Under the pieces are notes generated by a model that was not told the DNA's origin, did not search any database, and saw nothing but the letters and a program-made list of their open reading frames with translations. A program made the translations under genes and the position numbers. From assembly GCA_003116975.1 (NCBI GenBank), contig BGKB01000129.1, positions 62,001 through 126,000 on the forward strand: DNA of 64,000 nucleotides, read 5' to 3'. The stretch comes from Aurantiochytrium sp. KH105 (taxonomy: Eukaryota > Sar > Bigyra > Thraustochytrida > Thraustochytriidae). Of the stretch, positions 1 to 64,000 are shown in pieces; position 1 is the first letter of the stretch; every line of letters begins with the position of its first letter.

Positions 1-457
1 TCTTTTTATACTTGTTTGGTATGTCTTTTGGTCAGGAGTAGGATTGAATGGCACAGCGCAGGGCGGAAGGTGGGGAGGTGGTCTTGACGTCGGTTGATTC
101 GATGGTTGATGTCGGACCGCAGAAGAGACAATCATCATTTGCAGCTGGCTGCAACAGAGAGTCCTTCATTTTGCTTATCTTTGGGAGGACGACAAACAGC
201 AACCAACCAACCAACCAACCAAATCTACCAACCCATTTTTACGTCGAGCAAGAGCAAAAACGCTAACCAGATAAAGACAACCCGGACTTGCATTTATTGC
301 ATGCTTGATGAAAGTTGTCATGGATGAAAGAAAAAGCCCAACCAAGCATTCAGACCTCTGTCTCCCAAGGTAAAGAAGGAAAGGAAGCAAAGGACAAAGA
401 CGAAACTATAAAAATGATTGTCGAGTGGACTTGTTTGATTGCAGAGTACCTGTATAC
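1..457. other. Intergenic sequence downstream of the fumarate reductase gene
   Basis: No reading frame here looks like a real gene. The stretch holds the 3' flank of the minus-strand fumarate reductase gene and a short (AACC)n tract at about 201-220. I see nothing else. Confidence 0.6.
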
Positions 458-2389
458 TTAGAGCTTGGAGTTTGGTGCGACGGTACCGATCTCGTACTCG
501 GCAGCGTACTTGGGGATGATCTCGGGCTTGTGAAGCATGTCAAAAGCCTCGGTGGCGTCCTTGCCGCCGTAGAGAAGAATAGCCTTGGCGCCACCGGGGT
601 GGTTCTCGAGGAACTCAGTGACATCGTAGACCTTGTCGTTGAGGATGACCCAGCAGTCGTCCTTGGTGGTGTGCTTGGCGATCTCGTCCATGGTGTAGGC
701 CTGCGTCTTGGGCGCAGCGCTGGCGGAGCTGCTGCCAGAGTCGCCGCCCTGCTCGTAGAAAGCAGAGTTGGGGTCGAGCTCCTTGGGGCCATCGTCCTCG
801 GGGATCTCAGAGTTCGACGAGGCGCCGCCCTTCTTGCCACCCCAGGAAACGGTGACGCTGTTCGAGGACGGGTCGACATGGAGGTCAAAGGCGCCGGCCT
901 TGCCGCCAGCACCACCAGAGGTCACGAGCTTGTCAAGGAGGAAGCGGCTGGCAGTCTGGCCGGCCTTGCGGCCGTAGACGACGCAGTCAAGAAGACTGGA
1001 GCCACCGAGACGGTTGGTGCCGTGGATGCCGCCAATGATCTCACCGCCAGCAAAGAGACCCTTGATGGGGGCATCGTTGCCAGTGATGACCTCAGCCTCG
1101 GCCGAGGTGGCGATACCGCCCATGCAGTAGTGAACAAGAGGGGTGATGATGGCCACATGCCAGGTGTCGTCCTCGACGTTGAGGGGCAGGGCCTCAAAGT
1201 ACTTCTTGTCCCACTCGTCGTTGCCAGACTCGGCACCCTTGTTGTACTTATCAAAGGTCTTTTGGAGCTTCTCCGGAGCGACGCCAATCTCCTTGGCGAG
1301 CTCCTTGCCGGTCATCTTCTTCATGAGACCGCGCTGCACGTAGTGGTCGCAGTGCCACTGGATGAGGGCGCTGGCCTTGCCGTTAAGGCACAGGCGGTAG
1401 GGGGCCTTGCCGTGGACAAACATGCGGCCGCTGACGTAATCGCGCTTGCCGAGCTCATCGCAGAAGCGCTCTCCGTTCTGGTCGAGGATGACACCACCCG
1501 AGCCGCGGAGGGCCTCGGCGGCGAGGAACTTGACCTTGGCGTCCGGCTCGTTGGGGTCCACGATGCCGGTGGGGTGGATCTGCACGCAGTGGAGATCACG
1601 AGTGGCGCCGCCGGCAGCCAAACTCATCTTGATGCCATCACCAGTGCAATGGGGGCCGTTGGTGGTGGGGAGGGTGAGCAGAGGGGGCATGGGGATCTTC
1701 TTGCCGTTGCTCTGCTTGGCGGCGCGCGAGGTCGTGCTCCATGCCTCCATCTCGGCGAACTGGTCGGAGACCTGGGCGAGGAGCGAGTCCTCGGAGAAGT
1801 CAGCGCCAAAGCCACCAGTGCAGAGAATGACAGGGCCATACTCCTTGTAGGTCTTGCCACCCTTCTCGAAGACGACGCCAACGACCTCGTCACCGTCCTT
1901 GATCAGCTCGGTCACGGTAGCCTTGTTGAGAAGACGGGCGCGGCCATCCTTCTTGTCGCAAATGGCCTCGTAGGCCTCCATGAGGCCGTAGGTGATGGCC
2001 ATACCGGGGAAGCGCTCCTTGCCGCGGTGGGTGCGGGGGTTCGAGTGGGCAGCGAGACGGGCGACGATGGAGAGGTCGAGGTCGAACTTCTCCTTGAGCC
2101 ACTCGAGAGCGGGGCCGGACTCGTAGGTAAGAACGCGGATGAGGTCATCGCGGGCGCCCTCGGCGGCGGAGACCTTGGTGTCGTTAAAGAAAACCTCGGG
2201 CGAGTCGTCGATCTTGAGTTCGCGCTGGGTGCTCGTGCCGGCGGCGTTCATGCCACTGGTGGCCTTGGTCGAGTTGCCACCGCAAAAGGGCGACTTATCG
2301 AGAAGGAGGGTGCGGCCACCGGCCTGGAGGACGGTGTGCGCGGCGGACATGCCGCTGAGGCCGCCGCCAACGATGATGACCTGGCTCAT
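458..2389 (-). CDS. Soluble fumarate reductase (FAD flavoprotein) with C-terminal cytochrome b5 domain
   Basis: Predicted to reduce fumarate to succinate in the cytosol or an organelle, like the soluble yeast Osm1/Frd and trypanosomatid enzymes. The 643-residue protein opens with an FAD dinucleotide-binding motif (VIIVGGGLSGMSAA, from about residue 4). It has the substrate-region motifs CVQIHPTG and RGSGGVI and the FAD-closing motif GGEIIGGIHGTNRLGG. A low-complexity Ser/Gly linker leads to a cytochrome b5 fold (about 560-640) with HPGG. The likely haem histidines are near residues 597 and 620. I chose the ATG at 2389 because the flavin fold starts directly after it; an in-frame ATG at 2437 would add 16 unlike residues. 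No targeting peptide is evident from this start. The family assignment is strong. The b5 fusion suggests electrons arrive through haem, which is inference. Confidence 0.93.
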   Translation of the reverse strand: MSQVIIVGGGLSGMSAAHTVLQAGGRTLLLDKSPFCGGNSTKATSGMNAAGTSTQRELKIDDSPEVFFNDTKVSAAEGARDDLIRVLTYESGPALEWLKEKFDLDLSIVARLAAHSNPRTHRGKERFPGMAITYGLMEAYEAICDKKDGRARLLNKATVTELIKDGDEVVGVVFEKGGKTYKEYGPVILCTGGFGADFSEDSLLAQVSDQFAEMEAWSTTSRAAKQSNGKKIPMPPLLTLPTTNGPHCTGDGIKMSLAAGGATRDLHCVQIHPTGIVDPNEPDAKVKFLAAEALRGSGGVILDQNGERFCDELGKRDYVSGRMFVHGKAPYRLCLNGKASALIQWHCDHYVQRGLMKKMTGKELAKEIGVAPEKLQKTFDKYNKGAESGNDEWDKKYFEALPLNVEDDTWHVAIITPLVHYCMGGIATSAEAEVITGNDAPIKGLFAGGEIIGGIHGTNRLGGSSLLDCVVYGRKAGQTASRFLLDKLVTSGGAGGKAGAFDLHVDPSSNSVTVSWGGKKGGASSNSEIPEDDGPKELDPNSAFYEQGGDSGSSSASAAPKTQAYTMDEIAKHTTKDDCWVILNDKVYDVTEFLENHPGGAKAILLYGGKDATEAFDMLHKPEIIPKYAAEYEIGTVAPNSKL

Positions 2390-3182
2390 CTTGACTTGAC
2401 TTGACTGTTTACTGATCTGTTGGTTGAGTGTTTGCAATTTCGATTTGCACGTCGTCAGTCCTCTGGATTTTCTCTCTCTGTCTTGTCAGACGATCGCTTT
2501 GGCTCTCCTCCTTCAATCCTTCCTTCCTTTTCCTTGCATTCGCCGTATGTTGCTCGTGCGGTCCGTCCGTCCCCCGCTCGCCCTCTCCTCTCTTCCTGCC
2601 TTCCTCTCTCTCCTCTGCGCACTCCTTTGTTCTCGCCGCAGCGCGCCGTCATGCAGCGCAATCCGGTAGGCTCGACTGGGAAGACGCAGATTTCCATGCT
2701 ACCACCACTACTACAACTGCTACTACTCTTTTCGCATGCTTTGTGCTTGCTAGCTTGCTTGCTGCATACAACACAGGGCGGACTCGCAGGGATGAGACAT
2801 GGAATGCAAAATGCAGCACAAGAGAATGCAACACCTTGGTCCCAGGACCGCACGCCGCCCCGGAAAGCTCTCCGAAAACATGAAGGTAATGCTGCAAGGT
2901 AAAAGTGGTAGTGTAAGGTACTTGGGTAGCAGGCATGGTCTTCGTTCCCCGAACAGGCATCTCTGCTGATTCATTCAATCTCGGCCGAGAATACCGTCAT
3001 TCTCCTTCCACCTCTCCCTCCTCAACCGCCCTTCGCGGCCACGCAAGGACACAGCCCAACGCAAAGACGCAGCCCTGCGCAGACGCCACACACAGGACGA
3101 ACGCGACACATCGTAAGCGACGCCTTGCAAATCCTGGACGCGCACAGGCTCCTTCTTCCTTCCTTGCTCTCTTGCCATTCCG

Positions 3183-3621
3183 CACTTGCGCGAGCCATTC
3201 TCCACTATCCCCTCCCTGCATTCTCCACTTTCCCTCCGCCCATTCTCCACTTGTGTCTTGCAATTGCAATCCTGGCGCGCCGATTTTGAAACCTGCCTTT
3301 CCTCGCCTGCCTGCTCGCGCTGCTCTGCTCTGCTCTGCTCTGCCATGGTCTGCGCCGCGCTGCGCTGCGCTGCGCTCTGCCGCGCCGCGCCGCGCTCTGC
3401 TCCGCCGCGCCGCGCTGCGCCGCGCGCTGCCGCGCTCGCTCCGCGCGATACGTACCTCGGTGCGTGCTCGAAGGGACTCGGCTCTGCCTTGCGGACTGAG
3501 TTCGGGTACTGCTCCCTGCCGGCGCCGCCCGCCCCCGCGCCCGCCAAGTGGGTTATAGCGCCCCCCGCAAGTGCGCGCCGCCGCGCCCGCAAGTGCAGAA
3601 TGGCCTCCGCCCCCACTTGCG
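3183..3621. promoter_or_regulatory. Cluster of CACTTGCG/CGCAAGTG octamers
   Basis: The octamer occurs at 3183-3190 and 3614-3621 as CACTTGCG and at 3566-3573 and 3588-3595 as CGCAAGTG. Near matches lie at about 3249 and 3629. This is far more than chance expects in 440 bases. It may be a transcription factor site cluster about 0.8-1.2 kb upstream of the fumarate reductase start. The role is inferred only. Confidence 0.35.
3317..3440. repeat. Degenerate CTCTG / CGCTG / CGCCG tandem repeat
   Basis: Five-base repeats run from CTCTG units (about 3320-3345) into GCGCTGC and GCCGCG variants up to about 3440. The tract has low complexity and no coding support. Confidence 0.6.
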
Positions 3622-3775
3622 CGCCGCGCCGCAAGTCCGCTATCCGCCCGGCGAAACCCAACCCCGCCCGTAGCCTGATTCCGCTCCTTGGTTTACCCGA
3701 GTGGACGCCTGGACTGGGTCTCTTTGCAAAGGTGCGCTCCGAGCCGCGCAACGCAAACATTGCTGTAGTGTGTAT

Positions 3776-3808
3776 GTGAGTGCAGTGTGGGCCACCCACT
3801 GCACTGAC
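3776..3808. repeat. Inverted repeat able to form a 12-bp stem with 9-base loop
   Basis: Left arm GTGAGTGCAGTG (3776-3787) pairs with right arm CACTGCACTGAC (3797-3808) at 11 of 12 positions. The loop is TGGGCCACC. It sits in sequence without genes, so it may be a structured RNA or a protein-binding palindrome. Confidence 0.6.
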
Positions 3809-4880
3809 CTCTATATCCGATCAAAAATATGTGGCGCTGATCAGTGGAGAGAGAGGGAGGCTTACGGGTTCTGTTTCCGGTGTAATGCGCAGGCTTCAGA
3901 TGAAAGAAGGTTTCTCGCAGTGCACGGCACATACAGGTCTCCTATCGTGGTCCATGCTTCCTCGTAGCAAGGGACTCATCGGAGGACCCGCGCAGCACGA
4001 TAACACCCCCATACCGTACTGTCTCTGCAAAGAGAGAAAGCAAGATGGAAACGACAGAAAGGAAAAAATGAAAGCAGCTGCAGCAGCGCGCAAGAGATCA
4101 CTCACATGTCAGTCATCCCGCCCCCTCGCTCCTCATCCTCTTTCCCCGCTCGATCCGCTCTGCGCAGGCGCTGCAAGCTCCTCCGCCGAGCCGCTCCCCC
4201 GAGCTCCGCAGCGGCCTGGACCGCCGTGACTCGGTCGCGCCCGCGCGTCCCATGCGCATCCTACATCTCGCATACGGCGTGCCAGACACATCCGCTCGCC
4301 AAGACGACATTATACATAACCCCCGCCCAATCTACCTGGCTACTTGCATCCATTCCATGCGTCCATCCGCTGTCATGTCATGTCATGCCGCGCCTCGCCG
4401 CGCCGCTCTCCGAGTCCTGGTCGCGCAGCCGCCGCCCGCGCGAAGTCCGCCCCGCGCGGCCGCGCGAAGTCGGACTCGAGCCGCAGGGAGGCGACGCTAT
4501 CGCGCGTGGATGTTGGCGCTCTCGGGGTGGTAGCAGGGGGACGAGGACGAGGAGAAGGAGGCGCTGCAGCTGCAGCAGCAGCAGCTGCAGCTGCTCGAGC
4601 GCGTGCTCGAGGTCGCTGCTGCGCTCTGTCGGAACTCGCGATGGACGGACGGACCGGACCGGCCGCGGCCCCGGGAGGACTGAGGATTGCGGATGGCGAC
4701 AGAATGATGGGGATGAGGAGGAGGAGGATGCGAATGATGGGGACGAGGAGGAGGAGAAGGTGGAATGATGCCGACAGCGAGGAGGACGAGCATGGTGAGC
4801 ACGGCAGCGGGGGTGGGCAGATGACGGCAGGGGCCGACGTAGAGACGCGCCGCAAGAGGGAGTCTTGCAGCTCCGGGTGG

Positions 4881-4910
4881 CAGGGAGGGAGGGAGGGAGG
4901 GAGGGAGGGG
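4881..4910 (+). repeat. (GGGA)n tract, potential G-quadruplex
   Basis: Seven consecutive GGG runs are separated by single A residues and end in GGGG. This fits the classic four-run G-quadruplex pattern on the plus strand. It lies beyond the 3' end of the LRR/WW/TPR gene, which stops at 5105. Confidence 0.55.
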
Positions 4911-5104
4911 CGCAGACGACTTCGGCGAGAAGTAGAGTCGTGGACCCTAAGAACGGAGCTGCTTGCGCGCTGGCCACAGACAAAGGTTAAAGCTTAGCAA
5001 GCACGTCGGATGCAAAAAATAAATCCGCGCGGCGTTGAGAGCGCTGTGCTCACGAGTCGCCTCGACAACATTTCTTTTCTCTTTTTTTCTCTCTTTACAT
5101 CAAG

Positions 5105-8100
5105 CTAATCACTGCGATCTTGCTCGAGCTGACTTGCGAAGTGGAGCGCATCCTCGTAGGCAGCGCGCGCCTTCTTGGTCCTATTCATGGTCTGGAACGT
5201 CGACGCCCGACTCATGAGCGACATGTGCAGCCAGTTGCCGAGGTTGCGCTTGCGCAAAGAACGGTCTTGCGCCTTCTCGTACTGTACAAAGAGGACGTCC
5301 GCAGCGTCCTGGAACTTGACAACAGCCTCGCCAACGCGCTCCAAATCGCGGAGGACCAGACCCCAGCGGTACTGCGCCTGACCGAGCGCCGACCACGGCG
5401 ATATCCGCGCAATTACCGCTTTCTCGTCATCGTCGTCATCCCGCCGCCCCTGCGTCATGATTTGCGAGACCGTCTCTTGATACGAGGCGAGAGCGTCCTC
5501 GAGGTTCAAGAGTTTCTCCTGGGCCATAGACTTGGCGAGCCACGCCTCGGTATCGTACATGTCAAAGTCTAACGCAGCAGACGCATTGTCGAGGGCGGCG
5601 CGATAGTGGCCCATTTGCAATAGGCAAAACGCACGTACGCGCTGCGCCGGTGCATATGCCGGACGTAGCTCGAGACTACGGTTGAGGTCTTGCAGTGCAC
5701 CTTTTATGTCGTTGAGTCCCTTGAAACGAGCGAGACCACGGTAATAAAGTAGCGCCGCGCCAGGTTGGTCGAGCTGAAGGATACTTTGCGAGAGGTCCGA
5801 TTCGGCCTCAGCGTAATGCTCGAGTGAAATCTGCGTCATGGCGCGTTTCTGCGCAACCTCGAGGAAAAGGGGCGAGGATTGCTCGATACCGTCGTCCATC
5901 ACTTGGTTGAGGATCTCCAGTGCGCGTCGAGGCTCCCCCTCGGACTGAAGCAATGCTGCTTGATTTAAAAGCGCGCGACGCTCCGCATCCGGGTCGTATA
6001 TCTTCTGGATTGGGTTGAAGTTCGCGTGCCAATTCAGCAGCCGAGGGTTGGCGGCCAACATATCCGGCCGCGCAGTGAGCAAATTGTGATTAAGAGATAT
6101 GAATCGCAGTGCAGGCAGCTCTGCCAGGAATGCCGGGAGTTCGCGCAGACGATTCCTTTCCAGGTCCAGGTGCTCCAGCGTGTCGCTTGAATGAGCAAGC
6201 TCCTCTGGCAGACTCCCCAGCTGGTTCCTCGCGAGACAAAGTCGACGCAGCTTCAGACTAGCGAACAGCTCCCCAGGGACCGACGCAAGCTCGTTCCCCG
6301 CAAAATCAACCTGTCTCAGCATGCTGGATTCACTGACCAAGTTATTATTGGGTGGAGAAACTGTTCGAATCGCATTGTCCGAAACATCGAACCGGACAAG
6401 ACAGGCACTCTCCGGCAGGAGCAGGTTCGCGCTCAGAGTACGAATCTTGTTCCCATCGAGCAGGCATATGCGAAGATTAGGCGGGAGCGCTTCAATGCTT
6501 TCAAGTTCATTTTTTCCAGCGTCGAGGACGTGCAAACTCTCGAGGGCACTCAATGTGGCAGGTAACCGGGGACGAATGCGATTGCTTCGTACGTAAAGGT
6601 GGCGCAATGCCCCCGGCTTGAAGAGCGTAGGTGGCAACGATTTGAGACGATTCTTTGCACAGTTGACTGTTCTCAGTTTGGGCGTCGCCCACTCGGCAGG
6701 TAGAGCCTCGAGCTCGTTTTCACTCACATCAAGATTCTCAAGCTCTGCGAGACGTCCGAGACCTTCGGGCAGTTGCACAAGATTATTTTGCGCGCAACGC
6801 AAGACTCGAAGACTCGAGAGCTTGACAATATCCGACGGCAGATACTCGAGACTATTGTTGCTCATATCCAGCACACAAAGATTCGGACAATTGGCAAAGA
6901 ATCGGTCCGGCAAGCTCGTGAGCTGATTTTGTGCGAGGTCGAGGTGCCGCAGCTTGCCAAGATGTTCGAAATTTTTCACCGTGACGCCCAACAGTCGATT
7001 CGCTCGAAGTGTCAGCACCTCAAGACTTTTCAGCGTTCCAATCTCGTCGGGGAGCTCATCGAAAAGGTTACTGTCGAGACGGAGTACCCGCAAAGCTTGC
7101 ATGGTTTCGATGCCAATTTCCCAAATGTTCATCTCACGAAGCACAGTCATATTTCCCTTTTCGCGCGAAATCTCGCGAAGTCGATTGTACCGCAAGTCCA
7201 AGGTGTCCAGCGAAGTGAGATACCATGTTTGTACGGGAATTCTGACGAGTTCGTTGGCGTCGAGCGCGAGTTCTGCAAGGTTTTCTTGCATCGTCTTAAT
7301 GGCTGGATTGAGTTTCTCCAGTCGATTTCCGCTCAACACGAGTCTCTTCAAACGCTTCGAAAGTCTCTTGTTGGAAAAGATCTCCTCGGGTATGTCCGAA
7401 ATTTCCAAGTGCGAAAGATTCAACAAGTTGGTCTGCTTGTTTTTACGAAAACGTTTCAGACGCACCTTGGCTTCAAATTCGCCACGTTCTCGCTCAGAGG
7501 CACCTGCAAGCTCCGCAAGCACCTGAAGATGATGCATGCGCTGTCGCTCGCGCTTGCGGCGCTTCCGCTTCGAGTACTCTGCCGCCTCTTCCTCGTCGCT
7601 ACTAATATAAATACTCTCCGAGTCAGAACTGGTAAACGAGGCCTGATCCGAGGCTACTTCGCCATCGCCATCGACCATCAGTGCCTCCGGGGGACCGGAA
7701 GAAGCGTCTGAATCGCTTTTGGGCGACGAAGACGCCGCAGACTTATTCTCAGCAGCTTCGTCGTTGTCGTCGTCGTTGTTGTCCCCAATGTTAAGATTGG
7801 CTTGAGAGAACTTCTTTTGGAGCTTGCTCAAGCGCGCTTGGCGCTTCTTCTCTTCCAAGGCCTCACGTTTCTTTTCCTCGGGTGTTTTGCGAAAATCAAC
7901 ATTGGGAGGTTCCCACTGTGTTTCATCCGTCTTGGTGTTATGGAAAAAGTACGTCCCATCGTCAGGATCCTGCACTTCGCGCCAGTCGGGCCCAAGCATT
8001 TCGTCGCGAAGTTCAAGAGCATTTGCAAGACGCTCGAGGATAGCAGGACGTTCCCAGGTGCTCTCGTTCGTGGCCGCGTTGACAAAGTAGGAAACGGGCG

Positions 8101-8455
8101 TCGACGAAGATTCATCGGGGACCTCCTGCCAATCCTTTGCAAGACTACGGTACGCCATGACAGCGTCATGAGGAGAGGCAAACTTGTCGGTGATCTCATC
8201 AAAGGGTTCGCCTCCTAAAAGTTTGGGCGCTTCCCACGACACGTCGCCCGTATGAACATTGTGGAAAAAGTAGGCGCCGCTTGCCTCATCAAAGACCTGC
8301 TCGTACACGGATCGAGCCAAAAGTCTCAAGCGACGCCTTGCTGCTCGCGTCCGAAAGAGGCCCTGGACTTTTTGCGCAGCCTCTTCTTCGGTGAGCGGTT
8401 TGCGAACCTTTTGCTTTTCGCGTCTCCGTCGAACCTTGGCGGCACGCTTCTTCAT
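5105..8455 (-). CDS. IQ-like / WW x3 / leucine-rich repeat / TPR scaffold protein
   Basis: An 1116-residue single-exon protein. After a basic N-terminus comes an IQ-like helix (about 24-46). Three WW domains follow, each with paired aromatics and a terminal Trp-Pro signature: about 48-80 (YFFHNVHTGDVSWEAP), 107-140 and 155-186. A charged, Ser/Asp-rich linker (about 190-300) leads to some 20 leucine-rich repeats (about 345-810, LxxLxLxxNxLxxLP type). TPR helices fill about 825-1110. All parts are binding modules and no catalytic motif is visible, so a scaffold joining Pro-rich ligands to LRR/TPR partners is likely. Calmodulin binding through the IQ-like helix is possible. The specific role is unknown. 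It is divergent from the coiled-coil gene at 8814, with a 358-base gap. Confidence 0.85.
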   Translation of the reverse strand: MKKRAAKVRRRREKQKVRKPLTEEEAAQKVQGLFRTRAARRRLRLLARSVYEQVFDEASGAYFFHNVHTGDVSWEAPKLLGGEPFDEITDKFASPHDAVMAYRSLAKDWQEVPDESSSTPVSYFVNAATNESTWERPAILERLANALELRDEMLGPDWREVQDPDDGTYFFHNTKTDETQWEPPNVDFRKTPEEKKREALEEKKRQARLSKLQKKFSQANLNIGDNNDDDNDEAAENKSAASSSPKSDSDASSGPPEALMVDGDGEVASDQASFTSSDSESIYISSDEEEAAEYSKRKRRKRERQRMHHLQVLAELAGASERERGEFEAKVRLKRFRKNKQTNLLNLSHLEISDIPEEIFSNKRLSKRLKRLVLSGNRLEKLNPAIKTMQENLAELALDANELVRIPVQTWYLTSLDTLDLRYNRLREISREKGNMTVLREMNIWEIGIETMQALRVLRLDSNLFDELPDEIGTLKSLEVLTLRANRLLGVTVKNFEHLGKLRHLDLAQNQLTSLPDRFFANCPNLCVLDMSNNSLEYLPSDIVKLSSLRVLRCAQNNLVQLPEGLGRLAELENLDVSENELEALPAEWATPKLRTVNCAKNRLKSLPPTLFKPGALRHLYVRSNRIRPRLPATLSALESLHVLDAGKNELESIEALPPNLRICLLDGNKIRTLSANLLLPESACLVRFDVSDNAIRTVSPPNNNLVSESSMLRQVDFAGNELASVPGELFASLKLRRLCLARNQLGSLPEELAHSSDTLEHLDLERNRLRELPAFLAELPALRFISLNHNLLTARPDMLAANPRLLNWHANFNPIQKIYDPDAERRALLNQAALLQSEGEPRRALEILNQVMDDGIEQSSPLFLEVAQKRAMTQISLEHYAEAESDLSQSILQLDQPGAALLYYRGLARFKGLNDIKGALQDLNRSLELRPAYAPAQRVRAFCLLQMGHYRAALDNASAALDFDMYDTEAWLAKSMAQEKLLNLEDALASYQETVSQIMTQGRRDDDDDEKAVIARISPWSALGQAQYRWGLVLRDLERVGEAVVKFQDAADVLFVQYEKAQDRSLRKRNLGNWLHMSLMSRASTFQTMNRTKKARAAYEDALHFASQLEQDRSD

Positions 8456-8813
8456 CGTTTCCGGTCGCCTCCGCGTCCGCCTGCGACGGCGGCGCTAGTC
8501 CGAGTCTTCGATTCCGGTTCTGACCGGCGCTGCTCCCTCCTTGCGAGTATTCGGGTCGGGTGGTGCTAGGCCCAAATCGATCGAGCCCAGCCAGACTCTG
8601 CACGGGCCTCGGCGGCTCATAGAAAACTGTAACGGCTAGGCTACTTTACTAGTAGGCCTATACATGTTTGAGGCGGTTATAACGACCACTCGGTAGCGCG
8701 ACTCGGTCGGCCGCGTGAGCAAGCGTGAGCAGAGCTGCAACTGCCGGCGCACGGCGACGCGTGAGGGGGTTAAGGGCTCGAGACCCAAAGTACGCGGACT
8801 CGCAGGAGACGAG
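8456..8813. promoter_or_regulatory. Putative bidirectional promoter
   Basis: The 358-base gap lies between two divergent starts (8455 minus, 8814 plus), so control elements for both genes must sit here or within them. It contains the palindrome TAGGCCTA at 8653-8660. No canonical TATA box stands out. Confidence 0.5.
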
Positions 8814-10436
8814 ATGGACGGCGGCGCAGAGGAGATTGTGCTGTGCGACGTGTCGAACACGACGGCAGCGCCCAAGCGCAACAGCTTGGGCAGAAAGGGC
8901 GATGCCGGCTCGATGCCCTCGCGGAGGTCCAGCTTTGGCAAGAGCGGGCCCAAGAAGAAGAAGCAGCAGCATCAGCAGCAGGGACCGACGCTGCAGAGAT
9001 TTTCGGTAAAGATCGATGGGCGTGCATACCACGTGCGAATCTTCGAGAAAACGGACGGCCTGTTGTACGCGAGCTTTTTGGACCAGGAAGCAGGCAAGGT
9101 GGTTCGCATCAAACGCTTGCAGCGTCAATGGCTCGAGAATCTTGACCAGGATACGCGTACAAATCTGCTGACATCTTCCTTTTTCCGCGAAAATGCCGCC
9201 TCGCTTCTTCATGCCACTGTAAAGCGCGCCGCACCGTCGGCCAATCAGGCCTCTTCATCAGTCTCATCGTCAACACCTACCTCAGCCTCGGCTCCGCGAC
9301 GCGCACCGCCGCCCGTGCCCCCGCCCGAGGAAAAAGAAAAAGAAGAGAAAAAAGAAGTGGTCATGGTGTCTCATGGAACGCAGACAATGAGTCTGATGAT
9401 GAATGGGAGCCCTGAAATGGCCCAGCTGAAAATGGAGTTGATGGATCAACGCGAGATCTCTGAGCGACTTGCCCGGGAGCGAGACGAGTGGAGAGAAAAA
9501 CACGACCGACTCAATGAGGACCTGACCGTGATTGAGCAAGAATACCCAGCGGCGCTTGAGACGCGGAGTCGAGAACTCGAAGAGCTCGCACGTGAGCTAA
9601 CGAATGTTCAACACCAGCTTAACGTGTACAAGAATCAGGCCGAGCAGTATTCGAGATCCGAGCAAGAGGCGCGCGACCGCGTCGAGGTGCTTGAGCGGAC
9701 CCTTGAGGACGAGCGCGCGCGTAGCGAACGCATGGGCGAGGACGTGCGTGCGGCGCGGCAAAAGCTTGTTGATATGGACGAGGAGCATCGCGGGACGATC
9801 AAGGATCTGTCCACGAGTCTCGAAGAGATGACAGAGTCATACAATGCTCACAAAGAGTACGGTGCCACACTCAAGGCCAAAATCCTGGAGGTCCGCGGAC
9901 AAGCTGAATCTCAAGTGGAGGCGCTCGACGCAGAGAAGAATCAAGTACAGCTCGAGCTCGAAAAGGAGCGTGAACGCGTCAAGATGGGGGAGCGAAAACT
10001 GCGCGAGCTAGGCGCAGAACTCCAAGATGCACGCGAAGAGGGCGCCAACGCGCAGAGCGAGTTTGTTGCCCTTGGCCACGAGTGCGCTCAGGCGCGTAAC
10101 AGATGCAAGGAGCTCGAAGACGAGGTCGAGGCGCTCCGAGAGTTTGCTATTGCTCATCAGAATGAAGCAGACCATGCTCGAGGCGAGATCGAGGCGCAGC
10201 GCTCTGTCTACGAGGAGCAACGCCAGAACCTCATTCGATCCCATCGCAACGAAATCAAGGATCTCAAGGTCAAGCTTTTCGATGCCGCAGACGCCAGTGA
10301 TGCCAAGGCCAAGGAGGTGCAGGAGCTTTCTGGATATGTGAACGAGATTCTCGCGCAACAGGAAACATATGAGGCCATTATGTGCGACAACTGCAAGGCC
10401 AGAGCCGCGTCTTCGGCCGCGAGCGCAATGACGTAA
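8814..10436 (+). CDS. Coiled-coil protein of unknown function
   Basis: A 540-residue protein. The N-terminus is basic and Ser-rich, with a kinase-site-like RRSSFG and a KKKK/QQ tract. A compact globular segment (about 65-140) and a Pro-rich linker (PPPVPPPEEKEKEE, about 165-180) follow. From about residue 200 to 520 there is near-continuous heptad coiled coil rich in Glu, Arg, Leu and Gln. The C-terminus carries a short CxxC (CDNC). No enzymatic motif is visible. It resembles cytoskeletal or centrosomal coiled-coil proteins only in general character. The ATG at 8814 is preferred because the preceding in-frame stretch from 8715 is compositionally unlike the protein. Confidence 0.75.
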   Translation: MDGGAEEIVLCDVSNTTAAPKRNSLGRKGDAGSMPSRRSSFGKSGPKKKKQQHQQQGPTLQRFSVKIDGRAYHVRIFEKTDGLLYASFLDQEAGKVVRIKRLQRQWLENLDQDTRTNLLTSSFFRENAASLLHATVKRAAPSANQASSSVSSSTPTSASAPRRAPPPVPPPEEKEKEEKKEVVMVSHGTQTMSLMMNGSPEMAQLKMELMDQREISERLARERDEWREKHDRLNEDLTVIEQEYPAALETRSRELEELARELTNVQHQLNVYKNQAEQYSRSEQEARDRVEVLERTLEDERARSERMGEDVRAARQKLVDMDEEHRGTIKDLSTSLEEMTESYNAHKEYGATLKAKILEVRGQAESQVEALDAEKNQVQLELEKERERVKMGERKLRELGAELQDAREEGANAQSEFVALGHECAQARNRCKELEDEVEALREFAIAHQNEADHARGEIEAQRSVYEEQRQNLIRSHRNEIKDLKVKLFDAADASDAKAKEVQELSGYVNEILAQQETYEAIMCDNCKARAASSAASAMT

Positions 10437-10564
10437 TCTGATCTTTTGTTTGTATGAGTGTCGGTCCGAAAAAGTTGATACGGAGAGAGATTGTTTTTAC
10501 TCGCTTTTCATTCTTATTTGCCTTCATCGCAAGCAATCTGTTGTTCAAAAATACGTGGTACATA

Positions 10565-10570
10565 AATAAA
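10565..10570 (+). terminator. Candidate AATAAA polyadenylation signal
   Basis: AATAAA lies about 130 bases past the coiled-coil gene stop, in AT-richer sequence with a following GT-rich stretch (TTGTTTGTGTGTGTG). This is typical of a 3' end signal in many eukaryotes. Whether this organism uses the motif is not shown by the sequence. Confidence 0.4.
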
Positions 10571-10689
10571 ATATTGATTGTTTGTGTGTGTGCGCGTGTT
10601 TTCCACTTTTGGCAGGGTGTCAAGAGATGCGCTTGGGTCGTTCTTGTTCCTGATCTTCGTTGCCATTGCAATGAACTCCTTCTTTTTTC

Positions 10690-11280
10690 TTACTGGCAGC
10701 TAAGAACGTACGAAAGATTCGTAATCGCGCCGAAGACCGCACCAAATGCTCCTGCAAGCGAAGTCAGAAGTACTGAGCCTGCAGTCATTCCTCCACCAAC
10801 CCAGCTGCCAAAGTACGCAAGTGCGTGAGAACTTGCTGCAGCACCGTTGAGCTTTCCACCAGCAAGCTTTCCCGCAATAGGACCGGCAAAGAGAGCAGTC
10901 GGGATCGCGAGAAGGGCACCAACAAGAACGCCGAAAAACATAGCTCGCCATGTGAGACGTTTTTTGATGGAGAATACCTTGCAGCCGTTCTTGGTGAGCA
11001 TAACCTCGCCCTTGCCAGCGTCTACTGTACGATATTCCGCGCCGTCCAAGTCAAGGCGATTAAGTAGCTCTTCCCCCATGCGCACGCCGCCGCGCGTCAC
11101 GTTCATGGTAAACTTGTTGTCACTTTCATCCCAATCCCACCCATACGGGGCCAGCGTGTCCTTTATTTCCTCCCACCCGAGCGCGTTGAGGTCATACCCG
11201 CTGGTAAGCGTCGCGCGGTTGAAGAGCAGGACAACCAGAAAGGTCCCGACAATTCGGGCATTCGAGAGCAGGCCGCGCAT
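10690..11280 (-). CDS. Small secretory-pathway or membrane protein with Gly/Ala-rich C-terminal helices
   Basis: A 196-residue protein from the ATG at 11280. It opens with a signal-peptide-like segment (RIVGTFLVVLLFNRATLTSG, about residues 9-28). A soluble part of about 80 residues follows, including LGWEEIKDTLAPYGWDWD. Two or three Gly/Ala-rich hydrophobic helices fill about 110-190, with GG/GA spacings like tightly packed membrane helices. I do not recognise the family. The in-frame ATG at 11316 would prepend a poly-Lys tract made by a (CTT)n microsatellite, which would mask the signal peptide, so I reject it. It converges with the coiled-coil gene 253 bases away. Confidence 0.65.
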   Translation of the reverse strand: MRGLLSNARIVGTFLVVLLFNRATLTSGYDLNALGWEEIKDTLAPYGWDWDESDNKFTMNVTRGGVRMGEELLNRLDLDGAEYRTVDAGKGEVMLTKNGCKVFSIKKRLTWRAMFFGVLVGALLAIPTALFAGPIAGKLAGGKLNGAAASSHALAYFGSWVGGGMTAGSVLLTSLAGAFGAVFGAITNLSYVLSCQ

Positions 11281-11304
11281 CTTCTTCTTCTTCTTCTTCT
11301 TCTT
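11281..11304. repeat. (CTT)n microsatellite abutting a start codon
   Basis: Eight CTT units lie immediately upstream of the minus-strand start at 11280, so the mRNA leader would carry (AAG)n directly before AUG. Confidence 0.75.
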
Positions 11305-12094
11305 TAAGCACTGCAAAGCGAGGTCTGGCGAGGAAGCTGCTAGGCGACCAGTCTCAGGCGGAAGTTATCTGCTTTGTTCGTTGCGTTTCGGGTCTGCAGC
11401 TCGGCCGCCGCGTGAAGCCCGCTCGGCCTCCTCGGAACTTGCTTTCTTTCTGCACGCTGTCTTCTCCCTCTCGAAAGCTCCAAGTCTGAGACCCACCCTA
11501 CAGAGCAGCCAGAAGCAGCGCGGACTTTGAAACGTCCCCTCTCCCCCTTCCTTGCCTTGCCTCATCTTCAAGTTGCCATGCCTTGTCCAAGAGCGCGACG
11601 CGAGGCACAGCGCCTTGGCTTCATCCGGACCATGACGCTCTGCGAGAACGCGTGGGGCCGCAGCTGCGGGGACTCGAGATACTCCGTCTCCGTCTTTTTC
11701 TTTTCTTCACCGTTCGGCTGTTGTTGTATTGTTATACCACCCCCAACACCCGGGTGATTGCGCCGTGCAGATAGATGGTGGCTAGCTGGCTAGTTAGCTG
11801 GACGTGGCTGCTGCACTGGCTGGCAGCAAGGTGGAGATCGAGATGAGTATATCAATGAAAATATTTCTGGGATTGTGTGATTTCCGTGGAATGGCCGTGG
11901 ATGACAAAGCAAAGCAAAGCAAAGCCAAGCAAAGCCTAGCTTCCATTCGTCCATTCATTCTTGGGACAAAGAATAGTATACTTGCAGCTGCAGCTGGAGA
12001 AACACGTCGAGTGACCCTGCGGCAGTCGCAGGTAGGTGAAACTCTCTTGTCCCGAGATGGCGCTTTTTCTGAAAAGATTGCTTGGATTCTGTTA
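11305..12094. other. Intergenic region between the small membrane-protein gene and the TCP11-family gene
   Basis: It holds the probable promoter of the gene starting at 11280 and the 3' flank of the TCP11-family gene ending at 12095. The only repeat of note is a short AAAGC tandem tract at about 11909-11935. No gene is seen. Confidence 0.5.
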
Positions 12095-14947
12095 TTATTC
12101 GGCCGCCTGCGCAGCCGTGGTCTTGGCGAGAATCTCGTCAAAGAGACCCTTGTGCGTTGCAAGGTGCAGCGCGTGGATGCAGTGAGCACGATTCACGAGA
12201 AGATCGTGGAAAGCTTCCGCGTGACGGTCAAGCGCGATCTTCTTGAGAAGTTGCAGCGCATTGTGCGTCGGATCCTTGAGGAGTTTACGCAAAATGGCCT
12301 GTAGCTGTCTCGTGACAGTGCGCTCGAGATTGGCGCTTTGCAGAAGCAGCGTGCGCACGACGTCACGGTCGGCCTCAGGCGCAAGGCCGGCCACATTCTC
12401 TGCCACGTCGGCAAGCTTGGCGCCCGGGGGATCGAGCAAGAGTGCCTGCAGTGTGCGCGAGTAATCGGCCGAGGTCTTTTCTTTGCCAAGCAGAGCCATC
12501 TCAGCCACGGCAACGCGTGCAAAAGCCTCGGCGCGGGCCCGCAAAACGCAAATGTCGTCAAAATCGAACTCGGCAAGCGTCTCTGGAAGATCCGAGGGCT
12601 GCGGCGCGTCATCCCGCGTAAGCAGCGAGACCATGCCCTCGAGAACCACTTCGCTGGCGTCGGTGGAAGACGGCGTCGAGGTAGCGGTAGTCGCCGCTGC
12701 GCTCGTTTCCACGGAAGCGAGAGCGCTGGCGAACCAAGCTTCTGTGCGGTGCGGGCCAACTGCAAGGGGACCCTTGCGGTACTCGCCTTGACGAAGACGA
12801 CCGATAAAATGCTCGCGCAGGTACGCTGCGCCCTGGTCATGACTGACGTTATCACGCAAGACCTTGAGGTGAAAGTTGGCCATGTCCGTCTCAATGGCTG
12901 CCAGCTCGCGCAGGACAAAGTCGAAGGCTCTCGGGGCAAGATCTTGCCACGATTTGCGCCGCTCTTGCGCGGCCACGTGAAGATCCATCAGCCATGACTC
13001 TGTGCGCTCCTGGCGAATCGGTGCTTGCAAAGCGAGAAGGCGCTCGCCGATGAACTGTACGAGACTGTACAGATCGGCTTGGTTGAAGGCATTTTCCCGG
13101 ACCTGTTGAGCCAGCAGCTCGGTGTCGAGGCGCTCTTCGAGCTGACGGATAAGGTCCGCACGGTTCGGCGTCAGTGCTGCAAGACGAGAGCAGACCTCTG
13201 CAACGATGCTAGGCAGCATATCTTTGGGCATGGCAGCGGCGTCGGCGTTGCCGGCAAGGTTGTGCATCGCAGACGCGTCCTCTTCTTCGCCCAACTTGTA
13301 GTCCGGGTCAACCATGAGTCGATGCATCATCTCCTCATTGCTCGGAGCCGCTGCGACGCCCTTGGGCACCTCGGGCACCTTGGGTACGCCCGACGTTTGG
13401 GCAGCAGCAGCAGCAGCAGCAGCAGGAGCCTGACTTTGCTGCGCCGAAGCAGAAGCAGCAGACGTTGGCGCAGGAAAGCGCTGGCGAATGCGTGCGACCC
13501 AGTCTCTGTAGAGCTGCTTGTCGCGAAGCACAGCCTTGGCACGCGTGCGAATCTGCTCGAGCTGGCCCGCTGTACCCTCGAAATGCTGCAAAAGGCCCGG
13601 GTCAGGGTTATCACCTTGCTCGTCGAGCATGGCGCGGACCTCGAGATGGTTCTCCTTGATTTGTACATAGGTCTCGAGAAGCTGCTCGGCAATGCAGAGC
13701 GCGTCAACTTGCTTCCACGCGAAAAAGGCCCGCATATATGCAAGGTGAGCGTGGCGCGCAAAAACGATCTTACGCGCAGCACGAGTGTGGTCGCGCGAGA
13801 TCAGTGTGGCATTCAAGCCGCGAAGAACAGTGAAAAAGTTCTTGGCAGCGATGCGCAGACGCTTACGCAGTTGAGCGCGTGTAGGCTCGATGTTGTCACC
13901 GTCGTCAGGCCCCAACACAGTCTCTGGATGGTACCAGATCATGAGGACGGCCAAAAAGGTGCGCGCAGCACTGACCGTAGTCGGCGAGCTGGGAGCAAGA
14001 GCGGATGAAGTCGGAGAAGTCCTGGATCGCTTGGCGGTGGCTCGAAGGGCATCGAGAAAGTTGCGAGCCGCCCCAATAACAGACGGCTGGCCCAAATGGG
14101 AAGCAACCTGCTCGAACGAGGGCGAGGCAGCGGCGAGGTCGAGCACGGCGCTCAGAGAAATGAGGGTCTCGAGAACAGCGCGTTGATGCTTGGTGCGGCG
14201 CCACCACGCTTGGACGCGACGCGTCATGCGAAGGCGATCGCACGTCTCTCGAACGCGAGTGAGATGCTCGCGAACCTGAGAAAGCTTGCGTTCGTATTCG
14301 ACGGCTCGACGTTCCTCGGCCTCGCTGATGCGCGCTTCGAGCTCGAGAAAAGGGACGCTCTTATCAGTGTCGAGACTGCGAGCACCCGGCGAAGAGGGCG
14401 CGTACTTGGGTGAGGCAGGCGCGGATTTTGGCGAGGCCGGCACGTCCGGACGCCGGGCGCGCTCCCTAATGTCATTGAGGATACGCATGCGGCGCTCCTC
14501 TGCTGCGCGCAGCTTGCCCTCAATATTCGCCGCGAGCTGCCGACGATCACGCTCGCGTTCCTGGCTGCGTCTGCGCGCGATGGCCTTGGCCCGCGCGACC
14601 TTGCGCGAGTTCTCGCGGACCTGGGCAATGAGGATTTCATCGCGGCGCTTCTTGGCCTCAGGGCTGCGCATGGCCTTGGCCTTGACGGATGCGTTCCGAC
14701 CCGCGGCGGGCGACCTGCAGCGCTTTTCGAGCCTCATCCGCACAGGGCTCATGGGCATCTGCGTCGCCGTCTTCGTGGCCTTGGGCGACGTCGCCGAGGT
14801 CTGCGACCCCGCGAACGGAGGCACGACCGCCCAGCTTCGGGGCTGTCCGGGGCCCCTGCCGATTTCCTCGACCAGTTCCACGACGCTCGCCTCCGCCTCG
14901 CGCGTCGCCACCTCCACCTCCACACGGAGCTCTCCGCGCTTCGCCAT
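12095..14947 (-). CDS. T-complex protein 11 (TCP11)-family protein
   Basis: A 950-residue single-exon protein. The N-terminal third is basic and low in complexity, with SPK-type repeats (SAPASPKYAPSSP). A coiled segment (about 170-230) precedes a helical TCP11-like body from about 330 to the end. Family hallmarks I recognise are the FFAWKQVDA helix and the block HRLMVDPDYKLGEE, which matches the plant/animal pattern of a conserved hydrophobic-DP-x-[FY]-x-L segment. TCP11 proteins in animals act in sperm cAMP signalling and in plants in organ growth; the molecular function is poorly known. An Ala/Gln-rich insert (about 515-535) comes from GCA repeats. The ATG at 14947 is preferred over 15001, which adds a low-complexity leader. 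Confidence 0.75.
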   Translation of the reverse strand: MAKRGELRVEVEVATREAEASVVELVEEIGRGPGQPRSWAVVPPFAGSQTSATSPKATKTATQMPMSPVRMRLEKRCRSPAAGRNASVKAKAMRSPEAKKRRDEILIAQVRENSRKVARAKAIARRRSQERERDRRQLAANIEGKLRAAEERRMRILNDIRERARRPDVPASPKSAPASPKYAPSSPGARSLDTDKSVPFLELEARISEAEERRAVEYERKLSQVREHLTRVRETCDRLRMTRRVQAWWRRTKHQRAVLETLISLSAVLDLAAASPSFEQVASHLGQPSVIGAARNFLDALRATAKRSRTSPTSSALAPSSPTTVSAARTFLAVLMIWYHPETVLGPDDGDNIEPTRAQLRKRLRIAAKNFFTVLRGLNATLISRDHTRAARKIVFARHAHLAYMRAFFAWKQVDALCIAEQLLETYVQIKENHLEVRAMLDEQGDNPDPGLLQHFEGTAGQLEQIRTRAKAVLRDKQLYRDWVARIRQRFPAPTSAASASAQQSQAPAAAAAAAAQTSGVPKVPEVPKGVAAAPSNEEMMHRLMVDPDYKLGEEEDASAMHNLAGNADAAAMPKDMLPSIVAEVCSRLAALTPNRADLIRQLEERLDTELLAQQVRENAFNQADLYSLVQFIGERLLALQAPIRQERTESWLMDLHVAAQERRKSWQDLAPRAFDFVLRELAAIETDMANFHLKVLRDNVSHDQGAAYLREHFIGRLRQGEYRKGPLAVGPHRTEAWFASALASVETSAAATTATSTPSSTDASEVVLEGMVSLLTRDDAPQPSDLPETLAEFDFDDICVLRARAEAFARVAVAEMALLGKEKTSADYSRTLQALLLDPPGAKLADVAENVAGLAPEADRDVVRTLLLQSANLERTVTRQLQAILRKLLKDPTHNALQLLKKIALDRHAEAFHDLLVNRAHCIHALHLATHKGLFDEILAKTTAAQAAE

Positions 14948-15812
14948 TTCTCCTCCTGCCGCTGCTCCTTCTCCGCTCCTCGCGCGAGACGAGCTCTGCA
15001 AGCTGCTCTGCTGCTCTGCTCTGCTGCTCTGCGAGCTCGCGAGTTCCTGGCGTTCTGCTCTCTTTCACAGCTCGCGTGCAAGACCCGATCGCGGCCGCTC
15101 GCTCGCTCGCACTCGGCCCCGCGCCGCGGCCGCCCGCCCCTCGATCCGCGTTTGCTCGCTGCGGCTCTGCGCCTGCGCTCGGCCTCGGCCGCCTGCGCTT
15201 AGCCAGGTCTCTCCGCTCGCACGGGCCCCGCGGAATGCGGAATATTGCGGACTGCGGAATGGTCGCGTGCACGGAGCGCCTCATCCGCGCGCCCTTAATA
15301 CGTATAGGCCGTGCATAGGATGTACTAGGATCGTACTCAATCATCCGCCCCCGTTCCACTCGCCGCCGTTCTCTTCCCGTTCTCTCTTCTTCTTCCGCTC
15401 GCCGCTGCACGCGCCGCGCGACAAGGACGAGGACGAGGACGAGGACAAGGACAAGGACCGGGACCAGGACCAAGCCCGGGCGCGTAGACCGCGAGAGGGA
15501 GCGCGCGGCGCCGCGGTTGCCTGGTCGGCGGCCGGCCATCCGAACAGCGTCGCGCCGGTCGCGCGCGGCCCGCGGGGGTGCACGGGAGCAGTAGTCGGTC
15601 GTGCGGTAGAATGGACAGCGAGCAGCACGCGCCGCGGAAGACCACGGCATGGAAAAGTCTTGGCGAGCCTGCCCTGTAGTTTGACCTAAGAGACTTTGGA
15701 GTCCAGGACGAGCGAATCCAGACCGTGCATGAAAGCCACGACCAAGACTACAATGAGACAAGACAGAAAGATACTTTGTGGATTCCCAGATCTCACTCTG
15801 AGTTTGACTCCG
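14948..15812. other. Intergenic region upstream of the TCP11-family gene
   Basis: It holds the 5' flank of the TCP11-family gene and the 3' flank of the membrane kinase gene. A degenerate GGACGA/GGACAA repeat lies at about 15424-15470, and two AGG(C/T)-type near-palindromes lie at about 15303-15325. No gene is seen. Confidence 0.5.
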
Positions 15813-18332
15813 CTACTGATGGACAATGTTATCTTCATGGACAGTGAGTCCAAGGACAGGGTACGACTTGTTGCGATTGTTTCGATTGCCGGTGATCGTG
15901 GCCGGACACTTGGGTAGCCACGTCTGGTTTGCTTGGTCGAAGACGTAAACTTGCTGGCCGCGTTCGAAAGCAGGGGCATTGGTATTGGATCGAGCGTCGA
16001 CAATATCGACAGATCGAGGGCCGAGGATCTCATGGAGAGCCTCGCAAATATCGTCCATGTCGAACCGTGATTTGACGTCCGTTTCCCAGGCTCCAAGAAT
16101 GATGTCGGCGATGTGTGGCGGCGTTGTTGGGTCAATGTCTGGTCTGTAACCGTGGATTGAAACGTTGGTGAGAATGTCTACCACGGTCCAATCCGCCGGG
16201 TGTGGATCTGCACCATGATGAAAAAGCTGCCAAAACAGGATGCCGAAAGCATAGACATCTACCTTGGCCGAGAGCTGGCCACGGTCTCCCGTGATCATTT
16301 CTGGCGCCGTATAAGCGACAGTTCCGCCTTCTTGGTCGTTCGTACTTGGCGGGCGAAGAACCGAAGTCATGCTTCTGGTCACGCCAAAGTCGCAAATCTT
16401 GACGTTCCACGCCTCGTCCAGAAGAACATTTTCGGGTTTAATATCAAAGTGGATCATTCCTTTGCTGTGTAGGAAGGAAAGTCCACTTGCAAGCTCTTGC
16501 GACCACTGGAGCAACGCGACTGCGCTTGGGCGTTGCGCAGGAGGAAGGCCGCTTGGATCAATGACTTGCGCGAGTGAATTGGGCGCGTACTCCATGACGA
16601 CCAATCGGTGTAGGTCCGAGTCCACAGCGCCGTATATCCTGATGATATTTGGATGATGCAGTTTGCGAAGATTGCGAATTTCTCTTGCAAAGCTCGAATG
16701 CGTGCGCCCTCCGAGATATTCTTTAATGGCCACGCGACTTCCCCTGAACTTGCCCATGAAAACCTTGCCGGCGCCGCCGCGTCCAATCAGTTTGCCAAAC
16801 TCTAATTCCGATGCATCTTGCATCGCTGCCATATCGTCGTCGTCGTCGTCGTCATGATGATGGTTTCCATCCTCGTCGTCGTCGTCGCTCTGTGGGTCTT
16901 CGTCGTCGTCGGCATCGTCGAATAGTTTAAGTCGCATGAGGGACAGCGAGTATCCGAGCATGCTCATGCGCCCCGTGCGTTTTCCTTTACCGCTACGTGG
17001 TAGACTTGCACCTTCAAGATCGTCGTCGTCATCATCAACCTGGCCCCTCTTCTTCTTCTTTTTCTTCTTTTTCGTGAGCAACACGTACACGACGGCGCCC
17101 AAAAGTAGCAATGTGGGAATGACTCCGACCCAAACGCCCGGAGCTGGGCCCGATGGTCGGTTGTTGGTCCCGGTCGAAAAGGTGTCTGGAGGCGTAGACC
17201 CATCTCCAGTCGTCCCGTTGCTGTCTGTCGTGGTATTGCCATCGTTGCCATTACCAGTGCCAGTGCCAGTGCCAGTGCCAGTACCCGATCCTGAAGCATA
17301 TGTGCTGCTGCAAAAGAGTCTGAAGTCGATCGGATCTTGCGAGCCCGATGGACCTATTGCCGTAACGATGGATCCGCCGCAATCTCCCTGAAGAGCGTAG
17401 GAATCCCATACAAGACTGGCCTCGTTTGTGCCGATACAATTGGCATATTCGTAGACGAATGCCTCCGTAGCGACTGTTGTTCCTGTGCTCGACGCGTCGC
17501 ACGTCACGCGCATGCTCCAGCCTGTACTTGAGTCTGCATCTGGCGTGTTTACACACAGGCTCTCTTCAGCTGTCTCAAACCAGGACGGCGTGCCTGATGT
17601 CGTGATTATCCAGGACGCCCATGGGATACCCGCAATGCCACAATCTTGTGTTTCGTCGACCACCCGCGCCACCTCGGCCTTGGTTTGTAAGCGTGCCTCC
17701 GATGTCACAGCATCTGTCACTGCGAGGACTCGCACGTACGAATCAAAGGAAACGTTGTTGCTCATCAGCACGCACGCGGAGTACTCGTACCCAATGAGCG
17801 CTTCGTTGCCAGTCCACGAGGCGCTATCCTGAGACCAGACGAGGCCTGTATCAATTTCGCCTCGAGCAACATCTGTTTGCTCTGGATATGCCCCCAGGAT
17901 CGTCGTGGATACGAGGTCTTCGCAAAAGGAATCTGCGTATTGTTCGATTGTAACCTTGAGGCTTACACCAGTCTCATGCTCTGCGACCAAAACGCGGTAT
18001 GACGCCAAGGTGGCCCGTCGTTGGCACACGCCAGCAACAACGACATACTGCTCGCTTGGCGTTGCCGACTCGATGCATACATCGGACTCATAATCGAAGA
18101 CCTGGTACATTACCACAAAGCCGCCCGTCTTGGGCACGGCCTGCACGTCCAGCAGTGGCATCTGCTGCAGCCTGCGCTCGCTGGTGTCCTCAAGGACGGC
18201 GGCGAGCTCGTCGGCCACGAACGCGACATCTTGCGCGCGCCGGAGCGAGGGCAGCAGGTCCGCGCCAAGCGCTCGCGCCGCCGTCGCCGCGACGGCCACG
18301 CACAAGCACGCCAGCGCGCGGCGGCCCTTCAT
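15813..18332 (-). CDS. Single-pass membrane protein kinase (receptor-like, TKL-type)
   Basis: An 839-residue protein from the ATG at 18332, chosen because a signal peptide begins there (MKGRRALACLCVAVAATAA). The Cys-containing extracellular part (about 24-395) ends in a Gly-Thr and Ser/Asn-rich stalk. A transmembrane helix (about 401-419) is followed by a Lys8 stop-transfer tract and several poly-Asp runs. The kinase domain (about 511-770) has the Gly-rich loop IGRGGAGKVF, the VAIK lysine, HFDIKPENV, DFG and APE. The catalytic loop is HFD rather than HRD, but Asp, Lys and Asn are present, so activity is plausible. The 55-residue tail (QQVYVFD...TWLP) may be an SH3/Tudor-like module. The ligand is unknown. 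The reading frame continues upstream to 18731, but that part looks like leader sequence. Confidence 0.85.
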   Translation of the reverse strand: MKGRRALACLCVAVAATAARALGADLLPSLRRAQDVAFVADELAAVLEDTSERRLQQMPLLDVQAVPKTGGFVVMYQVFDYESDVCIESATPSEQYVVVAGVCQRRATLASYRVLVAEHETGVSLKVTIEQYADSFCEDLVSTTILGAYPEQTDVARGEIDTGLVWSQDSASWTGNEALIGYEYSACVLMSNNVSFDSYVRVLAVTDAVTSEARLQTKAEVARVVDETQDCGIAGIPWASWIITTSGTPSWFETAEESLCVNTPDADSSTGWSMRVTCDASSTGTTVATEAFVYEYANCIGTNEASLVWDSYALQGDCGGSIVTAIGPSGSQDPIDFRLFCSSTYASGSGTGTGTGTGTGNGNDGNTTTDSNGTTGDGSTPPDTFSTGTNNRPSGPAPGVWVGVIPTLLLLGAVVYVLLTKKKKKKKKRGQVDDDDDDLEGASLPRSGKGKRTGRMSMLGYSLSLMRLKLFDDADDDEDPQSDDDDEDGNHHHDDDDDDDMAAMQDASELEFGKLIGRGGAGKVFMGKFRGSRVAIKEYLGGRTHSSFAREIRNLRKLHHPNIIRIYGAVDSDLHRLVVMEYAPNSLAQVIDPSGLPPAQRPSAVALLQWSQELASGLSFLHSKGMIHFDIKPENVLLDEAWNVKICDFGVTRSMTSVLRPPSTNDQEGGTVAYTAPEMITGDRGQLSAKVDVYAFGILFWQLFHHGADPHPADWTVVDILTNVSIHGYRPDIDPTTPPHIADIILGAWETDVKSRFDMDDICEALHEILGPRSVDIVDARSNTNAPAFERGQQVYVFDQANQTWLPKCPATITGNRNNRNKSYPVLGLTVHEDNIVHQ

Positions 18333-18963
18333 CGCCCGCTCGCTCGCTCGCCTCCAGCGTTTGTCGTGTGTTTCGCCAAAAGTAGTGGTACAGCACAGCG
18401 TGCACGTGCCACTTTTCGCGCTGCCTCGCGCCCCGATCCCGTGTGCGCGCACACCGCCCCGCGCGCGCGCCCGCGAGCTGCGCCGAGCGCGGGCGGGCGT
18501 GCCGGCGCGCGCGCCCGCGGCCGGGCCCGCGAGCGAGCGCGAGCGAGCGAGGGAGGGCGCCGCGACGCCCGCCGCAGCGGAGGGCGAAGAAGCCGCCCCT
18601 CGTTCCGCGTTTGTCCGCGGAGCGCCGCGGCGGAACTGACTCGCGAAAGCGCAACGCGACACTGACAGAAGCAGAAGGACTTCACAGGAGGTCGCAGCCG
18701 AGCCGCTCAAGGGAGGAAGGAAGGTGATCACGTCGATCGGGGAGCTCGAGCGGTAACTGCGACACGAGCTATAGGCCTATCTGTGTCTTGAATGCACGAG
18801 TCCGAGTCGCGATCGACATGGGCATCGTCGCGTCGTTCAGGAAATACAGATACTTTTCACGATCTATTCTACGTAGCGCCCGGTAGCGCCTGTCTCTTTT
18901 TTTGGTCTTGCATGCATGCATGCATGCATGCATGCAAAAGGAAGAGCGATTTTACTTTTTGGG
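18333..18963. other. Intergenic region between membrane kinase promoter and HAD phosphatase 3' end
   Basis: Very GC-rich leader sequence (18340-18650) lies directly upstream of the kinase start. The 10-bp palindrome ATAGGCCTAT is at 18771-18780. A (TGCA)n tract follows at 18909-18936, just past the stop of the minus-strand HAD gene. Confidence 0.5.
18909..18936. repeat. (TGCA)7 self-complementary repeat
   Basis: Seven TGCA units form a perfect 28-base palindrome able to extrude as a cruciform or fold as an RNA hairpin. It begins 27 bases past the HAD phosphatase stop, inside the probable 3' UTR or termination zone. Confidence 0.8.
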
Positions 18964-19758
18964 TCATGTCCGGGCTTCGAGAAGCAGGTCGACGAAATGG
19001 GCAAAGTCGTCAACGACCACGTCAGGCGCGCTGCTGTGCTTCGACTCGTCGCCCGAGGTGTACTTTCCAGTACGCGCAAGCACGCCCAACAGACCATGCT
19101 CTTTGGCGGCGAGCGCATCGTCTCGGACATCGTCGCCAATCATGGCAACTTCTTCCAGTGCAAGATCAGGGATTCCAAAGCTTGCAAGGGCTTGCATGAA
19201 AAATCCGCGAGAGGGTTTACCCAAGACGATCGCCTCGGTGTCGCTCGCATACTCGAGAGCAGACACAAAAGCACCGGGGCCGATTTTGATGCCACCGTCC
19301 GAAGTAGCGAGATATCGGCCTTTGTGCGCTGCGAGGAGCGGCGTGCCTCGCTGCAGCGCCTTGAACGCACGGTCGAGGGCCTCATAGTGCATCTGATCGG
19401 GCGCCAAGCCGACCACAACGCCATCATGCTCCTGGTCCTCGGGAAGATTTCGTGCCTCGAAATCTTCACGTGCCGAGGGCGAAAGTAGCAAGAGAGGATT
19501 TCTGAGGCCGCGGCGGTCGACCTCGGCGCGCACAGCCGTGAGGGACGTGAAGAGTTCTTCCTCGCGGACGTCGAGCCCGAGCCTCTTGACGCGCGCCAGG
19601 AGCGCCTGCTTGCTCTCCTTGCTCGTGTTCGACACGAACCGCACCGGCGTCTCGCTCGCCCTCAGCCTCTGCAGCGCCGCCACGGCGTCGCCCACCACCT
19701 GGTCGCCCACGTGCAGCGTCCCATTCAGGTCCACCAGCACCGCGCGCAGCTTCTCCAT
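18964..19758 (-). CDS. HAD-superfamily phosphatase, HDHD2/LHPP-like
   Basis: A 264-residue protein, close to the usual length of HDHD2 (about 259). Motif I is VDLNGTLHVGD, with Asn where most HADs have the second Asp; HDHD2 relatives also deviate here (DLSGT). Motif II is in FVSNTSKES, the motif III lysine is in VLGKPSRGFF, and motif IV is MIGDDVRDDA. A C2-type cap lies between motifs II and III. The fold predicts a Mg-dependent phosphohydrolase on an unknown small substrate. Replacement of the motif I acid/base Asp could reduce or alter activity. The start at 19758 fits the family; an upstream open frame to 19998 encodes Glu/Arg-rich and repeat-derived sequence. It is divergent from histidinol dehydrogenase. 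Confidence 0.88.
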   Translation of the reverse strand: MEKLRAVLVDLNGTLHVGDQVVGDAVAALQRLRASETPVRFVSNTSKESKQALLARVKRLGLDVREEELFTSLTAVRAEVDRRGLRNPLLLLSPSAREDFEARNLPEDQEHDGVVVGLAPDQMHYEALDRAFKALQRGTPLLAAHKGRYLATSDGGIKIGPGAFVSALEYASDTEAIVLGKPSRGFFMQALASFGIPDLALEEVAMIGDDVRDDALAAKEHGLLGVLARTGKYTSGDESKHSSAPDVVVDDFAHFVDLLLEART

Positions 19759-19901
19759 CCCCCCGCTCCCTCCGCGCCCCGGCGTGCGCCTGCGCGTCCA
19801 GCCCTCCTCTTCTCCCCGCGCGCCCGCGCCCTCCTCCGCGCTCTGCTGCTGCACCTGCTCGCGCTCGTGCTCGCGCTCCTCGTACAGCTCGCCGCCGGCG
19901 C

Positions 19902-20045
19902 CGTGCACGGTGCCTCTTGTTATCGTGCACGCTAACTCATCACTATCGTGCACGGTGCCCTTTGTTATCGTGCACGCTGACTCTTCGCTATCGTGCACGG
20001 TGCCATCTTGTTCTCGTGCACGCTAACTCGTCGCTATCGTGCACG
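19902..20045. repeat. Seven evenly spaced CGTGCACG palindromes
   Basis: Perfect 8-bp palindromes start at 19902, 19924, 19947, 19969, 19992, 20015 and 20038. Spacing is 22-23 bases, about two helical turns, so all face the same side of the DNA. Two spacer types alternate (GTGCC...TTGTTAT and CTAACTC...CTAT), giving a unit of about 45 bases copied roughly three times. It looks like a multimeric transcription factor binding array, though no factor is known to me. Confidence 0.8.
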
Positions 20046-20110
20046 GTACGCCCCGCCGAACGTGCGGCTCGCGGCGCCGCTCCGGAAGGGAGGAAGAAGG
20101 GGGCTCGGCG

Positions 20111-20160
20111 CTTGCTTGTGCTTGCTTGTGCTTGCTTGTGCTTGCTTGTGCTTGCTTGTG
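20111..20160 (+). repeat. Five exact copies of CTTGCTTGTG
   Basis: Five perfect 10-base tandem copies without a mismatch indicate recent expansion. They lie in the promoter or leader of histidinol dehydrogenase. Confidence 0.85.
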
Positions 20161-20350
20161 GCTCTTGTGCCTGCGCCTGTGCTTGTGGCGGGGGGCGCTC
20201 GGCGCGCCTTCCTCGGGGCGGCGGCGTCCGCGGCGCGGCGTCGGAGGGAGGGAGGGAGGAGCGCGCGCGCGGCAGAACCCGATCGTCCGCGGCGCCCGGT
20301 TGGAGGCTGGCTTCCGCGGCGGGGCAGCGCAGCGAGGGAGGCAGCAGCGC

Positions 20351-20410
20351 AGCAGAGCGCAGCAGAGCGGAGCAGAGCGGAGCAGAGCGGAGCAGAGCGG
20401 AGCAGAGCAG
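20351..20410 (+). repeat. Six tandem copies of AGCAGAGCGG (10-base unit)
   Basis: Four units are exact and the first and last each differ by one base. The tract is purine-rich with a 10-base period, ending 54 bases before the histidinol dehydrogenase ATG. Confidence 0.8.
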
Positions 20411-20463
20411 GGCGCCGGCGAGAGCGAGAGGCGCGGCGCAAGGCGAGCGAGCGGGTCGGCGAG

Positions 20464-21816
20464 ATGGCGCAGCTCCGAGAGGTGGCGGCCAAGGACGTCA
20501 AGGGGCTGAAGCTGGACCCCGTGGACGAGAAGACGCTCGCGGGCGCGCAGGCGATCCTGAGCGACGTGGAGAAGGATGGCGAGAAGGGGTTCCTCAAGCA
20601 CGCCGAGCGGCTCGGCGACCTCAAGGCGGGCCAGAACTTCATGATCGGCAAGGACGAGCTCAAGGCCGCCTTTGATGCCCTCCCCGAGAAGGACCGCGGC
20701 GTCCTCGAGCGCACAGCAGACCGCGTTCGCAAATTCGCAGAGGCGCAGCGCGGGTCCATCAAGGACATTGAGGTCCCCGTCCCCGGCGGATCCGCGGGCC
20801 ACCAGCTCGCGCCCGTCCGCGTGGCGGGATGCTACGCGCCCGGGGGACGCTACCCCCTCCCCTCGTCTGTGATCATGACTGCCGTCACGGCGCGCGTCGC
20901 TGGTGTGGAGAGCGTCTGGGTCGCCTCGCCCAACCCGCAGCCCGCGACGCTGGCTGCCGCCTTCATCGCTGGCGCGGACGGCCTTCTGGCTGCTGGCGGC
21001 GCCCACGCGATTGGCGCTTTTGCCTATGGCCTCGAGGACAAGATCCCGGCCTGCGATGTCATTGTTGGACCTGGCAACAGGTGGGTCACGGCCGCCAAGA
21101 AGCTCGTCTCGGGCCTCGTCTCCATTGACATGCTCGCCGGCCCTAGCGAGTGCCTCGTCATGGCAGACTCGACCGCGGACCCCGCCGTTATTGCCGCTGA
21201 TCTCCTGGCTCAGGCCGAGCACGATACTGACGCCCTCCCCGTCCTCGTCACCTGGGACAAGGAGCTTCCTGCCAAGGTGAACACCGAGCTCAAATCACAG
21301 CTCGAGACCCTTACCACGGCCGAAGTCGCCAGTGTTGCCGTCAGCAAGGGCTTCTACGTGATCGCCGCCGACAAGGAGGAGGCCATCACCGTGACGTCCA
21401 CGGTTGGCCCCGAGCACCTCGAAGTCATGACGACGGACGCCAAGGCTGACACCGCTCGCATCTCGAGCTACGGTGGCGCCTTTATCGGACAAAAGTCTGC
21501 CGAGGTCATTGGCGACTACGGCGCCGGCCCGAACCACGTTTTGCCCACCAGCGGGTCTGCTCGCTACACGGGTGGTCTTTCTATTTTCACCTTTTTGCGC
21601 ATTCGCACCTTTTTGCGCATGGACGACGAGGATTCGACCGAGCAGACTGAGCTTTTCAACGATGCCGTGCACCTTGCGCGCATGGAGGGTCTCGAAGGCC
21701 ACGCTCGCGCCGCCGAGGCTCGCCTCAAGGGTATCAACAAGCGCGCGAATGGCGCCGCAGAAGAAAACGGCGATGCTCCGGAGCCAAAGAAGGCCAAGAC
21801 TGACGATGCCGAATAA
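20464..21816 (+). CDS. hisD: Histidinol dehydrogenase
   Basis: Catalyses the last two steps of histidine synthesis, oxidising L-histidinol to L-histidine with NAD. The 450-residue single-domain protein carries the family core: VGPGNRWVTAAKKLV, IDMLAGPSE, the zinc-site Gln and His in LLAQAEHDTDA, the catalytic pair in VGPEHLE, the Asp in GDYGAGPNHVLPT, and a C-terminal EGLEGHARAAEAR histidine. It is monofunctional, unlike the fungal HIS4 fusion. A charged tail of about 25 residues (RANGAAEENGD..PKKAKTDD) exceeds the family and looks like a nuclear signal or simple disorder. The ATG at 20464 follows GCGAG and begins the conserved part; the longer upstream frame is repeat-derived. A candidate AATAAA lies at 21980. 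Confidence 0.95.
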   Translation: MAQLREVAAKDVKGLKLDPVDEKTLAGAQAILSDVEKDGEKGFLKHAERLGDLKAGQNFMIGKDELKAAFDALPEKDRGVLERTADRVRKFAEAQRGSIKDIEVPVPGGSAGHQLAPVRVAGCYAPGGRYPLPSSVIMTAVTARVAGVESVWVASPNPQPATLAAAFIAGADGLLAAGGAHAIGAFAYGLEDKIPACDVIVGPGNRWVTAAKKLVSGLVSIDMLAGPSECLVMADSTADPAVIAADLLAQAEHDTDALPVLVTWDKELPAKVNTELKSQLETLTTAEVASVAVSKGFYVIAADKEEAITVTSTVGPEHLEVMTTDAKADTARISSYGGAFIGQKSAEVIGDYGAGPNHVLPTSGSARYTGGLSIFTFLRIRTFLRMDDEDSTEQTELFNDAVHLARMEGLEGHARAAEARLKGINKRANGAAEENGDAPEPKKAKTDDAE

Positions 21817-22299
21817 ATGACCAAGAAGCATCCAATGCATCCATGGCAAGGTCGGGGAAAAGAATAGTGATGCTATTGTCAAAGCAGCGCGCCACACCAC
21901 CGCACCGTGTCGCGTCTTTCCCCTTCCTTCCCAGCGAAGAGCTGCTTCTTCATCATCCGTCCCGTCTCTGCTTTACGAGAATAAATTAGGAATTGAAGAT
22001 GCAGGTCTCCAATTTTTTTTATATGTTTTTTCTTTCCTTTGGTCGATTCGATTCACGAGCTGGCTCTACATTCCCCGCGCATTACTTTCTCCTTTTCTTC
22101 TTCTCTCTCTCTCTCTCTCTCTCTCTTCTCTTTAGCCCACTGCGGTTAATTTGGATAACCTTGTTTTGCCATGTCGTGTTCTTGGCCACCAAGGGTGGGA
22201 CAAAACAACAACTTCTTGCAGACGAGGCGGCAGCGGCTGAGGGCGCTCGCAAATCCCAATTGCTTTCACATCATCGATACACACTTGTACACAAGCAGC
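21817..22299. other. Intergenic region between histidinol dehydrogenase and GXWXG genes
   Basis: It contains a candidate AATAAA at 21980-21985 and a (CT)n tract at about 22101-22126 in the likely promoter of the next gene. An upstream in-frame ATG at 22171 exists but adds no conserved sequence. Confidence 0.5.
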
Positions 22300-23196
22300 A
22301 TGGGCGACGGAGACGTGCCGCGCGAAAGACCGCTCCGTGCGGCGTTACATCTTGCTCGCCATCTTGCGAGCCCGTGGTGGATCTTGCAATTCGTGAAATC
22401 TCCCATCTCGTATCCACGGCGCCTTGTCGTGTTTATCCTCTTTCTCTGGGGTCTTGGGCGGCTACGCAGCCACGACCCTACGGTGCGCCTTACGGAAAGG
22501 AACAAGGTTGTCATTTATTTGCCAAGGCTACTTTGCGATGTTCTTGCGAGACTGGCATGGCCTCTGAATATGCTCCTCGATGTTGCACCTCTTGCAGCAC
22601 AAATGTACTTTGCCCGTAAACCGGGCGTTTGGCCCATGCCTGTCAAGGATCTTGAAAGCATGCAAACGTCAGGTGATGCTAGTAAGGCGCGCGAATCAAT
22701 TCTCAGCGAGAAGGTGTCCGTCGTGCCTGAGGAGACGCTCACTCAGCTTTTTGGTACGCTCGAACCAGCTCACGCCGAGGATTTGGTGGCGAAAACCTGG
22801 GAAGGCAAGGTGATTCGCACGGGAACACGGGCGCTCGATCTCGTTGACCTTGTGCTCGCGCGTCCTCTTCTCGTTTTGGGCGTAGGCTGGGGCAAGCGTT
22901 TCCGCGCGCCTCACCGGGGCGATGCACTCATCCTGCATTGGATGGACAAGATTTACTTTCCCATGCCCATGTACGGAAACGCAAGCATTGTTGACATGGA
23001 GTATGCTGGCAAGACTCAAGCCACGGCGAGATACAACCATCAGCCTTGGAACGAGCATTTCAGAATTCTCAATGACGGCAAGGAATCGGGTAAAATGGTT
23101 CTTCTCGGCGCTTGGTGCACTCGCGACACCATTGGCGGCTGGTTTACCTTGACGCACCAGACCGAGGTTGAAACGCTCTCTGCATCTATCGCTTGA
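22300..23196 (+). CDS. GXWXG / DUF4334-like protein with N-terminal membrane segment
   Basis: A 298-residue protein. A hydrophobic segment near residues 40-55 (RLVVFILFLWGLG) suggests membrane association. The C-terminal half resembles the GXWXG domain (LFGTLEPAHAEDLVAKTWEG, about 146-165). It is followed by a DUF4334-like block with YAGKTQATARYNHQPWNEHF, where the pattern of an aromatic-rich YxxQPxxxHF motif fits the family. These domains occur as small proteins in bacteria, fungi and algae with no assigned biochemistry. The ATG at 22300 is chosen because the preceding 43 in-frame residues are not conserved in character. The domain call rests on recalled patterns and is moderate. Confidence 0.6.
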   Translation: MGDGDVPRERPLRAALHLARHLASPWWILQFVKSPISYPRRLVVFILFLWGLGRLRSHDPTVRLTERNKVVIYLPRLLCDVLARLAWPLNMLLDVAPLAAQMYFARKPGVWPMPVKDLESMQTSGDASKARESILSEKVSVVPEETLTQLFGTLEPAHAEDLVAKTWEGKVIRTGTRALDLVDLVLARPLLVLGVGWGKRFRAPHRGDALILHWMDKIYFPMPMYGNASIVDMEYAGKTQATARYNHQPWNEHFRILNDGKESGKMVLLGAWCTRDTIGGWFTLTHQTEVETLSASIA

Positions 23197-23332
23197 AATT
23201 GAGGAACTGATCCAAAAAGTGGATGGCCACTCGAAGACATATCGTAATTGTGATTGATTTTTGCCAAGTATGAGAAGAGCTTCAATAATTGATTGTGAGC
23301 GTAATGAGACAGGCTTTCATTTGTTTGTACAA

Positions 23333-24020
23333 TTAGCATTCTGCTTGCAATTTGTGGCTTGGACTAGGTGCTGTGCTAGGTACCACCGTGCGAGGGTCGA
23401 GTGCCTCTTGCTGCGCAGCAATGGCAGCTTGCTCAAGACGAAGTCTTTCCTCCTTGTCAAGGGAATCGATGATCCACTGGTAGGGCGAGCTATTGAGTCC
23501 GAAAAAATGGACGAGGACCTCGCCTGCAAAGTTCAGGTCTGTCATTTTACGTGGTCAGATCAAAGATGCTCTCTCTCTCTCTCTCTTTCTCTTTCTTGTC
23601 AGCGACCTTCAAAGCGTTAGAACTTACTTCGAACGGTTTTGAAGGATGCGAATTTGAGTAGATCCCATGCCTTTTCCTTGGAGGAGATCTCTTGTGGCGC
23701 TTGTGGTGAGCTGCGGCGCAATGTGAGTAAAGGACCCTACCTAGCATTGTTCCTTGGGGCTGGCTGTTCGAAAAAGCTTACCTCCAATAATACGGCCCCC
23801 ATCTCTCTGGATCATCGGACGCATAGCCTTCGTCGTCTGAGTCATCAAATTCGTCAATGTCGTCGTCGTCTTCGTCCAGGGGGTTGTTAAGCTCATAATC
23901 TCCCATCCCTCGGGCAGTGTCGTCATCGTTCGAGGCGAACAGTGCAGACATGTCGCGCGCCTGCGTGGCCATCATGATTTCTATCCCTTCCTCTGCAACG
24001 TGATTGGTCTCTGTCTGCAT
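23333..24020 (-). CDS. FAM177-family protein, three exons
   Basis: The gene appears only after splicing: exon 1 23782-24020, exon 2 23628-23710, exon 3 23333-23538. Donors are GTAAGC and GTAAGT, acceptors are CAG, and the frame stays open across both joins, giving 175 residues. An acidic stretch (DEDDDDIDEFDDSDDEG) precedes WGPYYW, and FAGEVLVHFFGLNSSPYQW follows near residue 115. This matches the FAM177 layout of an acidic region, WGPYLW, then FLG..A..FG...PKYQY. FAM177 proteins are small and poorly characterised; the human member is Golgi-associated. The start at 24020 is provisional, since the frame runs on to 24107 and an earlier exon is possible. It is tail-to-tail with the GXWXG gene. 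Confidence 0.7.
23539..23627 (-). other. Intron 2 of the FAM177-like gene
   Basis: 89 bases, donor GTAAGT, acceptor ACAG. It contains a (CT)n tract at about 23569-23586 (GA-rich in the transcript). It splits an Asn codon after its first base. Confidence 0.7.
23711..23781 (-). other. Intron 1 of the FAM177-like gene
   Basis: 71 bases, donor GTAAGC, acceptor CGCAG. It splits a Ser codon after its second base, and both flanking frames agree. Confidence 0.7.
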
Positions 24021-24595
24021 GGCCAGCACCCCAAGTGAGGAAGAGGAGCCCCATCGATTTGGTCTGTGAAGCCCGTCATCTCTCGCGAACGGTAAACTGT
24101 GCCGCATTGCCGCGGTGTGCGAAACCCATTTTCTAAATTGGCAATGATCACGTTATTTCTGCCATGCATTGTGTTTGGCCTCGATTTGCAGTCTGAATAG
24201 CTTTTTCGCTTCTCCTCGTGAGCGCCGTAGTCTGTGACGCATGTAAACTTCTTGTGAGAAATTGCCACATGGATTTTACTGATGATGATGGTGATGGTGA
24301 TGGCGACGATGACGGTGATGTTGATGATGACGCGCAGCGATGAGTTCTTTGTCGCATCCTACGTCTCGTTTGTCTTTGCCGTGCGACCAGTCCAAGGCGT
24401 GCATCATGAGCCCGATACACGTAGGCGTGCATGCCACCGTGGCGCGGGACTTGTGTGCAGTGACAATGTGCCAATCGTCATTGTGTTGTCAATCAAACAG
24501 AAAAGCAGAGCAAAAGAAGGCCGGCCAACAGAAGTCGATCCGGATCCGGAGGCAGCGGCGACGAGAGGACGTGCGCGCAAAAGCGCCAAGGAAGG
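24021..24595. promoter_or_regulatory. Putative bidirectional promoter
   Basis: The gap lies between the FAM177-like gene (minus) and the RUN/TLDc gene (plus). It contains a degenerate GAT/GGT triplet tract at about 24274-24335. An additional 5' exon of the FAM177-like gene cannot be excluded here. Confidence 0.4.
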
Positions 24596-27500
24596 ATGAA
24601 GAAGTCGTGGTGGTCGAGCGCCGCTGAGTCCGCGGGGGCCGCGGGCGAGGCCCTCGGCAGCCTCTCGAGGTCGCTCGCGACGAGCGCCATGTCGAACATG
24701 GGCGGTGACTCACGGCAGGCGGCCCTGGCCGAGCAGGAGCGACTCGGCCTCTTGCGCGAGCTCAAGGCTGCCGTACGCGCTACGATTGAAGAGGCGAGCA
24801 CGCGGTCCAAGGATCTCGACAAGGTCGAACTCGATGAGCGCGACGAGGCGATCAGGGAACTCCTTGTTTGGCTGGAAAGGTGTCTCTGGCACGGCTTGCG
24901 GCTCGAGGCCAAGGTGCGGCGAAAGTCCCCAGATGGTTCACGCTTTGTACTCGTCAAAGAGCCCGAGGTGAGTGTTTGGAACTGTGCGCAATACCTCCAG
25001 GGCAGTTCCGTGGACCCGCGTCTCGAAGCGCTGCTCACTGATGTCCAGGATCTGCTGTTTGTGCGATCCAACACGGGCAAGGGCCGAGCGTGGATGCGAC
25101 TTGCGCTCAATGAAAAGGTGCTCGATCTTGCCGTGTCCAAACTGGCAGCGCAAGCCGTTGTCATGCGCGTCTACTATGAATCGTACGCGCTCATGCGCAA
25201 TGAGGAGTCGAGCATGATCTTGGCGTCGATGCTGTCGGGGCTGAACGGTCTGGACATTAAAATTCACGTCGATGTCGAGTCTCTCGACACCTTGTCTCCT
25301 CCACTTCGAGGCGTCTCTGTACACGCGGCCTCCTCTTCTGCCTCGTTGTCGCAGCAACAGCGTTCGCAGCAGCGTTCGCAGCAGCAGCAACAACAACAAC
25401 AGCCGCTGAATCAGCAACAGCAGCCAACACAACGAGCGAGCGCAAATGGGGCACGACGAGGCAATGTCAAATTAGACATGGCAGCGCGGTCGCTTCGGCG
25501 TCGGGCGACAACGAAACGCAAACAGCTTGAGCAAGAACGTCGCAAGCTAGGGAAGTCAGTGGCGTTTCTGGGTAGCCCGCTCTCGCTCCAGGTGCAGACC
25601 GTGACTGTTTCGGCATTGGCGTACCAAGAGCCGAGTATTGCCGTGCCCAACATTTTGTTGCGCGCGATTGCACTTTTTTGGCAGTATGCTCCACGCGAGC
25701 ACGAGCCTACGGGTTTGTTCAGCTCTCGCGAAGGCCTGCGGCCTCATGTGATTGACGCGAAGCGGCGGCTCGACAGACTGCGCAGCGATGGCCTAACAAT
25801 CTTCAGCCGCGTTGACGTGGACGTCGATCTGAGCACGGCGATGTCCAGTATGGCGGCTACGACTCGCGCTGGTTTGAGCGAGCAACTTCAGCCGCAAGTT
25901 GTCGGTGGCATCATTACGACATTTTTGCAGGCCCTTCCCACATCGCTCATTCCCCAGGATGCCTACGAGCCTTTGTTGCTTTGCTCCCAGATTGATGACG
26001 CGGAGGCCCGTCGCCGTAACATCGCGTTGCTCATCGAAACATTTCCATTGGGCCATCGCGCCGTGCTAGACCTTTTGACGCGGACGCTCGATCACCTTTT
26101 CGGAGGGTCGGCGGAGGCCTTTGCAGCTGCGGCTTCGTCTTTGGCGCCCGCGGTTCTGCGTCCTGCGGGTGACGCGCCGCGACAAAACGTTGTGGAGCGT
26201 CAGGTTCTAGGTGAGGTGTTTACACACCACGTGGAGTGTCTGGGTAAGACGAGACAAGATTTGCGTGAGACGCGCGCGAGGCTCGCAGACAAGTGGGCTC
26301 GGCTCCGACGCTATCGCGATGATATGGCCACACCCGTTCGCGAGGTGACGCATGGCCCTGAACTCGACACATTGTGGGCGCTTCTTGACCCAAGCGAGGA
26401 TGGAAAGGAAAAGGGCGTCGATGGTACAGAGGATGACGAGCAAGACAAGCGTGTGGACGAGCAAGGTGGCAAGGATGCGGATGCAGGTTCGCGAGACTGG
26501 ACTGCGCGTGGTGCACAGTCCAAGAACATTCATGAAGACTTTCGTGGAGGCGGCAAATTTGCGCTGGAGATGGTGACGTATTTTGTGCGAGCACACCGTG
26601 CCAAGGCGCGGCTGATCATCAAGTCGCAAAAGTACCCGTTCATTCGTGCTGCCTCGCAAGTGGCACGCCTTTGCAGCGATGTTCTGCAGCTTTCGGCGCA
26701 GGACCATACCACGTTGCCGGAGACGCCGTGGTGGGGACTCCTGAGCGAGAGTGATGCGGTGCCTCGGGTCTTTTGCATGTCCCTCTTGCTGCTCGACATT
26801 AACTTTTGCGAATCTGGCGCGAGTATCACGGACTTTGGTCGCGTCGCGCAGGAGACACGCATTCACATGTCGGATCTCCTCTCGCTCGGACCGACGAGCG
26901 TAAACAAGTTGTGGCACAGCTGGATCCAGCTCCGCGCGGAGCGCATGTTGTGGGCCAAGTCCCAGCAGGGCAACGCTGGTGGTGGTGCTCCTGCATCAGC
27001 AGCACCGACGCCAGCACCAGCACTAGCACCAGCACCAGCACCAGCACCGCCGCAAGCCTCAGTCGGCGCCTCGACGCCTTTGAACGGCGAAGCACATTTG
27101 AGTGCAACGTCAGACGGCCCGAGGGCCACGCAAGAAGAGAATCAAGTGAGCGAGAAGACGCACAAGGAATCGACAAGTGCAAGTGTAGCGGCAACAACAA
27201 CAGCAAAGGAGGAGGGTAAACAGCAGCAGCAGGAGCAGCAGGAGGACGAAGCCGTGTACGCAGGCGTGGACCTAGACCAATTGCTCCCCGTGGTGCTTGG
27301 CTCCACGGAAACGTTGACCAAGACGCACATTGCCAAGCTCGAGGCGGCGTTACCGAGCGTGTACCAGGGCTACGACTGGAAGGCTGTCTTTTCCTCGAAC
27401 GGAAGCGATCACGATATTGGCGATTTTTACAACAACGCCGAGGGGCATGAGGCGACACTGCTGGTTGTCCGAGATAAGGGTGGTGCTATCTTTGGCGGAT

Positions 27501-27805
27501 TCTGCCCGCGCCCGTGGGCTTTGGGCAACGCCTCATACTATGGATCGCCGGAGACATTTTTGTTCACGCTGGAGCCCTCGTTTGCCGTGTATCGTGCGAC
27601 GCAGCGTAACGCGTACTTTATGCTTGCGAACGAGGATTCTTTGGCGCTTGGCGGCGGCGGCGAGTTTGGGTTGTTTTTGGACGAGGATTTCCTGGGCGGC
27701 ACGAGTGGGCCTTGCGAGACCTTTGACTCGCCGTGCTTGGCGTCCGAGGCAGACTTTTCATGTGTCTCGACGGAGCTCTTTGCGCTTCAGGTCCGCGCGC
27801 GCTGA
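24596..27805 (+). CDS. RUN - RhoGAP-like - TLDc multidomain protein
   Basis: A 1069-residue single-exon protein. A RUN-like domain (about 55-235) shows LVWLERCLWHGLR and GRAWMRLALNEKVL. A polyQ linker (about 252-280) follows. A RhoGAP fold (about 325-545) starts at FLGSPLSLQ, with TGLFSSREG in the arginine-finger position, VVGGIITTFLQALPTSLIP and SSLAPAVLRP. A coiled, Lys/Asp-rich stretch and a Pro-Ala-rich linker (about 795-835) precede a clear TLDc domain (about 905-1065: EATLLVVRDKGGAIFGGF, FLFTLEPSFAVY, ALGGGGEFGLFLDED, CETFDSP). RUN domains bind small GTPases of the Rab/Rap type and TLDc proteins protect against oxidative stress or bind V-ATPase, so a membrane-trafficking role is likely. 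The usual finger Arg after GxF is Ser, so GAP activity is doubtful. Confidence 0.82.
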   Translation: MKKSWWSSAAESAGAAGEALGSLSRSLATSAMSNMGGDSRQAALAEQERLGLLRELKAAVRATIEEASTRSKDLDKVELDERDEAIRELLVWLERCLWHGLRLEAKVRRKSPDGSRFVLVKEPEVSVWNCAQYLQGSSVDPRLEALLTDVQDLLFVRSNTGKGRAWMRLALNEKVLDLAVSKLAAQAVVMRVYYESYALMRNEESSMILASMLSGLNGLDIKIHVDVESLDTLSPPLRGVSVHAASSSASLSQQQRSQQRSQQQQQQQQPLNQQQQPTQRASANGARRGNVKLDMAARSLRRRATTKRKQLEQERRKLGKSVAFLGSPLSLQVQTVTVSALAYQEPSIAVPNILLRAIALFWQYAPREHEPTGLFSSREGLRPHVIDAKRRLDRLRSDGLTIFSRVDVDVDLSTAMSSMAATTRAGLSEQLQPQVVGGIITTFLQALPTSLIPQDAYEPLLLCSQIDDAEARRRNIALLIETFPLGHRAVLDLLTRTLDHLFGGSAEAFAAAASSLAPAVLRPAGDAPRQNVVERQVLGEVFTHHVECLGKTRQDLRETRARLADKWARLRRYRDDMATPVREVTHGPELDTLWALLDPSEDGKEKGVDGTEDDEQDKRVDEQGGKDADAGSRDWTARGAQSKNIHEDFRGGGKFALEMVTYFVRAHRAKARLIIKSQKYPFIRAASQVARLCSDVLQLSAQDHTTLPETPWWGLLSESDAVPRVFCMSLLLLDINFCESGASITDFGRVAQETRIHMSDLLSLGPTSVNKLWHSWIQLRAERMLWAKSQQGNAGGGAPASAAPTPAPALAPAPAPAPPQASVGASTPLNGEAHLSATSDGPRATQEENQVSEKTHKESTSASVAATTTAKEEGKQQQQEQQEDEAVYAGVDLDQLLPVVLGSTETLTKTHIAKLEAALPSVYQGYDWKAVFSSNGSDHDIGDFYNNAEGHEATLLVVRDKGGAIFGGFCPRPWALGNASYYGSPETFLFTLEPSFAVYRATQRNAYFMLANEDSLALGGGGEFGLFLDEDFLGGTSGPCETFDSPCLASEADFSCVSTELFALQVRAR

Positions 27806-27807
27806 GT

Positions 27808-27903
27808 GGTCAGGCCTGGCGTGGCCTGGGGCTTGGCCAAGCCTGGGGCTTGGCCAAGCCTGGGGCTTGGCCAAGCCTGGGGCTTGCCTGACCAGGCCTG
27901 GCG
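27808..27903 (+). repeat. 17-base tandem repeat with internal palindromes, flanked by inverted and direct repeats
   Basis: CCTGGGGCTTGGCCAAG repeats exactly at 27825, 27842 and 27859, with a partial fourth copy. Each unit contains the 10-base palindrome CTTGGCCAAG. Arms GGTCAGGC (27808-27815) and GCCTGACC (27886-27893) are complementary, and AGGCCTGGCG occurs at both edges (27812 and 27894). The block begins two bases past the RUN/TLDc stop codon. Confidence 0.85.
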
Positions 27904-29325
27904 AGGAGGGCAAATTGCCCAGCAGTACTAGGCCTCCTAAAGAACAGGAAAGAAACCACGAGTGCAGGGCCTGCTCCACCTGTCCACCACCGAGTTTCCG
28001 TGGGAAGGCCAAGCAAGCGCGCAAGCGTGCAAGCGTGCAACTGCAGCTAACAGGTGTATAGAACTTGAAGAAACCAGAAAGTAAAGCTCAGGCGCTCAGG
28101 CCATCCTTGATACAATCGGCGGCACGATGGGTGCGTTCGTCAGAGTTCATTGTTTGCTCAACCCGATGTCGTTTCATCAAAGGTTGGTTTGGCGGATCGA
28201 TCGATCGATCGTTCGATCGACCGATGATCCAGGCTTCTTCTTTTTCTCCTTTGCTTGCTCTTTCCCACCACTAGCTTGCCTTTCGAGGCCTTCCTTCTTC
28301 ATTCCCGAGGGGTGGGTGTGTGGGTTGCTGAAGCTCCCGGCGGTCGTCTTCGCGAGAGTGGCAAGACGCCCGCCCTGCTGGCGCGGCTCGAGGTCGGCCC
28401 CTTGATTTTCTCGCCATTCTTTGCTCCCTCGCACGAAGGTACTGCCAGCCAGACTGCGAGCGCGAGCCGAGTGAGAACTAGCTGGCGTGCTGTCTGTCTA
28501 GTGCCAACTTTGCGCGCTAGCTTCCTTCGCGTCTTCGTGCCTTCGTGGCTTCCTTGCTTCGTTCCTGCGGTCCTTTGTTATACTTGCTTCGCCCCTCCAG
28601 AATCGCGCTTTCGTCCGGGGCGGGCGGCGGGTGCATCGCGCGTCGCAGCGTCGCCTTTTCCGCGAGCGAGCGCCGCGTTTTGGCGCGGACCCGCGAAGCC
28701 GCTGCCGTCGCGCACTTGATTTCTTTTTCTGGTCTCCCGCGGGGCTCGTGCCAGAGGGCGCGAGGGCGGGAGGCAGAGAGAGACTGGTTGGGTGCCGGAG
28801 AGGGACGGAGCGAGGAGGATGGAGATCCATCCTCGCCTCGCGCGGCCCATTTCATGGATTTGCAGCGATCGATCGAACGGTTTCCAGGGCCCAGAACGGC
28901 GTCTTCACAGTGCACGGCAGGAAGGCAGGCAGGCTTCCTTCGATCGCAGTCGCGTCCGTGAATATTGCCAACTGGAAGCGCGGCTCTAGGCCTACCTGCT
29001 CCAGCACCCTCGCCGCTCGTCCGGGCCCTCGAGGCGCTCCGGAAGCGAGGCGAGGCGAGCGCGCAGTTGTTTGCTGAATTGTTTCTTCGTTTTCAAATCA
29101 TTCATTCATGTTTGTCTGTGCGAGCGAGCAAGGCTTGCGAACTTACGGTCTCCTGGCCGCCAGGAAGCTGCTGAGACTCTCATCTCTCATGTCCTCCGTC
29201 CCACATGCACCACGTCCGAGGACTTCTTTAGCAGGGCCGGCCCGGCCGAGGCTTCTTTTCCCGCGCACGTTTCGAGCCGCCAGAGTCCGCCCGTTGGTTC
29301 GCGGGCCGTCGCGAGCTCGCGACAA

Positions 29326-29360
29326 GTCTGGTCTGGTCTGGTCTGGTCTGGTCTGGTCTG
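29326..29360 (+). repeat. (GTCTG)7 tandem repeat
   Basis: Seven exact pentamers, followed by ATCTGGTC. The unit is the reverse complement of the (ACCAG)n array at 40166-40215. Confidence 0.85.
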
Positions 29361-30649
29361 ATCTGGTCAGGCCGGGCCTCGCTCGGCTCTATGCAAGACT
29401 TTGCACCCGACTCGTCTTGATCGTATTGCCCTCGTACCGCACGCCACTGCACGGCGCTCTACTTTCCTTCCAGCCCTGCCTCTATCATTGTAAAACTGCC
29501 CAGGGTTTGGGTTCGCAGCGTGTCCAATGCCGGCGCGGATGTTGTTGTTATTCTTCTTGTCCTGCACTGCAGCTGGCTGGCTGGCTTCCTGTCGGAGATT
29601 GCTCGTCTATTTTCCGAGCGCAGCCAGGGTCGCCTGGCTGGTGCAACCGCGCGCGAGCTGCCAGGTAAGTATAAAGGTGTTGTAGCGCCAGCTTGGATTT
29701 GTTTTTTTTTGTGTTGCTCGTTGTGACGGTTTTGACGTTCCCGGCTTCGATTGTTTGTATACCCTCGGGAGACCCGTCGCAGTTTCGGGCTGCGATCTTT
29801 AGCCACTCGGCGGCCTTGCTACATTATCTTCGTTGCTTGCAGTTGCCAAAATCTTCTGATCGTGCCATGCTCGCGGTCTCTCGATCAATCGTCGATTGCA
29901 TGTTCAGGTCTCCCTTCTTGCACAATTCGCTGCTGCGGAAACTGGGGGATGAATTTTGGCGCGTGCGGCACGCCAGTGCAGCTATTGCTTGCCCGCTTTC
30001 TTTCACTGCGGTGCGTGCCACAGACTCGGGGAAGATCATGCGCCGTCGATGCGCCGCCTCGGCCCGAAAACCCCTGCAGCGAGCACAAGGTGCGCGGGAG
30101 CAGGCTGGGCTGAGCTGGACTGAGGCGCGGCATGCCCCCCGTTCCATCGCGCGTTCCATCGAAGCCCGCGTGAGCGAGAGGAGGACAAAGATGATGTGCA
30201 AATCGACCAAGCTTATTTTTTGCACCGCGACGATGATGGACGTCTCCCTCGGCACGGCCAACGCGACGCAGCTCGACAAGCAATGGCAGCGAGGCGAGAC
30301 CGAGCTCGTCGCGTTGTGCACGAAAAGATAACCAGCGTGGCGAGGCCAGTGATGCGTGGAGAGAAGTCCTCGCGGTGACGACCGCGACAACAAGCCCGCC
30401 AGCCACCGCACACGCCAGTCGAGTGACCGGCGACGCAGAGGTATCCTCGCTTTGTGCTCAAGGTAGGTAGGTGCTGGCACGCTGGCAAGCAGCAAGTAGT
30501 AGCGAAGAGCGAGCGAGCGGTGCGTCATCCTGCTCCCCGCGTGCGTCTTGTTTCTTTCTCAAGGTCTGCTCGCTCTCGACGTGCAGCTCCAGCGGGGCGG
30601 GGAGATGAGTGCGGCCTGGCTAGTTGGCTGGCTGGCTGGCAACCAAGGG

Positions 30650-30695
30650 GACGTGACGTGACGCGACGCGACGCGACGCGACGCGACGCGACGCG
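30650..30695 (+). repeat. (GACGT)2(GACGC)7 tandem repeat
   Basis: Pentamer array with a one-base switch from T to C after the second unit. Confidence 0.85.
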
Positions 30696-31218
30696 CATTG
30701 CGACGGAGCTGGAGCTGATGAGAGATGCTGATGGTTCAAATAACTACAGGCATGCTGCGCTGTGCGTCGCGGTCGGCCATCGAGGGGAGGACGACAGAGC
30801 GCGTGCCCGGGCCGGCGCTCAAGCTGCGCGGCCGCTGCCGCGTCCGTCGCCCTGCCTGCCTGCCTAGCTTGCCCAACGCGCGGGCGTGGGAGCGGTGTCA
30901 TGCGCTTTCAAAACCGAGCCATGCACCCATCCACGACTCATCCCCCATCCTCCCTCCATCCGCCGTCGCCCTTCACACCGACCGACCGACGGACCAGTCG
31001 CCACGGCCGCCCGCTCGCCCAACCGACGGAGCGCTTCTTCTCTCGCGCGCGTCCCTGCCACGCCTCCGTCGCGTGCGGTGCGTGCAGGGACGGCGCTTTG
31101 TGCGCCGTAGCGCGGCCGGGTCGAAGCATTGGCAGCTGCAACTCGAAAAGAAGTTGAGAGGAGCAAGAAAGGTCATTTCCTAACTCGTTCCTAACTGTAA
31201 GAAAAGAAGGAAAGAAAG

Positions 31219-31344
31219 AACTCGAACTCGAACTCGAACTCGAACTCTAACTCGATGTTGGTCGAAGAAGAACTCAAACTCGAACTCGAACTCGAAGAAG
31301 AACCCGAACCCAAACAAGAAGAAAGAAGAAGAAGAAGAAGAAAA
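31219..31344 (+). repeat. (GAACTC)n and (GAA)n compound microsatellite
   Basis: Hexamer copies at 31219-31254 and 31270-31296 grade into GAA triplets at 31318-31344. The plus strand is mostly purine. Confidence 0.8.
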
Positions 31345-33385
31345 GTATAGTTGTTCTTTGGAAAGAACCCGGTCGAGTGACCATGCGCGTCGAGGAAACC
31401 CGTGTGCCGGTTGCAGGGGCGAAATGAACACCTCGACGCGCACTTGGGAGCTCGCGTCTCGTGCGAGGTGCGCGACGCAGACTCGCTCTCACTCTCGATC
31501 CGCCATCCCGACTGCGCCTGCGGCGTTGACCCGGACGCGCAGCGGGAGGGAGTGATGAGGGAGGGACGCGGCGAGGCGAGGCGAGGCAGAAAAAGAGGCA
31601 GCGAGGGAGGGACGGAGATGTCGATCGCTGACATGAGATGAGCTCTCAGGCACTCGCTCGATCGATTGCTTGATCTTCCGCGACCGCCATGATCGCCACC
31701 GCGCCGCACACGTCCGCGTTCCGAATTTCATTCTCTTGCGCTCGCTCCCCCAAAGCCCGCCAGCCCGGACAGGCTACATTCATTCGCCCACGAGGAAAAC
31801 GTCCCAGGCCCTCAGTGGAGCTTGGCGACGAGGTCGATCGTCATAGAACGACCAACCTAACCCCCAAGTCCAAGTGGCCGTCCGGCCGCGCTGGCGCCGC
31901 ATCTTCTGGACCGTGCCCGTCTGTCCGTCGCGCCCAATCCCTCGCCCGCTCGCGCGGGCGTCCCCGCGCCCGGCGTCCCGGCTGCCGCGGCGGGGAAGCG
32001 TCGCGCGCGTCCGGGTTTCCGGGGTTCGTGCTGGCGGAGAAGACAGACAGACAGACATGTCCATGTCCAAGTCGAAGATCTACGATGTCACTAGCCCCTG
32101 GTAGGTCGGGAGGGAGCTGCCCCGTTCGTGATCTTTCATTCCTTCATGCGCAAGGCAAGACGCCGTTGCACGGCCAGAAGAAGAGCAACGACAACTTGAA
32201 GGACTCGGAGGGGAAGAGCAAGTTTTGGAGCGTCGAGGTGGTTGGTCCAAAGGGGGCCAGAGGCCTCTCTGCCGCGCCTCGCCGACGCGTCTCGCGCGGC
32301 GAGGTTTGCAACGCCTCGCCTCTGACGCGAAGCCAGGAGCTCGACGTCGGTCGCCAATTTGAAGAAGCAGCCCGGACGAAGGAAGAGCGCAAAGAAACAG
32401 CCAACGTTTGGTTGCAAGTGATCGATCGACCGAGCGACCGACGCACCGAGCGATCGATTCGAACCAGCGAACCTGTGACGCGACGCAAGCGGTGTGCACG
32501 CGTGTCTCTCGCCGTCGACCTCCGGGACTTGGTTGCGGCTCGCGGTTAAAGCGGGGCATTTGTATCAACCGAGTCGAGCGCGGCCTGGTGGATGATGCGC
32601 GTCGAGTGGAGTCGCCCTGAGTGGAGTCGCATTACGTCGAGTCTGCACCTGGGTCAGACAGAGATCCCGAGTCGCGTCGCGTCCGTCGTCACGCCCAAGA
32701 TCATGCAAAGAAAGAACACAACCCATCGGCAATGATAGTTGCTGTTGCTTGGGGATGATGCTCAATCAACGATGACAGTGAGGCTGAAACGCAGCACGAG
32801 TACGACAAAGCATATTTGAGTGCTTCGCTCCTTTGCGCTGGGGCGTCGCAAGCCACTCCGACTCGGCCTGGCTTGGCTCTTCTTCTTTTCTTGGTTTGGA
32901 GATCCTCGATCTGGGCTCCGTGGCATGGAGCTTTTTTGCTACCGTCCCGGGACGAACTGTCCCTGCGAATTTGAGTCGTCGGCGGACTCTTGCGCGGCGC
33001 GATTCGAACCAGGCAGGCAGGGCACTGAAAGCAGGTCGTGCCCGCTCCTGGGCACCTTCTCGCGAGGACAAGCGTGCGCGTCCTTGGCTGCAGCCAGTCA
33101 GTCAGCCAGCCGACCCGAGGCTGTCTGTAAGCGCGCTTCTACGTTGTAGAAATCTGGCTTGCTCTCTCTCTCTCTCTCTCTCTTTGGTTGGCTGGGTTCA
33201 GTCGCTCGCTGCAGCTGGTGGAGCAGAGCAGGCTGCATGCCGCCAGCGTTGCAATCTTGATGTTGATCTTGATGTTGACCTTGATCTTGATCGCGGACGG
33301 CGGGTGGGGCTTCGTTCTCTGCGGCCGAGCCATGAGTCGCCTAAAATTTCTTTCTTGGCGGCCTCCAGAGCCACGAGTCCTTTTG

Positions 33386-33413
33386 CTTGCCTTGCCTTGC
33401 CTTGCCTTGCCTT
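33386..33413 (+). repeat. (CTTGC)n tandem repeat
   Basis: Five consecutive CTTGC units plus a partial copy. Confidence 0.8.
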
Positions 33414-34559
33414 ATTGCCTCAAGACACGAATGCAGCCTGGCTGCTGCACAGCTAGAAGGATCGACACAGGCTCGAGGCGTTTTCCCGCGTCTACTTTCT
33501 TTTCTCTCCTTTTCTTTTGCTCGCGTCTCCCGTCCGAGCAAGATTTGCAACGCCAGCCGAGTCGTGATGACGCCGGCGCCTCGCACCCTGCCGCCTCGAA
33601 AGAGGGGACTCGCTCGCTCGATGTGCGTGAATGAAAGCCTCCCCGCGCGGCGCTGTAACCATCCCGACGCGGCATCACGACCAAAGATCCTCGCCATGCA
33701 AGAGCAACGAGCAGCAGCATGGCAGCAGCCGCCGCCTTCGGTAGCCGAGTGATCCGTCGATCCCTCGACCGTTCTCCGCCGCCCCATCGTCGACGCAGCG
33801 CGCGGCTCGCTCACCTAAACGCTCGGCTCGGCTCGGCTCGGCTTCGATGTCGAGCAGCAGCAGCAGCGGCTGCGGCGGCGGCGGCACCTCGACGCGGCGG
33901 ATCTTGTCGTCTCGCGGCGCGTCGCGGCCTCCGCCTCTGCCGCGTCATGGCATCGCAGCGCGCTGCATGCAGATGCATGCTCGTCAGGCACGCGTGCGTA
34001 CGTCCACCCCGCGCCGATTTCCGAGCGCCACGAACGACAGGAGCTTCGTGTCGTGTCGCGCCCGCCCGCCTGCCTGCCAGTCAGGACCTCCGCCGCGCTC
34101 GTGCTGCGCGTGAGCTGCTCTTGCGCGCGGTCGGCTCGCCTGATCTCGGTCTCGGACCGGGTGGGCGTGGGCGATCGAAGCAGTGACCTCCCCTCGGTGT
34201 ACCAGGGTGCCGGAGCGAGATGTGGACTGTGCGCAAAGGCGACTTCGGGCCCGGCGGCTCCGGCCTCGCCATCAATCTCGAGCTCGCGCTGGCCGCCCTC
34301 GTGGTCCGCGTCGAGGTCCGCGTCGAGGGCGAGGGAGGCCCGGGTCGTCGAGGATTTTTGGGCGGCGAGGCGGGACCGGGCCGGCGGGCTGGCTAGGCGC
34401 CGGCCTAGGACGGCGCAGGGTCTGAGGCAGCGGGCGGGCCGCGAGCAGTAGGGCCCAGGGCACCACCTGCCAGCTGGTGCTGCTGCAGCAGCTGCTGCTG
34501 GCAGTGGCTCGAGCATCGCGTTCCAAAGTTTCGAATGCCGCGCGCGTGAAGGTATAGTA

Positions 34560-34586
34560 ATTCATTCATTCATTCATTCATTCATT
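34560..34586 (+). repeat. (ATTC)n tandem repeat
   Basis: Six to seven tetramers, one of the few AT-richer arrays in this block. Confidence 0.85.
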
Positions 34587-35228
34587 GATCCATGCATTCG
34601 TGCGTTTGTTTGCAGAACTGCAATTCCATTCGTAGTCGCATCGCATCGCATCAAAACGCCCGCGGAGGTGCAGCAGCAGGTTTTCCGGGTTGTCGTCGTC
34701 GCCGCGCGAATCCTAAAAAGCAAAACAGCCAACTGGCCCAGTATACATACAGAGAGCGAAGCAAACCTCCAAAGGGCCAAAGTCCACTAGCAGCAGGAGC
34801 GGTGGCTTCCTGGCGCTGAGCGAGCGCAGTCTACGGCGCAGATCTGCCGTCCATCTTCTTCGCACCGCAGGCGCCTGCGAATTGGTTTGCGTGCTCCACG
34901 CCCGGCGTGGTGCCGATCAGTTTCGCGCAGCCTCGCGGTCCGTGGTTGTCCGTCTTGCTGCTGCAAAATCAAATCGGCCATTCCTGGCGTCGTTGTCGTC
35001 ATCGTCGTTGCCGCCGCCGCCGCCGTCGCGAAAAGTCCGCGTCCGAATTCGCAACGGTAAGCCGCAGACGCCCGCATTGCTTCGTTTGCGCGAGTAGTAC
35101 GTACGCGCGCACGCAGGGGCGCACGCACATCCGCGCGCGCCATTCGCCACGCGATTGAAAGGAAGCAAGGAAGACTTGAGAATTGAATTGATTCGAGCAA
35201 AAAGCTCGAAGGGGACGTACGTGCCTGC

Positions 35229-35278
35229 GCGTACGTACGTACGCACGCACGCACGCACGCACGCACGCACGTACGTAC
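35229..35278 (+). repeat. (GTAC)n(GCAC)n(GTAC)n compound repeat
   Basis: A central GCAC array is flanked on both sides by GTACGTAC, so the ends are self-complementary and could fold back. Confidence 0.8.
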
Positions 35279-35619
35279 TCGAGGCTGCTCGGCGTAAGAA
35301 AACTCTGGCTAGTGGCAACCGACCGTGCGCCGCTGCCGGGTTATTGCAGTATCTTCTACATCTTTCGAAGGAAGCCCGCGCGGTCGCACAACCGCGCGCG
35401 CAGTGCAGGACTGCTTGCTCGGCCCCAATCTGGAAGCCTAAAACCTGAGGCTTGCTTGCATCATACGGTGTGGCAAACCCCTTCGCGCCACCTAGGCCTG
35501 GCTTGCCCTGGCTTACCCTGGCTTGGCTTATCAGCATTGCCTGAAGGAGGAAAAAACAGTGTGGTGGCAATCTGGTCTGCTCGACAAAGCCCCACTTTGC
35601 AAAAGCACAAAGCGCACGG

Positions 35620-35663
35620 TACGGCACGGCACGGCGCGGCACGCACGCACGCACGCACGCACG
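35620..35663 (+). repeat. ACGGC / GCAC tandem repeat
   Basis: Three ACGGC pentamers run into six ACGC tetramers. Confidence 0.7.
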
Positions 35664-36541
35664 GTTTTCCTTTCCCCATCTCTCACTCCCGCCGGCTGCG
35701 CTGGGTGCACGCAGCTACTGCTGGCAGTGAGTGGCTGCTGCTTTTTCTTCCTTCCTGCCACAGACCTCCGCATCCGCGGCATCGAGGAGATCATCCATCC
35801 GCATCCGCCGTATCCACACACGTCGCGCGGATTCGATCTGCGCTCGCGAACCGGGGCGGGCGCGCGCGCGAGGGAGAGAGAGAGAGATCTCCATCGTTCG
35901 AGCTTGTTTGCTTTCTTTTCTTTCGACATCGACACGCGCCATCTGGCTTGGCCCGCGCGCTGCAGCCAGCTGGTGCCGGCCGTGGCGGGCCGTGGCGAGC
36001 ACGATACGTCCAAGCAGCAGCAGCAACAGCAGCAGCAGTAGCGGCAGATCTCGAACGAGGTTGTCGACTTGCCCTTGCTTGCCTGCGAATTTGCTTGCTT
36101 GCCTGCGAATTTCGTCGTGTAGGCGCCGCCGGCGCGTGAACAGACGAGGTACTCTCTCCGTGCGACGGCGCGTTTTGACTGCCGTGGCTGGCGTCCGCAC
36201 GAGGTCGTGATCAACGAGCGAGCGAGCGAGCGAGCGAGCGGGACCAGCCGTTCGGCCACGGGTGCCAGGGACCGGAGCGGAGCGGAGTCGGGCCTGGCCT
36301 CTCATCTCCGGGTCCGCTCGCAATTATCCCATCACTTCTCCGTTCATACTCTATTACCTGTGCCTGCGCCTGCGTCACTCGCTGTCAATCAATCAATTAA
36401 CCAGCGAAGCGCAATTTGCAAAGCCGCCTTCTTCGCATCGCGCCTCGCGTCTTGCGGCGACCAGGTCGTGGCGCGGAGCGACGTGGAGGCCTGGCGTGGC
36501 GGGAGGGATCTCGTAACTCACCCAACAGCCTGGATCTGATC

Positions 36542-36554
36542 ATTCGCGACAATA
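36542..36554 (+). repeat. Left 13-base inverted repeat of the candidate element
   Basis: ATTCGCGACAATA, the exact reverse complement of 38220-38232, about 1.67 kb away. Confidence 0.7.
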
Positions 36555-37074
36555 AACAGCTTGCTCGTTCCGTTTGGTTCTGATCGTGCCTCCCCATGGA
36601 GGAGGGTTTTCTATTTCGAGACCCCGTAGCGTCAGGTGGCAAAAAATGGGTTCCGGTCGGCCAAAGGCTGCAGCATGCTGGCGGCGGGTAAGAGATAGCA
36701 GATAGCGATGGCCCCGACGTGCCTTGCAGCCGTCTGTGCGTTGCCGCGCACGTCGGCGCGCGTGGCGACGGCAGCTTCACTGTGCGGGAGAGGGGTGCAC
36801 GAGACTCCCTAAAGTAGCATACTTCTGCGTTTCCGCGCGTTGCCTTTGTGAGCAACTGCATCCCCAGCAGCCGTTTGTATTGGTCATCGTCGCTTCGACC
36901 TCCTTTCGACGCTTCGCTATCGTTGTCGTCGCGAAAGCAAGCAAGTGCCTCATCTCTGCAGAGAAGGCTATCTACGTGCACGTGCTCGTGCCCTTACCCG
37001 CGCGCATTCGACCTCAGCAGGCGACTCTACGGATTGAGCCGGGCTCAGAACGTTGAGCACCTTTTTTCCTGTCG

Positions 37075-38307
37075 ATGACTACCACGGGAGGATCAAGCGA
37101 AGGGTGCGATCGACAGGTGCTTCCTGAGCGAGAGCGGCATCCAGATGAATACATCTTTGACGCAGTTCGCTCACGCGCAATGTACCGCGGTAAGAAGAAT
37201 AGATTTGAGGGGGGCGCTGAGGTGCTGGTCTTCAAGACTCTTGATGATGCAGATGAAGTCCTCAAGCTTCTCAATGTGAAGAGCACAATGTCTCAAGGTC
37301 GTGGACGGATAACAAAGCCTGGCAGAGGCTTCTTTACTTTTCTGGCGTCCTTAAACGATGTTTCCTCTGAAGGCCGTGCACCTCAGAACGGCTTCGCTGT
37401 GGCTGCACGCGTTATCCTCAGCGCGTTCCGTGACCAAGCCAAGCCAATCCCATCCATTCTCGTCGACGATCAAGGAGGGCGCACCGCAGATACATGGCCC
37501 AAGACACTACATAAAAGCAAAATTATCACGAAGGCTGAGGCTGACCTTGACCGGGCAGTACAAGCCGATGCTCCCCTCACTACGTGGACTGAGCGCTGGT
37601 CATGTCGTGTGAAGCGATCTCGGCAAGAAGATGGAGGCATGTCACGTGGGTCCAAACAGCGTCTTGCTATGATTCAGCTGCACGACCTTAAGCAGATCCT
37701 TAGTCTCCTTGAGTACACTAACCGCACTCGCAAAGTAGCCTTTTCCCGGCCCCACATGGTCTGGTTTGATGGGAACAAGAATGCTCGTCGTGTTGCGGTA
37801 GTAAATGCGATTGCGAGCGGCGAGCTATTTCAATCTATTTGTTCCGAATTAGACTCAGGAGAAGTGTTGAGCTCGCATGGCACGCCACCCGAACCCAGAG
37901 CAGACAACTCCTCCACGTCTCCTGCAGCAGCAGAGCCCGATGTATGCCGTAGTGGTTCTCTTCCTCCTGCGAATACACAACAGTACCCCACGGAGAGTAA
38001 TTCTGCGGGAGGTATCGCTTCAAGGCCGCGTCTTACTTCTCGAGCAGCCGTAGATCAGCAGATGGATCATCTGTTTCATGGCGTGAAGGCGATTGCAGAT
38101 TTTGCTAGCTTTGCGAAGAATGGAAGCAATGAAGTGCTCGACTTCGACACCGTACGCAAGGGTTACGAAGCAGCGCAGGCCCTCGTTGACATTGCCGAAG
38201 CCTGGGCCGGTCGGCAANGTATTGTCGCGAATTTTGCGCGTCACCCAACAGCCCGCCCGCCAGCTTCAGACAGGAAGGAACGGGCGCGGGCTTCGTATTT
38301 TTCTTAA
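37075..38307 (+). CDS. Unrecognised protein inside the repeat-bounded segment
   Basis: An open frame of 410 codons with normal amino acid composition, unlike the low-complexity frames around it. I do not recognise a domain. The N-terminal half looks globular: DEYIFDAVRSRAMYRGKKN, then ADEVLKLLNVKS, then a Trp-containing segment WTERWSCRVKRSRQ. A Ser/Pro-rich linker (about 265-330) and a helical segment (about 335-380: DQQMDHLFHGVKAIADFASF) follow. The base at 38218 is ambiguous (n), and the last 30 codons after it are repeat and flank sequence, so the true C-terminus is probably near there or shifted. It could be an element-encoded protein or an isolated host gene. Confidence 0.5.
   Translation: MTTTGGSSEGCDRQVLPERERHPDEYIFDAVRSRAMYRGKKNRFEGGAEVLVFKTLDDADEVLKLLNVKSTMSQGRGRITKPGRGFFTFLASLNDVSSEGRAPQNGFAVAARVILSAFRDQAKPIPSILVDDQGGRTADTWPKTLHKSKIITKAEADLDRAVQADAPLTTWTERWSCRVKRSRQEDGGMSRGSKQRLAMIQLHDLKQILSLLEYTNRTRKVAFSRPHMVWFDGNKNARRVAVVNAIASGELFQSICSELDSGEVLSSHGTPPEPRADNSSTSPAAAEPDVCRSGSLPPANTQQYPTESNSAGGIASRPRLTSRAAVDQQMDHLFHGVKAIADFASFAKNGSNEVLDFDTVRKGYEAAQALVDIAEAWAGRQXIVANFARHPTARPPASDRKERARASYFS
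38220..38232 (+). repeat. Right 13-base inverted repeat of the candidate element
   Basis: TATTGTCGCGAAT, the exact reverse complement of 36542-36554. It begins two bases after the ambiguous base at 38218. Confidence 0.7.
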
Positions 38308-38738
38308 ACCCCACCTCCTCCGCCTCCGCCTCCGTCTCCGTGCACGTCGTGCAACTATCTTACCGCAACTCCCGGAACTCCAGCGGCCGGACGCGCAACG
38401 CACGGACGTGAACCGCCTCCAGCCAAAGACAAGGCAAGAGTTCAAGGCGAAGCGGCAAGGCGAAGCGAAGCGAGAAGGCTTTTGTTTTGCATTTTTTACT
38501 GTCTGTACCATTTCGTACCAACCAAGCAAAAAGTGAAGGCAGAAGACTGCGCGGATCGCGCACGGACCGAATACGGAACCGCTAGAGCGGGCCGCCGGAG
38601 CAAAAGGTAGGACCAGAGAAGAAGGGTAGCGAAGAGAACGGGAACGGAGAACAGGGAGAACAGGAACGGGAAGAGGGGGTATCGCGCGAGTTCTGGGACT
38701 GCGGGGCCTCCCGAGTTCGTGTTCCACATTTTGCTTTT

Positions 38739-38774
<36 letters not shown>

Positions 38775-39439
38775 CTTTTCCTTTCTTTTTTCCTTTCGGA
38801 TTTTTCCCTTTCGATTCGATCCCTTTTTCGTTCGGTCGATTCTTTCGCATTTATCTGGCTTGCAGCTCGTTTCGCATCCTGTGTGCGTGCGTGTGTGCGT
38901 GCGTTTAAAGTGGCCACCGCGAGTCGCTTCGGCTGGCGCTTAGCTCCGTGCTGGTTCTTTTCTTTTCACCGCCAGCTGTTTTAGTAGGGCCCGTCTCGTT
39001 CGTCCTCGTTCAAGGCGGTTCTATTCAGCCCAGTTCACCAGTCTTCAGCCGCCGTCGCTTCGCTTCGCACTGCTTTGCTTTTGCTTTTGCTTTTCTTTTC
39101 TTTTCTTTTCTTCTTTCACAACCCAACCCGCCGCAGACCGACGCGCTGCTGGCTGGTCGCTGTTCTCTCCCTCGTAGGGAGCAGTTCGCGGGTGCTGCTT
39201 GGTTGACCTGGCTGGCTGACTGACTGACTGCCTTGCTGACAGACAGACAGACAGACAGACAGCCAGACCGCAGCCGACGGAAAGTCCAAAGAAAGAGCTC
39301 GATCGCCGCCGCGCCCCGCACGATTCTACACCTAGCTCCGCTCCCGCTTCCGCCCCCGCTCCCGCGTTGCTACTCGAACTCCCCAAGCGAACCCGGCACC
39401 CAAGCAAGCCAGCACGCAGAGCAGACGTTGAACGAAACT

Positions 39440-39440
<1 letters not shown>

Positions 39441-39473
<33 letters not shown>
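39441..39473 (+). repeat. (AAGC)n tandem repeat
   Basis: Eight AAGC units flanked on both sides by ACGTTGAAC (39425 and 39475), a direct repeat suggesting duplication around the array. Confidence 0.75.
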
Positions 39474-39474
<1 letters not shown>

Positions 39475-40165
39475 ACGTTGAACCAACCAACCAAGCAATC
39501 AATCAACAGGGATCCTTGGCTTGGCCAGGCCAGAAGTGCGCCCGCGCTCCAGGACGAGGTCGAGCTCGAACTGCGACGTCGGACGCGAGGCCACGCGCCC
39601 GCTACCGGCAACGCAGCTGCGTCGAGACCGGCCAAATTTTTTTTTAAAAAAAAAAGCAAAGCAAGGGACGAAAAAGAAACTGTCGCCTGTTTGAGCGGGT
39701 GTCCATCCCGTCCATCCGGCTGGCGAGAGAGCTTCCATCCGTCCATCGGCCGCTCTCGTCCGTTCATTCTTCGTTCATTCCATCGTCCGCAGCACTTCTT
39801 CGATCCATCGATCGATCCGTCGATCTTCGTCTTCTGTCTCAATCCCGCCGTCTGCTGCTGCGCGCCTGATCACGTCCATTCATTCACCTGCGACTTCATC
39901 CACCAGTGCGCATCGTCAGGCGGTACGAAGAACCAACGAGGTCTACGTGCATCCCGGTCGAGCAACCGCGCCATCGGGCGAGGGAGCGAGCCGCAGCTCG
40001 CTCGCTCGACGCACCGGGCCTGCGCGGCCGACGCAGAACGGTAGACCTACGGAGGCGAGGCGAGGCGAAGCGAAGCGAAGCTTGGGTTGTCCTGCCTGTC
40101 GCGGCCGAGCACGCAGCCCGTGCGCCTGCGCAGACTCGACGGCGAAAATCAACCCGGCGAGGCAG

Positions 40166-40215
40166 ACCAGACCAGACCAGACCAGACCAGACCAGACCAG
40201 ACCAGACCAGACCAG
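40166..40215 (+). repeat. (ACCAG)10 tandem repeat
   Basis: Ten exact pentamers, followed by ATCAGACC. It is the reverse complement of the (GTCTG)n array at 29326-29360. Confidence 0.9.
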
Positions 40216-41154
40216 ATCAGACCTGGAGCAAAAGAATCAGATTGGAGCGAAGAGGAGAGGAGAGGAAAGGAGAGGAGAGGAGAGGGGGGAGAAGAAAAGA
40301 GCAGCGCCAGCGCGTCCGTCCATCGGCAGGGCAGAAGTTGCGGCGGCACGAAGACGAAGAACTTTTGCAGCCAGGTCCGTCCGGCTGGGACCTGAGAGTT
40401 TTTGTTTTTCTTTCTTTCTTCTCCTTTTTCTTTTTCTTTTCCTTTTTCTTTTCTTTTTCTTTTTCTTTTCCGGGACTGACGACCCGAAGTGGGTTGCGCT
40501 GCTGCGTGTTGTGCGCCCGCTGCAGCTGCCTGCACCACAGACCAGCTCGGTCCTGCTGCGGCTGCTGCTGCGGTCCCTGGTCTCTAGGCTCGAGTCTGCC
40601 GCTGCTGCTGCTGCTGCTGCAGCACTGGAACTGGGCAAACAGACGCGTCGCGCGTCGCAGGTTGGATCCGTTCACGACACAAGAGCAGCTGGGTGCCGGC
40701 TGCGGCACGCCAGCTTCTTGTCCCGCTTTTGCCGCGAGGTAAACTACTACTACGACGACAGTCATCCCTCTGTTGGTCTCGTCGGTCGATCGATCGATTG
40801 ATTGATCCTATCGATCGATTGATTGTCTGATTGATTGAATCATTGTGATCAAGCGATCGATCGATTGATCAGCCAGTCAACGCCGCATCGTTTCCATTTA
40901 TCCCCCTTTCTCAACAGCAAGCAAGCAAGTAGGCGAGTAAGCAGGCAGACAAGCAGAAGAAGGTGGCAAGGAACGAGGTCTGTCTTCCAGACCCCGAATC
41001 TCAAGGCAAATCGTGTCGACCCTCACTTGGCCGAGCCCTCGTCCTGCTGGCCGAGACTCGCGCCCGAGAGGGACACCCTCGACATCCTTGTCTGGCTGAC
41101 CCACACGCCGCGAGCGAGCGAGCGAGCGACGCAGGGCGACGGTCTCGACCTCAC

Positions 41155-41190
<36 letters not shown>
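41155..41190 (+). repeat. (CTCGTG)6 tandem repeat
   Basis: Six exact hexamers. Confidence 0.9.
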
Positions 41191-41195
<5 letters not shown>

Positions 41196-41594
41196 GCGAG
41201 AGCTCGTCGTCGCGGCGCGTCGCGTTGATTGCTCATCGCAGTCGCCGCTCCTGCCAAACAAAGTAAAGCAGAGGAAACCAAACCAAAGCAGGCCAGTCAG
41301 ACCTTGTGGGTCCGCTCGCGTCGCTCGCGTCCACCCACGCGGCGCCGTCTGTCTGTCTGTCAGCCTGCCCGCCCACCCGCCCGCCCGCCCCTCGCCTGCA
41401 GCCACAGCTGCGCGCGCGAGTGCCCGGTCTCCAGAGCCCCGCGCGGCCTCGCCTGCTGCTCGCGGCTAGCGTCTGCGAGAGCCCCGTGGCGGGAAAAGGG
41501 TTGCGCACACACCTCGGGCTCCACAGCTAGCTCTGGCGGCGCAAGCTGTGCCGGGGCTGTGCGGAGCGACCGCGAAGCTAGCGCCAAGCTAGCG

Positions 41595-41634
41595 CCAAGC
41601 TGCGCAGCTCGGGCTAGCTCCGGGCGCAGCTTGG
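41595..41634. repeat. Perfect 11-bp inverted repeat, 18-base loop
   Basis: CCAAGCTGCGC (41595-41605) and GCGCAGCTTGG (41624-41634) are exact reverse complements. The flanking GC-rich sequence has further AGCTAGC repeats. Confidence 0.65.
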
Positions 41635-41850
41635 GCTCGCGCCGGCGCGCGCTTCCAGCTCGCAGTCGCGCTGCGTTTCGGGCGCCGGCCTCGCGCGGGC
41701 AGGTGCAGGCGAACGAAAGCGGCAACTGCAGCGCGGCGAGCGCAAGTGCTGGCTGAGGGAAAGGAAAAGAAGAGGAGAGGACAGGACAGGAAAGGCTTCC
41801 CGGCGGCTTGCGGGCCAGGAGGTGGGTGCCGGCTGCTTCTCCCGGGTTTC

Positions 41851-41889
41851 TTGGCTTCTTTTCTTGGCTTCTTTTCTTGGCTTCTTTTC
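41851..41889 (+). repeat. Three exact copies of TTGGCTTCTTTTC
   Basis: A 13-base tandem unit repeated without mismatch; the copies are strongly pyrimidine-biased. Confidence 0.85.
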
Positions 41890-43460
41890 TTGGCCTGGCT
41901 GGCGGTCGCTCGTTCTCTGGAGCGCGCTGTAGAAGCTCGGGGAGCTATTGCTGGCTGGCTGGCTGGCTGGCTGGCTAGCTAGTTCGCGAGTTCGCGAGTT
42001 CGCGAGCGAGGCCGCGACGTGGAGGTCGCTGATTGATCGATCGATCGATCAACTGATTGAGGTCGACTGCGAGGCGGATTCGCGAGCGTGGATCGGCCGC
42101 CTGCGACGGTGGAACGAAGGCACGAAGGGAGGAAGCCACGAACGAACCAGCGGAGCGGGCAGTCGACAGGCTGGCTGGCTGTTCGATTCCGGAGGAGGGA
42201 ATTTGAGGCCAAGCAGGGGGGGGGGGCTTGGACGTGGCGCGCTGCTTTGTTCTGCTCTGATCTGATCTGTTCTGATCTCCTCTGATCTCCTCTGATCTGC
42301 GCTGCGCAGTCGTTCCTTACGTTGTACCCGCTACTGCCGCGGGTTTCACCGAGCAGCGAAAGCAAGCACGCAAAGAAACAACGTCAATAAAACAGGCGGC
42401 CGGCCAACCAACCGACCGACCGACCGACCGGCCGGGCGACACCACACAGCGATCGAAGTCGCTACGGCCTGCGGTTTGCTGGCGTATCGTATACCAGAGC
42501 TCTTTCGCCGGTGCAGTATTGCATTGCATTTCGTTGCGCCGTCGCGTCGCGCTGCGCTGCGTCGAATAAGCCGAGTGCAGGGGAGAGAGAAACCAGGCTT
42601 GGTCAAGTGAACGTACGAACCAAGGCTGGCTGAGGGTGGGCAGGTGCCTGTCGGTCTGTCTGTCTGCCTGTCTGTCTGTCTGAGCGCCTGAGAGAAACCT
42701 AAGACCCGCGCGGTGCGGACGTCTACGCTCGAGGCTCTTACTTTATCCGGCAGAGACCGCTGCTGCTGCTGTACCTCGCGCGACCCGTTTGCGTGCAGCG
42801 CGCGGAGCCTCGCGCGACCCGCTCCGTCCGACAGAGCGAAGGCAAGGCAAGGCAAGGCAAGGCACGGCAGAGCGTCGATCCACCAGTGAGTGGTTCATCC
42901 ATCCCTCATCGATCGATCGAGGAGAGAGCACGAGAGATCCATCCGCTCGCCATCGATCGATTCATCTCATCAATCGCTCGCTCGCCGTCCGGCTGAGTGA
43001 GCTGTCTGTCTACCTGTCCCTAGACCGTCTCGTCCCGCTCAAACCCGCACCGCCCGCGCGCGCAGCGCAGCGCGGCTGAGCTTGGAGGGAGTGAGTTCCC
43101 GGAGCCGGCCAGCGAGCGAGCGAGCGAGGGAGCGCAGTTGCGCTCGTGCAGAGCTCCATCGTTGGTTGATTCCCCGCTGGGCTCCAGCGCGCCTGGGTCG
43201 CGTCAGGTGTCTGGCTGGCAGGCAGGCCGGCGAGGCAAGGCAAGGTAAGGCAAGGCCAGGCGAGGCAAGGCAGGCGAGGCCGCCCGGGCCCCTCCTCCCT
43301 TCCTTCCCCCCTCCACCGCCGGGAAGCGCCTTCCGGGCCTCGCCTCGTTGGTTGCCTCCCTTCCTTCCTTCCTCCCCTCGCGCGCCTTGCGGAGCCTTTC
43401 GGCGGCGGCGTCATCGGCGTCATCGGCGTCATCGCGGCGAGGGAGAGAGAGCAGACGCAG

Positions 43461-43517
43461 GAAAGAAGGAAAGAAAGAAGGAAAGAAAGAAGGAAAGAAA
43501 GAAGGAAAGAAGGAAAG
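43461..43517 (+). repeat. (GAAAGAAG/GAAA)n purine tract
   Basis: An all-purine plus-strand tract of about 57 bases made of GAAAGAAAGAAG units, with triplex or H-DNA potential. Confidence 0.8.
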
Positions 43518-43817
43518 CTTCCAGCGAGCGCGCTGAGCAGCGCGCAGTGCGGGCGGGCGGCAGCGGCGGAGGCGGCGGCGAGCGCACGCCGCGGCGGGAA
43601 GCGGCACAGACAGCCGGAAGAGCGGGAGCAGCACAGCAGCAGAGCTCGCGCAGGCAGCGAGTGACGGACAGCGCCGAGACGCGGGAGGGGGAGAAGAGGC
43701 CCGGCTGAGGCGGAGGCGACGCGGCGGCGGCTTCCTGCAGGACGCGCAAGTTCGCGCAGCACCAGCCCTCGCGAGCTGCTGGAGCCGAGAGCGCCGACGC
43801 GCCGCAGGAAAGAAAGC

Positions 43818-43917
43818 GAGGCGACGCGCGAGGCGACGCGCGAGGCGACGCAGGGCGGGGCGGAGCGGAGCGGAGCGGAGCGGAGCGAAGCGAAGCGAAG
43901 CGAAGCGAAGCAAAGCG
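43818..43917 (+). repeat. GAGGCGACGCGC x3, GGAGC and GAAGC pentamer arrays
   Basis: Three related tandem arrays lie back to back: a 12-base unit, then GGAGC pentamers, then GAAGC pentamers. Confidence 0.75.
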
Positions 43918-44110
43918 TAACGCGGCTGAGAGCGAGCGAAGCGCCGAGCAAGCTTGGCGGGCGGGCGGGCCTTAAAAGGTTGCGGCTGCCGAGGCGGGAA
44001 AGAAGTGGAAGGAGGAGGATCCCGCAGAACCGCGCGGACCCAAGCAACCAAGCACACGCCAAGCCAAGCCAAGCCAAGCAGACTTATCTGGCCAGCGAGC
44101 TCGCACGCTC

Positions 44111-44155
<45 letters not shown>
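44111..44155 (+). repeat. (CAAG)11 tandem repeat in the Myb gene leader
   Basis: About eleven exact tetramers lie 143 bases before the Myb start. The open frame through it (SKQASKQ) is a repeat artefact. Confidence 0.85.
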
Positions 44156-44297
44156 GTGCAAAGACGCGGATCAAGACCGCCAACGGCAGCGACGCCGAAA
44201 ACCGCATTCTCGTCTCCGTCTCCGTCTCCGTCTGGCAGACAGGAAAGAGCGAGCGACAGGGCGAGCGCGTTACCGGCGCAGGGAGATTCTCTTACAC

Positions 44298-44657
44298 ATG
44301 ACTTTTGTCCGCGCAGCAGCGGTCCAGAGCGAGGAAGGCGAGGCCAGCAAGGGACGCCACCACCACCTCACCAGCGTGCAGCAAAACGTCAAAAAGAAAA
44401 TGAAGATGGCCGCCGACACCGACGACCCAGACGACGATGCACTGGGCCTCGCGAGGCGAATCATGCAATTGCGCGAGAAGGAGGACGCGCACGGGAACGG
44501 CGACGACACGAAAGACCATAGCGGACAGAATACTCGAGAGCCACAAGCAGCTGAGAACGATGAACAGGACATTGAGGACACCGGGTCACCGCCCGAAAGC
44601 AATGACGACGAAGAAGAAGAAGAAGAAGAAGAAGAAGAAGAGGGTGACGACGACGAC

Positions 44658-44689
<32 letters not shown>

Positions 44690-46655
44690 CGGAGAAAGAG
44701 ACGAGGACGCAAAGGGCGACCCGCTGAAAAGAAACACGTGGTCAACCGGCCAGAAAAAAGGCGCATGGTCCGCGGCAGAGGATGCCCATCTCGTGTCTGT
44801 TCTGAGCAAAATCAAGTTCAACGTCAAGGGAGGATCCAACTCGAGCTGGAGCCAAGTCGCTCGCCACGTCAAAGGTCGCTCCGCAAAACAGTGCCGCGAA
44901 CGCTGGTGCTATAACCTCGACCCTAGCATCAAAAAGTCAGAGTGGACTCGCGACGAAGACCGCACGCTCATGACAATGCATCGCGACCTTGGAAACCGAT
45001 GGGCCCAAATTGCCCAAGCACTGCCCGGACGCACCGAAAACTCCGTCAAAACACGCTACAAGTCTCTGCTGCGCGCAAAACGACGCGAGTGGACACCCGC
45101 CGAAGACCGCACCATTCTCAGCCTTCACAGCAGCTATGGCTGCCGCTGGGGACTCATTTCCAACTCTCTAAAAAATCGCACCAAAAATGCCGTCAAAACG
45201 CGATGCAGGGCACTGATGCGCGGCGAGGCGGACACTGTGCGTCTCAGCGACAAACTTGGCATCTCCCTCGGCAGCGACGACGAAGACGAGGAGGCCGATT
45301 CCGTCGATGGCCTCCCATCCCTCACCGATAAGACCAAGGTTGCTGCCGCCAATCAAAACGGGACCATCACACGCTCCTCGTCCACCGCAACATCCCCCTC
45401 CGTGGCGCTGCCAAAAACCATCTCTCTTCACAATCCTAACAACAAGAGTACCAGCGGCAACAAAGGCAAGGCACAAGCCAAAACATCCGACGTTCTCGAG
45501 CCTCCCAACAACAACAACAACAACAACAACACAAAAAAAAGCAACAACAACAAAACCAAGACGCATTCCCGTGCTCTCGCAAGAAAGGCCCCGGATACAA
45601 GTGCCGCAGAAAAAACGCACTCCGTAGGTTCCTTGTCTGACGAGACTGTCGACCTCGCTGCAGCCGTCGTCGCCGCAGCCGCGACGAAACCCGCAAAACG
45701 TTCACGCAAACCGAGTCTCAAGCGCGAGCGCCCGACCGTCTCTAATAATGACTCGCCTGTACACAGCCCAGCCCACGCACTGCCCCAAAATCAAGGACCT
45801 CCCCCGCATGCCACGGGTCTGCCCACGAAAATCCAAAAGACGTCCTCTTCAGTTTGTGACGATACCAAGGGTACCTCCGTTGATCCAAGCTGCATTGAGG
45901 CCGCGCAGATGCTCACTAATGCAAAGCGTCGTGCTTCAGTCAATTTGGAGATGAATCAACAATTCCTGCACCAACAGCACCTTCAACAACATCAGAACCA
46001 AAAGCAACAGCAGACTCCTTCGTTCGACCTGGCAAAACTTATTGGTCTCCACTCTGCTTCGATTGAGAACGAAGAAGGCATTGCCACAAAACAACAGCGC
46101 GTGTCTATCCAACAGCCTCAAAAACGAACCCAGGATACCATGCATGATGTAGCTGACGATGTCCGAAACATGCCCCCCGCCATTCCCCCCGACGCCTCGC
46201 AAGCGATTTTTGTGCAGCAAGTGGCAAGTCAATGCGCAGCGCAGCTTCAACTTTTGCAAAAACTTGACATGGCTACCTTTTGGTCCGTTGTACACACATC
46301 CTTGCCGTATCATCAGCGGCCACAACTGCACGAACGCCCAGATACGAGCCTTCAGCAACAGCAGGCGCAGAGTCCAGGATCCTATGCTCAGCAACTTCTC
46401 AGCCACGCGCAGCAGGGTCAGGAGCATAATCAGCAGCAACAGCAGCAACCATTTCTCAAACAGAACCTTCAGCACTTCCAGCTCCCATCTCCGTCACTTC
46501 AGCCCTTTGACTTTGCGTCACAACCCCGCCATCAAGTATCCACGCAGCCACAGCAACACCAGCAGCAGCAGCAACACCAGCAAACACCTCAAGGAGGGAA
46601 TAATTTGCTTCTCGCAGCCGCGCTTGGCTTGCAGCGCTTCTTGCCCCAAACCTGA
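44298..46655 (+). CDS. Three-repeat Myb (R1R2R3-like) DNA-binding protein
   Basis: A 785-residue nuclear protein. Acidic Glu and Asp homopolymers (about 103-131), encoded by GAA and GAT microsatellites, precede three SANT/Myb repeats. R1 (about 152-208) has KKGAWSAAEDAHLV and SSWSQVARHVKGRSAKQCRERW. R2 (about 214-260) has WTRDEDRTLMTM and NRWAQIAQALPGRTENSVKTRY. R3 (about 264-312) has WTPAEDRTILSL and CRWGLISNSLKNRTKNAVKTR. The tryptophan spacing fits the c-Myb type, with an insertion in R1 (FNVKGGSNSS). The rest is Ser/Asn- and Gln-rich, as in activators. R2 and R3 should bind a Myb AAC core, which is family knowledge. The ATG at 44298 is chosen over 43980 because the added residues are repeat-encoded; 44400 is an alternative. 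Confidence 0.88.
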
Positions 46656-47042
46656 CCATCCTCATTACTATAATCTTCAGAATCCGCCACTTTTTTTGAT
46701 AAAACACCATTTTCTCACTTTTGACTTGGCTTTTTTTGCGTGTGCAAGTGCGACCATTTTCCTCATGGCGAGTGAGAACGGGTCGTGAACAAAAATCATT
46801 ACCTTGAGTTGTGAATAGAAAAGGGATGAAATGTACTCAACGATCCAGCCACGGCACGAGTGACCTACTGCTGCAGCGGCCAGGGCCGCGGAACAGGCTA
46901 CGCAATCAAGGAAGGTATATATAGCAAAACGCAAATGCAGAAGACGTTGCTTTACTACCTACAAAGAATATCAGACCAGCTCGAAAAGATGCGAACAAGG
47001 CTCTTTGGTTTTCACTCAGTCAGTCAGGAGATGGAGGTTGTT
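46656..47042. other. Convergent 3' ends of the Myb and ankyrin-kinase-RBR genes
   Basis: An AT-richer gap of 387 bases between two stops. It should contain both polyadenylation regions. No gene is seen. Confidence 0.55.
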
Positions 47043-50000
47043 TTAGAAGCGAAAGTTGTCGCCAACAATATCCGGCGTTAAGAGAGGACGCAATCTATTC
47101 TGCACGCTGGCACGTATGCCTGCGTCTTCAATGCGCATTGCCATGTAGTCGCGAAGACGCTGCGCTCGAAGACGTGCCCATGCCTGTTGCACGACAGCGA
47201 AATCGCTAAAGAATGGGTCCATTCCGCCAGCAGGCTTTGATGCGCACCTCGCAACGTGCCGATGACAAGCATTTGAGTCATCGCCTGTGTCCTGCAGACA
47301 CCACGCGCAGAAATGACACGGGCAAGCGCCACATTTGAGAGCACAGCAGTCATCAAAGTCAGCAAAGACCACGGAGCAACGAGGGCATGAGACATTCAAG
47401 ACCTCGTTCTGAATGGCGCGAATGTGATTCTGCGTCGTCGGGTCCAGCCCATGCTCACGAAGCGCTGCATCAAGCTGAAGCTGAAACTGACGCTCTTGTT
47501 CTACGGCAGCGTCTCGCTTAACATGATTGCACACTATGTCGAGCAAAGCTGCAAAATCCTTGTCTGGAACCACGGATGCAATGGTGCGTCCAGAGACGAG
47601 GATCTCACAGTCTGGAGTGACACAGCACATGCTTCCATCTCGTCGTACTTCAACGTGCGCATTTGGCTGCGTAGCCGCACGTACCGACCTGCCTAGACAC
47701 TCTTTGCACATGAAGTGGCCATCAGCGCAAGAGACGCCCTCGCTGACGGGATAGATGTCAAGGCAAATGGCGCACGAGGCCTGCTTTACGGGCTCAACCT
47801 GAAAGGCCTTGTGACGCAAAGACTGAAGCGCAGTGGGCCGTCGGGTTGGATCTGCAGATTGCAGGGACGAAACAAGCGACTGCAAAGCTTCAGATACCTC
47901 TGTGTTCTCGAAGAGGTCCGCGAGAACCATACCCGCGGAGAAGAGATCCACCGCAGACTCTACCCTGGCGATGTTTCTATTGCGAAGCTCAGGGGCCATG
48001 TATCTGTAAGTGGCCTGCATAGGCTGCGTCATGGTCACATTGTGCATTTGAACACCATCAAAGTCGCCAAGCACAGGCGACAGGCCTGGAGCGAGAAACA
48101 CATTCTCTGGCTTGACGTCACAGTGCACTAAGCCTTGCGAGTGCAAGTCGTGCAGACCAGACAAAAGACCGATGGCAATGCGTCTGCACGTCGCCAGATC
48201 TGCATGCGGGTTGTTGCGTATCCAGGTGGCAAGATCGCCGCCCGAATAGAACGGCATCAGAGTGCATCCCTGATGCGCATCTTGCATGAACACGCCTTGG
48301 ATGCGCACAATGTAGGCTGATTTGATCTGAGCAAGCGCTGCGACCTGGCGATAGAAACGACTACTCCATTGGTCATTGGCAAGATGAAAAGATTTGAGCA
48401 CAAAGTCTCGACCGTTGAGATCGCGCACTTTGAGCACGGACTTGCCGGGCTTGGACGCAAGCTCTGCGAGGGTCTCAAAGTCACTGCGCTTTGCATTCGT
48501 CAGCCAAAGACCCAGCGTGAACAGCTCGCGAGGCACACTAGCCTTTACGCCCAAGCTCTTCATCCACTTGTCATCTCGTAGCAGCTCTGGATAGTGCTCT
48601 TCTGCGTGCCTCAGCACCCGCGCGCGCTCTTTACGAAGCTTGCTGTCAAGCTTGTAAAGACTCCCGAGCTGAGCAAGCTCTTCCTTGAGACCGGGGATCC
48701 GAGCTCGTGCTTTTGCATCTCCGTTATTGGCATCTTCGCGAGTGCGTTCGAGATGGAGCTCAAGGTCTTCTCGTCTCCGCTTACTCTGCGAAATGTTCTG
48801 AATCATTTCTGCCATACGCGATGTGTCTGGCGGCGCGAGCCCGGGAACGTGCTTGGAAAGAGAACTTGTCAGGTCCTTAACGGTCGTCTGCAAGCGCGAG
48901 ACATCGTCTTTCACCGTGCAGCAAGTGTAGAATGATATGGCGCTGCCCAACGCGCGTCGTATCTCCTTCAACGGGGCGTCTGCCATGAGATCAACGTCCG
49001 TCAAGGCCCTGAGCTCTGCTTCAAACGCTAGTTGTACGTTTTGGAGCTGCACCGCGAAATTCCATGACCTGTCAGGATGCCTCAACGTCGTGAAGAGCCT
49101 GCTGCAGGACATAAAGCTTCCAACAATTGGAGCAGCGACGGCGTAGGGCGGACGTCTCATTTTGTTACTTTGCATCATTATCATTATCATCACTAGTAAC
49201 AATAACAACAACGACAATGACAACAACCAGAAGTCGCCAACCACTACCAATACCATCAACACCATCACAACGATCACTTGCAGCACCGACTGAATATCAA
49301 AGCGTCCTAGGCTCTCGTCCAAAGCGGTGATAGCTGCTTCGGTTTGCTGACGCACAGCGCTCATGTCCTGCCGAGCCTCCCAGGCCTTCACAGCGTCTAC
49401 CGCGGCTCGTGTTGCTTCCTGCACTTGTGCAAAGGACAATGGTCTGACAAAATAGTCAACGTCCACAGATTTTTGCAGGATCTCCCGCCACAGATTCTTG
49501 CAGGAGTCCAACACAGCGGAGTTTTTTCGAAGCTGTCCTTCAATATCCCCTGACAAAGCATCCCGAATACCCTCGACAAGGTCGCGGCGGATCTTATCCC
49601 GCTCATGTACTCTTTCCGAATTCGCCTTGACAGCCTCCTGGAGCGCAATGAGCTCTTTCTCTTTTTCGCGAAGAATGGTTTGCTGCCTGTCGAAACTTGC
49701 AAGAGATGCGACCGGATCTTTGCGCAAGAGCTGCACGGCAAGGATCTCGGCCAGCCTCGGATGAAGAATAGGCTTTCCTTCTTTGCGCTTTGTCCGCGCA
49801 AGGGTAACCTTTGCAGCTAGTACTTCGAGATTGGCTATTGGCTCAGGATGCGCAAATGCCTCAAACAACTCTCGGCGATCTGGCGCACTTGAAATGCCCA
49901 GTTGCTCAAGACGAGCAGGAGTGAGACGACGAGCTTCTTCCAGTGTTCGCACCCCCTGATCAAAAAGCTTGACGGCCATCACTCGCAGTGCGTTGCTGTG

Positions 50001-51417
50001 GAAATGTTCCAGCGGTATCGAGTGTATGAAAGAAAGAAAGGCGGAGAGTTCCATGCGATCCTTGGAAGAAACATGCGCAAGAGCATCCTTTATAACAAGA
50101 GACTCGCTCGAAAGACCTGCGCTGCCTTCAAAAAGAAGCTTTGCAAGAGTCAAACTGTCATCTTCCTTGTTGAACTTGCAAGCGTAGATCATGGGGGTAA
50201 GGCCCAATTTGTCACGCGCATCGATCTGTGCCCCGTCCGCCACGAGCTTTTTCGCCCTCGCAAGGTCGCCCTTCCTGCATGCCTGCATAAGAGGCGTCTG
50301 GCTCTTTTCGTACAAATCTTGAGCGCGGTCGAGAATGGCTTCGGGCTCTGTGTCTCCGTCGCTGAAACTTTATAGAAGAGCGAACGTCAGAACAAGAAAG
50401 GTGGCGCAGACCCCATCGTTTCCGTGTAACTTACTCTTGCGAAAGCAACGACCCCATCACGACGCTCCGCGGCTGCTGCAAGCTGCCCTGCACACCCCAC
50501 GCCACCTCCGACGCCGTCGCGAACTCCAGGAACGCCACGGCGTCGCCGCGATTGCACATCTTGGCATTTGCTAGCGCGTCCCGCCCGTACTTGTTTTTCA
50601 AACTCAGATCGGCGCCCGCCGCGTAGCAGAGCTTGATGCAGCGCAGGAGACCCGACGCGGTGTGATGCGATTCCTCTGGCTGCTGACATGCCAGCATGAG
50701 CGCGGTCCATCCATCGTTGGTCTGCAGGTCAAGCTTTGCGCCGCGCTCGATGAGCAGCTGGGCCGTGTCGGGCTGGCCGTAGCGGCACGCGAGCATGAGC
50801 GCGGTCCATCCACCATTGTCCTGCAGGTCAAGCTTTGCGCCGCGCTCGATGAACAGCTGGGCCGTGTCGGGCTGGTCAAAGCGGCACGCGAACATGAGCG
50901 CGGTGGCGCCATCGTTTTGCTGCAGATCAAGCTTTGCGCCGCGCTGGATGAGCAACTGGGCCGTGTCAGGCTGGTCGCAGCCGCACGCGACCATGAGCAC
51001 GGTCAATCCGTTGTTGTTCTGCAGATCAAGCTTTGCGCCGCGCTGGATGAGCAACTGGGCCGTGTCAGGCTGGCCGTAGCGGCACGCGAGCATGAGCGCG
51101 GTCCATCCATTGTCGTTCTGCAGGTCAAGCTTTGCGCCGCGCTGGACGAGCAACTGGGCCGTGTCGGGCTGATCGAAGCAGCACGCGAACATGAGCGCGA
51201 TCCATCCGTCGTCGTTCTCCAGATTGAGGTTGGCACCTTGCTCAACGAGCCACTGCGCGATGACGGGCTGCCCCCCGGAGTTTTCGTGAAGGGCCCACAT
51301 GAGCGGCGTGAGCTTAGACTCCGTCACCGTCGCGTCGAGCAGGGCGGGGTCGTCCTGCACGGCGCGCTGCACGCCGGCGAGGTCGCCGTTCTTGATGAGG
51401 TCGCACATGTCCGCCAT
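47043..51417 (-). CDS. Ankyrin-repeat / protein kinase-like / RING-RBR-like protein, two exons
   Basis: Exon 1 50435-51417 and exon 2 47043-50361 join through a 73-base intron (GTAAGT...TTTCAG) in frame, giving 1433 residues. Ankyrin repeats fill about 1-290 and resume at about 348-395. A helical region follows. Residues about 683-725 are a Val/Leu/Met-rich stretch that may be a membrane segment or an unspliced in-frame intron. A kinase-like domain (about 955-1185) has the DFVLKSF lysine, HCDVKPENV and APEL. Its HRD Arg is Cys and its DFG is DFD. A RING-like cluster (CAIC...CADGHFMCKEC, about 1191-1216) and a second Cys/His cluster (CPRC...CGACPCHFCAWCL...HVARC, about 1320-1367) resemble RBR ubiquitin ligases. 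It may couple phosphorylation to ubiquitination. Confidence 0.8.
49165..49290 (-). other. Hydrophobic GTT/GTG/ATG-encoded segment: membrane helix or in-frame intron
   Basis: The transcript strand is almost pure G/T/A triplets of low complexity here, encoding VMVLMVLVVV and LLLLLLVMIMIMM. Weak donors (GTGCTG, GTGATC) and a good acceptor (CCTGCAG) exist, but the phases of the obvious pairs do not match, so I leave it in the coding sequence. Confidence 0.45.
50362..50434 (-). other. Intron of the ankyrin-kinase-RBR gene
   Basis: 73 bases, donor GTAAGT, acceptor TTTCAG. It splits an Asp codon after its second base. Without it the ankyrin frame stops immediately at the TAA inside the donor. Confidence 0.85.
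50700..51250 (-). repeat. Near-identical 99-base coding repeats (ankyrin units)
   Basis: Five to six 99-base units encode GW.ALM.AC...QPDTAQLL..RGAKLDLQ with few base differences, including silent sites. This implies recent duplication or gene conversion. Confidence 0.85.
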
Positions 51418-52039
51418 CCTTGCGCACGCGCGCGGTGCCGTGGCACGGGCGAGGCGCGGGTCTGGCTCGAGGGCGGCGGCCGCGACGGGCTGAAGAAGAC
51501 GAGGGGGGCGAAGACGGAGACGGTGACGGTGACGGAGTGAAAGGTTTTGCCGCAGTCCCCGCGGGAAGACCTCGGCAGCGAGCCAAAGATATGAGCAGGT
51601 TTACAGCACGTGCGGCCGCAGGATCGCACACGGGCGGGACGAAGCATCGTGGCGCGTGGACCGTCGACGAGAGCGTTGACGAAAGCTGTCGGGGCGCTCC
51701 AGAGATGCTGCTTTGCTCTTTGTCTCGGCAGCGATATCCGCAGCAGCATTGGCCGAAGCGGGCGTTCTGTTCGGCGAGGAGAGCATGTCACGAAAGTCAG
51801 TCGCAGTCAGTCCTGACTCTCCTTTTGCCTCTTGTCTTTCCCATCCCAGGCCTAGCAATTCCTTTTCCCCCTTTTGTATTTTTGCGCTTGTGCGACGAGA
51901 GGCGCGCATACTATCAAAGCTCCCGACGCAGCGCGCTCGCGGCCCCTTTCCTTTCCTCGCCTCGTGCGTCTGCCCTCCCGCGCCCGCCTCCCCCGCGCCC
52001 GCGCGGCGCGCCTCGAGCGGCCTCGAGCGCCCCTGCGCG
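51418..52039. promoter_or_regulatory. Putative bidirectional promoter
   Basis: The gap lies between the ankyrin-kinase-RBR gene (minus) and the PHD gene (plus). The plus-strand frame of the PHD gene stays open back to 51713, so a longer N-terminus is possible but unlikely. No strong motif is seen beyond GACGGTGACGGT repeats near 51510-51535. Confidence 0.45.
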
Positions 52040-54664
52040 ATGGAGGCGAGTCGGGATGGCGACGAGGAGGCGGCCATGGCCACGAGCAGCGGCGACGACG
52101 ACGCCGCGCCGCCCCGGTCTGCAGCGCGCGAGGAGGAGGAGCAGGCAGGAGACGCGGGCTCATGGCAGACCGCAAGCCCGCGCGCGAGCAACGCTGATGC
52201 CGCCGCAAAGAGGGAGCAGGCGCGCAAGCAGGCGGCCGGATGGGAGATCGCTAGCACGCGCAAGCACGGCGCAGAGCACAGCAAGGACCAAGGCGCAGAG
52301 GACAGGCAGCCCGGCCCAAAGCGCGAGCACGCACGCTCGTCGTTCTCTCCTGCCGCCTACTCCAACGACACCAAGAACATTAGGAACAACGAGGAACACG
52401 AAATGCATGAGACACCAACAGCTGATTCTCAGGTCGAAGAAGATGAGCTCTGCGACGTGTGCCGCGTGGGCACGTGGACGGATCAAAACATGATTGTCTT
52501 TTGTGAAGGCGAAAACTGCGAGATTGCCGTCCACCAAGCCTGCTATGGTGTGAAAACAATACCCGACGACGAATGGTTCTGTGATCCATGCAAGGCCGCG
52601 CATCAAGCCACCGACGGTCTCGTCCAGAACGGGTCAGATCGCTTGCCGCGAGACGAGATTACGTGCTCCATTTGCCACGGCAGAGATGGTGCTCTCGTCC
52701 AAGCCCAGCATAAAGGTCCGCACTGGTTTCACCCGGCATGCATTCTCTCAGTGCCCGAAACCTACACTCGCAACAGGCAAATCTATGGCCTTGGCACACC
52801 AAGTCTCGAACAGCGTACAAAGCTGCAATGTGCCTTTTGCACTCGAAGCACAGGCGTGTGTCTCAAGTGCTCTGTACGCGGCTGCTCTGTCGCGTACCAC
52901 GTCCGCTGTGGCCAACGCGCTGGCGCAAGCTTTACGGAGCTGGCCTCGGCAGCCAACAAACCTACAATGTGTGCCACACATTCGCACATTTCACCCGAAG
53001 ACGAGCTCGTTGCGCCAAACTACCGGCCCATCTCTGCCTCGCGAAGCAAAAGTAAGAGTGGCGTGGCCGCATCGGCGCCTCGACTTACCCAGCCCGGCAA
53101 CTTTGAGGACTCCGTCACGAGAGATGCCATTCGATCCGTCACAATGTACACTTGCGCCGACCTCTGGCGTGACGTAGGCGCCCGCGCCGACAACATAACA
53201 GACCAGCCTGCTTTCAGTCACCTTTTGAAAATGCCTTCAAAGAACACTGGACAAGACCCTCAGTCGCCTTTATCTGCATCAAAAGAAAAAGTCTCGCCCC
53301 CATCGCCCTCAAAGATCGTTCCGCAACACGCGCGGATACCCGAAACAACAGAACTCTATCGATTGCTGCGTCGGGACGACAAGCAGCTACCATTCGACAT
53401 TGACAAGGCTATCACCCTTCCAAATGAGTTTGACGTCACCGATGCCTCGAGCGGTCATATGCGCGCCGTGAGCAATGTCAGACGAAACGGCCCTCATGCC
53501 AACTCGTTCTCTTTCATAGCAAAGGGAGACACATGTGAAATTCTAGGCAGCACTCAGAGAAGCACGGTCGACGAGCAGAACGCCTTTCCAATCGGACTGA
53601 TGCGCTTTGGGGTCCGCCCTTCGCAAGCCGAGCTCGTCTATGATCATCTTCTCAGCCAACACCTTATTACTTCTACGCTTGCTGGCATAAAACTACGGTC
53701 ATCCAAGGCGCTCGCTGGGAAACCAGCGCCGAACCTGGCGAATACGTCTTTGGAAGATATTTTGCAGAGTTCACCCGAGGTTTCGCAGAACGCAGGGAAT
53801 GTTACACTTCGGTCGGGACGCATGGAGACTGATGCGGAAGTTCTTGCTGCCATCGAGACACATGCTCTCCTCGATAATCTGCGTGCGCGTGTCAACACAG
53901 CCATTGCCGCTAACGACCCGTGCCTGAAAACCCCACATCCAGACAGCAAAGAAATTGACGAAACCTTTAAAAGACTCTTCGGGCGCTGCGGCATTTGCGG
54001 CAATGCCGATTGTGCACACAAACGCAAGGTGCAAATGGAAGAGTATGCAAGAGTCGGGGATCTCGAGGAAGCAACAGTTTATAGCGATACGCGGAATGAG
54101 CGAATGTCCGAGATTGCGAATATGTCGTTGCAAGAAATTCATCGCGAACGCAGCAAGTTTGCTGTTCTTAAGCGCGAAAGGTTATCTTTCATTCGAAGCG
54201 AAAGCAGAGCCATCGAAACAAAGACGCTTCGTTTTGCACCAAAGATCTCCAAGTCAAAGTCCGCCGTCGCTGAAGTCGTCGAGTACCTCGTCAACAAGGT
54301 GGCTCTCATCGCTCGTCCCCCTCAAGATAATCTACTGCCGGTCCTTACTTCAATGACCGCACCAAGCAACCAGCACAAGCTTTCGACAATGACGAGTTCC
54401 AGTTCGGCGCATGCAGGCGAGGCGCCGGGTGCTGCCGCCAAAAGGCAAGAAAAGAAAAAGGAAAAAGAAAAGGAAAGGTCGACCGGGCCGCGAAAACGCA
54501 AGAGACACGCCCAGACCACCTTGCCCTGTGGCAAAGCCCTAGTGCTCACCATTCGACGTACGGGCGAAAGCTCGTTTGCTTTTGTTCGGGCTAACCCGCG
54601 GCCCATAGCGCGGGAAAACGTGACTCTCTACTATCGCGAGCACATTATGAATTTAAGTAGGTAA
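52040..54664 (+). CDS. PHD / extended-PHD finger chromatin protein (AF10/BRPF/JADE-like)
   Basis: An 874-residue protein. After an acidic, disordered N-terminus, a PHD finger (about 138-185) has CDVC, FCEGENCEIAVHQACYGV and WFCDPC. An extended PHD follows (about 209-317: CSICHGRDGALVQA, WFHPACILSVPETY, CAFCTRSTGVCLKC, VAYHVRCGQRAG). This PHD-knuckle-PHD arrangement is the hallmark of AF10/AF17, BRPF and JADE proteins, which read histone H3 and recruit acetyl- or methyltransferases. No bromodomain or PWWP domain is visible. The C-terminal half has short helices and a basic KKEKEKERSTGPRKRKR stretch, a likely nuclear signal. The ATG at 52040 is favoured because the upstream frame is unlike the protein. 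Confidence 0.85.
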   Translation: MEASRDGDEEAAMATSSGDDDAAPPRSAAREEEEQAGDAGSWQTASPRASNADAAAKREQARKQAAGWEIASTRKHGAEHSKDQGAEDRQPGPKREHARSSFSPAAYSNDTKNIRNNEEHEMHETPTADSQVEEDELCDVCRVGTWTDQNMIVFCEGENCEIAVHQACYGVKTIPDDEWFCDPCKAAHQATDGLVQNGSDRLPRDEITCSICHGRDGALVQAQHKGPHWFHPACILSVPETYTRNRQIYGLGTPSLEQRTKLQCAFCTRSTGVCLKCSVRGCSVAYHVRCGQRAGASFTELASAANKPTMCATHSHISPEDELVAPNYRPISASRSKSKSGVAASAPRLTQPGNFEDSVTRDAIRSVTMYTCADLWRDVGARADNITDQPAFSHLLKMPSKNTGQDPQSPLSASKEKVSPPSPSKIVPQHARIPETTELYRLLRRDDKQLPFDIDKAITLPNEFDVTDASSGHMRAVSNVRRNGPHANSFSFIAKGDTCEILGSTQRSTVDEQNAFPIGLMRFGVRPSQAELVYDHLLSQHLITSTLAGIKLRSSKALAGKPAPNLANTSLEDILQSSPEVSQNAGNVTLRSGRMETDAEVLAAIETHALLDNLRARVNTAIAANDPCLKTPHPDSKEIDETFKRLFGRCGICGNADCAHKRKVQMEEYARVGDLEEATVYSDTRNERMSEIANMSLQEIHRERSKFAVLKRERLSFIRSESRAIETKTLRFAPKISKSKSAVAEVVEYLVNKVALIARPPQDNLLPVLTSMTAPSNQHKLSTMTSSSSAHAGEAPGAAAKRQEKKKEKEKERSTGPRKRKRHAQTTLPCGKALVLTIRRTGESSFAFVRANPRPIARENVTLYYREHIMNLSR

Positions 54665-54710
54665 TTTACGAAAGCACGATGTATGATTGTATCACTCGAA
54701 ACGATTGTTT

Positions 54711-54723
54711 TTACGTTTCTTGC

Positions 54724-54754
<31 letters not shown>

Positions 54755-55827
54755 CCGCTCTCGCCGCACAGGCAGCCTCCAAATTAAACTTGAACAGCGG
54801 CTGCTCCGTTTCATCCACCACAGAAATTCCTGCGAGACCTGCGCACGTCTCGATCACCACCGTGAACGAGGGAGCTTTCAAATCGACAGACACGAGCGGC
54901 TTTCCCTCTCCGTCCTTTGGCGCTGTCTCTGCTACGGCGTCCGCCACTTCCTTGATCGTTGCATCTCGGTTGAGATGATCGCAAAAACGTCTCCGCAGCT
55001 GCACTGCAAATGTCCGTGCTTCAAGCGGGCGCGCTGCAAAAAAGGACTCAAGCAGGGGTCCACAGGCTGCGCGAATGTCCTGCTCCCGGGAGTGGCAGCA
55101 CATTTGCGCAGGAACCACTCGGATGCACGAAGTCACCCGATTCGTTCCTGATTCAACGCACGAGGCCACCATATGTCTCGCGATCTTCACGGGATCAATC
55201 GGAGCCTTGCCATCATCACGAGGATTTATTCTAAGAATTGACAAGGCGCGCGCTTTTCCAGGCTAGGAGTGAACGATTAAAGGAAGCGTCAGTATACACA
55301 TATCATCAAGCCTAGTCCAAAAGTAACTGGGTCATCAGCTTCTTCGACGGGTCCCCACTTACCAGCGCCACCGATTGCAACAGGGGAATTTGCGTCTTAA
55401 ACGCGTCTAACTCAGCTTGCAGTTCGCGCTGCACGTCGACAGGTTTATCGCGTGCGACTTCTTTGCACGCTTTGGTCCCATCGTCGTCCTCTTTCGCGTC
55501 CTCCAAGGACTCCACGATCTCCTCGATCCAGTCGCGCATTTGGCCTCCTGTGCGCTTTTCGCTGCCTGCCGCACACATAAAAAAGAACGCCGCGCCTCCT
55601 TTGACATCCGTCAGCGACGCGGGGCGCACGCGCCCGCGCACGGGCTCCTGGCCGCCGCCGCCGCCGCCACCCGTGGTGCTCGTCCCATCGCGGCCAACAT
55701 CGTCGTCGCCATCCCGGCCGCCGCTCTTCCCGCCCGCATCGCCGCGGGCCTCGCCGCGCTGCTGCCGCTTGCGAGCCTGCGCGGCGGGGGCCTTGTACCG
55801 CTGCCGCTTGCGCCGTCGGTTCTCCAT
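54711..55827 (-). CDS. THUMP-domain protein, THUMPD1/TAN1 homologue, two exons
   Basis: Exon 1 55363-55827 and exon 2 54711-55262 join through a 100-base intron (GTAAGT...CCTAG), giving 338 residues against about 350 for human THUMPD1. The family protein is the RNA-binding adaptor for N4-acetylcytidine formation in tRNA-Ser and tRNA-Leu by NAT10/Kre33. The basic start (MENRRRKRQRYKAPAAQARK) matches the family. Residues about 57-95 hold the first block (GAAFFFMCAAGSEKR..). The splice junction recreates LLQSVALPGKARALSILRINP, which parallels the family block QSVESGANNVVFI. The THUMP core follows: SCIRVVPAQMCC, TFAVQLRRRFCDHLNRD and VDLKAPSFTVVIE. A poly-Ala run before the stop comes from GCA repeats. 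It converges with the PHD gene, 46 bases apart. Confidence 0.88.
55263..55362 (-). other. Intron of the THUMPD1/TAN1 homologue
   Basis: 100 bases, donor GTAAGT, acceptor CCTAG, phase 0. The conserved family block is only continuous when it is removed. Confidence 0.85.
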
Positions 55828-56171
55828 CGCGACGGTCACGCGCGCGACGGAAAGAATCCACGCAGCGGAGGGCTTCGCTCGACCCAAGATTGGGGTTCTG
55901 CTCATCACCATTCCCAGAGCCGGCCGGGTCTCCAGCATCCATCGCCACGACGTCCGAGGCACCAGGGCCGCCCGCACAAGAGAAAAATCAATCAAGAAGG
56001 AAAGTTGGTCAACCTGGCAAAAGCACGCAGAACAAGAACCAGAACCAGCCGCAGAAGATGAAGTAATTCTTCTTCTTCTTCTCCTCCTTCTTGCTGTCAG
56101 ACCGTAGTTCTTCATCAGTCAGGTTTCATGTTTCATGGTTTATTGTGTGTTTGTTTGGACATTTGCCAGCA
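55828..56171. other. Intergenic region between kinesin 3' end and THUMPD1 promoter
   Basis: 344 bases holding the likely THUMPD1 promoter and the kinesin 3' flank. A (TTC)n tract lies at about 56068-56095. No gene is seen. Confidence 0.5.
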
Positions 56172-59100
56172 TCATTGTTGATTGCACTCCGCAGCATTGT
56201 CGTTGAGAGGCGCGTTCTCATTACGAGTCGAAGACCGCGAGGACCGAGCGACGGACACAGGCGTCTTGGAGCCCATCTCCGAAGTGATCGACTTGCCACG
56301 CGGCTTGCGAGCATTCACTGCAGGGCTCTCGTTGGCAGTAAGCGTGTTCGCCTCAATTCCTGCAAGGGGAATCTTGCCAGAAACTGCCGCCGGGCGCTTC
56401 GTGTTCGTGTTCGTGTTCGTCGGCTTGGCGCTCGGCGCGGCCGCAGTCTCAAGTGCATGACTTGCAGCGCGGTCGCGGAGCTTGCGGAGGTCCACCATAA
56501 GATCAAGATTCTCCTTTTCCAGGAAGCGAATGTTGCTCTTGTGCTCCTCGATCTGCGCCAAAAGGTCCTCCTTGCCCTTGTCACTCTCATCGCTCGCTGC
56601 TCGCTGCGAAGCTTCGAGCGCAGCAACGCGCGCTTCAAGGGCCTTGTTCGCCTCTCGCAACGCCTCCTCGCGCCGGCTGCTCGTTGCATCCGCCTTGGCG
56701 GAAGCGTCGGCAAGCTCCCCGAGTCGGGCCTCAAGCGTGACACGCGCATTCTCCGCCGCCACGTACTTGGATTGAAGCACTTCGAGCTTCTCCGAGGCGT
56801 CATTGCTTGCAGAGTCCTGTCGCTCCAAAGCGCGTACCTCGGCCTCAAATTGGTCGCGCTCCGAAATCGTCGAGAGCAGACGCTTCGAGACCATGGAAAC
56901 AAACTCGGCCGGGGCAATGTCCTCGTGAATACCGAACATCTTGGCGCTACGACGAACAACACCAGACACTTCGCGCAAGTGGGCTTCACTACGAATGCGC
57001 TCCCGAAGCTTTTCTTGCGACTCGCGCAACGAGATATTGGCGGACTCCACTTCGGCAAGGCGGACGCGGACCTCCTTGAGCTTCTTCTGGTCGTCCCGCG
57101 CCTTCTTGTACTTTTCTGCGAGTTCCTGGGTAAACTTCACCTTTTCAAGCTTCTGGATGCGCGCCTGGCTCTTGGTGAGCTGTTCCTCCAGCACCGCAAT
57201 CTGCGACGCAGCCTCTGCGTTCTGCGACGCTTTGGAAACCTCCTCACGAAGCTGGGCAACATGCGCCTCGCGCTCCTTGATGGCAACTTGCAGTGATTCG
57301 ATGCGCTCGTTCGCCGCACAAGTCACCTCGGGAAGCTCCTTGCGAAGAGCAGCAAGTTCCTCTTCCATGGCGCGCATTGACGCAGCGATCTTCTCGGCGT
57401 CCTCCTTGGCACTTTCGATCTCGGTATCACGTGCTTCAAGCTGTGCGCGAAGTTCAGGGACGGCCGCGCCAGCCTCCTTTGCTTCCCGCTTGAGCGTAGA
57501 AATCTTTGACTCCTTGTCCAAAAGAGCCTCTTCCAAGGCATCTGCGCGCTGCTTTTCGTTGACCAGCGTTGCTGCTTCTGCCTTGAGCTCTGCGATACGA
57601 GCCTCCAACTCTTCTGTCGCAGCGTTGTTGCCGGTCGTAGCGCTCTCAAGCCGGCTCTCGAGGTCCGCGATCTGAGTTCGAAGCTGCTCCTCCGTTGCAG
57701 CGACAACTTCCTTTTCAGCGCTGAGGGTTTCAAGTTCTCCCTGAAGGCTCGCGACCTGAGCCTCAAGCTTACTCTTCTCCTCCTGCGATGCAGCTGCAGT
57801 CGACTCTGACTCCGCCGCGCTTTCGAGTTGCGACTCGAGCTCAGCAACCTTTGCCTTGAGCTCAGTCTCGGTATTCGCATTTTCAGAAGAAACATTCGTG
57901 AGCGACTCTTCGAGCGACGCAATTTTCGTCTTGAGCTCGTTCTCTGCAGCGGCTCCTTCTTCAATCGTGGTCTCGAGATCCGCAATGCGTTCAAGCAAAG
58001 AGTCTTCGTTGCCGGCGCCCTGTTCGGCAAGCTTGGCTGAAACTTCGGCAAGATCGGCGCGAAGTTTTGCTTCAGCTTCGGCATTCGCACTTGCTTTGGT
58101 TTCCAGCTCTGCCTTGAGGCTCGCAACCTCTGCTTCAAGAGACTCGACCTTCTCGACTTGTGCGCTCGAATCAGCAGCGGAAGCCTCCTGCTGGCTTGCT
58201 TCAAATCGAAGTTCGGTGATCTTGTCAACAAGCTCCTTGTTCGTGCAGCGCAACTCCTCGGCCTCCGTCTCAGCCTTGGTGATCGCTTCGCGAGCGGATT
58301 CTGCGGCCGTTTCGAGATCCTGAGCACGCTGAGCCTGGACCTCGCACTCATCTTGGATCATTTTCACATTTTCACGCTGCTTCTCAAGACGCTTGCGAGC
58401 TTCGTCGGCGTCAGCCACTGCTTCTGCTTCTTTGGTTTTGGCAGCTGCCAGGTCATTCTGCAAGGCCTTCAATTCTTCCTCGAGGTCAGAGTTGGAGGCA
58501 GCGGCAAGCTTGGTCTCAAGTTGCTCCACAGACTCCTCGAGCTCAGAGGAACGCTCTCGATGATGTGATGCAGACTCGCGCTCTTGGGCAAGATCTTCCT
58601 TGAGTTGCGTGACCTTGCGCTCGAGTGCTTGAATCGAGGCGTGGAGGGCTTCCGTTTCGCCACTTCCGGCTGCGCCAGCCTGCGCGTGTGCAGCCTCTGT
58701 CTCCCGAAGCTTGACTTCGAAAGCCTCGCGCTCGTGAGCGAGACGCTCCTTGAGTTCTTGCACGAGGTTGTCTCGCTCATGCGCAGCACGACCAACAGCC
58801 GAGGTCGCCTCCGTGAGCTCCCCTCGAAGCTGGCCCTCGGCCTTTTGCGCATTTTCAAGCTCCTTTTGAAGGCCCTCCAGTTCGCGCGTTGCTTGTTCGG
58901 CATCACGTTCTGCACGATTTCGGAGTTCCTTCATGGCGGTTTCCGTCTCCTCAAGCTTGGATGACGCCTTGTCGAGCTCCTGCGACGTGAGGTTGAACTT
59001 GAGCTGCAACTGACCAAAACGTCGCTGCACATCTTCCGAAGAGGCCTGCGATGCAGTGGCGGCTTCGGCGGCGTCCGCGGCGCTCTTCATTTGTGCCTGC

Positions 59101-62100
59101 AGCTCACAGGAAGCAGCACGCGCCTCGGCAAGTTCGCCCTGGACGCTTTGGAGCTGGGACTCGAGTGTGTTCTTCTCCGCGCGGAGTCGGCTTGCGGCCG
59201 ACTCGTGCTTTTCGATCTCGCCATATGCCTCCTCTAGTTCGGCATCCGTCCGCTCACGCAGGCTTGCAAATTCATCCTTGCTCTCCTGAAGTTTCACCTC
59301 CAAGGCGGCTTGCGTCTGCTTCACGAGCTCAAGTTGCGTACGCGCCTGCGCCTCGCCCTTGCTGTCCGTCTCAACCTTGTCTTCGCTGGCAGTGAGCTCC
59401 ACCTGGGCAAGCAAGCCGTCAACGACGAGACCAATCACTTCTTGAGCGTGCTCAGCAAGAGTCTCCGCCCGCTCTTGGCAAGCTGCATCGAGGTCGCTCT
59501 GAAGAGTGCGCGTCTCAGCACTGCGTGTTTCTAATTCGTTTTCCAAGTCTTCGTGAGTAGCGCGCGAAGCCGCAAGCGTGGCTTCAAGTTCAGCGTGTCC
59601 TTCGCGGAGGTCGGCAACTTCTTGACGAGCATTCTCGATTTGGGCATTGAAGATCTCGCGCACCTTGGTTACAAGCTCAGTGACATCAATCTCATCACCC
59701 TCTGCGTCACTGTCCTCTTGGTCAGTGCACGCCTCGAGTGCAGCCTTGACTTCTTCCAGCTTGGATTTGGTCCCTTGCGCCTCAACCTGTGCCGTTTCAA
59801 GTTCCGCACGGGACGCAGCAAATTTAGCTTCCAGCTCGGCATGGTCCCCGCGGAGTCCTGCGGCTTCAACTCGAGCTGCTTCAACCTGCGACTGCAGAGC
59901 ATCCCGAATGGCAGCGACAAGTTCCACGGCGTCCGAGGTCGTGTCTTCCTTCATGCCAGCACAGGTGGCAAGGGCAGACTTGACGGCGTCAAGCTTGGCA
60001 CGTGTCTCTTCTGCCTCGGTCTTGGTTGTCGTAAGTGCAGCAATACTGCTCTCCTTATCGAGTTCCGACTGTACGAGGACATCCTCCATGTGCTCAAGTT
60101 TGGCGCGAAGCGCCTCCTCTTGCGCACGGGCCTCCTCGAGCTTGGCCTCGATTTGCTTTGTGGACGATTCCCGCTCGCTCGACTCCGATTCGTTGTGGGC
60201 TTCAAGGGCGTCCACCTTGGCTTGAAGACTCGACACCTTGGCTTTTTCCTCTTCGAGGGCCAGCTCGATCGCCCGTGTTGCGGCTCCGTGTGCCTCGGCT
60301 TCCTTGACGGCATCGTCAATGCGCTTCTGGAAAGATGCCTGCTCGGCAGCGATTGATTCAAGAAGTGCTGCCTCATCCTCCTTCATCTGCTTGGCAGCGT
60401 GCTCGAGCTTTTCGATTTGCGCGTCTTTGGCCTTGCACAAGTCCTTGAGCTCTTCCATTTCCTCTCCAAGATCATGCGATTGCATGGATCGCTCCTCGAG
60501 CAGTGCGCGAATTTGTTCCTTGGATGCCTTGAACTGCTCGGCCTCACGCTCGAGCTGCGCCTTCGTCTCTTCTAAAAAGGCTGCGAGCTCGGCGCACTCT
60601 GTCTCGCGTGCAGACTTTTCTGCGCGAAGGGCGTCCATCTCTGCCTCAAGTGCTGCGGTGGCCTCCTCAAAGGCCTCTCCCGACATATTTGTTTGAGTCT
60701 CCTTGTGCTCATCGAGCACAAGCGGGCTCAACGGACCGGTACCGACGTCGCGAGTTTCTCCGGGGAGCTCGCACACGAGAGCGCCGGAATCAGATGAACG
60801 GCGTTGCTTTCCTGGAGGCGATTTGAGTACAGCCAAGTCGTCTGTTGCCGAGTTTGTGGCGGCCTTGGAAGCGTCAACGCTAATGGCGGAAGGCTCTTTC
60901 TTGTTGGCGGCCAGAATTTTGGAGCCAAAGTCTCCCGGACACCAAGTTTCGCGCTGTTTGCGCTTTCTGCGCGACTTCCTGTTGATCATGTTTTCACACA
61001 CAGCAGCCTCGACGTCACCACCTGCTGCCGCTGCAAGAGCAGCGGCCTCTTCCTCATCGTCAGAGTCAGCAGTACCGGCGGCAACCCCACCACCGAGCAC
61101 GAGCAGACGCTTGAGGCTTCGAATTTTGTTCTGGAGAGATGACTGTTCAGCATTGGCGGCCTGTTGCGAGGCAAGCGCATTGCGAAGCTCCTGAATCGTG
61201 CGTTTGAGCTTGCGCATCTCGCCCTCGCCATCGAGGACTTCGTTCACTACCGCTCGCGTGCGAATCTGCTTGGCGCGGCTTGCAAAGCTGAGCGTGCTTC
61301 GCGTTTCTTCCAGGTACTTGGATGCAGGCGTGATGCAGCACACGATGGCGGTGCGGCAATTGCCGGCCAGTGAAGGCTGGAGGATCTGCGTGAGCTTGCT
61401 GTCGCGCCAGTTAATGTAGCCAGCTTTGTTGCGCGAGTTGGCCAGCATGGAGATGACCCGCGAGAGGGTGAGCAGACTGCGATTAATGTTGCCTCCCTCC
61501 TTGAGTCGGCCACCCTCGGCGCCAGTTGCGCGGGCGTTTTCTGAGCCGGCAAGATCGACGAGATTGAGCCTTCCAACAAGAATGCCAAAGCGATAGTCGC
61601 TCTCCGAGGAGGCACGGCGGTTCGCGTGTTTTTCGACCATGCCTCCGGTGGACCTGCGCCCCTCGACGTTGCTCATATCATTGTTTTCGGCGTCCTGCGC
61701 CTGGTCTTGGTCTTGCATGGCACGCGTGTCGCGCATCTCCACATTGAGCGTAAAGATGGTGTGCGAACGGCTCGATTTGAGGTTCATGTTTGTCTCGCCG
61801 ACGTGCCGTCGGCGCTCGCCTTCTTCCTTGGCCTGCAAGAGCTCCTCGACAGAGACGATGGACTTCATTTCGAGGTTGTCCACGAAGAAACCCCTGTCGC
61901 GGTCTTCGCGAATGCGCAAGTTGGCGTCGCTATCAGTAAGTAGATCCTTGACTTGCTCGTTGAAGATTTCAATGTACGACACATGGAGAAGGAACTGATA
62001 ATGGGGCTTGCAAGCGATTTCTTCGAACACCTGCGCTGCCGCAAGCTCGAGAATACCGGGAGAACTCTGTTCACCCTGCATCGTGTACGTCTTACCGGAT

Positions 62101-62390
62101 GCCGTCTGGCCGTAAGCGAAGACGGTGCCGTTCATGCCCTGAAGCACGGAGGACACGAGGCCATTTGCGACCTTGTCATAGACTTGACGCGTGCTGGTCT
62201 TGCTGTCAAAGACATTGTCAAAGGTATGCATGCTGCTCTGGCCTTCATTGACGGAGTAGATCGAGTTCCCGTCGACGACTTTCCACACATCCTGACAGTT
62301 TTGCTTGGTCTCCTTGCTGTTGAGCGGTCGCACGCGCAGAGAGACTGAGATGGACTCCTCGATCCCGTCCTCTTCGGCAAGGGATGCCAT
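56172..62390 (-). CDS. Kinesin-7 / CENP-E-like motor with very long coiled-coil tail
   Basis: A 2072-residue plus-end microtubule motor candidate, single exon. The N-terminal motor (about 10-400) has the P-loop GQTASGKTYTM, switch I NLKSSRSHTIF, switch II LVDLAGSENA and the microtubule-binding RDSKLTQILQPSLAGN. GETNMN before switch I favours kinesin-7. An Asp/Ser-rich insertion of about 50 residues (QDQDQAQDAENND...) sits after switch I where CENP-E is short. A neck with KLKRTIQELRNAL leads into about 1450 residues of near-continuous coiled coil rich in Glu, Ala and Lys. The basic C-terminus (about 1990-2072, SK/SR-rich) could bind kinetochore or microtubules. The family predicts chromosome congression in mitosis. 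The tail is not conserved enough to prove CENP-E orthology. Confidence 0.9.
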   Translation of the reverse strand: MASLAEEDGIEESISVSLRVRPLNSKETKQNCQDVWKVVDGNSIYSVNEGQSSMHTFDNVFDSKTSTRQVYDKVANGLVSSVLQGMNGTVFAYGQTASGKTYTMQGEQSSPGILELAAAQVFEEIACKPHYQFLLHVSYIEIFNEQVKDLLTDSDANLRIREDRDRGFFVDNLEMKSIVSVEELLQAKEEGERRRHVGETNMNLKSSRSHTIFTLNVEMRDTRAMQDQDQAQDAENNDMSNVEGRRSTGGMVEKHANRRASSESDYRFGILVGRLNLVDLAGSENARATGAEGGRLKEGGNINRSLLTLSRVISMLANSRNKAGYINWRDSKLTQILQPSLAGNCRTAIVCCITPASKYLEETRSTLSFASRAKQIRTRAVVNEVLDGEGEMRKLKRTIQELRNALASQQAANAEQSSLQNKIRSLKRLLVLGGGVAAGTADSDDEEEAAALAAAAGGDVEAAVCENMINRKSRRKRKQRETWCPGDFGSKILAANKKEPSAISVDASKAATNSATDDLAVLKSPPGKQRRSSDSGALVCELPGETRDVGTGPLSPLVLDEHKETQTNMSGEAFEEATAALEAEMDALRAEKSARETECAELAAFLEETKAQLEREAEQFKASKEQIRALLEERSMQSHDLGEEMEELKDLCKAKDAQIEKLEHAAKQMKEDEAALLESIAAEQASFQKRIDDAVKEAEAHGAATRAIELALEEEKAKVSSLQAKVDALEAHNESESSERESSTKQIEAKLEEARAQEEALRAKLEHMEDVLVQSELDKESSIAALTTTKTEAEETRAKLDAVKSALATCAGMKEDTTSDAVELVAAIRDALQSQVEAARVEAAGLRGDHAELEAKFAASRAELETAQVEAQGTKSKLEEVKAALEACTDQEDSDAEGDEIDVTELVTKVREIFNAQIENARQEVADLREGHAELEATLAASRATHEDLENELETRSAETRTLQSDLDAACQERAETLAEHAQEVIGLVVDGLLAQVELTASEDKVETDSKGEAQARTQLELVKQTQAALEVKLQESKDEFASLRERTDAELEEAYGEIEKHESAASRLRAEKNTLESQLQSVQGELAEARAASCELQAQMKSAADAAEAATASQASSEDVQRRFGQLQLKFNLTSQELDKASSKLEETETAMKELRNRAERDAEQATRELEGLQKELENAQKAEGQLRGELTEATSAVGRAAHERDNLVQELKERLAHEREAFEVKLRETEAAHAQAGAAGSGETEALHASIQALERKVTQLKEDLAQERESASHHRERSSELEESVEQLETKLAAASNSDLEEELKALQNDLAAAKTKEAEAVADADEARKRLEKQRENVKMIQDECEVQAQRAQDLETAAESAREAITKAETEAEELRCTNKELVDKITELRFEASQQEASAADSSAQVEKVESLEAEVASLKAELETKASANAEAEAKLRADLAEVSAKLAEQGAGNEDSLLERIADLETTIEEGAAAENELKTKIASLEESLTNVSSENANTETELKAKVAELESQLESAAESESTAAASQEEKSKLEAQVASLQGELETLSAEKEVVAATEEQLRTQIADLESRLESATTGNNAATEELEARIAELKAEAATLVNEKQRADALEEALLDKESKISTLKREAKEAGAAVPELRAQLEARDTEIESAKEDAEKIAASMRAMEEELAALRKELPEVTCAANERIESLQVAIKEREAHVAQLREEVSKASQNAEAASQIAVLEEQLTKSQARIQKLEKVKFTQELAEKYKKARDDQKKLKEVRVRLAEVESANISLRESQEKLRERIRSEAHLREVSGVVRRSAKMFGIHEDIAPAEFVSMVSKRLLSTISERDQFEAEVRALERQDSASNDASEKLEVLQSKYVAAENARVTLEARLGELADASAKADATSSRREEALREANKALEARVAALEASQRAASDESDKGKEDLLAQIEEHKSNIRFLEKENLDLMVDLRKLRDRAASHALETAAAPSAKPTNTNTNTKRPAAVSGKIPLAGIEANTLTANESPAVNARKPRGKSITSEMGSKTPVSVARSSRSSTRNENAPLNDNAAECNQQ

Positions 62391-63220
62391 TCTTGCTCAC
62401 TTGCTCGTCCTCGCGAACGATCTGCCGCTGCTCCTGCTGCTGCGTCGGAGAGTTCGGTCTCCTCGCTCCCAGCTACACGTTCGCGCGAGCTTGCTGCGGC
62501 ACGCTCGTCACTCTCGCAGGCTCTGCCGATGAAACTGGTATGCTCTGTGCTCGTGCGAGGCAGGAGAGGCCAAAGGTAAAAGCTCAGCAAGCGAGGGCCG
62601 GCGGTTATTGGGTTCGCGGGAGCGCGATAGGGGGGCGATAGGGGAATGAATGAATGTTTAAAGGCCAGCAAATGGAGGGAGAAAGCACGGAAGGGAAAGG
62701 AGAAGAGGAGAAGGGAGGGCTGCTCTCCTGGTGCGATTCTCCCTCTCTGTCTGGCTAGTCGTCTGGCTGAGCGGGAGCGAATGGGCTCTTTTTCTAGGTG
62801 CGAAATTCCGAAAACCGCCGAGTGTTCGAATTGTGAAAATGGGTTTCGCAAGAACCGTTACGCATTTTTGCTGTAGTAGGCGCAAAGCGTGTCCACTGAT
62901 GTGAGAGAGACCTGATTGACTGGTGACACGGCAAGCACAATTAGGTATTATGAGATGGGTTCCGTGTTATTTGGTGACTCGATAAGGCGAGAGGCAGAGG
63001 CATAAGATGACCACACGGAGTAGGCCTAGAGAAAAAGGACCAGTGAGATGCATGAGCAAGAGGGATAGAAAAATGGACCATCCGCATAAAGTTGTTTATG
63101 TTTCCCTAGAGGGCCTCTCTTTCCCTCCTCGTTCGGGCTGACTGACAGAAGAAGAAGAAGAAGAAGAAGAAGATCGTGAGACCGGGCACAGAAAGACTGT
63201 CACGAAGGCAGGCAGGTTGT
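62391..63220. other. Intergenic region: kinesin promoter and adenylate kinase 3' flank
   Basis: No gene is seen. TAGGCCTA lies at 63021-63028. A (GAA)n tract lies at about 63150-63173, in the probable 3' UTR of adenylate kinase. Confidence 0.5.
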
Positions 63221-64000
63221 CTACTTGTTGGAGCCCATGGCAGACTTGATGTCGCCAAAGACCTTGTCGATGTCCTGGACAGCGTTGATGTTGGCCACGC
63301 GGTCGCCATAGTGCTCGAGGACCGGGCGGGTCTGCTCGTGGAAGGTGGCGAGGCGGTTGCGCAGGGTCTTCTCGTTGTCGTCGGGGCGCTGGATAAGGGG
63401 CTCGCCCGTGACGTCGTCCTTGCCCTCGGTCTTGGGAGGGTTGAACTTGACGTGGTAGCTGCGGCCACTGGCCTTGTGGATGCGGCGGCCGGTGATGCGC
63501 TCGACGAGGATCTCGTCATCGACCTCGAAGTTGACCACGGCGTCGATCTTCTCACCCTGCTGGGAGAGAACGTCGTCGAGCATCTTGGCCTGCTTGATGT
63601 TGCGGGGGAAGCCGTCGAGGAGGAAGCCCTTGGCGCACGCCGGGGTGTTGATGTTCTCCTTGATGAGACCCACGACGAGGTCATCGTCGACGAGGCCGCC
63701 GGCCTCCATGATGGACTTGGCCTTCTTGCCGAGGTCCGTGCCGGCCGAGACGGCGGCGCGGAGCATGTCACCGGTCGCAAGGTGGCATGCGCAGTAGTGG
63801 AAGCGGAGCTTCGGGCTCTGGGTGCCCTTGCCGCATCCTATTGTTCGCAGGTGAGGCGAAGTTGACGTGCGTCAGTCAGTCAGTCAGTCAGTCAGTCGAT
63901 CGCGCGTCTCCTTGTATTCTGGCCATATATCGCGCGGTACTTACCAGGGGGTCCAACAAGGATGGCACGGGTCTTGGTGCTCTTCTCCGCGCAGCGGACA
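63221..64000 (-). CDS. Adenylate kinase (AK2-type, long LID), 5' end outside the window
   Basis: Interconverts ATP plus AMP and 2 ADP. Exon 2 spans 63221-63837. Exon 1 ends at 63945 and runs off the window edge. The join restores the Walker A loop ILVGPPGCGKGTQ, with the intron inside a Gly codon. Further family marks are the AMP-site LATGDMLRAAV, GFLLDGFPRN, the LID-region RITGRRIH and KDDVTGEPLIQRPDDN, which is the long LID of eukaryotic AK2. About 223 residues are visible, matching the family minus its N-terminus. AK2 works in the mitochondrial intermembrane space or cytosol; the missing N-terminus prevents a choice. The residue before the core is AEKSTKTRA. Confidence 0.95.
63838..63944 (-). 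other. Intron of the adenylate kinase gene
   Basis: 107 bases, donor GTAAGT, acceptor AATAG, splitting the second Gly codon of the P-loop after its first base. It contains a (GTCA)n tract at about 63870-63898. Confidence 0.85.

Follow-up and report, generated by a model that had tools for sequence, protein, structure and literature searches.

A tandem array of putative protein-binding palindromes between divergent phosphatase and histidinol dehydrogenase genes of Aurantiochytrium sp. KH105

Why do seven copies of a perfect 8-bp palindrome, CGTGCACG, stand in a row between two genes of the thraustochytrid Aurantiochytrium sp. KH105? The window, i.e. the whole stretch of 64,000 bp analysed here, is part of the contig designated C129, and the genome searches cover the 76-Mb assembly. 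An earlier note had listed the seven palindromes, recognized a duplicated 45-base unit in them and placed them between two divergent genes, and all three points agree with our results. An exact recount yields the starts given in Table 1 (20038 for palindrome 7) with steps of 22, 23, 22, 23, 23 and 23 bp, and the window contains 11 exact matches, whereas 100 dinucleotide shuffles gave 2.04 on average and never more than 6. Tandem Repeats Finder describes the array as a 45-base unit in 3.2 copies (89% matches, score 227), and also as a 23-base unit (score 132). The array separates the 5' ends of a HAD phosphatase gene (HAD), whose ATG is located 144 bp from the array start, and of a histidinol dehydrogenase-family gene (HDH), whose ATG follows 419 bp after the array end. 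This intergenic region is probably the shared promoter of both genes, and the motif occurs there in several copies beyond chance, as in a homotypic cluster of binding sites. The HAD assignment is based on NCBIfam TIGR01458 (221.6 bits, cut-off 175.95) and on HDHD2 as top PDB match (2ho4, E 2.5e-70), that of HDH on TIGR00069 hisD (396.1 bits, cut-off 243.8); among solved structures, the best match of the HDH protein is (R)-DHPS dehydrogenase (8wwe), narrowly above histidinol dehydrogenases. A coding role for the array was considered and rejected: an open extension of the HAD frame covers part of it, yet the first HAD ATG lies at 19758. Other features of the window are a TGCA tract downstream of HAD (18909-18936), with seven consecutive repeats, which is shorter in the second copy of the locus described below, and a large open reading frame (24596-27805) combining RUN, RhoGAP, ELMO/CED-12 and TLDc domains.

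Table 1. Features of the array region (positions in the window)
Feature	Position	Strand	Remark
HAD-IIA phosphatase gene (HDHD2-like), ATG 19758	18964..19758	-	Pfam Hydrolase_like/Hydrolase_6
Array, seven CGTGCACG, spacers alternating (B-A three times), 45-bp unit	19902..20045	.	homologous array in C61
Palindrome 1	19902..19909	.	exact CGTGCACG match
Palindrome 2	19924..19931	.	1 mismatch vs 14-mer
Palindrome 3	19947..19954	.	1 mismatch vs 14-mer
Palindrome 4	19969..19976	.	2 mismatches vs 14-mer
Palindrome 5	19992..19999	.	1 mismatch vs 14-mer
Palindrome 6	20015..20022	.	2 mismatches vs 14-mer
Palindrome 7, full 14-bp element TATCGTGCACGGTA	20035..20048	.	edge letter-identical in C61
Histidinol dehydrogenase-family gene (HDH), ATG 20464	20464..21816	+	Pfam Histidinol_dh E 8.7e-123

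With a rough probability of 0.78, the array is best explained as a homotypic cluster of putative sites for one sequence-specific protein which would bind a longer palindrome, TAYCGTGCACGRTA, the sites having been multiplied by tandem duplication. An array that is tandem may also be a neutral minisatellite, i.e. a 23/45-bp repeat spread by slippage whose palindromes are uniform only through recent copying, and the window is indeed rich in short tandem repeats (135 Tandem Repeats Finder rows). A second copy of the locus bears on this alternative. A DNA search with the array as query led to a promoter on contig C61 (78% over query bases 65-187), which precedes the only other HDH gene found by genome search and contains five intact CGTGCACG cores at steps of 23, 23, 23 and 23 bp, plus an apparent sixth, decayed site, CGTGCAGT, exactly 23 bp past the fifth core toward HAD. 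The HAD coding sequences of C129 and C61 are 97.2% identical, and 18 substitutions are seen between the HDH genes, whose identity figure is depressed by the end of the C61 piece. A single alignment of the two copies gives 65.5% identity for the array region and 58.3% and 63.7% for the two flanks, and at the HDH-side edge, from palindrome 7 onward, both copies are the same for about 60 bp.

Read from HAD to HDH, the spacers of C129 follow the order B-A-B-A-B-A (A like CTAACTCATCACTAT, B like GTGCCTCTTGTTAT) and those of C61 the order B-A-A-A (GTACCCTGCCCTTAT, followed by three times GTAGCCTCACCCTAT). We read this as indicating that at least one A and at least one B spacer would predate the split of C129 and C61, and that units were later gained, lost or converted in at least one copy. 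Among the 12 intact cores and the intervening spacers of both copies, 16 of 30 spacer columns are variable compared to 0 of 16 core columns (Fisher P 2e-4, with the spacers aligned by hand, the columns non-independent and the decayed sixth C61 site excluded), and alignment of all seven C129 cores to C61 yields 51 matching core letters out of 56. Because the spacers have changed and the intact cores have not, the cores are probably under selection as putative protein-binding sites, and the motif letters are better conserved than the letters between them, as judged from the intact cores and with one C61 end site apparently decayed. Recent duplication accounts for some of the core identity in C61, where three spacers are identical, and the array end is not conserved, as the apparent decayed site beyond the fifth C61 core indicates. 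These two features and the difference in intact copies (seven versus five) would suit a minisatellite, but in such a repeat no part of the unit should be more conserved than another, and neither the single sites and pairs which are retained in second copies outside tandem arrays nor the fixed, oriented partner motif described below would be expected, rendering this alternative quite unlikely. The absence of the array in relatives had been named as a refuting observation; applied to the diverged C61 copy, a comparison within the same genome only, the array proved to be kept. Paired loci are not confined to HDH: 11 pairs occur among the fetched loci, 85-97% identical and with freely diverging intergenic DNA, which suggests diverged haplotypes or a hybrid as origin. 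Matches to a PfaA-like polyunsaturated fatty-acid synthase are paired as well (C72:311448-314582, C155:172083-175217, C61:503-2791 and C290:39390-41678); the best of them scores 930 bits against a cut-off of 1010, and matches below the cut-off were also obtained from 11 of the 14 bacteria and archaea used as controls. Taken with the large multidomain proteins of eukaryotic type, these paired matches suggest a labyrinthulomycete.

As judged from the flanks at other genomic sites, the CGTGCACG core is the middle of the 14-bp palindrome TAYCGTGCACGRTA, which is complete only at the seventh position of the C129 array. Exact TAYCGTGCACGRTA sites occur 49 times in the 76-Mb assembly, compared to one site for the reversed control. 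This difference also bears on the idea that the palindromes serve as structural elements, either as Z-DNA, since the letters of CGTGCACG show a perfect pyrimidine-purine alternation, or as transcribed palindromes folding as RNA. Z-DNA was rejected in view of the rarity of the reversed control, ATRGCACGTGCYAT, which has the same core alternation. The array RNA folds better than shuffles on both strands (z -5.6 and -7.9), but this is expected of any palindrome array, and the z value of C61 is only -2.1, so that RNA structure was rejected as the main reason. An oriented partner at a fixed distance is not expected of structural elements either, and we regard this explanation as very improbable.

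The form TACCGTGCACGGTA of the element is found exactly at 17 places and with up to one mismatch at 44, compared to 20 for the reversed control. Of the 17 exact 14-mers, 16 have an exact counterpart on another contig, and the 17th, from C61, aligns with a C129 core flanked by TAT and GTG. These pairings are based on alignment for L005/L019, L007/L016, L008/L015, L011/L013, L017/L018 and C61/C129, on neighbouring letters for C32/C195 and on the matched letters only for C64/C295. Seven aligned second-copy pairs besides HDH have identical letters at 96 of 96 core positions, a value partly due to ascertainment because most loci had been found by exact match, and the 17 exact 14-mers represent the fairer test. 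In the LeuC promoter, the two copies agree in 32 of 32 core letters and in 45 of 67 inter-site letters; note that decayed cores are under-counted by a search for the exact core. The element stands alone, is paired at distances of mostly 23-30 bp, or lies exactly 8 bp away from a CAACGG motif of fixed orientation.

CAACGG or its complement CCGTTG occurs within 60 bp of 8 of the 43 sites in the fetched loci, and none was seen in the HDH array. Across the genome, the pattern CGTGCACG-N(0-30)-CAACGG has 90 matches (70 for the control), 32 of which have a gap of exactly 8 bp, while the next most frequent gap accounts for 7; these gap-8 counts refer to matches of the core, and the control was compared by total matches rather than by gap. 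The 32 gap-8 matches contain 18 distinct spacers, 14 of them present twice, and 20 of the 32 start with RTA. The opposite orientation, CCGTTG, gave 63 matches (control 69), none of which has a gap of 8. Examples of the oriented, Myb-like CAACGG at gap 8 are found at L020, L043, L044, L046 and L049. The CCGTTG scan also revealed 11 matches at gap 29 (e.g. C21:242503 and C109:242552) in a multicopy stretch starting with CGTGCACGAGATGGATTTGATGTA, which is perhaps a repeated gene or a mobile element. As the palindrome stays intact amid changing surroundings, stands before genes and is coupled to a second motif at a fixed distance and orientation, the site of a sequence-specific factor appears to be the best reading of it.

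The earlier note had assumed selection by a dimeric factor binding cooperatively to sites on one common face of the DNA. Selection on the sites, the expected effect of a palindrome-binding factor, is supported by the C61 comparison, but the phasing is not. At 10.5 bp per turn, the seven sites point to 0, 34, 103, 137, 206, 274 and 343 degrees, rotating steadily by 34 or 69 degrees per step in C129 and by 69 degrees in C61, and the steps are thus not near multiples of the helical repeat. TA-flanked pairs elsewhere, identified by eye among the matches listed, are spaced by 23 bp (C46/C86, C61 and C64/C295) or 24-25 bp (C18/C73, C92/C101 and C9/C35), and further distances among the matches listed are 27, 28, 29 and 30 bp, with a few at 39, 48, 55 and 58; no such pair closer than 22 bp is present among the matches listed, which at gaps 0-30 represent 50 of the 62 forward places. 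Since the range of 23-30 bp spans roughly two thirds of one turn of the helix and the array turns through 343 degrees, room or contact between the bound proteins would fit the spacing better than a common helix face, and the near-constant step of the array is explained by tandem duplication. The genome-wide search for close CGTGCACG pairs that had been proposed as a check produced a slight excess over the reversed control at gaps 12-18 (28 vs 21), but none at gaps 0-30 (62 vs 151) or 31-60 (26 vs 30), and therefore only flanks and spacing carry weight. GCACGTGC repeats are common in the genome, and some pairs at 22-25 bp without TA-type flanks (C6, C17 and C42/C66) resemble local GC-rich repeats.

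The genes next to the sites were assessed by running 45 open reading frames against Pfam, for which long ones were picked in a selection that was not blind. A family was matched by 16 of the 45, and all 16 turn their 5' end toward the site (14 of 14 without one duplicate copy and one match below the cut-off). The other 29 gave no family, including all frames scanned at loci L005-L007, L010 and L016-L019, which leaves the placement before genes undecided for many sites. In addition to HDH and HAD, the recognized neighbours are an aconitase-family protein, an ARMT1-like protein, two SDRs (one of them in both copies), an AidB-like acyl-CoA dehydrogenase, an ABC transporter, 3-hydroxyanthranilate dioxygenase, a fatty-acid hydroxylase, a cyclophilin with an RRM, a kinesin, NAD(P)H-hydrate dehydratase, a nickel-insertion protein and GNT-I (below the cut-off). 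The aconitase-family protein, which is truncated at the edge of the locus, ranks highest with LeuC in NCBIfam and stays below the full-length cut-off.

A co-regulation of histidine synthesis with the phosphatase, as suggested before, is not supported by these data. The exact core is missing from the upstream DNA examined of HisG in both copies (L037/L038) and of the HisC-HAD-IGPD gene in one of its two copies (L039), and the element is present at leucine, kynurenine-pathway, lipid, kinesin and cyclophilin genes, so that a histidine regulon was rejected. The HisC-HAD-IGPD gene is itself an apparent fusion, with a HisC aminotransferase, a HAD phosphatase domain and IGPD in one open frame (L035 1444-3432, minus strand, with L039 3-617, minus strand). 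A broader regulon of amino-acid synthesis would be consistent with the two largest clusters seen, which precede HDH (histidine) and LeuC (leucine), but against it stand the same missing cores at the histidine genes and the presence of sites at SDR, kinesin, cyclophilin, fatty-acid hydroxylase and other genes, and it is considered improbable. General regulatory factors such as Reb1 and Abf1 of yeast are architectural proteins, and a site of this type, or a boundary between divergent genes, might keep promoters open without responding to a signal. The lack of a shared pathway among the recognized neighbours and the location of three loci between divergent genes (HDH/HAD, LeuC/ARMT1-like and kinesin/cyclophilin) would be in accordance with such a role; however, a general factor would be expected at more than 49 full sites in 76 Mb, and a CAACGG partner at constant distance hints at specific co-binding, leaving an architectural function doubtful. 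Because the palindrome also precedes unrelated genes, the data point to a predicted control element of undescribed type rather than to a histidine switch.

If the array is interpreted in the preferred way, as a homotypic site cluster of one palindrome-binding protein, the following mechanism is proposed. We infer that a single protein recognizes the 14-bp TAYCGTGCACGRTA, probably as a dimer and in a cooperative manner. Only 8-9 bp would separate adjacent 14-bp sites, allowing neighbouring proteins to touch, and because of this proximity the filling of the array is expected to be cooperative and to determine the promoter strength, presumably by activation and not by repression. Units of 23 or 45 bp would have been duplicated in tandem as the array grew, with the spacers drifting while selection held the cores. 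At other loci, the same protein would act at single sites, at pairs mostly 23-30 bp apart, or next to a Myb-like protein bound to the CAACGG located 8 bp off.

Homotypic clusters of transcription-factor sites occur in promoters, and the array resembles them in its near-identical sites between two genes, its duplicated units and its conserved cores; it differs in that the motif is not a known one and that the site number varies between two copies in one genome. The Leu3-type Zn2Cys6 site, CCG-N4-CGG, is contained in TACCGTGCACGGTA, and one of the clusters precedes LeuC, but many of the sites carry T/A in place of the outer C/G (TATCGTGCACGATA). The open-licence literature searched contains no described element of the form TAYCGTGCACGRTA, and both the 14-mer and ATCGTGCACGAT are absent from those of its texts that match motif forms of 10 to 14 letters. 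Literature searches on thraustochytrid promoters yielded nothing relevant, and those for the exact motif led to papers with unrelated topics; in PMC5485742, the matching sequence is a cloning primer. In the stramenopile Phytophthora infestans, the array motif of a C2H2 zinc-finger clade (PITG_01388 and PITG_01306) is GTGCAC, the centre of TAYCGTGCACGRTA, and the organism studied here is probably a stramenopile too; GTGCAC is a 6-bp core, and the available text mentions neither a 14-bp palindrome nor an array (PMC11267843). According to the same source, 2R-Myb factors of P. infestans bind CCGTTAC, which has CCGTT in common with CCGTTG, the complement of CAACGG, but differs in the next letters, and the text available describes no pairing with GTGCAC, unlike the arrangement found here (PMC11267843). 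By analogy, the C2H2 and 2R-Myb families are a lead to candidate proteins for the palindrome and for CAACGG, respectively. GTGCAC is also the core bound by the AP2 or homeodomain proteins SIP2, AP2-I and HDP1 of Plasmodium falciparum, with flanking letters altering the specificity; this organism belongs to a different phylum, and none of the extended motifs in the accessible text (GGTGCAC, AGTGCATTA and TGTGCACA) equals CGTGCACG (PMC11417369). The promoter motif M94 of P. infestans, TACCGGTA, is a palindrome with the outer TACC and GGTA of the element, as far as given in the available text, but without the central TGCA (PMC3597505). A text search for GTGCAC, AACGG and CCGTT in the main text of PMC3597505 and PMC3520976 had no hits.

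Taken somewhat further, and with slightly better than even odds in our estimate, TAYCGTGCACGRTA would be an undescribed labyrinthulomycete regulatory element with a grammar of its own, consisting either of the CAACGG composite at 8 bp or of pairs and arrays. Since the two genome copies have HDH promoters with different numbers and orders of sites, the site number may tune promoter strength, which may differ between the copies in one cell. Thraustochytrids are industrial producers of omega-3 oils, and the palindrome, with its fixed partner and its naturally differing copy number, offers a promoter element to test as well as a route to its factor. The two copies of one promoter would represent a natural experiment in the growth of a site array.
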